A stretch of 32,210 nucleotides of DNA from Sphingorhabdus sp. (GTDB lineage Bacteria; Pseudomonadota; Alphaproteobacteria; Sphingomonadales; Sphingomonadaceae): NCBI GenBank assembly GCA_023262005.1, contig JALREL010000201.1, forward strand, positions 1 to 32,210, given 5' to 3'. Below are positions 1 to 32,210 of this stretch, piece by piece. The stretch's first letter is position 1; every line of letters begins with the position of its first letter. The notes below the pieces were generated by a model, which saw only the letters and a program-made list of their open reading frames with translations, did no database searches and was not told the origin of the DNA. The translations under genes and the position numbers were made by a program.

Positions 1-15
1 TTGAGGGAAGGACCG

Positions 16-798
16 TCAGGTGTGGCGGATGGTGAGTCCCCCGTCGACGGGGATCGACGCGCCGGTGAGGAACGACATGGCCGGCAGGCAGAGGCTGAGC
101 GTCATGTGCGCGACCTCCTCAGGCCATGCATAACGACGCAAAGCCGTCCGCCGTTTGGCGTAAAGCATCTTGTCTTCCTCAGGCACATTGTTCGTCATTC
201 CGGTGCGGATCGGGCCGGGGCAGATGCAGTTGACGGTGATGCCTTCTTTGCCAAGATCGACAGCCATGCCGCGCGTCAGGCCGGTAACGCCGGTTTTGGC
301 AGCCACATAAGGCGTGTCGCCGGGTGTTGCACCCAGCCCCTCGGTCGATGCGATATTGACGATACGTGCGGTGTCGCTCTTGCGCAGCCAGGGCAAGGCG
401 GCGCGCACCGTCCGCTGATGTGCGGTCAGCAAGATGGCCAGCGCACGATCCCAAACCGCATCATATTGTTCACCCGCATCAAGCGGACAGAATGCCGAAA
501 TGCCCGCGTTGTTGACCAGTATGTCGATACCGCCAAATGTCTGAGCGACCGAAGCAACCACGTCGTTGATCGCATCTGCGTTTGAGACATCGAGTGCAAA
601 TGCCTTTGCCTTACCGCCATTTGCCTCGATTTCCGCAACCACTGAATCGCAAGCGGCCTGATCGAGGTCGGTGACCGCGACTTTAGCGCCCTCGCTGGCA
701 AACAGGATCGCGGTGGCTCGCCCCATTCCGCTGGCTGCGCCCGTAACGATTGCAACACGCCCGGCAATTGAGCGGGACAGGGGAGGGCATTGTTCCAT
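16..798 (-). CDS. SDR family NAD(P)-dependent oxidoreductase
   Basis: A 260-residue classical short-chain dehydrogenase/reductase, predicted cytosolic, that oxidises or reduces a hydroxyl/carbonyl substrate with NAD(P). The Rossmann glycine motif TGAASGMG is at residues 19-26. An acidic residue (D44) ends the second beta strand, which hints at NAD preference. NNAG is at 96-99, and the catalytic Ser151, Tyr164 and Lys168 (YVAAK) have the usual spacing. Length is typical for the family. The start lies 8 nt after the amn stop on the same strand, so the two genes are probably co-transcribed, although no strong ribosome binding site is visible. The substrate cannot be read from the sequence; FabG-like or sugar/steroid dehydrogenase names would be guesses. 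Confidence 0.9.
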   Translation of the reverse strand: MEQCPPLSRSIAGRVAIVTGAASGMGRATAILFASEGAKVAVTDLDQAACDSVVAEIEANGGKAKAFALDVSNADAINDVVASVAQTFGGIDILVNNAGISAFCPLDAGEQYDAVWDRALAILLTAHQRTVRAALPWLRKSDTARIVNIASTEGLGATPGDTPYVAAKTGVTGLTRGMAVDLGKEGITVNCICPGPIRTGMTNNVPEEDKMLYAKRRTALRRYAWPEEVAHMTLSLCLPAMSFLTGASIPVDGGLTIRHT

Positions 799-806
799 GA
801 TTTATC

Positions 807-2240
807 TCAGCGGAATGGTGGTTCGTTGAACGCGCGCAATTTGCGGCTGTGCAGACTGTTGCCAGCTTCGCGAAGCAACTCGCAGGTCTGGATACCAATT
901 TGCAGGTGCGCCGCGATTGCTTCTTCATAGAAACGGTTGGCTTGCCCCGGCAATTTGATCTCTCCATGCAGCGGCTTGTCAGAGACGCAGAGCAACGTGC
1001 CATAAGGAACGCGGAAACGATAACCTTGCGCTGCAATTGTCGCCGATTCCATGTCGATGGCAACCGCCCGCGATTGCGAGAAACGCAGCGCGCTGTCGGT
1101 GTAGCGCAATTCCCAGTTGCGATCATCAGTGGTGACGACCGTGCCGGTGCGCATCCGCCTCTTCAGATTGGCGCCGCTCGCACCCGATACCTGCACCGCG
1201 GCGGTTTCCAATGCTTGTTGCACTTCTGCAATCGGCGGGATGGGAATTTCCGGCGGCAGCACCCGATCGAGGATATTGTCATCGCGCAGATAAGCATGGG
1301 CGAGCACATAATCGCCGATGCGCTGGGTATCACGAAGTCCGCCACAATGCCCGATCATCAACCACACTTCGGGTCGAAGCACGGCGAGGTGATCGCAGAT
1401 GTTTTTTGCATTGGATGGACCGACACCGATATTGACCAGCGTTATGCCGCTCTCTCCCTCTGCCATCAGGTGGTAAGCCGGCATCTGGTGCTTGCGCCAA
1501 GTGCTGTCGGCAACAAGCTGGGCATGGTCATCGGTCGCTTCATCGACATAAAGCCCACCCGCACCAGACAAAGCCGTGTAACGGCCTTTGCCAACCTGCT
1601 GGCACGCCCAACCGACAAACTCATCAACGTAACGATGGTAGTTGGTGAACAGGATATAGCGCTGGAAATGCTCCGCTGGCGTTCCGGTATAGTGCTTCAG
1701 GCGAGCAAGAGAGAAATCGGTTCGCAGTCCGTCAAAGAGCGAGAGCGGCGAGCCGTCTTCATCGGCGATCAAAAGGCCGTCAGCGGCTTCGTCCCCGATG
1801 TCGGCCAGTTCGGTCGCCGGAAACCATTTCGATAATTCAGTCGGAGAAACATCGCCCAGTTCGAGCCCGTCGAGCACATAGGGGAAGGGTATTTCCTGCT
1901 TGCCCGGGCGGACATGCATTTCAAGCTCATACTGGTCGACGAGCAAGTCGATCTGGCTTCCCAGATAATCCTTGAAGATTTCGGGTCTGGTGAGCGTGAT
2001 GCAATAGGTGCCCGGCTTTTCGAGCCTGCCAAATGCGAGGTTGGCAACATTCCCGCGCTGCGTTCCGTGATAGCGGATAACCAGTTCAGGATAGGCAAAG
2101 GCCCCGATCGCGCGATCGGCCATGTCAGGCAATGTGCGATCTTTGAGATAGGCTGTCAGTGCATCGCGCAAGCGCGCGACGGATGCATCATATTGGTCGG
2201 TGATTTGGCGGATTATTTCTTGTGTCTGTTTATTGGCCAT
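807..2240 (-). CDS. amn: AMP nucleosidase
   Basis: A 477-residue protein that hydrolyses AMP to adenine and ribose 5-phosphate, part of purine salvage and adenylate balance in the cytosol. The N-terminal third matches the AMP-nucleosidase-specific domain (YPELVIRYHG near 50-59). The C-terminal half is a nucleoside-phosphorylase fold with GVGPSNAKN (272-280), GHCGGLRD (297-304), DMESA (396-400) and the late Asp421 (SDKPLHGE). Length is close to the E. coli enzyme (484 aa). The start is ATG at 2240 (MANKQTQE); the reading frame stays open further upstream, but that stretch runs into the terminator hairpin of the preceding gene. An SDR gene follows after 8 nt. A strong terminator separates it from the peroxiredoxin gene upstream. 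Confidence 0.93.
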   Translation of the reverse strand: MANKQTQEIIRQITDQYDASVARLRDALTAYLKDRTLPDMADRAIGAFAYPELVIRYHGTQRGNVANLAFGRLEKPGTYCITLTRPEIFKDYLGSQIDLLVDQYELEMHVRPGKQEIPFPYVLDGLELGDVSPTELSKWFPATELADIGDEAADGLLIADEDGSPLSLFDGLRTDFSLARLKHYTGTPAEHFQRYILFTNYHRYVDEFVGWACQQVGKGRYTALSGAGGLYVDEATDDHAQLVADSTWRKHQMPAYHLMAEGESGITLVNIGVGPSNAKNICDHLAVLRPEVWLMIGHCGGLRDTQRIGDYVLAHAYLRDDNILDRVLPPEIPIPPIAEVQQALETAAVQVSGASGANLKRRMRTGTVVTTDDRNWELRYTDSALRFSQSRAVAIDMESATIAAQGYRFRVPYGTLLCVSDKPLHGEIKLPGQANRFYEEAIAAHLQIGIQTCELLREAGNSLHSRKLRAFNEPPFR

Positions 2241-2280
2241 GAAGGCGGATTCTCCATTTCCGGCAATTTGGCAAGCAAAA

Positions 2281-2302
2281 AGGGCGGAGCAAGCCCCGCC
2301 CT
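2281..2302 (-). terminator. Rho-independent terminator after the peroxiredoxin gene
   Basis: A perfect 7-bp stem (AGGGCGG at 2281-2287 with CCGCCCT at 2296-2302) and an 8-nt loop. On the minus strand the stem runs into TTTTT. It lies about 50 nt past the peroxiredoxin stop and 41 nt before the amn start, so it should end the peroxiredoxin transcript. Confidence 0.85.
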
Positions 2303-2309
2303 GATGCAC

Positions 2310-2328
2310 ATGCGGTGGTTTACCGCAT
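2310..2328 (-). other. Second hairpin in the peroxiredoxin 3' UTR
   Basis: ATGCGGT (2310-2316) and ACCGCAT (2322-2328) form a perfect 7-bp stem with a 5-nt loop. It sits between the peroxiredoxin stop and the terminator hairpin and has no U tract of its own. It may stabilise the 3' end or be part of a tandem terminator. Confidence 0.5.
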
Positions 2329-2355
2329 CTGGATTATTGCTGTTGCAAGCTTGTT

Positions 2356-2835
2356 TCAGAGCTGTTCGAGCATGTAGTCGGCAGAGCTGACCTTGAAATC
2401 GCCCGGGGCTTCAACATTGAGCTGCTCAACGACGCCGTCGTTGACAACCATCGAGAAACGCTGCCCGCGCTTGCCCATGCCAAAGCCCGATCCGTCCATG
2501 GTCAGGCCGACAGCTTCGGCAAAGTCGGCATTGCCGTCTGCGAGCATGGTGATGTCTTCCGAACCGCCGGACTTGTTCCACGCGCCCAATACGAATGCGT
2601 CGTTGACCGCGGTGCAGGCGATTTCGTCAATGCCCTTGGCTTTCAGATCTTCGGCCTTTTCAACGTAACCCGGAAGGTGGCGTGCGGAGCAGGTCGGCGT
2701 GAATGCGCCCGGAACCGAGAAAAGGGCAACCTTGCGGCCCGCGAAATATTCCGAACTTTGTACCGGTTGCGGACCATCGGGGGTCGCTTTTACCAGTTTC
2801 ACATCGGGCAGTTTATCACCTACTTTAATCGTCAT
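2356..2835 (-). CDS. Type II (Prx5-like) peroxiredoxin
   Basis: A 159-residue thiol peroxidase that reduces H2O2 and alkyl hydroperoxides, predicted cytosolic with no signal peptide. The peroxidatic motif PGAFTPTCS places the reactive cysteine at C49. The only other cysteine is C74 (IACTAVND). The 25-residue gap matches the peroxidatic/resolving pair of plant-type PrxII, so an atypical 2-Cys mechanism with glutaredoxin or thioredoxin as reductant is likely. The start at 2835 has an AGGAAGG ribosome binding site just upstream. The gene is monocistronic, with its own terminator downstream and a divergent secreted-protein gene upstream. A trxA gene lies 13 kb away, but no direct link can be shown. 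Confidence 0.92.
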   Translation of the reverse strand: MTIKVGDKLPDVKLVKATPDGPQPVQSSEYFAGRKVALFSVPGAFTPTCSARHLPGYVEKAEDLKAKGIDEIACTAVNDAFVLGAWNKSGGSEDITMLADGNADFAEAVGLTMDGSGFGMGKRGQRFSMVVNDGVVEQLNVEAPGDFKVSSADYMLEQL

Positions 2836-3062
2836 GGCTGTTCCTTCCTTGGGCCAATTCTAATGCGTTGCTTCTCGCATAAGGATATGGATGTGATGAA
2901 GCAAATAGGGATTGCAGCATTTGGTTCCAAGCCCTTGGCTTGAAATGCGTTGCACTTCAGACACAGTTGGCATGGTTAATTCGATTTCACCGTGCAGGTT
3001 GAAATTTCGGTAAACACGTCACCCCATGTTGCCAACTCCACGTCAGATGGAGGGGCGTTGAC
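2836..3062. other. Divergent intergenic region between the peroxiredoxin gene and a secreted-protein gene
   Basis: This 227-bp gap must hold promoters in both directions. Visible structures are a 6-bp inverted repeat CAAGCC/GGCTTG (2928-2942, 3-nt spacer) and a distant pair AGTTGGCA (2965-2972) and TGCCAACT (3030-3037). On the minus strand TTGGAA and TATTTG, 17 nt apart, could serve the peroxiredoxin gene, but the match is weak. A GGAGG ribosome binding site (3049-3053) precedes the start at 3063. I cannot name a regulator. Confidence 0.4.
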
Positions 3063-3551
3063 ATGAAAAAAGTAAAAGGGAGCTTTTGGGCATTATTCTC
3101 AGCCTTTGCGTTGGCTGCAACTCCGGCGCAAGCTTGTTGGACCAGTGCCGAACAGGATGCGGCGCGGATTGCGAACATGAACCAGATGTTGATGGTATCT
3201 GCACTCCGCTGTCGTTTCGGAAATGATAATTTCTTAAGCAGCTACAACAGCTTTGTGCGTCAGAATAACGATGTGCTTGCCGACCAGCACGGCATCATCA
3301 AAGCGCGCTACGCCCGATCTATGGGCGAGAAAGCATCCTTTGCCGAGCTTGATCGCTTCATGATTGCATTGGCCAACTATTATGGCGGCGGGCATGGCGA
3401 CCCCGATTGCGCAAAGCTTGATAAGCTTTCGAGGGAGCTGTCCCGGGGCAAGCAGGATGTAAAACTTCTGGCGCAACTTGCTGATGATGTCGTTGGCGTT
3501 CCGCATCAGGCGAAGCACGCATGTGCAATTACAGTCGCTTCGCGCAAATGA
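3063..3551 (+). CDS. Hypothetical secreted protein
   Basis: 162 residues of unrecognised family. A clear Sec signal peptide (two lysines, a hydrophobic stretch at about 8-20, then ATPAQA) predicts cleavage after A24 and export to the periplasm. The cleavage context is not a lipobox, so the following Cys25 is probably not lipidated. The mature part is mostly helical-looking and has four cysteines (25, 50, 116, 154), an even number that would allow two disulfides. A GGAGG ribosome binding site supports the ATG start. It sits between the divergent peroxiredoxin gene and ahcY, 97 nt before ahcY. No catalytic motif is apparent and I assign no function. Confidence 0.75.
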
Positions 3552-3564
3552 AGTTAGGCATATA

Positions 3565-3590
3565 AAGCAATCTTTATATTCGGATTGCTT
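3565..3590. promoter_or_regulatory. 8-bp inverted repeat upstream of ahcY, candidate operator
   Basis: AAGCAATC (3565-3572) and GATTGCTT (3583-3590) are a perfect inverted repeat with a 10-nt AT-rich spacer. No T tract follows, so it does not look like a terminator for the preceding gene. Its right arm overlaps a possible -35 element (TTGCTTA, 3585-3591) that lies 14 nt before a GCTA-type -10 (3606), the spacing seen in alphaproteobacterial promoters. A repressor or activator site for ahcY is a reasonable inference. Confidence 0.45.
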
Positions 3591-3606
3591 ATCGGCAATA
3601 TCTCCG

Positions 3607-3635
3607 CTAGGGGGCTGGCAATCACAATCCCCTAG
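3607..3635. promoter_or_regulatory. 7-bp inverted repeat directly before the ahcY ribosome binding site
   Basis: CTAGGGG (3607-3613) and CCCCTAG (3629-3635) are perfectly complementary with a 15-nt spacer and end 2 nt before the GGAG ribosome binding site (3638-3641). It could be an operator over the -10 region or, if transcribed, a hairpin that controls translation. It does not match the SAH or SAM/SAH riboswitch consensus as I know them. Confidence 0.45.
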
Positions 3636-3648
3636 TTGGAGTTTTCCT

Positions 3649-5046
3649 GTGTCGACTGATTATGTAGTTGCCGACATCGCGCTCGCCGATTTTGGCCGCG
3701 CTGAAATTGCAATCGCCGAAACCGAAATGCCGGGCCTTATGGCTCTCCGCTCCGAATATGGTGCGTCGCAGCCTCTGAAAGGCGCGCGGATCACGGGTTC
3801 GCTGCACATGACGATCCAGACTGCGGTACTCATCGAAACGCTGGTTGCTCTGGGTGCGGAAGTGCGTTGGGCGACGTGCAATATCTTCTCCACACAAGAT
3901 CATGCTGCCGCAGCCATTGCTGCGCGTGGCATCCCCGTGTTCGCGGTCAAGGGCGAGAGCCTCGCCGAATATTGGGACTATGTCGGCAAGATTTTTGATT
4001 GGGATGACGGCACCGGCCGCACCGCCAATATGATCCTCGACGATGGCGGCGACGCAACAATGTTTGCTCTTTGGGGCGCTCGCATCGAAGCAGGTGACGA
4101 ACTGCCCGAGCCTTCCAATGCCGAAGAAATCGAATTCCAACGCGCGCTCAAGGCCTTTGTAAAAGCAAAGCCGGGATACCTCACCATGTCGGTGGCACAC
4201 ATTAAGGGCGTTTCAGAAGAGACCACCACCGGCGTCCACCGCCTTTACCAGATCGCCAAGGATGGCAAGTTGCCTTTCCCGGCGATCAACGTGAACGATT
4301 CCGTGACCAAGTCGAAGTTCGACAACCTCTATGGTTGCAAGGAATCGCTGGTTGACGCGATCCGCCGCGCCACTGACGTGATGCTAGCCGGCAAGGTTGC
4401 CTGCGTGGCCGGTTTCGGTGACGTCGGCAAGGGTTCGGCCGCCTCGCTGCGTCAGGGTGGCGCCCGCGTGATGGTCACTGAAATTGATCCGATCTGCGCG
4501 CTGCAGGCGGCGATGGAAGGTTATGAAGTCGTCACCATGGAAGAAGCTGTGCAGCGCTGCGATATCTTCGTCACCGCAACCGGCAACGAAGATGTCATCA
4601 CAGCCGAGCATATGAAGGCGATGAAGCCGATGAGCATCGTCTGCAACATTGGCCACTTCGACAGCGAAATCCAGATTTCGGCGCTCGACAATTACAAGTG
4701 GACCGAAGTGAAGCCGGGTACCGACCTTGTCGAGTTCCCCGACGGCAAGCAGATCATCGTGCTGGCCAAGGGTCGCCTGGTGAACCTGGGTTGTGCGACC
4801 GGCCACCCGAGCTTTGTAATGAGCAGCAGCTTCACCAACCAGGTGCTTGCCCAGATCGAGCTTTGGACCAAGAGCAGCGAATATAAGAACGAAGTCTATG
4901 TTCTGCCCAAGCACCTCGATGAAAAGGTCGCAGCGCTGCACCTCGAAAAGCTGGGTGTGAAGCTGACCAAGCTTTCACCAAAGCAGGCAAGCTATATCGG
5001 TGTTTCAACCGAAGGACCGTTCAAGCCTGAACATTATCGTTACTGA
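3649..5046 (+). CDS. ahcY: Adenosylhomocysteinase (S-adenosyl-L-homocysteine hydrolase)
   Basis: A 465-residue NAD-dependent enzyme that splits S-adenosylhomocysteine into homocysteine and adenosine, relieving inhibition of methyltransferases in the methionine/SAM cycle. The start is GTG at 3649 (VSTDYVVAD), with GGAG 7 nt upstream; the frame is open further 5' but that part overlaps the previous gene and is not conserved. Family signatures include the substrate-domain [20 protein letters not shown] near 47-66, [17 protein letters not shown], the NAD-binding GFGDVGKG from G255, and the C-terminal KPEHYRY that closes the cofactor site of the neighbouring subunit. A strong terminator follows 25 nt after the stop, so ahcY is probably transcribed alone from the palindrome-rich upstream region. 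Confidence 0.97.
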
Positions 5047-5070
5047 TAGCTGTCTGATCCAACTACGAAG

Positions 5071-5096
5071 AAGGCCCGTTTGCGCGGGCCTTTTTT
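5071..5096 (+). terminator. Rho-independent terminator after ahcY
   Basis: AAGGCCCG (5071-5078) pairs with CGGGCCTT (5085-5092) around a 6-nt loop, and the T run extends to 5096. This is a canonical strong terminator that separates ahcY from divL. Confidence 0.92.
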
Positions 5097-5159
5097 GTTG
5101 CGTCGCGCCCGCTTTCGTTGCACCGCAGCAGCGTAAGTTTATTTCCAGACGGGACAAAG

Positions 5160-7523
5160 ATGTTGGGCGAAAGCCTGAAAACCGCACTGATGGGTTTGCT
5201 GCTGGCGGCTTGGCTGGTTGCGGCAGCTGTGGCCATTTGGAAAGGCCTTTCCATGCAGCGTGCGGCGCGCGCATCGTTGCGCCAAACGTCTCGCCTAAGC
5301 CGTCTGATAGAAACGGCACCTGCCTTTCCGGCGATTGTTCGGGCGGATGGCAAGCTTGAGGCGTCCGACCGGTTTTTCCGCCTGCTGGGGCTTGATCGGC
5401 CTTTGCCGACGCTCTCCGAACTGGTGGTCGAACTGGCGGTGGAGGAGGTGAAGGACGAGTGGCAGGAGCTTGCCGAACGGGTGAGGGAGACCCAGCGCAC
5501 CGGAAAGGCCCTGACGCAGCGACTGCGTGTTGCCGGTTCAGACAAGCGCTTTATGGCAAAGATTGCGTTGGCCGATTCCAAAATCTACCCCAATGTTGCA
5601 TCAGTCGTCTGGCTGTTCGATCTCACTGAAACAGTTCGGGAACTGGAACGACTGGAGGGTGACGCGACCACGGCACGTAACGCATTCCATGCGCTGGCTG
5701 GATTGATCGAGGCATCGCCGTTGCCGATGTGGCACCGTGGACCCGATTTCCACCTCAGTTTCGTCAACACCGCCTATGTCGAGGCTGTCGACGGTGAAAG
5801 CGGCGAGGACGTTGTGTTCAAGGACATCGAACTCGTCGAACCAATCAACGGGGTGGATGCCAAAGCAGCGGCGGCCAAGGCGCAAGAAATTGGGAAGCCA
5901 GTTGAACGGCTTGTTTCAGCAACGATTGCGAACGAACGCCGCCAGATCAAGGTTTACGATATCCCGATGGGTGATGTCGGTGTTGGCGGAATTGCCATCG
6001 ACATGCAGGAATTGATCAACGCCCGTGCCGATGCCCGCAGGCAGGCCGAGGCGCAACGCAACATGCTCGACAAGATGTCCGCTGCAGTTGCGCAATTCGC
6101 TGCCGACCGGACACTGACTTTCTGGAACCTGCCTTTCCAGCGCCAGTTCGGTATGCGTGAGGAGTGGCTTTCGGAATCGCCAGAGTTCGCCCGCGTGCTC
6201 GAACGAATGCGCGAAAGTGGCAAAATGCCCGATGTTCGCGATTTCCCCGAATGGAGGGCGGAGCGCGAAGGCTGGTTCCATATTGCGGCCCCGGTCGAGG
6301 AAAACTGGTTGCTGCCCGATGGCACCCATTTGCGTCTGGTCGGTCAACCTACTGCGGACAACGGCCTATTGCTGATTTTCGAGGATCGCACCGAACAAGC
6401 CCAACTGGCCAGCGCGCGCGATACATTGCTTCGCGTGCGAACCGCGACATTCAACAATCTGTTCGAAGCGGTTTCGGTGTTTTCGGCCGATAGTAGGCTC
6501 AGCATCTGGAATAGTCGCTTTGAAGAGATCTGGGCGGTCGAAGAGGAAGTGCTGGCGCAGCATCCCCGTTTTGACGAACTGTTGCCACAGCTTGGGCCCC
6601 GCCTGCATAAACCCTCGCACGTATCGGTTTTGCGCGAACTTTTGCAGATGACAATCAGCACGCGTCAGCCACGCAAGAGCCGAATTGCCTTTGCCGATGG
6701 GCGCATATTCCAGCTGTCGACCGTTCCGTTGCCCGACGGCAATGCGATGCTGGCAATGCTGGACGTTACCGATAGCTTGCAGATCGAACAGGCGCTGCGT
6801 GATCGCAATGCGGCACTTTCTGAAGCGGATTCGATCAAGGGCAAGTTCCTGTCGAACATGAGCTACGAGTTCCGCACGCCATTGACTTCGATCAGCGGTT
6901 TTGCCGACCTTTTGCAGCAGGGAATAGGCGGCGAACTGCCTCCTCAGGCCAAGGAATATGTCGAAGCAATTTCGAAATCGGCTGATAGACTGGGGCAGCA
7001 AATCAATGCTGTTCTCGATTTTACCCAAAGCGAGGCCGGGGCTTTGCCGGTTGCTCGCAAACCGCTCGAAATTGCCGACCTGATCAAATCGGTGGAGGCA
7101 ACTGCCAGCGCTGCTGCGCTGAAGGCCGGGGCGTCGCTGGTCATCGACGTCAAGCCTAATGCTGGTTCAATCCAGGGGGATGTGGCAAGGCTGAAGCAGG
7201 CAATGGATGCGATTGTTGATAACGCATTGACCCATGGTGGTAGTGGTCTTCGTATCCTCATCCATGCATCGGGTGATCGTAATGGCGTAACGCTTGTGGT
7301 TTCCGACAATGGCCCGGGAATGGATGTTCAGGCCCAGACCATGGCGCTCGATCCGGTCCTGCGCAGCCAGAAAGCGGCGGGGCAGGGCGGCAATGGCGGG
7401 CTAGGCCTGCCGTTGGCGCGAAAGCTGGTGGAATTGCACGGCGGGCAGTTTGAGCTGGAGTCGCAACCGGGTGCTGGAACCACCGTTGCGCTCAGGCTTC
7501 CGCGTACGGCACCTACGGCATGA
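5160..7523 (+). CDS. divL: DivL-type sensor pseudo-histidine kinase with tyrosine in the H-box
   Basis: A 787-residue membrane signalling protein. One N-terminal membrane helix (about 6-28) is followed by several PAS-like segments, a coiled linker (about 535-555), a dimerisation helix with H-box FLSNMSYEFRTPLTSI, and a HATPase domain with an N-box (DNAL, D687), G1 (DNGPGM, D716) and G2 (GLGLPLARKL). The phospho-acceptor histidine is replaced by Tyr569. That substitution and the architecture define DivL, which in Caulobacter (769 aa, Tyr550) interacts with DivK and CckA to control CtrA and polarity. ATG 5160 is preferred over an in-frame TTG at 5118 because it starts just before the membrane helix; its ribosome binding site is weak. 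The stop overlaps the tsaE start (ATGA). Confidence 0.9.
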   Translation: MLGESLKTALMGLLLAAWLVAAAVAIWKGLSMQRAARASLRQTSRLSRLIETAPAFPAIVRADGKLEASDRFFRLLGLDRPLPTLSELVVELAVEEVKDEWQELAERVRETQRTGKALTQRLRVAGSDKRFMAKIALADSKIYPNVASVVWLFDLTETVRELERLEGDATTARNAFHALAGLIEASPLPMWHRGPDFHLSFVNTAYVEAVDGESGEDVVFKDIELVEPINGVDAKAAAAKAQEIGKPVERLVSATIANERRQIKVYDIPMGDVGVGGIAIDMQELINARADARRQAEAQRNMLDKMSAAVAQFAADRTLTFWNLPFQRQFGMREEWLSESPEFARVLERMRESGKMPDVRDFPEWRAEREGWFHIAAPVEENWLLPDGTHLRLVGQPTADNGLLLIFEDRTEQAQLASARDTLLRVRTATFNNLFEAVSVFSADSRLSIWNSRFEEIWAVEEEVLAQHPRFDELLPQLGPRLHKPSHVSVLRELLQMTISTRQPRKSRIAFADGRIFQLSTVPLPDGNAMLAMLDVTDSLQIEQALRDRNAALSEADSIKGKFLSNMSYEFRTPLTSISGFADLLQQGIGGELPPQAKEYVEAISKSADRLGQQINAVLDFTQSEAGALPVARKPLEIADLIKSVEATASAAALKAGASLVIDVKPNAGSIQGDVARLKQAMDAIVDNALTHGGSGLRILIHASGDRNGVTLVVSDNGPGMDVQAQTMALDPVLRSQKAAGQGGNGGLGLPLARKLVELHGGQFELESQPGAGTTVALRLPRTAPTA

Positions 7524-7942
7524 TCCTGAAAGACGAAGCATCGATGCGTGCCTTTGGTGCGCAGCTTGCTGGGCAATTGCAGGCCGGTGAGCTGGTTACG
7601 CTTAACGGTCCTTTAGGGGCCGGCAAGACCGTGCTCGCAAAGGCGATTATCGCCAGCCTCGGCTTTGAAGGCGATGTTTCCAGCCCTACTTTTGCAATTA
7701 TCCACGAATATGACGAGCCCTGCATGCGCTTGCCCGTTGTCCATGCCGACCTCTATCGGCTAAACGATCCCGAGGAATTGGAAGAACTTGGTTTGTTCGA
7801 CCATGCCGACCGCGTGATGTTGGTCGAATGGCCGAGCAAGGGTGGCGCAGCTTTGCAAAAGCCAGACATTGCGATTGATATCAAACCGCAAGCTGACGGT
7901 TCCCGATGGGTTGAATATGTTGACAAGAGGAAGCGCAGTTGA
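7520..7942 (+). CDS. tsaE: tRNA threonylcarbamoyladenosine biosynthesis ATPase TsaE
   Basis: A 140-residue P-loop ATPase that works with TsaB and TsaD to form the t6A modification at position 37 of ANN-decoding tRNAs. The Walker A motif GPLGAGKT is at 30-37. It also has the family segments VSSPTFAIIHEY, HADLYRL and VEWPSKG. Length is usual for the family. ATG at 7520 overlaps the divL stop by 4 nt and the tsaE stop overlaps the next start by 4 nt, so translation is coupled across the cluster. No partner genes (tsaB, tsaD) are in the window. Confidence 0.95.
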   Translation: MILKDEASMRAFGAQLAGQLQAGELVTLNGPLGAGKTVLAKAIIASLGFEGDVSSPTFAIIHEYDEPCMRLPVVHADLYRLNDPEELEELGLFDHADRVMLVEWPSKGGAALQKPDIAIDIKPQADGSRWVEYVDKRKRS

Positions 7943-8928
7943 GCGAGGTCCGGTTGCCCGAAGGGCTCAATGAATTTCTGGTAGCTGCCGGATGGCCGGA
8001 TGCGCAGGTGGAACCGCTTGCGGGTGATGCTTCCTTTCGGCGTTATTTTCGAATTCGGAAGGCCGACGGTACGACAGCCATGCTGATGGATGCCCCGCCA
8101 CCGCATGAAGACCCCCGTCCGTTCCTGCAGGTTGCGAAATATCTGGTGCGTCACGGTTTCAGGGCACCTGCAATTTATGGCGAAGATCTGGATCGTGGCT
8201 TGGTCTTGATTGAGGATTTCGGAGATGAACGCATGCGTGAGCATCTCGACGCCAAACCGGAGGACGAAGAGGCCATCTATCGCCACGCCATTAATACGCT
8301 GATCGCGCTTGAAAAGGCACCTGTTGCCGATGTGGCGCCTTATGACGAGGCTGCCTATCTGCGCGAAACGGCGCTACTCGCGGAATGGTACATGCCCGCC
8401 ATGGACCTGCATTTCGATCGTGCAGAGTTCGATGCGATTTGGCACCGCGCGCTCGCGCCGCTTTTTGATGCCAAATGGCAGCAGGTGACCGTCTTGCGCG
8501 ATTACCATGCCGAAAACATCATGTTGTTGCCCGACGGCGAGCAAGGTCTAATCGACTTTCAGGATGCTCTGGCAGGCCACCCCGCATATGATCTTGTCTC
8601 ACTGTTGCAAGACGCGCGACGCGATGTATCTCCGCAACTGGAAGCGGCGATGCTTAGGCATTATAAAGAGCACGCCAAGCCTGATGCTGATTTCGACCTG
8701 CATTATGCATTGCTAGGTGCCCAACGGAACACCAAGATCATCGGCATTTTCACCCGGCTTTGGAAGCGCGACGGCAAAGAACGCTATCTCGGTTTCCTTC
8801 CACGTATGTGGGGACTTTTGGAACGCGATCTTGCTCATCCGGGATTGTCTGAAATTCGTGACTGGTTCGATCGCAACATTCCGGCTGCAACACGCGCACA
8901 ATCGCCGCTGGATCGAGTTGCGCAATGA
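7939..8928 (+). CDS. amgK: N-acetylmuramate/N-acetylglucosamine anomeric kinase AmgK
   Basis: A 329-residue kinase of the aminoglycoside phosphotransferase fold. By family and context it phosphorylates MurNAc (and GlcNAc) at the anomeric carbon, the first step of the recycling route that bypasses de novo MurNAc synthesis. An N-terminal nucleotide-binding region (AGDASFRRYFRI) is followed by the catalytic loop RDYHAENIM (D188, N193) and the metal-binding LIDFQDA (D206) with a downstream HPAYDLVSLLQD. The start is TTG at 7939, embedded in the tsaE stop (TTGA). The gene overlaps murU by 4 nt, and this pairing is what argues for AmgK over a generic phosphotransferase. This pathway is known to give intrinsic fosfomycin tolerance in Pseudomonas. 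Confidence 0.92.
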   Translation: MSEVRLPEGLNEFLVAAGWPDAQVEPLAGDASFRRYFRIRKADGTTAMLMDAPPPHEDPRPFLQVAKYLVRHGFRAPAIYGEDLDRGLVLIEDFGDERMREHLDAKPEDEEAIYRHAINTLIALEKAPVADVAPYDEAAYLRETALLAEWYMPAMDLHFDRAEFDAIWHRALAPLFDAKWQQVTVLRDYHAENIMLLPDGEQGLIDFQDALAGHPAYDLVSLLQDARRDVSPQLEAAMLRHYKEHAKPDADFDLHYALLGAQRNTKIIGIFTRLWKRDGKERYLGFLPRMWGLLERDLAHPGLSEIRDWFDRNIPAATRAQSPLDRVAQ

Positions 8929-9650
8929 ACGCAAAGATCGATACCGCCATGATCATGGCCGCCGGTTTGGGAACGCGCATGCGTCCCTTGACCGAGCACA
9001 AGCCCAAGCCGTTGGTCGAAGTGGCTGGCAAGACATTGATCGATCATGTCCTAGATAAAGCGCGAGCTGCTGGGATCAGCAACGTGGTCGTCAACGTACA
9101 CTACCTTCCTGAGCAGGTAGAGGCGCATATGGAGCGTCATGCATCCGATCTTGCCGTCAAGATTTCGGATGAGCGAGAACTGCTGATGGAAACCGGTGGG
9201 GGATTGGTCCAGGCCCAGCATTTGATCGATGCCGAACCCTTTTACTGCCTGAACAGCGATGCCATCTGGACCGACGAAGGCGCACAGGATGGTCTTTCGC
9301 GCCTTGCCGATGCCTGGGACGGGGAGCGGATGGATGGTTTGTTGCTGCTCGTTCCAAAGGAAAGGGCATTCCAGCACCCAGGAAAGGGCGACTTTTTCCT
9401 CGACGATGAGCAACGCCTGGTGCGGCGGGGAGAGCGTGATAGCGCGCCCTATGTCTATACCGGTAACCAGTTGATCAGCCACCGCCTGCTTCGCGAAGCA
9501 CCGCAAGGGCCATTTTCGACTAACAAATTTTGGGATCGCGCGATTTCCGAAGGTCGCCTATTCGGGCTGGTACATATTGGCGATTGGTACGACATAGGAT
9601 CGCCCCAAGCGATTGCGCCCACCGAAGCTGCTTTGGCCGTGCATGGTTGA
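8925..9650 (+). CDS. murU: N-acetylmuramate alpha-1-phosphate uridylyltransferase MurU
   Basis: A 241-residue sugar-1-phosphate nucleotidyltransferase. The signature at residues 14-29 (GLGTRMRPLTEHKPKP) binds UTP. Further family residues are the NSDAIW segment that coordinates metal and the C-terminal GDWYDIGSP. It converts MurNAc-1-phosphate, the product of AmgK, to UDP-MurNAc, which re-enters peptidoglycan synthesis. It has no acyltransferase domain, unlike GlmU. It overlaps amgK by 4 nt upstream and addB by 8 nt downstream. A GlcNAc-1-P or mannose-1-P specificity is possible from sequence alone, but the neighbour makes MurU the best call. Confidence 0.92.
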   Translation: MNAKIDTAMIMAAGLGTRMRPLTEHKPKPLVEVAGKTLIDHVLDKARAAGISNVVVNVHYLPEQVEAHMERHASDLAVKISDERELLMETGGGLVQAQHLIDAEPFYCLNSDAIWTDEGAQDGLSRLADAWDGERMDGLLLLVPKERAFQHPGKGDFFLDDEQRLVRRGERDSAPYVYTGNQLISHRLLREAPQGPFSTNKFWDRAISEGRLFGLVHIGDWYDIGSPQAIAPTEAALAVHG

Positions 9651-12612
9651 GGGCATTCGCGCCAATGTACAGACCGTTCCCATCGGCGTGGATCTGTCAG
9701 GCGCGCTGTCAGAATGGTTGATAGGTAAATATCGGGATGATCGTCTGGCGCTTGCCGATGTCACCCTCTTCCTGCCCAACAATCGTGCCGTAACCGCGAT
9801 GACCGCGGCCTTTGTACGGTCTGCTGACCAAGGGTTGGTGTTACCACGAATGGTGGCGATCGGCGATTTGGCGCTTGATGAAAAGCTTGGTCCACTGCTC
9901 GATCCATTGTCGCAGGACGAGCATGGTCCGTTACCGGCGGCTCCCGATCTCGTCCGCCTGTTGCAGCTGGTCAGCCTGATACGCCAGCACCGCCGCGATG
10001 CGACAGCCGCCGAAGCGCTCCATCTCGCCAAACAGTTGGCGAAGACGCTGGACGAACTGGAGATCGAGGAAAAATCGATCCGCAATATCGAACTCGATCA
10101 TGATTATGCCGACCTGGCTTCGCATTGGTCCACGGCATATGACAGCCTGAAGCTGTTGTGCGGCTCGTACGAGCAATGGCTTTCGGAACAACAATTGCAG
10201 GCGCCGGCGGCTCGCAGGAACGCCTTGCTGTATCGCCTGGCCGATCGCTTGAAAGCCTATCCGCCGACTGCCCCCGTTATTGCTGCCGGGATCACGACCG
10301 CTGCGCCGGCCATTGCGCGGTTGCTGAGCCGTATTGCGACTTTGCCAAATGGAATGGTGCTTTTGCCGCATGTCGACCTCGCCATGCCGGGCGCAGATTG
10401 GGAGGCATTGGGGCTTTCAGATGGAAACGGAACGGATGAAGCGCCAAAAGATGTTTCCCGCGCTCAGGAAACGCACCCGCAATATCATCTGAAGCTGTTG
10501 CTGCACCGCATGGGCATCGCTCGTGACGAGTTGCAATTATTTGTTTCAAATGACCGGGCATTGCGGCTTGGCCAGGCGGCGCAGGACATATTCTGCATTC
10601 CGGACAAAACCATGGAATGGCAGAGCCTTCCGCAAAAACGGCGCACGCTTGATCATGTTCGAGTGGTCGAAGCGGAGGACAGTGCCGAAGAAGCACGTGC
10701 CATATCCGTCCTGATACGCGGCGCGCTCGAAGTTCCGGGCAAACGGATTGCCCTTGTTACGCCGGATCGCGAGATTGCACTCCGCGTGGCCGCGCAATTG
10801 CGCCGTTGGAACATTGAGGCCGATGACAGCGCCGGTTTGCCGCTCAGCGAGGAACCTGCTGGCGTACTTTTCCTGGCACTGTCGCGCATGTTGTCGAGCG
10901 AGCTTGCCCCGGTGCCTCTCCTTTCCGCGATGAAGCATCCGCTCGTCCATAGTGGGGATGCACGTTTGGAGTGGCTTTCAAATGTCCGGGCGCTCGATTT
11001 GAAGCTGCGCGGGCCGCAAATGCGGATTGGGGCAGGCGCAATAGCACAAACGCTGGCCGACGCGGAAAAGGTCGAACCTAAACTCCGCGATTGGTGGCAA
11101 TCCATTGAAGCTGAGATCGAGCCGCATGCGAAAGCCGCGAAACTCAACCTGCAGGCACATATCGAAGCAGTGACCGCGCTGGCCGATATTTGGACAAAAG
11201 GCGCAATCTGGAAAGGTGCTGCCGGACGCAGATTGGCCGAATTCGTAGAGGAACTTTCGGGTAACAACCTCGGCGCGCTTTCGGATACTGATCATGCAGC
11301 CTATCCGGATCTGCTATCATCGATGCTTGCTGATCTAAGCATCAGGCCTGCTTATGGTCGCCACCCGCGCGTGGCTATTTACGGCTTGCTCGAAGCTAGG
11401 CTGCAATCTGCTGATCTGGTGATCTGTGCTGGGCTCAACGAAGGGAGTTGGCCTCAACTGCCCCAGCCAGATCCATGGCTTGCGCCGCACCTGAGGCGGC
11501 GGCTTCAAATGCCTGGGCTCGATCGCAATATCGGATTGTCTGCGCATGATCTTGCGAGTGCATTGGGGGCCAAAGAGGTTGTCCTTACACGCTCCAAACG
11601 CGATCGTTCCGGGCCGACCATTGCCTCGCGTTTCCTGCTTCGCCTGCAGGCACTTCTGGGTGACCGGTTGCAGGTCGACGATGATGCTCGCCGTTTGGCG
11701 GTTACGCTCGACAGCGCCGTAAAAACAGCAAATGCCTATCCACGCCCTGCGCCGGTGCCCGATATCGAGCAACGCAAAGTGGCGATTTCGATTACGCAGA
11801 TGGATATGCTCAAGGCCGATCCTTACGCCTTTTACGCCCGCAATATCCTCAAACTGAATGCCCTGAAGTCGGTGGATGCCGAGCCCGACCCGGCATGGAA
11901 AGGTACATTGGTCCACGACATCATCGAAAAATGGACCGATGGTGGAGACCGTAATCCAGACAGCCTCGTCCGCTTCGCAGAGCATGCTTTTAACGACCAG
12001 TCGGTTACGCCAGCGCTTCGATTGCTATGGCAGCCACGCATCATGGCCGGGCTGCGCTGGATCGCATCAGAAATTGCGTCGAACGAAAGCCAGGGCCGAT
12101 CGATTCTTGCCTATGAAGCCGAAGCCAAAGGAGAGATCGATGGCATTGTCATTCGCGGACGGATAGATCGCATAGACCGTAGTGAAGATGGCAGTTTGGT
12201 GATCGTTGACTACAAGACCGGTGCACCTCCTTCCAAATCCAAGGTCAAAGCCGGCTATGCCTTGCAATTGGGGCTGGCGGGCTTGCTGGTCGAAACTGGC
12301 GGCGTGGCTGATGCCGAAGGAGAGGTTCGCGGATTTGAATATTGGTCACTTGCCAAGAAGAACGACCGCTTCGGTTATTGCGAGACGCCTTTCGCCAAAA
12401 GTCCCAAGCCCGGCGAACTCAATGCATCGACCTTTGTCAGTTTTGCCGACGCAAAAGCTTCTGAGGCTATTGCAGAGTTGATTCTGGGTAAAAAGCCATT
12501 CACCGCGAAATTGAAACCCGATTATGCCATCTACAAAGATTACGACCAGCTGATGAGGCTGGATGAATGGATCGGTCGCGCCAGTTGGAATGGAGCAAGC
12601 GATGGCGCTTGA
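9643..12612 (+). CDS. addB: Double-strand break repair protein AddB
   Basis: A 989-residue partner of AddA in the helicase-nuclease that resects DNA ends and loads RecA. The N-terminal part is helicase-like but has no Walker A, as is usual in alphaproteobacterial AddB. The C-terminal RecB-type nuclease domain shows GTLVHDIIE, GRIDRID (D842) and IVDYKTG (D856, K858). Only four cysteines are present and they are scattered, so the iron-sulfur staple of Bacillus AddB appears absent. ATG 9643 is chosen over an earlier in-frame codon because it keeps the murU overlap short (8 nt). The 3' end overlaps addA by 11 nt. Confidence 0.95.
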   Translation: MVEGIRANVQTVPIGVDLSGALSEWLIGKYRDDRLALADVTLFLPNNRAVTAMTAAFVRSADQGLVLPRMVAIGDLALDEKLGPLLDPLSQDEHGPLPAAPDLVRLLQLVSLIRQHRRDATAAEALHLAKQLAKTLDELEIEEKSIRNIELDHDYADLASHWSTAYDSLKLLCGSYEQWLSEQQLQAPAARRNALLYRLADRLKAYPPTAPVIAAGITTAAPAIARLLSRIATLPNGMVLLPHVDLAMPGADWEALGLSDGNGTDEAPKDVSRAQETHPQYHLKLLLHRMGIARDELQLFVSNDRALRLGQAAQDIFCIPDKTMEWQSLPQKRRTLDHVRVVEAEDSAEEARAISVLIRGALEVPGKRIALVTPDREIALRVAAQLRRWNIEADDSAGLPLSEEPAGVLFLALSRMLSSELAPVPLLSAMKHPLVHSGDARLEWLSNVRALDLKLRGPQMRIGAGAIAQTLADAEKVEPKLRDWWQSIEAEIEPHAKAAKLNLQAHIEAVTALADIWTKGAIWKGAAGRRLAEFVEELSGNNLGALSDTDHAAYPDLLSSMLADLSIRPAYGRHPRVAIYGLLEARLQSADLVICAGLNEGSWPQLPQPDPWLAPHLRRRLQMPGLDRNIGLSAHDLASALGAKEVVLTRSKRDRSGPTIASRFLLRLQALLGDRLQVDDDARRLAVTLDSAVKTANAYPRPAPVPDIEQRKVAISITQMDMLKADPYAFYARNILKLNALKSVDAEPDPAWKGTLVHDIIEKWTDGGDRNPDSLVRFAEHAFNDQSVTPALRLLWQPRIMAGLRWIASEIASNESQGRSILAYEAEAKGEIDGIVIRGRIDRIDRSEDGSLVIVDYKTGAPPSKSKVKAGYALQLGLAGLLVETGGVADAEGEVRGFEYWSLAKKNDRFGYCETPFAKSPKPGELNASTFVSFADAKASEAIAELILGKKPFTAKLKPDYAIYKDYDQLMRLDEWIGRASWNGASDGA

Positions 12613-15600
12613 TTCCGAGCATATCGTCCACGACTTAACCGCCGCGCAGCAGGGTGCGGTCGAGCCCGCCGCCAATGTCTGGCTCAGCGCGTCGGCAGGT
12701 TCGGGCAAGACGCAGGTATTGTCCGCGCGCGTCATTCGGCTTTTGCTTGCGGGCGCAAAGCCGGAGGAAATCCTCTGCCTCACATTCACTAAAGCGGCGG
12801 CCGCAGAAATGGCGGAGCGTATCAACCGGAAGCTGGCGTCTTGGGTGCAGATGAAAGAGCCACTGCTCGCGGCTGAACTGCGCGCAATCGGTGCCGACTA
12901 TTCACGCGATAATCTTCCTGCGGCGCGCAAGCTATTCGCTGAAATCCTCGACGCTCCGGGTGGCGGTCTGCAGATCATGACAATTCATGCTTTCTGCCAA
13001 TCCTTGCTTGGAAGCTTTCCGGAAGAAGCTGGCATCATGCCGGGCTTCGAACCCCTGGATGACCGCACCAAGGCAGAATTGCAGCGCGAAGTGCTGGCGC
13101 AGATTTCGCGCGAGGCCGATGAGACGGGTGATCGGGCTGTTCCCGAAAGCCTGCATCGTTTGGGGCTTGAGCGCGGCGAGGACGGGGCATGGGCGTTCCT
13201 CCAACGATGCGCCGCTGCTGTCGAAACCATGCGGCAATTGCCCGAAGGGCAGGGATTGCTGCAATTTGTACGCAACAACTTGGGCATCGGATTTGACGGA
13301 AGCACCGACGATGTCATGGCCTCGTTGTGCGACGATGCGAGCATCGATTTGGTGTCAATCAGGACCGTACGCGACATCAATCTGGAATGGGGGAAGGATA
13401 CCGGGCTGAAGCGTGCGGCGAAAATTTCGCAGTGGCTTGAACTTTCGCTGGTCGAACGTGGTCGATCGATAACATTGCTGCATTCATGCTGGACCAAGAA
13501 TGACGGCGAACCCATGGTTTCTACCAAGGGCCACACGCCGCAGCATGACCATTATTCGGCCATTGCTTTGTCGTTGCACCAATGGACGAAAAAACTGTGT
13601 GAGATGTATGCTCTAGCAAGTTACGCCGACAGGCTGGCCAGTGCACTGTTTGCTGGCAAGGCGTTTGCGTTGCGATATGAGGCACTGAAACGTTCGCGCG
13701 GTCTGGTCGATTTTGACGACCTGATCGCCAAGGCCTCTGATTTGTTGACGACGAGCGGCATGAATGCCTGGGTCCGCTACAAGCTTGATCGCCGTATCGA
13801 CCATGTGTTGGTTGATGAAGCGCAGGACACTAACGCCAAGCAGTGGAATATCATCAAGGCGCTTACCGAAGATTTCTTCGCAGGTGAGGGTGCGAAAGAA
13901 GGCAAATCGCGCACCATTTTCGCGGTCGGGGATTTCAAACAAGCCATTTACGGATTCCAGGGAACCGATCCTGCACGCTATCGTGAAGCGGGCGAATATT
14001 ATGCCGCGCGTCTTGAGGAGCAGGAGGGTAATCTCCAGTTCCTGACCTTGTCGCAGTCCTTCCGTTCAACCCAGCCCATTTTGCAACTGGTCAACGCCGT
14101 GGTGGCGCAATTGGGGCATGAACGCTTTGGCCTTGCCGAGAGTATCGACGACCATATCAGCCAAAAGCCCGATATCGGTTCGATCGAATTGCTTGAGCCG
14201 GTGACTGCGGAATCCGCAGTCGAAAATGGTGACGGTGAAGGGGACGAGGAAAAATGGCTCGGCCCTGAAAAACGCGAATTGGCCGCCGTGCTCGCACAGA
14301 AAATCAAGGATCTGATCGACGAGCAACCCGTGCTTGCCAGCACCAAAAAGCCGCTGACCCCGGGTGACATCATGGTGCTGTTTCGCAAACGTACCGAGGT
14401 GACCAGCTTGCTCGTCGCGCGGTTGCACGCCTTGGGTGTGCCGGTTGCCGGGATCGACCGGATGCAGATTGGCGAGCAGCTTGCCGTGCAAGACCTTGTC
14501 TCCGCGATCCGCTTTGTTTTGCAACCGCAAGACGATCTTAGCCTTGCATGCTTGCTGGTTTCACCGCTGATCGGTTGGTCGCAGGACGACTTGTTGCGCC
14601 ATGGCTATCGATCAGAGCGGGTGTCCTTGTGGCATCATATCCGCAATAACAAAGACATCGCCGCAGAATTGCAGCCACTGCACGACATGTTGGCAGCCGC
14701 AGATTTCACCACACCTTATCGTTTTCTCGAAGAAATCTTGTCTGGAGCGACTGCGGGGCGAAAGAAATTTGCTACCCGGCTCGGGGCTGAAGTGCTCGTT
14801 CCTATTGAGGAGTTCCTGAACCTAGCGATTGAATTTGAACAATCGAGGGGAGGGACGTTACAGCAGTTTCTCGACTGGTTTGAACGCAATTCGAGCGAGA
14901 TCAAGCGCGAACGCCTGACCGGCAGCAACGAAGTGCAAATCATGACAGTGCACGGCGCAAAAGGGCTTCAGGCGCCGGTGGTGATCCTTGCGGACATGAC
15001 GGTAGATCCCGGCCAATCGGGCAAAGACCCGAATTCCAGCCTGCCATTGGACGATGGTGGTGCCCTACCGCTCCTTAGGATCGATAAGGAAAGCCGGGTT
15101 GGCTGCCTCGACGATCTGGAATCTGCGCGCGAGGCAAAGGAACTCAACGAGCATTACCGCCTCCTCTATGTTGCGCTTACGCGCGCGGAGGAGCGCCTGA
15201 TCATGGCAGGCAGCCTTGGAGCGAAGAAGGCTGCGAAACCGGAATGTTGGTATGCGGCGGTTGAACAGGCAATGGATGCGCTGGGCTGCACGACTGTAAA
15301 CGATCCCAAGGGGCGGTTGGTGCGCATTGTTGAAGGGCAGGCCGGCACTTCGGTGGCAGGTGACCGGAAACCGCAAACTGCATCAACCGGAGCAGAGTTG
15401 CCGGTTCCCGAGTGGCTGTCACAGCCCGCCTGGCCCGAAGCACGTCCGCCGCGCCCGCTCGCTCCCTCCCAGCTTGACGATAGCGATGTCGGGGATCGTC
15501 CTGCCGAACAAGTCATGCGCCACGCGGCTGAGCGCGGTAAATTGGTGCACGGCCTGATCGAGCGGATAGATGCCGACCGGATGGCACATTTTGCCGAAGA

Positions 15601-16015
15601 TGCCGCCCGCTGGTTGAAAGCGCGCGACAGAGAAGGCCAGCACGACCATTTGGCCATCATCAGCCAGGTCCAGTCCTTGGTGCAAGACGTCCGTTGGCAG
15701 GATCTGTTCTCAAGCCAAGCCAAAGCCGAAATACCGATCGCAGCGGTAGTCGGGGAAACGGTCATCACCGGTCGTATCGACCGTCTGTTGGTGGATGAGC
15801 ATTATGTTCGGATTGTTGATTTCAAAACGTCACGCAGGGTTCCGAAGGATGTGGCGGGGGTGAACCTCTCCGAATTACGCCAGATGGCGCATTATGTTGC
15901 CGCGGTTGAACGCATATTCCCGGGGCGGAAGGTCTCGGCCGCGTTACTCTACACCCACGCGCCGCTGATGATGGAACTGCCACTGGAGGCGCTTGCGCCG
16001 CACAAGCCGGTTTGA
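12602..16015 (+). CDS. addA: Double-strand break repair helicase AddA
   Basis: A 1137-residue UvrD/Rep-family helicase fused to a RecB-type nuclease domain. The Walker A region ASAGSGKT is at 30-37. Next come LTFTKAAAAEM (motif Ia), LVDEAQD (D405-D409, motif II), GDFKQAIYGFQG (from D444, motif III), EVQIMTVHGAKGLQAPVV (motif V) and YVALTRAEE (motif VI). At the C terminus are GRIDR (D1060) and DFKTSR (D1073, K1075), with spacing identical to the RecB catalytic residues. The start at 12602 has GGAG 6 nt upstream and lies inside the end of addB. A possible trxA promoter follows the stop. Confidence 0.97.
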   Translation: MALDSEHIVHDLTAAQQGAVEPAANVWLSASAGSGKTQVLSARVIRLLLAGAKPEEILCLTFTKAAAAEMAERINRKLASWVQMKEPLLAAELRAIGADYSRDNLPAARKLFAEILDAPGGGLQIMTIHAFCQSLLGSFPEEAGIMPGFEPLDDRTKAELQREVLAQISREADETGDRAVPESLHRLGLERGEDGAWAFLQRCAAAVETMRQLPEGQGLLQFVRNNLGIGFDGSTDDVMASLCDDASIDLVSIRTVRDINLEWGKDTGLKRAAKISQWLELSLVERGRSITLLHSCWTKNDGEPMVSTKGHTPQHDHYSAIALSLHQWTKKLCEMYALASYADRLASALFAGKAFALRYEALKRSRGLVDFDDLIAKASDLLTTSGMNAWVRYKLDRRIDHVLVDEAQDTNAKQWNIIKALTEDFFAGEGAKEGKSRTIFAVGDFKQAIYGFQGTDPARYREAGEYYAARLEEQEGNLQFLTLSQSFRSTQPILQLVNAVVAQLGHERFGLAESIDDHISQKPDIGSIELLEPVTAESAVENGDGEGDEEKWLGPEKRELAAVLAQKIKDLIDEQPVLASTKKPLTPGDIMVLFRKRTEVTSLLVARLHALGVPVAGIDRMQIGEQLAVQDLVSAIRFVLQPQDDLSLACLLVSPLIGWSQDDLLRHGYRSERVSLWHHIRNNKDIAAELQPLHDMLAAADFTTPYRFLEEILSGATAGRKKFATRLGAEVLVPIEEFLNLAIEFEQSRGGTLQQFLDWFERNSSEIKRERLTGSNEVQIMTVHGAKGLQAPVVILADMTVDPGQSGKDPNSSLPLDDGGALPLLRIDKESRVGCLDDLESAREAKELNEHYRLLYVALTRAEERLIMAGSLGAKKAAKPECWYAAVEQAMDALGCTTVNDPKGRLVRIVEGQAGTSVAGDRKPQTASTGAELPVPEWLSQPAWPEARPPRPLAPSQLDDSDVGDRPAEQVMRHAAERGKLVHGLIERIDADRMAHFAEDAARWLKARDREGQHDHLAIISQVQSLVQDVRWQDLFSSQAKAEIPIAAVVGETVITGRIDRLLVDEHYVRIVDFKTSRRVPKDVAGVNLSELRQMAHYVAAVERIFPGRKVSAALLYTHAPLMMELPLEALAPHKPV

Positions 16016-16048
16016 GGTGCAGAAAGCAAATCTATCGGAGTCGCATGC

Positions 16049-16077
16049 TTGCAACTCTGCAAGGCCCACAATACATT
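16049..16077 (+). promoter_or_regulatory. Candidate trxA promoter
   Basis: TTGCAA (16049-16054) and TACATT (16072-16077) are 17 nt apart, each matching four of six sigma-70-type consensus positions. They lie 26 nt before the trxA start. A 6-bp inverted repeat, CTTGCA/TGCAAG (16048-16063), overlaps the -35. This would let trxA be expressed apart from the divL-addA run. Confidence 0.45.
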
Positions 16078-16102
16078 CGCCAGCAAAGAAGGAGATTATC
16101 CA

Positions 16103-16423
16103 ATGGCTACCAAAGCAGTTGGCGACAATGATTTCGCCACCGAAGTACTCGCCTCGTCAAAGCCCGTCCTGGTCGATTTCTGGGCTGAATGGTGCGGCCC
16201 ATGCAAGATGATCGGCCCAAGCCTTGAGGAAATCAGCGAGGAACTGGGTGAGCAGGTTACGATTGCCAAGCTGAATATCGATGATCATCCCGATACGCCC
16301 GGCAAATATGGTGTGCGCGGTATCCCGACGATGATCCTTTTCAAGGATGGCCAGATTGTCGACACCAAAGTCGGTGCAGCACCCAAGGCTGCGATCAAGG
16401 GTTGGCTCGAAAGCGCCCTCTAA
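16103..16423 (+). CDS. trxA: Thioredoxin 1
   Basis: A 106-residue cytosolic thiol-disulfide carrier that reduces ribonucleotide reductase, peroxiredoxins and methionine sulfoxide reductase. The active site WCGPC is at 30-34, preceded by VLVDFWAE and followed by the cis-proline loop GIPTMILF. Length is standard. ATG 16103 has an excellent AAGGAGA ribosome binding site 8 nt upstream; the longer in-frame form from 16049 would cover the promoter region. It lies 87 nt after addA on the same strand, and its stop overlaps the argJ stop by 4 nt on the opposite strand. Confidence 0.97.
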   Translation: MATKAVGDNDFATEVLASSKPVLVDFWAEWCGPCKMIGPSLEEISEELGEQVTIAKLNIDDHPDTPGKYGVRGIPTMILFKDGQIVDTKVGAAPKAAIKGWLESAL

Positions 16424-17643
16424 CTCCGATAATCCGCATTGATGCTGATATAGCCATGGGTCAGGTCGCACGTCCAAACGGTCGCGCGGCCTGAACCCAG
16501 GCCTATATCGACGCCGATGGTGATTTCCTGCCCTTTCAGGTGCGCTGCAACCGGTGCTTCGTCATAGCCGTCAACGGGTAGTCCATTTTTGGCCACTTGC
16601 GTTGATCCAAAACTGATCGACAATCTGTCCCGGTCGGCAGGCTCGCCGGCCTTGCCCACAGCCATGACGACGCGCCCCCAATTGGCGTCCTCACCTGCAA
16701 TGGCGGTTTTTACGAGTGGCGAATTGGCAACGGCCAGCCCGATACGCCGCGCGCTGTCGTCTGAAACTGCGCCTTCGATATTGATTTCGACAAATTTCTG
16801 CGCACCCTCACCGTCGCGAACCACCAGATGCGCCAGTTGGCGGCAAACATCGTGCAAGGCCGAGGCAAAGGCATCCGCGCCTGCATCATCGATTGATGCC
16901 AGCATTTGGTTTCCGGCTTTGCCGGTTGCGAATGCGAGCACTGTGTCACTTGTCGAGGTGTCACTATCGACGGTAATGCAGCTGAAGGTCGCCAGATTGG
17001 CGTTGCTCAACATTTGCTGCAGGAAAGCAGGCTCCACTGCTGCATCGGTGAAAATATAACCCAACATGGTTGCCATGTCGGGCGCGATCATGCCGCTCCC
17101 TTTGATCACACCGACGATTTCGACGCGCCTATCGCCGATTATTGCGCTGGCTTTGGCGCCTTTTGCAAATGTGTCGGTGGTGCCGATCGTGTCGGCGACA
17201 TCCTTCCAACTGCAGGTTGGCGCTTCAAAAGCAGCGCGCAGACCAGCCTCGGCTTTGTCTTTGGGGAGGGGCACCCCGATAACGCCAGTCGAAGAAACGA
17301 AAATCTCGCTCTCATTGCAGCCGAGATGTTGGGCGACCTGTTTGGTGATGGCTTCAACGGCCTCGCGACCGCGATAGCCGGTAAAGGCATTGCTGTTTCC
17401 CGCGTTGACGACCAGTGCGCGCGCCTTGCCACCTTTGAGATTGTCGCGGCAAAGCTCGACTTCGGATGAACAGCAGACATTGCGCGTTGTGACGCCGGCT
17501 ACGGCAGTTCCTGCATCCAGTTCGACATAAGTCAGGTCACACCGATCCCACTCTTTATAGCGCGCTTTCGCCACACGCTTCGTGACGCCCGCAATTTCAG
17601 GCATTTCAGGAAAGGGAACAAGCAGCGGCGAAGTTGACGACAT
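16420..17643 (-). CDS. argJ: Bifunctional glutamate N-acetyltransferase / amino-acid acetyltransferase ArgJ
   Basis: A 407-residue arginine-biosynthesis enzyme that recycles the acetyl group from N-acetylornithine to glutamate and, in the bifunctional form, also uses acetyl-CoA. It is made as one chain that self-cleaves before the catalytic threonine: KGSGMIAPDMATMLGYIF places the Ala-Thr cleavage at A191/T192. Other family blocks are VVNAGNSNAFTG, VSSTGVIGVPLP, NWGRVVMAVGKAG and the C-terminal INADYRS. Length is typical. The ribosome binding site before ATG 17643 is poor. The gene is convergent with trxA (4-nt overlap) and divergent from a small secreted-protein gene. Confidence 0.96.
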   Translation of the reverse strand: MSSTSPLLVPFPEMPEIAGVTKRVAKARYKEWDRCDLTYVELDAGTAVAGVTTRNVCCSSEVELCRDNLKGGKARALVVNAGNSNAFTGYRGREAVEAITKQVAQHLGCNESEIFVSSTGVIGVPLPKDKAEAGLRAAFEAPTCSWKDVADTIGTTDTFAKGAKASAIIGDRRVEIVGVIKGSGMIAPDMATMLGYIFTDAAVEPAFLQQMLSNANLATFSCITVDSDTSTSDTVLAFATGKAGNQMLASIDDAGADAFASALHDVCRQLAHLVVRDGEGAQKFVEINIEGAVSDDSARRIGLAVANSPLVKTAIAGEDANWGRVVMAVGKAGEPADRDRLSISFGSTQVAKNGLPVDGYDEAPVAAHLKGQEITIGVDIGLGSGRATVWTCDLTHGYISINADYRS

Positions 17644-17739
17644 ATAAACAAATTTCCGGCTAAAGAACGCAGGCGCAATGGGGATGGACGCCGGTCCAAG
17701 TCAACCCTATATGCACCGCAGTCAACGAATTGGGCCCAA

Positions 17740-18012
17740 ATGCGCTTTTTGCTCGCCATCATCGCACTGCTGACCGGCTTTACCGCCGCAGATGCTGCGC
17801 GACCCTTGGATGCAGCATCGCCAACCAGCGCCGCCGCGCAGATCGAACCTTCGGAAGCGTTTGCATCTGCGGTGGTCCTGTGCGCAGTGATCCAAAGCGA
17901 TGGGAAGAGCAGTTCTACTGCCATCTCCCGCCACGCCCGGCTCGATGCGATGCATGTGGTGGAAAAGATTGCTACCACGCCCGTGTCGCGCGCGGATTGC
18001 GCTCGCGAATAA
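17740..18012 (+). CDS. Small hypothetical secreted protein
   Basis: 90 residues of unknown family. Residues 1-19 form a typical signal peptide (MRF, a hydrophobic core, then AADA), leaving a mature peptide of about 70 residues with two cysteines (VVLCAV and the C-terminal ADCARE) that could form one disulfide. It occupies most of the 458-bp space between the divergent argJ and secA genes. No good ribosome binding site is visible, so the call rests on the signal peptide and the lack of a better candidate. It is not UrcA-like or any other family I recognise. Hairpins follow the stop. Confidence 0.5.
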   Translation: MRFLLAIIALLTGFTAADAARPLDAASPTSAAAQIEPSEAFASAVVLCAVIQSDGKSSSTAISRHARLDAMHVVEKIATTPVSRADCARE

Positions 18013-18020
18013 CGCACTTT

Positions 18021-18036
18021 GCGCATTTCTATGCGC
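18021..18036 (+). other. Hairpin after the small secreted-protein gene
   Basis: GCGCAT (18021-18026) and ATGCGC (18031-18036) form a 6-bp stem with a TTCT loop, starting 9 nt after the stop. A smaller TGCT/AGCA hairpin follows at once. There is no U run, so at best it is a weak terminator. Confidence 0.3.
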
Positions 18037-18049
18037 TGCTGACCAGCAT

Positions 18050-18078
18050 TTGACGCCTGTACGCCAGGTGAATTCTAT
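18050..18078 (+). promoter_or_regulatory. Candidate secA promoter
   Basis: TTGACG (18050-18055) is an exact alphaproteobacterial -35. TTCTAT (18073-18078), 17 nt on, is a mediocre -10. The predicted start would give a leader of only about 15-20 nt before secA, with the ribosome binding site GAGG at 18090-18093. Confidence 0.4.
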
Positions 18079-18101
18079 CCATATATTTCAGAGGTTTGCC
18101 C

Positions 18102-20837
18102 ATGCTCGGCACTATCGCCAAGTCCATCTTCGGTTCGTCCAACGACCGTTATGTCAAAAAGACGATGAAGATCGTCGCAAAGATCAATGCGCTCGAAGAC
18201 CAGATGGTCGTGCTGTCTGACGAAGAACTCAAGAACCAGACCCAGCTGTTCCGCGAACGACTGGCCGCGGGCGAGACGCTTGACGACATCCTTCCAGAGG
18301 CGTTTGCAACGGTTCGTGAAGCATCCAAGCGCGTCACCGGAATGCGCCATTTCGACGTTCAAATGGTCGGCGGTATTGTGCTCCATCGTGGTGAAATTGC
18401 CGAGATGCGAACAGGTGAGGGTAAGACGCTGGTTGCAACGCTTGCGACCTATCTGAATGCGATTGATGGCAAGGGCGTGCACGTCGTTACCGTCAATGAT
18501 TATCTTGCCAAGCGCGACGCTGAATGGATGGGCCAGATTTACGGCTTCCTTGGCCTGAGCACCGGCGTGATTGTGCCCAATCTCTCCGAAAATGAACGTC
18601 GCGTCGCCTATAACTGCGACATCACTTATGCGACAAACAACGAATTGGGCTTCGATTATCTGCGCGATAACATGAAGCATGAGCGGTCGCAGATGGTGCA
18701 ACGTCCGTTCAACTTCGCAATTGTCGACGAAGTCGACTCGATCCTGATCGACGAAGCGCGTACGCCGCTGATCATCTCGGGCCCGACCGACGACAGGTCG
18801 GAATTGTACAAGGCAGTTCATCAGATCGTCCTGCAACTGGAAGAAGGCGATTACGAAAAGGACGAAAAGGCGCGCAGCGTCATCCTGACCGAGGAAGGCA
18901 CCGAAAAGGCTGAGCGCCTGCTCGAAGCAGCCGGACTTATCGTTGGAACAAACCTTTACGATTATGAAAATACGCAAGTCGTCCATCATCTTGATCAGGC
19001 ATTGAAAGCCAATGTCATGTTCAAGCGGGACACCGATTATATCGTCAAGAATGACGAAGTGATCATTATCGACGAATTCACCGGGCGCATGATGGATGGA
19101 CGCCGTTGGTCCAATGGTCTGCATCAGGCGGTCGAGGCGAAGGAAGGTGTCCGTATCAAGCCGGAAAACCAGACGCTGGCGACAATTACCTTCCAGAACT
19201 ATTTCCGCATGTACCCCAAGATTTCGGGAATGACCGGTACTGCTGCGACCGAAGCACAGGAATTTTTCGACATCTACAAACTGAACGTCGTGGAAATCCC
19301 CACCAACGTTCCCGTGCAGCGCATCGATGAGAATGACGAATTCTACAAGAACACAGCCGACAAGTTCGCTGCCATCGCCAAGGCGATAAAGGAAGCGCAT
19401 GAGCGCGGCCAGCCGGTTCTCGTGGGCACCGTGTCGATCGAAAAGTCAGAGTTGCTATCCGAATATCTGAACAAGGAAGGCGTGCAGCACGCCGTCCTCA
19501 ATGCCCGGTTCCACGAACAGGAAGCACATATCGTGGCGCAGGCCGGTCGTCTGGGTGCGGTAACCATCGCCACCAACATGGCGGGTCGTGGTACCGACAT
19601 CAAATTGGGCGGTAACCTTGAATTCCGAACTGAAGACGAATTGGGTGAAATGCCCGAAGGGCCCGAACGCGATGCAGCTATTGCGCGCATTGCTGCCGAG
19701 ATCGAAGCGGAGAAGGCCAAGGTACTTGAAGCGGGCGGCCTGTTCGTCCTCGCAACCGAGCGCCATGAAAGCCGCCGCATCGATAACCAGCTTCGCGGGC
19801 GTTCCGGACGCCAGGGTGACCCCGGCCTCTCGCGTTTTTACCTCTGCCTTGAAGACGACTTGCTGCGCATCTTTGGATCGGAAACGCTATTCGCCCGCAT
19901 GATGAACAGCAGCCTCGAGGATGGTGAAGCAATTGGCGGCAAATGGCTATCCAAGGCTATCGAGACTGCCCAGCGCAAGGTTGAGGCGCGCAACTATGAT
20001 GTGCGCAAGCAGCTCGTCGAGTATGACAACGTTATGAATGACCAGCGCAAGGTCATCTATGAACAGCGCAGTGACATCATGGATGCAGAAGCGGTTGACG
20101 ATGTTCTGGACGATATGTTGCACGAAACGGTCAACAATATCGTTGGCGAAAATTGCCCGCCGGAAACCTATCCCGAACAGTGGGACGTTGATACGCTGAA
20201 GCAGCAAGTTGGCGAGATTTTGGGCCTGCAGCCCGATATCGATAGCTGGTTGGCCGAAGAATCGATCGAGCCTGATATCGTCGAAGCGCGCATCATCGAA
20301 GCTGCCGAAGCCAAACTGGCTGAAAAGCGCGCATCGATTGATCCTGCGCTGTTCCGCCAGATAGAAAAGCAGATCTTGCTGCAGAACCTCGATCATCACT
20401 GGAAAGAGCATCTTTCGACGCTCGATGCGCTGCGCCAGGTGATTTACCTCCGCGCCTACGCCCAGAAGAACCCGATCAACGAGTATAAGCAGGAAAGCTT
20501 TGGCCTGTTTGAACGCATGCTTTCGGCGATCCGCGAAGACATTGTGAAGACGGTTCTGACCAATGAATTCCGCGTGGAACCCCAGGCACCGCAAGGTGAA
20601 CTGCCGGAATTGCCCGATTTCCTGACGACTCACTTCGATCCGCTGACTGGTGAAGATGATAGCGAGGACATTGATGCTGCGGATCTCGGCCTCATCAAGG
20701 CTTCAATTCCTGCTCGTCAGGTCGCATCCAATCCGGGCGAGGGGGATCCCTATGCGGGCAACCCCAATTTGCGGCGTAACGACCCATGTCCGTGCGGGTC
20801 AGGACAGAAATACAAGCACTGTCACGGCGCTTATTGA
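18102..20837 (+). CDS. secA: Preprotein translocase subunit SecA
   Basis: A 911-residue ATPase motor that drives unfolded preproteins through SecYEG. Key features are Walker A MRTGEGKT (GEGKT at 105-109), the DEAD-type [14 protein letters not shown], the motor-2 [13 protein letters not shown] and [13 protein letters not shown], the helical scaffold, and a C-terminal zinc site with C896, C898, C907 and H908 (CPCGSG...KHCH) that binds SecB and lipid. ATG 18102 is chosen because GAGG lies 8 nt upstream; an in-frame TTG is two codons earlier. A permease gene follows after 13 nt and may be read through from secA. Confidence 0.98.
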
Positions 20838-20850
20838 GGTGCCGTGAACG

Positions 20851-21591
20851 ATGAGTGCGATGCTGGCCTTACTGTTCGGTTTAATCGCACTCATTTATGC
20901 CTCGGTCGGATTTGGCGGGGGCTCCTCATACACCGCTTTACTGACATTCACCGGAATTGAGCCAAGGCTGATTCCGGTGATTTCGTTGTGCTGCAACATC
21001 ATTGTTGTAACAGGCGGAACGATCCGCTTTTGGCGCACGGGCCTCATCGACTGGCGCAAGGTTTTGCCCTTGTTGGCAGTTTCCGCTCCGCTGGCTTTTG
21101 TGGGCGGCCTTATGCCGCTCAAGGAAACCACTTTCCTGTTCATTCTCGGCAGCATGCTGCTGCTGTCTGCCATGGCCTTGTTGCTGCCCCAGGAGCGTTT
21201 GCCGAAAGTGGTTGTACCCAATGGCATTGTTCTTGGCATATCAGCCGCGCTGGGGTTGCTGGCGGGATTGTCGGGGATTGGTGGAGGCATTTTCATGGCT
21301 CCGATACTTCACCTCATCCGATGGGACGACGGAAAGCGAATCGCAGCCTTCGCTTCGCTCTTCATCCTCGTTAACTCGATCACTGGACTCGCCGGCCAAC
21401 TGCAAAAGGGTGGGTTGGATGGGATAATCGTGCCTGCAACCGATTACTGGCCTTTGCTGATCGCTGTTTTGTTAGGTGGACAGATTGGCAGTCATATCGG
21501 GATAAAATTGTTCCCGCCCGCGATGTTGCGCAGAGTTACTGCCCTGCTGGTCGGCTACGCCGCCATCAGGCTGCTTTCGCAGATGGTTTGA
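20851..21591 (+). CDS. TauE/SafE (TSUP) family membrane transporter
   Basis: 246 residues with about seven or eight hydrophobic segments, so an inner-membrane permease. The family's repeated glycine-rich motif occurs twice: GFGGGSS (20-26) in the first half and SGIGGGIF (141-148) in the second, consistent with the internal duplication of TSUP proteins. Members export or import sulfite, sulfoacetate or related organosulfur anions; the substrate cannot be read here. Thirteen nt separate it from secA and GAGGTG serves as ribosome binding site, so it may be co-expressed with secA. The stop lies 15 nt before the 3' end of the convergent tRNA gene. Confidence 0.88.
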   Translation: MSAMLALLFGLIALIYASVGFGGGSSYTALLTFTGIEPRLIPVISLCCNIIVVTGGTIRFWRTGLIDWRKVLPLLAVSAPLAFVGGLMPLKETTFLFILGSMLLLSAMALLLPQERLPKVVVPNGIVLGISAALGLLAGLSGIGGGIFMAPILHLIRWDDGKRIAAFASLFILVNSITGLAGQLQKGGLDGIIVPATDYWPLLIAVLLGGQIGSHIGIKLFPPAMLRRVTALLVGYAAIRLLSQMV

Positions 21592-21606
21592 GCTTTCAGA
21601 AGAATC

Positions 21607-21681
21607 TGGCTCCCCGGGACGGATTCGAACCGCCGACCAATCGGTTAACAGCCGATTGCTCTACCGCTGAGCTACCGGGGA
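21607..21681 (-). tRNA. tRNA-Asn (anticodon GTT)
   Basis: 75 nt including an encoded CCA. The acceptor arms TCCCCGG and CCGGGGA pair fully, with G as discriminator. The D arm GCTCAGCGGTAGAGC, the anticodon loop CTGTTAA and the T arm GGCGGTTCGAATCCGTC are all standard. It is on the minus strand, 62 nt after nadK, with its own probable promoter. Confidence 0.98.
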
Positions 21682-21684
21682 GCA

Positions 21685-21701
21685 GCCCGATGACATCGGG
21701 C
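21685..21701. repeat. 17-bp perfect palindrome abutting tRNA-Asn
   Basis: GCCCGATG and CATCGGGC flank a single central base, ending 3 nt before the tRNA 5' end. In RNA it would fold as a 7-bp stem with a 3-nt loop. There is no U run on either strand. It could be a leader hairpin of the pre-tRNA or a protein-binding site at the transcription start. Confidence 0.6.
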
Positions 21702-21708
21702 AGGCGCG

Positions 21709-21737
21709 CCTATGGCTTGGCCTGAAACAAAAAGCAA
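21709..21737 (-). promoter_or_regulatory. Candidate tRNA-Asn promoter
   Basis: On the minus strand TTGCTT (21732-21737) and CATAGG (21709-21714) are exactly 17 nt apart, each a three-of-six match. The predicted start would fall at the beginning of the 17-bp palindrome. Co-transcription with nadK is the alternative. Confidence 0.35.
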
Positions 21738-21742
21738 GTGGG

Positions 21743-22519
21743 TCAGGTAATAAATTGTTCCATTGCGATGCGATCATCGAGTGCATGCTCCGGATCGAAG
21801 AGCAAAGTCAGCGAACGATTGCGGTCAAGCGCGACCTCTACCGATGCAATATCGCGGATTTCGCGTTGGTCGGCGACCGCACTGACCGGGCGTTTGCCAT
21901 TTTCCAATATCGTTAGCTTCACGACATAGCGATCGGGCAGGATGGCGCCTTTCCAGCGACGTGGGCGGAATGGGCTGATGGGTGTCAATGCCAGCAGCGA
22001 ACTATCCAATGGCAGGATGGGGCCATTGGCAGAAAGGTTGTAAGCCGTGGAACCGACAGGGGTTGCCACCAAAATGCCGTCGCAGATCATCTCATCCAAT
22101 ACGGTGCGCCCGTTGACGTCGATTTTGAGTTTTGCGGCTTGCCGGGTCTCACGAAGCAACGAAACCTCATTAATCGCAGGCAAGGTGAACCGTTGGCCAG
22201 AGGTGGCCTCGATAGTGGCGATCAGTGGCGTCACGGTGATGCTCTTCGCTTTTTCGAGGCGGGTGAGCAAATCATTGGGGTGCCAATTGTTCATCAGGAA
22301 ACCGATGGTGCCAAGATTCATCCCGTAAGTCGGCAGGTCGCGCCGCTGTTCTAGCAGGCGGTGCAGCAGCTGAAGCAAAAATCCATCGCCGCCCAACGCT
22401 ATCACCGCGTCGGCTTCATCAATGGGGACGAATTCGTGCATTTCGCGCAATTGCTTTTCGGCGTTGCGTGCCTGCTCCCCCGGAGAAGCCAGAAGCGCGA
22501 GTTTTGAAAAGCGGCTCAT
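21743..22519 (-). CDS. nadK: NAD kinase
   Basis: A 258-residue cytosolic enzyme that phosphorylates NAD to NADP. The GGDG motif is at 43-46 within DAVIALGGDGFLLQ, followed by NLGTIGFLMN, the NE pair in PAINEVSLLR and the glycine-rich DGILVATPVGSTAYNLSANGP, all family hallmarks. Length is slightly short but complete. Its start overlaps the moaA stop by 4 nt (ATGA), so it should be translated from a moaA-nadK message. A tRNA-Asn gene follows on the same strand. Confidence 0.96.
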   Translation of the reverse strand: MSRFSKLALLASPGEQARNAEKQLREMHEFVPIDEADAVIALGGDGFLLQLLHRLLEQRRDLPTYGMNLGTIGFLMNNWHPNDLLTRLEKAKSITVTPLIATIEATSGQRFTLPAINEVSLLRETRQAAKLKIDVNGRTVLDEMICDGILVATPVGSTAYNLSANGPILPLDSSLLALTPISPFRPRRWKGAILPDRYVVKLTILENGKRPVSAVADQREIRDIASVEVALDRNRSLTLLFDPEHALDDRIAMEQFIT

Positions 22520-23502
22520 CCGCCTGTCGCATTCATATGACGGTGAAGTCGCAAATCCCGATCCTCCAACTGTCGTTCGAAATCATGACGTTCGGGTTTG
22601 AGTCGCAGCGCCTTCTGAAGCAGTCGGTCGACAGCGTCGAGCCCTCCTGCGCGGATGGCATCCTTGAAATCAACATGGAATTCAGACCCGAGGCACATAT
22701 GCACCTTGCCATCGCTTCCCAAGCGCAGCCGGTTGCAATCGCCGCAAAAATTGTGGGTCATTGGTGTTATCAATCCGATGCGAAGCCCCATCGGCTCGAC
22801 CTGAAAATAGCGTGCAGGGCCTGCTGTGCGGTGCGATATGGGAATGATATCGTTTGATTGGCGCAAAGGCGCGATAAAATCCTCTAGTGCGATGAATTGT
22901 TCGGTTCTTCCTGAAACCCCATCACCCAAGGGCATCGTTTCGATAAAGGCCAGGTCATGGCCATTTGCGGCGCAGTATTCGGCCATGGCTGGAACTTCGT
23001 GCGAATTCAAATCTTTGAGCGCAACCATGTTGATGCGCACTTTCAGCCCTGCACTGCGCGCATCCGCGATTCCCTGCAAAACCTGCTGAAGATCGCCGCC
23101 ACGTGTGATTTCCGCAAAAGTGCTAGGATCCAAGCTGTCGAGGCTAACATTGATGCGTTCCACGCCATTACTGGCCAAGACCGTCGCATATTGCGATAAA
23201 CGGGTGCCGTTGGTCGTCAGCGTCAGTTCGTCGAGAGTGCCGGATTGAACATGCCTGCCAAGTTCACGGATCAGAACGTCGATATCGCGGCGGACCAAAG
23301 GCTCTCCGCCCGTCAGACGTATTTTGCGAATGCCATGTTTGATGAAACGCGATGCGATGAGCGCGATTTCGGTGTAATCGAGAATGTCCGTGCGGGGCAG
23401 GAACGTCTGATGCTCAGGCATGCAATAGGTGCAGCGAAAATTGCACCGGTCGGTGACCGATATTCGCAGATAATCGATTGTGCGTCCGAAATTGTCCTGC
23501 AT
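22516..23502 (-). CDS. moaA: GTP 3',8-cyclase MoaA
   Basis: A 328-residue radical-SAM enzyme that starts molybdenum cofactor synthesis by converting GTP to 3',8-cyclo-7,8-dihydro-GTP, which MoaC then processes. The N-terminal 4Fe-4S site has C20, C24 and C27 (CNFRCTYC). LTGGEPLVR at 63-71 is the SAM-binding segment. The C-terminal cluster has C253, C256 and C270. The chain ends in Gly-Gly, the essential tail that enters the active site. It shares an operon with nadK; no other moa genes are in the window. The promoter must lie in the 72-bp gap shared with the divergent EAL gene. Confidence 0.97.
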   Translation of the reverse strand: MQDNFGRTIDYLRISVTDRCNFRCTYCMPEHQTFLPRTDILDYTEIALIASRFIKHGIRKIRLTGGEPLVRRDIDVLIRELGRHVQSGTLDELTLTTNGTRLSQYATVLASNGVERINVSLDSLDPSTFAEITRGGDLQQVLQGIADARSAGLKVRINMVALKDLNSHEVPAMAEYCAANGHDLAFIETMPLGDGVSGRTEQFIALEDFIAPLRQSNDIIPISHRTAGPARYFQVEPMGLRIGLITPMTHNFCGDCNRLRLGSDGKVHMCLGSEFHVDFKDAIRAGGLDAVDRLLQKALRLKPERHDFERQLEDRDLRLHRHMNATGG

Positions 23503-23574
23503 CGTTAGATGGACCTATCGGTCTTGTCGGGTGCTGGCAACGGTTAGGAAAGGCTTTTCGGATATTCCGTATCA

Positions 23575-24855
23575 ATGAATTCGGCTACGACATCGCCATC
23601 AATGAAGATTTCGCCCGCCCGTGACGCCCAATTATGGCTTTCTGCGTTCGAAGCGACGGCTTCTCGTGGTGCTGCTTTGTTTCTTGTCGGCATTCGTGAC
23701 CTCAAACAGGTCAACGACCTGCACGGGCGGGATGTGGGCAATGCCGTGATTGCAGAAATCGGCCAGAAAATCGCGCAATATGCTTCGGCAACGCAAGGTG
23801 CAATCCTTGCGGCGAGACTTCCCGGAAGGGAGTTTCTTTTGATAACGGAGCGGATGAATGCGCCTGATGCCGAACAATTGGCGCGCAAACTGGTCGCAAA
23901 ACTGGGCGAACCCGTGCTGCAGGGGAATGGCGATCTCCACATAAGTCCGCGTATCGGCATAGCCTTGGCAACTGCCGGTCAGACCGGTGCATCGCTGTTA
24001 TCTGCTGCATCTGCCGCGCTGGCATCGGCCTATTCGCATAAAGGACGGAAATATCGCTTTGCCGAAAGCCATGAGGCCATCGACAAAGTAAAACACACCC
24101 GTCTCGACAAGGAATTGCGCAATGCCTTGGCCAACAGCGAGATTGGCATTTTTTTTCAGCCACAGTTCGAGGTTGCGACAGGCAGGCTGATGGGTGCTGA
24201 GGCGCTGGCGCGGTGGCATCACCCCGAACTGGGCGAACTAGGGGCGGATGAGCTGTTTTCTGCGGCTGATCGTTGCGACCTGCGTGAAGAACTCTCCTAC
24301 GCCATCCAGCGCCAAGCGGTATCACATGCGCTGGACTGGCCGAACATGGTCCAGCCGCTGCGTCTTTCGATTAACCTGGGTGCAGAGGAACTGGCTGACG
24401 ATCATGCGGAGCGTCTCCTCACCATTCTCGATGAATCCGGTTTCCCATGCGAGCGGTTGACGGTCGAACTGACTGAAGAGAGCATCGTCCGCGATTTCGA
24501 TCTTGCCATGGCGCAGCTACAGATGTTGCGGTCGAAAAATGTAAGTGTCGCGATTGATGACTTTGGTACCGGCTATTCCAGCCTAGCATATTTAAAGAGC
24601 CTGCCTGTCGATTATCTCAAGATCGATAAGGGCATGATCGCTGAAATCAGCGGCAATCCGCGCGATTTGATCGTGTTGCGCGCAATCATCGCGCTTGGGA
24701 AGGCGCTCGATCTTAAAATTATCGCTGAAGGTGTTGAAAAAAATAGCGAATTGGAGATTCTGCGCGCCGAAGGTTGTGACTTTTTCCAAGGCTTCCTGCA
24801 GTGCAAGCCGCTTTCAGCATCCGAATTTGCCAAGTTCGTCGCTAAACAGGCGTAG
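23575..24855 (+). CDS. Cytosolic c-di-GMP phosphodiesterase with degenerate GGDEF and intact EAL domain
   Basis: 426 residues, no membrane segment. Residues 20-165 are a GGDEF-type fold, but the catalytic GGDEF is replaced by PGREF (83-87), so cyclase activity is unlikely; the domain may bind GTP or be structural. Residues 175-425 are a full EAL domain: EAL at 209-211, N267, ELTEE (298-302), DDFGTGYSSL (328-337), K349, EGVE (385-388) and QGF (405-407). All metal and catalytic residues are visible, so hydrolysis of c-di-GMP to pGpG is expected. The start at 23575 has no close ribosome binding site (AGGAAAGG lies too far upstream); a later ATG at 23602 is possible. It ends exactly where the convergent mfd ends. 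Confidence 0.92.
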   Translation: MNSATTSPSMKISPARDAQLWLSAFEATASRGAALFLVGIRDLKQVNDLHGRDVGNAVIAEIGQKIAQYASATQGAILAARLPGREFLLITERMNAPDAEQLARKLVAKLGEPVLQGNGDLHISPRIGIALATAGQTGASLLSAASAALASAYSHKGRKYRFAESHEAIDKVKHTRLDKELRNALANSEIGIFFQPQFEVATGRLMGAEALARWHHPELGELGADELFSAADRCDLREELSYAIQRQAVSHALDWPNMVQPLRLSINLGAEELADDHAERLLTILDESGFPCERLTVELTEESIVRDFDLAMAQLQMLRSKNVSVAIDDFGTGYSSLAYLKSLPVDYLKIDKGMIAEISGNPRDLIVLRAIIALGKALDLKIIAEGVEKNSELEILRAEGCDFFQGFLQCKPLSASEFAKFVAKQA

Positions 24856-27800
24856 TTACGCTGCCTTGCGCGCAAGCCCGGCAAGGCCTTTCGAAAGTTG
24901 CAGACAGCCGTTGAGTTTGCTCGCGGGGTCAGGCCAATTGCGGGTAATCACCAATTTGCTGTCTGGACGCAGCTTTGCTGAAGCCCCCAAACGTTCGACA
25001 TAATTGAGAAGGCCGGGAATATTGGGTGGCCGGTCTTCGTGGAAGCTGACCAGCGCGCCGCGTGCACCCACTTCGATTTTGGCAACTTGCGCAATCAGGG
25101 CGTTCTGCTTGATTTCGATAAGGCGGAGCAGATTCTGTGTGGGCTCGGGTATCGGGCCAAATCGGTCGGCAATTTCTGCCGCCAGGCCTTCAATCTCGAG
25201 CGCGCTGTCGAGTTCGTTGAGGCGGCGATAGAGCGCCATACGCACCGAAAGGTCGGGCACATAATCGTCCGGAATCAGGATCGGCGCGTCGATGGTGATT
25301 TGCGGGCTGAAGCTATCGCGTGGCTTGGCGAGACCCTGCGCCTGCGCGTGAACGGCAACAATCGCATCTTCAAGCATCGACTGGTAGAGTTCGAAGCCGA
25401 CCTCCTTGATATGACCCGATTGCTCATCGCCGACCAGATTGCCTGCGCCTCGAATATCGAGATCGTGGCTGGCCAGTTGGAAGCCTGCACCAAGGCTATC
25501 TAAATCACTCAGCACCTTTAGGCGCTTTTCTGCTGTTTCGCTCAACACCCTGTCTGCTGGCTGGGTCAGATAGGCATAAGCGCGCAATTTTGAACGCCCC
25601 ACACGGCCGCGGAGTTGGTAAAGCTGTGCCAGGCCAAATCGATCCGCCCGGTGGACGATCAAGGTGTTGGCGCTCGGAATATCGAGCCCGCTTTCGATGA
25701 TCGTTGTCGACAACAGCACATCATAGCGTTTGTCGTAAAAGGCGGTCATCCGCTCTTCGATTTCGCCAGCCGCCATTTGACCGTGTGCGGTAACGAATTT
25801 CACTTCGGGAACCTGCTCACGCAGATAATCTTCGATTTCGGTGAGGTCGGAAATGCGCGGAACAACGAAGAAGCTTTGCCCGCCGCGATAATGCTCACGC
25901 AACAGCGCTTCGCGCATCACCACTTCATCCCATGGCATCACATAGGTGCGCACGGCCAGTCGGTCGACGGGCGGGGTCTGGATGACCGAGAGTTCCCGAA
26001 GGCCCGACATCGCCATTTGCAACGTGCGCGGGATCGGCGTTGCAGTCAGCGTCAGCATATGGACGTCGGTTTTCAGCGCTTTCAACTGTTCTTTATGGTT
26101 GACGCCAAAGCGTTGCTCCTCGTCCACAATCACAAGGCCCAGCTTCTTGAACTGGACAGTTTTCGCAAGCACCGCATGCGTGCCCACGACGATGTCGATC
26201 GACCCATCGGCCAGTCCGTCGCGGGTCTTGCTGGCCTCGGCAGTTGGCACCAGGCGTGAAAGGCGACCAATCGAAAGTGGGGTATCGGCAAACCGCTCGA
26301 CGAAATTGGTGAAATGCTGGCGCGCAAGCAGGGTGGTTGGAGCGATTACAGCAACCTGATAGCCCGCCATGGCAGCGGCAAATGCCGCGCGCATTGCCAC
26401 CTCTGTTTTGCCAAAGCCGACATCGCCGCATACCAATCGGTCCATCGGCTTGCCGCTCGCCAAGTCTTCGAGCACTTCTGCGATGACACGTTCCTGATCG
26501 TCGGTCTCGGCATAAGGAAAGCGATCGACAAAGGCGGCATAGGCCGCATCGTCAATCTCCATTGTCGCGCCGGGGCGCAAGGCTCGTTCGGCTGCTGTAC
26601 GGATAAGCTCATGCGCGATCGCCGTGATGCGTTCCTTGAGCTTTGCCTTGCGGCGCTGCCAGGCTTCACCGCCAAGCTTGTCGAGTGCGACGGCCCCATC
26701 CGAATTGCCATAGCGGGTGAGGACGTCGATATTTTCAACCGGAACATAGAGGCGATCGCCGCCAGCGTAGGTCAAAGCGACGCAATCATGCGGACTCTGC
26801 CCGACCGGTATCGAAGCTAGCCCTTCGTAACGGCCAATGCCATGCTCGACGTGGACGATCAGGTCGCCCGGCGTCAGCGCCGCCATTTCCGCTAGGAAAG
26901 CATCGGCGCTCTTTCGGTTCTTGCGCCTGCGAACGAGGCGGTCGCCCAATATATCCTGCTCGGATAGCAATGCGACGTCGGGCGATGCGAAGCCATGGTC
27001 AATTGGCAACACGACCATCGCCGCCGACTTGCCCGTCGCGGCGCCCAAAGCTGCCTGCCAGCTTTCGGCTTCGACCAGTCGCGGGGCACCATGATCGGAT
27101 AGCAAACCCTTTAGCCGCTCCCGCGCGCCGGCGGAGTAACTGGCGATGATAGGTTTCTTGTCCGCCTTCAGGCACTCTTTCAGATAAGCTGAAACAGCGT
27201 CATAGACATTGTCCTTGCGTGCACGTTCCGGTGCAAAATCGCGCCCAGATGCCACGCCAAAGTCGATTGTGTCTGCGGTGTCCGGCGCTGCAAATGGCGT
27301 GACCAAATGGCACCCTTTGGCATTCAGCAATGTTTGAAGTTCGGCAGGCTCCAAATAGAGTTGGTTAGGAGCGAGCGGGCGATAACTGCCCGGGCTGGCA
27401 GTTTGCGCCTTTTCGCGGTTGGCATGATAGTCGGTTATCGCATCGAACCTGGCTTCACCTGCAGCGATGGAGGCTTGATCGCGCAAGATAAGAAGATTGT
27501 CGCCCAGATGATCGAGCAGATTGACGAGGCGCTCTTCGAACAAGGGGAGCCAATGGTCCATCCCGGCCAGGCGCCGCCCTTCGGAAACGGCTTGGTAAAG
27601 CGGATCGCCGGTCGCTGTGACGCCGAACAAATCGCGATATTGGGTGCGGAAGCGACGTACCGCATCTTCATCCATCAATGTCTCAACTGCGGGCAGCAGT
27701 TCGAACCGCTCGACGGTGCCGATGCTCCGCTGGTCCTGCGGCGAAAAGGATCTGATTGTTTCGATTTCATCCCCGAAGAAATCGAGCCGCAAGCCGGTTT

Positions 27801-28329
27801 CGCTGCCGGCGGGAATAAGGTCGACCAGGCTGCCGCGAAGGGCAAATTCCCCCGCTTCGGCAACGGTATCCACTCGAAAATAGCCATTTGCTTGCAACAG
27901 CGAAGCAAGCCGTTCGCGGCTAATCGATACGCCAGATGCCAGGATTGCACCTGTTTGACGGATACGAAATGGCGAAATGACCCGCTGGATCAACGCGCCA
28001 ATCGTCGTCAGCAATATGCGTTTCGATCGCGCCGGTTGCTGCAATGCGGCCAAAGTCGCCATGCGCTGGCTGGTGATGACGGTCGATGGCGATGCCCGGT
28101 CATAAGGAAGGCAATCCCATGCGGGAAATTGCAGGATTTCCAGTTCGGGTGCGAAGAAAGGTATCGTATCTGCCAGCGATCGCATCGCCGCATCATCGGG
28201 CGCGATATACAAAGTCGTGCCTTTGGCACCGCGGGCAAGATCAGCCAGCAACAGGGGTGTGAACCCTGCAGGTACGGACGCAAGCGTCAGCGGTCGTTCG
28301 GCCCGCAATATGCGTTGCAGATCGACCAT
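24856..28329 (-). CDS. mfd: Transcription-repair coupling factor Mfd
   Basis: A 1157-residue translocase that removes RNA polymerase stalled at DNA damage and recruits UvrA. Domains in order: a UvrB-like N-terminal part, the RNA polymerase interaction domain (GDLIVHVEHGIGRYEGL segment), RecG-like helicase motors with Walker A GDVGFGKT (635-642) and DEEQ (736-739), a TRG motif region (LYQLRGRVGRSK), and a C-terminal regulatory domain. Length matches E. coli Mfd (1148 aa). The start lies 2 nt after the sdhE stop, so the pair is an operon. The stop abuts the EAL gene stop with no spacer. Confidence 0.98.
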   Translation of the reverse strand: MVDLQRILRAERPLTLASVPAGFTPLLLADLARGAKGTTLYIAPDDAAMRSLADTIPFFAPELEILQFPAWDCLPYDRASPSTVITSQRMATLAALQQPARSKRILLTTIGALIQRVISPFRIRQTGAILASGVSISRERLASLLQANGYFRVDTVAEAGEFALRGSLVDLIPAGSETGLRLDFFGDEIETIRSFSPQDQRSIGTVERFELLPAVETLMDEDAVRRFRTQYRDLFGVTATGDPLYQAVSEGRRLAGMDHWLPLFEERLVNLLDHLGDNLLILRDQASIAAGEARFDAITDYHANREKAQTASPGSYRPLAPNQLYLEPAELQTLLNAKGCHLVTPFAAPDTADTIDFGVASGRDFAPERARKDNVYDAVSAYLKECLKADKKPIIASYSAGARERLKGLLSDHGAPRLVEAESWQAALGAATGKSAAMVVLPIDHGFASPDVALLSEQDILGDRLVRRRKNRKSADAFLAEMAALTPGDLIVHVEHGIGRYEGLASIPVGQSPHDCVALTYAGGDRLYVPVENIDVLTRYGNSDGAVALDKLGGEAWQRRKAKLKERITAIAHELIRTAAERALRPGATMEIDDAAYAAFVDRFPYAETDDQERVIAEVLEDLASGKPMDRLVCGDVGFGKTEVAMRAAFAAAMAGYQVAVIAPTTLLARQHFTNFVERFADTPLSIGRLSRLVPTAEASKTRDGLADGSIDIVVGTHAVLAKTVQFKKLGLVIVDEEQRFGVNHKEQLKALKTDVHMLTLTATPIPRTLQMAMSGLRELSVIQTPPVDRLAVRTYVMPWDEVVMREALLREHYRGGQSFFVVPRISDLTEIEDYLREQVPEVKFVTAHGQMAAGEIEERMTAFYDKRYDVLLSTTIIESGLDIPSANTLIVHRADRFGLAQLYQLRGRVGRSKLRAYAYLTQPADRVLSETAEKRLKVLSDLDSLGAGFQLASHDLDIRGAGNLVGDEQSGHIKEVGFELYQSMLEDAIVAVHAQAQGLAKPRDSFSPQITIDAPILIPDDYVPDLSVRMALYRRLNELDSALEIEGLAAEIADRFGPIPEPTQNLLRLIEIKQNALIAQVAKIEVGARGALVSFHEDRPPNIPGLLNYVERLGASAKLRPDSKLVITRNWPDPASKLNGCLQLSKGLAGLARKAA

Positions 28330-28331
28330 GT

Positions 28332-28616
28332 TTATTGGGCGTTACCCAATCCCGACGGAAGTTCGATATAATCGAGGCGTTTGAGTTGTTCCATCATTGG
28401 CCCATGCCATTGATCGGGGATGGCGATTGTTCCCATTGCCCATCCCATGATGTCGACATCCTGTTCTTCAAGCAGTGCTTCGAACCATGCGAAATCGGCA
28501 TCGCTCCAATCACCATGATAGCAATCGAAAAAGCCACCAACGATGGCATCGGCTTCCCTAGTGCCGCGATGGTGGGCGCGGAAGTGCAATTTGCGAAGAT
28601 AGGATGCCCTGTCCAT
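28332..28616 (-). CDS. sdhE: FAD assembly factor SdhE (succinate dehydrogenase assembly factor 2)
   Basis: A 94-residue small helical protein that promotes covalent attachment of FAD to succinate dehydrogenase (and fumarate reductase in bacteria that have it). The conserved RGxxE signature is at R17-G18-E21 (RGTREAD), followed by the acidic and aromatic core typical of the YgfY/SdhE family. It is the first gene of an sdhE-mfd operon with a 2-nt gap. It is divergent from recG over 56 bp; no sdh genes are in the window. Confidence 0.93.
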   Translation of the reverse strand: MDRASYLRKLHFRAHHRGTREADAIVGGFFDCYHGDWSDADFAWFEALLEEQDVDIMGWAMGTIAIPDQWHGPMMEQLKRLDYIELPSGLGNAQ

Positions 28617-28672
28617 AAAGCTCTCGAAGATAGTGGAATGATGGCCAACGGCCTATATAGAGGGCCCTAGAC
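28617..28672. promoter_or_regulatory. 56-bp divergent promoter region, sdhE-mfd / recG
   Basis: The gap contains CCTATATAG with a self-complementary TATATA core that could act as -10 in either direction, and GAGGG (28660-28664) as recG ribosome binding site. In such a short space at least one -35 must lie inside a coding region. No clear operator is visible. Confidence 0.35.
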
Positions 28673-30733
28673 ATGCGGCCCGATATTCTCAATCCGTTAT
28701 TTGCCGAAGTGGAGACGCTTAAAGGCGTCGGTCCGGGTATTGCCCGGCCATTGGATCGGCTCGGGCTAAAGCGGGTGAAGGACCTGCTTTATCATTTTCC
28801 GACAGGCTGGACCTATCGCAAGGCTGTCAAAGTCGTCGATATGGCGGATGTTGGGCAGAACATCATCGTGACCTTGGCAATTGCGAGCCACCGTTCGGGC
28901 GGCAGTGCACGCAGCCCGTTGCGTATCCACGGCGTCGATAGCGAAGGCAATTACCTGACCCTGACCTTCTTTGGTCGCACCGGAAGCTGGGCAAAGAAGC
29001 AATTGCCTGTCGGCGAAACGCGCGTCGTTTCGGGCAAGCTTGAACGCTATGGCGATGAACTACAAATCGTCCATCCCGATCATATTGCGCCGGTTGGCGA
29101 TGCGAAACCGGTCGCTCTGGTTGAGCCGGTTTATCCATTGTCGGAGGGGATCACCAGCAACCGGCTGCATGCTTTGGTACTGCAAGGGCTAGAGCGGCTA
29201 CCCACCCTTCCAGAGTGGATTGAACCTTCGCTGGCTGCGTCAAAGAACTGGGCGAGCTGGACCCAATCGCTTTCGACCGTGCACCAACGTGACGACAAAA
29301 CTGCGCGTGATCGCCTCGCTTATGACGAGTTGTTCGCCAATCAACTCGCCATGCGGCTTGTTCGCGCGGCATTGGACCGCCGCAAAGGCCCGCCTATCAG
29401 CGGCGACGGGCGTTTGGTATCGCAGCTGCGCCTGCCTTTTGCACTCACTGGTGCACAGCGAAGGGTTATCGGTGAGATTGAGGGGGATTTGGCACAATCC
29501 CGGCCGATGTTGCGCTTGCTGCAAGGCGATGTCGGCTCAGGCAAGACAATGGTTGCACTCCACGCTCTGCTTCGGGCTGTCGAAAGCGGCAAGCAAGGAG
29601 CGATGCTCGCGCCAACCGAAATCCTTGCAAGGCAGCATTTCGCAAACTTGCAGGCTTCGCTAGCGGGTCTTCCGGTAAATGTTGCGATACTCACCGGTCG
29701 CGAGAAGGGACGAGTCAGGGAATCGGTGCTGATGGGCCTTGCGGATGGATCGATCGACATCCTCGTTGGCACCCACGCCATTTTTCAGGAGGCGGTCACC
29801 TATAAAGCGCTCGCCTTAGCGATAATTGACGAGCAGCACCGATTTGGCGTTAGCCAGCGTTTGATGTTGTCGCGCAAGGGGCAGGGCGTGCCGCACCTTT
29901 TGGTGATGACGGCAACCCCCATTCCCCGCAGCCTGGCGCTTGCTTGCTATGGCGAGATGGACGTTTCGCAAATTGACGAGATGCCTCCGGGTCGAACCCC
30001 GGTTGAAACACGAGTCATTTCCGAAGAGCGGTTGCCCGAATTGATCGATGGCGTTGCCCGTCACCTTGCAACGGGCAGGCAGGCTTTTTGGGTCTGCCCG
30101 CTAGTGGAAGAGAGTGAACGAAGCGAGCTGGCAGCGGCTGAACAGCGCGCGGAGATGCTGCGGCTCCGCTTTGGCGATCAAGTCGCCTTGGTCCATGGGC
30201 GGATGAAAGGGCCGGAGAAAGACGCCGTCATGGAGGCCTTTGCTGCTGGCAAAACCCGCCTGCTGGTGGCGACAACCGTTATCGAAGTGGGCGTCGATGT
30301 CCCCAATGCCAGCCTGATGATTGTTGAGGCTTCGGACCGTTTCGGTCTTGCGCAATTGCACCAGTTGCGCGGCAGGGTAGGGCGGGGTAGCGAGAAATCA
30401 TCGTGCATTCTCGTCCGATCGAGCCAGATCAGCGAGACCGCGCGCGCGCGACTAGCGCTGATGCGTGAAACCAATGACGGCTTCCGGATCGCCGAAGAGG
30501 ATTTGAAATTGCGCGGGGCCGGGGAGTTGCTGGGCACCCGACAGTCGGGAGAAAGCCCGTTTCGAGTGGCGACAGACGAGCAGGTGCGCGAACTGATTAC
30601 CGCTGCATCGGACGATGCCCGCCTGCTGATAGACAGGGATGGCGGACTAGACGGGCCGCGTGGTGCAGCGGCCCGTATTGCACTATATCTGTTTGAAAGA
30701 GACGCCGGCCTGGCGACGCTTCGCGGTGGTTAG
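28673..30733 (+). CDS. recG: ATP-dependent DNA helicase RecG
   Basis: A 686-residue helicase that reverses stalled forks and migrates Holliday junctions. An N-terminal wedge/OB-fold domain (LYHFPTGWTYRK; ITVTL-like strands) is followed by Walker A GDVGSGKT (285-292), DEQH (386-389), MTATPIPRS (motif III), and the C-terminal LHQLRGRVGRGSEKSS and GFRIAEEDLKLRGAGELLGTRQSG, characteristic of RecG. Length is normal. The start has GAGGG 8 nt upstream. The stop overlaps the convergent PilZ gene stop by 4 nt. Confidence 0.98.
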   Translation: MRPDILNPLFAEVETLKGVGPGIARPLDRLGLKRVKDLLYHFPTGWTYRKAVKVVDMADVGQNIIVTLAIASHRSGGSARSPLRIHGVDSEGNYLTLTFFGRTGSWAKKQLPVGETRVVSGKLERYGDELQIVHPDHIAPVGDAKPVALVEPVYPLSEGITSNRLHALVLQGLERLPTLPEWIEPSLAASKNWASWTQSLSTVHQRDDKTARDRLAYDELFANQLAMRLVRAALDRRKGPPISGDGRLVSQLRLPFALTGAQRRVIGEIEGDLAQSRPMLRLLQGDVGSGKTMVALHALLRAVESGKQGAMLAPTEILARQHFANLQASLAGLPVNVAILTGREKGRVRESVLMGLADGSIDILVGTHAIFQEAVTYKALALAIIDEQHRFGVSQRLMLSRKGQGVPHLLVMTATPIPRSLALACYGEMDVSQIDEMPPGRTPVETRVISEERLPELIDGVARHLATGRQAFWVCPLVEESERSELAAAEQRAEMLRLRFGDQVALVHGRMKGPEKDAVMEAFAAGKTRLLVATTVIEVGVDVPNASLMIVEASDRFGLAQLHQLRGRVGRGSEKSSCILVRSSQISETARARLALMRETNDGFRIAEEDLKLRGAGELLGTRQSGESPFRVATDEQVRELITAASDDARLLIDRDGGLDGPRGAAARIALYLFERDAGLATLRGG

Positions 30734-31053
30734 CGCAGCTTGGGGCTGACCACGTCGATAAGCGCCATGAAATCGGGCAGGCGAACAACGCGTTCGAATT
30801 GGAATCCCGCACGGCCCTCGACCGACCAGATGAGATGGGCCTCGATACGTCCGATAACAGGCAGGCGAAGTTCGATCCGGTCGCCATGTTCAAAAACCGT
30901 GTTGTTATCGATCATGAAACCATGCGCCGAGATATTGGCGATATGTAGTTTCTGCTCGCCATGCTTCTTGCTGTCAGCAAGAACGTCATAGCTGGCACGG
31001 TGGCGTGCCGCGCGACGCAGATCGTAATTATCATCAATAGCCGGTTGTGCCAT
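30730..31053 (-). CDS. PilZ domain protein, likely c-di-GMP receptor
   Basis: A 107-residue single-domain protein. The c-di-GMP binding motifs are present: RxxxR at R13-R17 (RRAAR) and NxSxxG at N40-G45 (NISAHG), followed by the beta-barrel strands ending in IWSVEGRAGFQFE. Such stand-alone PilZ proteins bind c-di-GMP and pass the signal to a partner that cannot be named here. ATG 31053 is preferred; a GTG two codons earlier (31059) is only 4 nt from the AGGA ribosome binding site. A 9-bp inverted repeat lies 46 nt upstream. The gene is convergent with recG and follows tyrS on the same strand. Confidence 0.87.
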   Translation of the reverse strand: MAQPAIDDNYDLRRAARHRASYDVLADSKKHGEQKLHIANISAHGFMIDNNTVFEHGDRIELRLPVIGRIEAHLIWSVEGRAGFQFERVVRLPDFMALIDVVSPKLR

Positions 31054-31098
31054 ATCCACTTAATCCTGTTTCGACGGGGTCGCACGACCGGTTTGGCA

Positions 31099-31125
31099 GG
31101 ATTTTACAAAGAAAAGGTAAAATCC
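31099..31125. promoter_or_regulatory. 9-bp inverted repeat between tyrS and the PilZ gene
   Basis: GGATTTTAC (31099-31107) and GTAAAATCC (31117-31125) are perfectly complementary around a 9-nt spacer. On the minus strand no U tract follows, so it is not a standard tyrS terminator. Its position 46 nt before the PilZ gene start suits an operator; a weak or Rho-assisted terminator is the alternative. Confidence 0.5.
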
Positions 31126-31147
31126 GGGTCGGCAATCTTTACCACAT

Positions 31148-32210
31148 TCAGCAAAATTCGATCAGGCCGTGCTTCTTCTTGCCCGCCGAAATCCTGACGG
31201 TCGTGCTTCCTTTTGAAATCAGAGCATTTTCGTCTGCGACCGCTTCGCCATCGATGCGCGCTCCGCCGCCTGCGATCATACGGCGTGCCTCTTTCTTGGA
31301 CGCAACGAGGCCCAAATCGACCATCGCATCGACCAGAGCGATAGACGAATCGCTAACGGAAATGGAGGGCAGCGCATCGCCGCCCGAACCTTCTTCGAAG
31401 GTTTTGCGCGCCGTCTCGGCCGCTGCCAGCGCTGCATCCGCACCGTGCGCCATGGTGGTTGCGGCGTCAGCCAGAATTTTCTTGGCATCGTTGATTTCGG
31501 AACCCTGCAGCTGTTCCAGTCGCTCGATTTCGGTTAGGTCGATATCGGTGAAAAGCCTCAGGAACCGACCAACATCGGCATCCTGGGTGTTACGCCAAAA
31601 TTGCCAATAGTCGTAAGCAGGCAGTTGATCGCCATTCAGCCAGACCGCGCCCTTGGCAGTCTTGCCCATCTTTCCGCCATCGGCGGTCGTCAGCAGCGGT
31701 GTGGTCAATCCATAGACTTCCAGGCCATCCATGCGGCGGGACAATTCTATACCGTTGACGATATTGCCCCACTGATCCGATCCGCCCATTTGCAAGCGGA
31801 CGCCCATTTCCTGCGCCAGATGCCGGAAATCATATCCTTGCAGGATCATGTAGTTGAATTCGAGGAAGGTCATCGGCTGTTCGCGCTCAAGCCGCAGCCG
31901 AACCGAATCAAACGACAACATCCGGTTGATGGTGAAATGCGTGCCAACCTTTTGCAGCATTTCGATATAACCGAGCTTGCCCAACCAATCATGGTTGTTG
32001 ACCATGACTGCATCTGTCGGGCCGTCGCCAAATTTCAGGAAACGATCAAATACTGTTCGTATCGATGCGATATTGGCCTCGATGGTCTCATCGCTCAGCA
32101 TCTTGCGGCTCTCGTCACGACCAGTGGGATCGCCAATCCGCGTCGTACCGCCACCCATCAAGACAACGGGCTTGTGACCAGCCTGCTGTAAACGGCGCAG
32201 CATCATGATC
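31148..32210 (-). CDS. tyrS: Tyrosyl-tRNA synthetase, 5' end outside the window
   Basis: The C-terminal 353 residues or so of a class I synthetase that charges tRNA-Tyr. The reading frame is open to the window edge and upstream residues fit the family (IMMLRRLQ), so the gene is cut by the window, not truncated in the genome. The HIGH-type motif is missing for that reason. Visible are [20 protein letters not shown], the tyrosine pocket ([19 protein letters not shown]), the KMSKS-equivalent GGKMGKT, and a C-terminal S4 RNA-binding domain ([18 protein letters not shown]). No T-box or other leader can be assessed. Confidence 0.97.

Follow-up and report, generated by a model that had tools for sequence, protein, structure and literature searches.

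The gene at positions 5160-7523 of a 32,210-nucleotide stretch of Sphingorhabdus sp. DNA (contig JALREL010000201.1; the whole stretch is called the window) encodes a putative histidine kinase with a tyrosine at the place of the phospho-acceptor histidine, a substitution that marks the pseudokinase DivL in Caulobacter. This raises the questions whether the protein is a DivL and whether its ATPase-like domain still acts. The gene and its parts are located as follows.

5160..7523, + strand: divL, 787 amino acids, with N-terminal helix, PAS array, DHp domain containing Tyr569 and CA (ATPase-like) domain
5160..5315, + strand: predicted N-terminal helix, residues 2-52 (helix in the AlphaFold2 model)
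5292..5531, + strand: weak PAS match, residues 45-124 (Pfam PF00989, E 3.9e-5)
5727..6002, + strand: PAS-like fold, residues 190-281 (AlphaFold2 strand order, by eye)
6084..6386, + strand: PAS domain, residues 309-409 (Pfam PF13188 at 300-341; AlphaFold2 strand order)
6453..6788, + strand: PAS_7 domain, residues 432-543 (Pfam PF12860)
6837..7040, + strand: HisKA/DHp domain, residues 560-627 (Pfam PF00512, E 8.4e-21)
6864..6866, + strand: codon of Tyr569, the phospho-acceptor position (alignment)
7176..7508, + strand: HATPase_c (CA) domain, residues 673-783 (Pfam)

The translated frame contains no internal stop. Its ATG at 5160 is the start chosen in an earlier, sequence-only reading of this DNA, and an in-frame TTG at 5118 provides an alternative upstream start. 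The H box reads KGKFLSNMSYEFRTPLTSISGF, and alignment confirmed that Tyr569 occupies the phospho-acceptor position, so that the protein lacks the histidine on which an active HisKA histidine kinase depends. The N box IVDNALTH (N688), the G1 box DNGPG (716-720) and the G2 box GLGL (747-750) are intact, as the sequence-only reading had stated, and the F box is non-canonical (MALDPVLRS versus HIFDRFVG in Caulobacter DivL). The PAS-rich sensor region that it described was recovered as well. An AlphaFold2 model, built with 33 sequences from a set of 80 Caulobacter-like DivL loci, reached a mean pLDDT of 77 and contains three clear PAS folds, judged by eye from strand order, at residues 190-281, 309-409 and 437-535. 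The first Pfam match of the array is weak and overlaps residues 53-151, which were modeled with a confidence below 50. A hydrophobic stretch was recognized by eye in the translation of residues 2-52, and the predicted helix at this position is inferred to be a membrane anchor. Among the best 25 of 75 NCBIfam families listed for the protein, none scored above its cut-off.

The closest relative in the PDB by sequence is Caulobacter DivL (4q20, E 5.6e-41; next match E 9.5e-33), with tyrosine aligned to tyrosine. When Foldseek matches are ordered by E-value, other PAS kinases lead and 4q20 appears at ranks 10 and 14; these two matches have target TM-scores of 0.68 and 0.76 at 35% identity. Full-length alignment with DivL of Caulobacter sp. 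Root343 gave 33% identity over 607 amino acids and extends beyond the kinase region. A kinase-region tree was calculated from hand-chosen rows, comprising 22 DivLs of the family and order, 10 Caulobacteraceae DivLs and 25 other kinases; the outgroup consisted of 20 next-best matches of the family search and of kinases from the window's genome. All 32 DivLs fell together on the same side of one branch, which had a support of 89/92 while two long branches were kept. Masking of the acceptor position and removal of the two longest branches (55 rows) gave the same division with a support of 100/97, the bootstrap being nearly but not fully settled. The protein was thus not placed outside the DivL clade, and the alignment revealed no conserved histidine elsewhere in the dimerization helix. 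An unrelated histidine kinase could also have changed its histidine to tyrosine independently: the acceptor is said to be replaced in approximately 1% of the histidine kinases sequenced (PMC5361649), and a second kinase of the same genome, on contig C48, also seems by eye to lack the acceptor histidine. However, the acceptor-masked tree, the homology through the PAS region and the gene order speak against such an origin, and its probability is close to negligible.

The genes surrounding divL are the following.

3478..5046, + strand: ahcY, upstream neighbor (start tentative)
7520..7942, + strand: tsaE, with a 4-base overlap with the divL stop (ATGA)
7939..8928, + strand: amgK-like sugar kinase (best NCBIfam match, below cut-off)
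8925..9650, + strand: murU-like nucleotidyltransferase (best NCBIfam match, below cut-off)
9613..12612, + strand: addB (TIGR02786, above cut-off)

An ORF of the size of addA follows downstream of addB in the same direction. Among plasmid records, the AhcY of the window is closest to proteins of Sphingomonas parapaucimobilis (84.6% over 98%) and of Rhizorhabdus wittichii (90.2% over 51%), and matches of this type support a sphingomonad origin of the window; in the other 58 plasmid records among the best 60 of 83 the value is at most 73.8%.

The order ahcY-divL-tsaE-(amgK)-murU-addA is common to the window, S. parapaucimobilis and Sinorhizobium meliloti. In S. parapaucimobilis (NZ_CP155749.1) genes for AMP nucleosidase, peroxiredoxin, AhcY, DivL, TsaE, a phosphotransferase, a nucleotidyltransferase, a PD-(D/E)XK nuclease and AddA follow each other in the same order, interspersed with two or three small genes, and the encoded DivL is 46% identical to that of the window over 778 amino acids. 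The S. meliloti locus (CP090106.1) reads ahcY, divL, tsaE, nucleotidyltransferase, addA; it is presumably the divL of this species studied in PMC11500502. Within 1.5 kb flanks of 29 divL loci of the order, tsaE lies beside divL in 28, amgK is present in all 29 and ahcY in 20. Among 80 Caulobacter-like divL loci, several of which are short, ahcY is nearby in three and tsaE in one. As sequence, acceptor-masked phylogeny, gene order and modeled fold agree, the ORF is identified as the DivL ortholog of a sphingomonad and as a typical representative of this established family, which bears out the earlier assignment.

The acceptor position was compared across the window's family, sampled with one genome per genus (n=59 genomes). 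DivL is present in 54 of these genomes (E 1e-50), the ORFs having been picked by BLAST with no motif used, and the DHp domain could be aligned in 53, the exception being G119. All 53 carry the tyrosine, the arginine at +3 and the threonine at +7; the threonine at +4 is replaced by valine in seven. A regular expression open at the acceptor found histidine in 20/20 next-best kinases that are not DivL. This indicates that Tyr569 is neither a chance feature nor a sequencing slip. When ORFs were called on both strands of 30 loci (L009-L038), 29 gave an ORF, all with tyrosine, and L034 gave none under the regular expression. Apparent in-frame stops inside family DivL matches, seen in plus-strand rows, turned out to be the regular stop codon of divL, with which the alignment ends. 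From the 80 Caulobacter-like loci, 12 without a complete ORF were dropped, which left 68 Caulobacteraceae-type DivLs (Caulobacteraceae and near relatives). Tyrosine and Arg+3 occur throughout this set, counts that provide no evidence because the scan pattern contains both; Thr+7, a position outside the pattern, is likewise present in 68/68. One Caulobacteraceae row with a 'G' at the acceptor was an artefact of the regular expression. In a class-wide sample DivL-like matches were detected in 46 of 96 genomes, 44 of them outside the order, and the best-scoring 28 of these 44 have tyrosine in 25 cases (histidine, serine and valine in the others) and the arginine in all 28.

In Caulobacter, DivL is reported to bind DivK~P via a docking module and a PAS domain (PMC4211667, PMC5361649), and mutation of R553, T557, Y562 or H579 is reported to break this binding (PMC4211667). 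The corresponding residues of the window's DivL are R572, T576, F581 and Y600. Among the family DivLs these positions hold arginine (53/53), threonine (53/53), phenylalanine (51, with tyrosine in two) and tyrosine (53/53). The first two are identical to Caulobacter, and phenylalanine and tyrosine at the other two are the common residues of the order's other kinases; 16 of the 68 Caulobacteraceae-type DivLs also have tyrosine at the H579 position. The docking face is thus conserved but not diagnostic of DivK binding, as two of its four residues differ from Caulobacter and are shared with other kinases.

The nucleotide pocket was compared with that of 58 PhoR-type kinases from the same genomes, in which both the acceptor histidine and the N-box asparagine are present in 58/58. 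This asparagine is lost in five of the 53 family DivLs versus none of the 58 controls, being replaced by His in G098, Leu in G130, Val in G102, Gly in G105 and Ile in G101. At least one of the N, G1 and G2 boxes is lost in 8/53 DivLs versus 2/58 controls (p 0.046); the frame of one of these two controls is cut short. A first count of 19/53 degenerate DivLs was discarded because its G2 expression was too strict and scored GLGI as lost, and one rule was then used for both sets. Mean pairwise identity among the DivLs and among the PhoR-type controls is nearly the same in the DHp domain (0.62 vs 0.63) and differs in the CA domain (0.38 vs 0.52). Four of the five genomes that have lost the asparagine keep DivK (G098, G101, G102 and G105). 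The asparagine is also lost in 9/68 Caulobacteraceae-type DivLs and in the S. parapaucimobilis protein, which has histidine at this position. Outside the order, 27 of the 28 best-scoring DivL-like proteins retain it, so weak constraint does not hold for DivLs in general; beyond the family and the Caulobacteraceae-type groups the pocket seems better kept in this sample, which is biased to the best scores.

The best reading of these comparisons is that ATP binding is weakly constrained in the window's family. The statement that the protein retains apparent ATP-binding residues holds for the window's DivL itself, but the same residues have repeatedly been lost in its relatives. Whether the ATPase domain still acts, which the sequence-only reading had left open, can thereby be answered in part: DivL is unlikely to need nucleotide binding for reading DivK, since the pocket decays in several genera in which tyrosine, docking face and DivK are all kept. 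The pocket may still have a supporting role, as most members keep it. A more active role is conceivable, with the protein as a functional kinase whose target is Tyr569 or a different protein; in 1999 Caulobacter DivL was reportedly proposed to be a bacterial tyrosine kinase. The intact N, G1 and G2 boxes of the window's protein, the retention of all three in 45/53 family DivLs and the asparagine kept in nearly all best-scoring proteins outside the order are compatible with such an activity. It is nevertheless highly improbable in view of the asparagine losses in the family, in the Caulobacteraceae-type set and in S. parapaucimobilis, of the non-canonical F box, and of the Caulobacter protein, which is described as lacking autokinase activity and as a weak binder of nucleotide (PMC4211667, PMC5361649).

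The genome (82% complete, 234 contigs) was searched for partners of DivL. A divK gene is located at C4:4559-4933; the best PDB match of its product is DivK 1m5t (E 7.3e-36), followed by PleD (8.6e-25), and no NCBIfam family scored above cut-off among the best 25 of 37 listed. A receiver gene beside chpT on C33 was also considered as divK and was rejected, as it belongs to a che cluster. The chpT product matches PF10090 above cut-off, a family that among 14 controls found matches in Caulobacter only, and cpdR matches its NCBIfam model above cut-off. A ctrA fragment cut by a contig end scores best against the CtrA model (333 bits vs a cut-off of 350). At the end of C207 lies a cckA fragment with GQLAGGVAHDFNN, in which an HDFNN box was recognized by eye, and a second CckA-like hybrid is encoded on C21. 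By homology, DivK and part of the CckA-ChpT-CtrA relay of a Caulobacter-type cell-cycle circuit are thus represented in the genome. The proposed search for the circuit genes was accordingly positive for divK, chpT, cpdR and, as fragments, ctrA and cckA, but 17 other HisKA matches read by eye in this 82%-complete genome included no clear PleC or DivJ. Together with localization, which cannot be read from sequence, this makes the term polarity circuit go too far.

Two other kinases of this genome are also unusual. The protein encoded at C82:1454-3121 keeps the HELRTPL motif and has no N and G1 boxes, a condition seen by eye in all ten members compared (the protein itself and nine relatives). It has matches in 47 of the 59 family genomes, namely 44/49 with DivK and 3/10 without; the uncorrected p-value of this association is 2e-4, and on a proxy tree, with 4 starred contrasts (7 in all), it is not significant. 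The protein at C48:12313-13728 has the H box FATAVRQPL, with threonine at the acceptor position in a by-eye alignment, and its N, G1 and G2 boxes are visible. The DivK switch might be divided among kinases that are each inactive alone, with DivL reading DivK and the C82 and C48 proteins completing the system, an arrangement that appears very unlikely. In one version of it, C48 could supply ATP to the histidine of C82. Speculatively, C82 alone could be an ATP-independent DivK~P phosphatase or a phosphotransfer protein that replaces DivJ and PleC.

DivK was detected in 49 of the 59 family genomes (E 1e-20). Both genes occur in 49 genomes, DivL without DivK in five (G094, G099, which is 67% complete, G119, G129 and G130), neither in five, and DivK without DivL in none. 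With a looser threshold the best DivK matches in the ten negative genomes had E-values of 2.4e-17 to 2.0e-13, versus at most 2.8e-30 in the DivK-positive genomes. The association of the two genes has a Fisher p of 5e-5. This value is inflated by kinship, since a PhoR-based proxy tree leaves two to three independent contrasts, for which a sign test is not significant (median p 0.5). PF10090 (ChpT) was found in 56/59 genomes, with a weak match in G081 (4.8e-11) and an unconvincing one in G094 (2.2e-4), and not in G097, G107 and G115. Three of the five DivL-less genomes also have no ChpT, G081 has its weak match and only G091 has a good one; much of the co-loss of DivL and DivK may therefore reflect loss of the whole pathway.

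In G119, which has no DivK, the H-box segment of the DHp domain was lost in frame while the ORF stayed open; on the proxy tree this genome groups closely with three genomes that have both genes (G019, G086 and G109) and with G091, in which both are missing, the five forming a small clade. The case resembles an earlier report in which kinase domains of DivL are stated to accompany DivK (PMC2877005). The DHp domain is kept without DivK in G094, G129, G130 and the incomplete G099, showing that its retention does not strictly need DivK. These four genomes would fit a DivL that mainly reads another input, either a different single-domain receiver or a ligand of the PAS domains, and for which DivK is secondary, and in Hyphomonas neptunium DivK is described as dispensable and DivL as essential (PMC7200025). 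The presence of DivK in the window's genome and in most of the family, together with the invariance of the docking face, speaks against another main input, which is considered unlikely although less so than kinase activity or a split switch. By analogy with Caulobacter, the window's DivL is probably a DivK-reading pseudokinase that acts on CckA and whose ATP binding is weakly constrained.

The occurrence of DivL in this order has precedents. A survey that included Sphingomonadales genomes singles out divL as the exception in the polarity module, being widely conserved (PMC8116508), and a comparison of 13 species, also including Sphingomonadales, reports DivL in all except Ca. P. ubique (PMC7987155). 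The CckA-ChpT-CtrA relay has been reported for Sphingomonadales (PMC2877005, section 6), and the DivL of Sinorhizobium has been investigated genetically (PMC11500502). The accessible text of PMC8921679 mentions DivL once, as a kinase similar to WelA, and the CcsA/CckA-ChpT-CtrA system of Sphingomonas melonis has a paper of its own, known here as a cited reference. A description as the first sphingomonad DivL is ruled out by PMC7987155 and PMC8116508, and the expectation that such a protein would show the circuit to reach beyond stalked bacteria had been overtaken by these four reports (PMC8116508, PMC7987155, PMC2877005, PMC11500502). DivL beyond Caulobacterales, Sphingomonadales included, is thus already known, and the finding is genuine but of a known type. 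The literature searched, with subscription journals mostly outside it, reported no experimental work on DivL from a sphingomonad. The protein serves as a model of how a kinase domain can be reused for sensing, and the family comparison yields a testable statement: tyrosine and docking face stay constant, but the nucleotide pocket has decayed in several DivK-bearing genera. If this is true, DivL does not need to bind ATP in order to read DivK, and the genera with broken pockets are natural experiments.

A mechanism can be proposed from Caulobacter and Sinorhizobium. DivL free of phosphorylated DivK would support the kinase activity of CckA through its PAS array. Docking of DivK~P around Tyr569 of the DHp helix would remove this support, so that CckA would turn to a phosphatase and CtrA~P would fall. 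The CA domain would be unneeded for catalysis and may contribute structurally to the switch. With Caulobacter DivL (4q20; PMC4211667) the window's protein shares the tyrosine at the acceptor position, the docking arginine and threonine, the N-terminal helix, the PAS array and a retained CA fold, and the two organisms share the partners DivK, CckA, ChpT, CtrA and CpdR. It differs from Caulobacter DivL by phenylalanine for Y562, tyrosine for H579 and the non-canonical F box. S. meliloti DivL (CP090106.1) has an SYELR H box as well as the common gene order, and is 29% identical over 730 amino acids. DivJ, PleC and CbrA are reported to act on DivK in that species (PMC11500502), whereas no clear counterpart was recognized in the window's genome. 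In Rhodobacterales, loss of DivK is reported to go with a degenerate and then truncated DivL (PMC9430884). A similar decay may recur in the window's family, as in the H-box segment of G119 and the N and G2 boxes of G130. Unlike the Rhodobacterales cases, the DivL of the window is of full length and its DivK is present.

The genome that carries the window encodes two further kinase-like proteins, on contigs C82 and C48:
C82:1454-3121 (L083:1457-2962, minus strand): kinase-like protein with an HELRTPL box and a Pfam HisKA match
C48:12313-13728 (L088:1326-2726, plus strand): kinase-like protein with Thr at the acceptor position and N, G1 and G2 boxes present

The C82 protein retains the HELRTPL box but lacks the N and G1 boxes (by eye), and HisKA was the sole domain found by Pfam (E 1e-5). 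Both boxes are likewise gone, by eye, from nine of its relatives (L253-L262), and proteins of this type were matched in 47 of the 59 family genomes, which represent one genus each. The C82 protein may work as a phosphatase or in phosphotransfer, in either case without ATP. In the C48 protein the H box reads FATAVRQPL (by eye), with Thr replacing the acceptor His; the N, G1 and G2 boxes are present, and its HisKA match lies below the Pfam cut-off. Judged by their motifs, the two proteins appear mutually complementary, C48 having the N, G1 and G2 boxes and C82 the His box.

The 720-aa DivL ORF of comparison genome G119 (L249) has lost the H-box segment of the DHp domain in frame and retains a degenerate CA remnant; this genome is without DivK. 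Among DivL-like proteins of other families, the acceptor position is occupied by His, Ser and Val in L366, L377 and L385, and Gln replaces the Glu adjoining the acceptor in eight of the 28 best-scoring proteins (of 44 outside the order). The DivL match at L379 (G141:C26) contains three in-frame TAA codons, which may reflect a broken gene, an assembly error, alignment past the stop or another cause.

Between ahcY and divL, a GC-rich hairpin followed by six T was seen by eye at 5073-5096 of the window. It looks like an ahcY terminator, and divL may thus be transcribed from its own promoter. Sinorhizobium meliloti record CP090106.1, used for comparing gene order, is labelled pSymB, yet spans 3.7 Mb and harbors addA, ahcY and divL; it may therefore be the chromosome.

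Other signalling genes were located in the window and elsewhere in its genome:
window 23575-24855, plus strand: GGDEF-EAL protein (c-di-GMP gene)
contig C33, L069:1834-6984: chpT and che-like genes (names by eye)
C21:11943-13520 (L086:2944-4518, plus strand): second CckA-like hybrid kinase, HDFNN box

On C33, chpT is followed by che-like genes, namely an 813-aa ORF and CheY-like and CheB-like receivers (named by eye), an arrangement which suggests that the CtrA relay is linked with chemotaxis. The CckA-like hybrid kinase on C21 may be the counterpart of the CcsA branch, which a Sphingomonas melonis paper reportedly names in its title.
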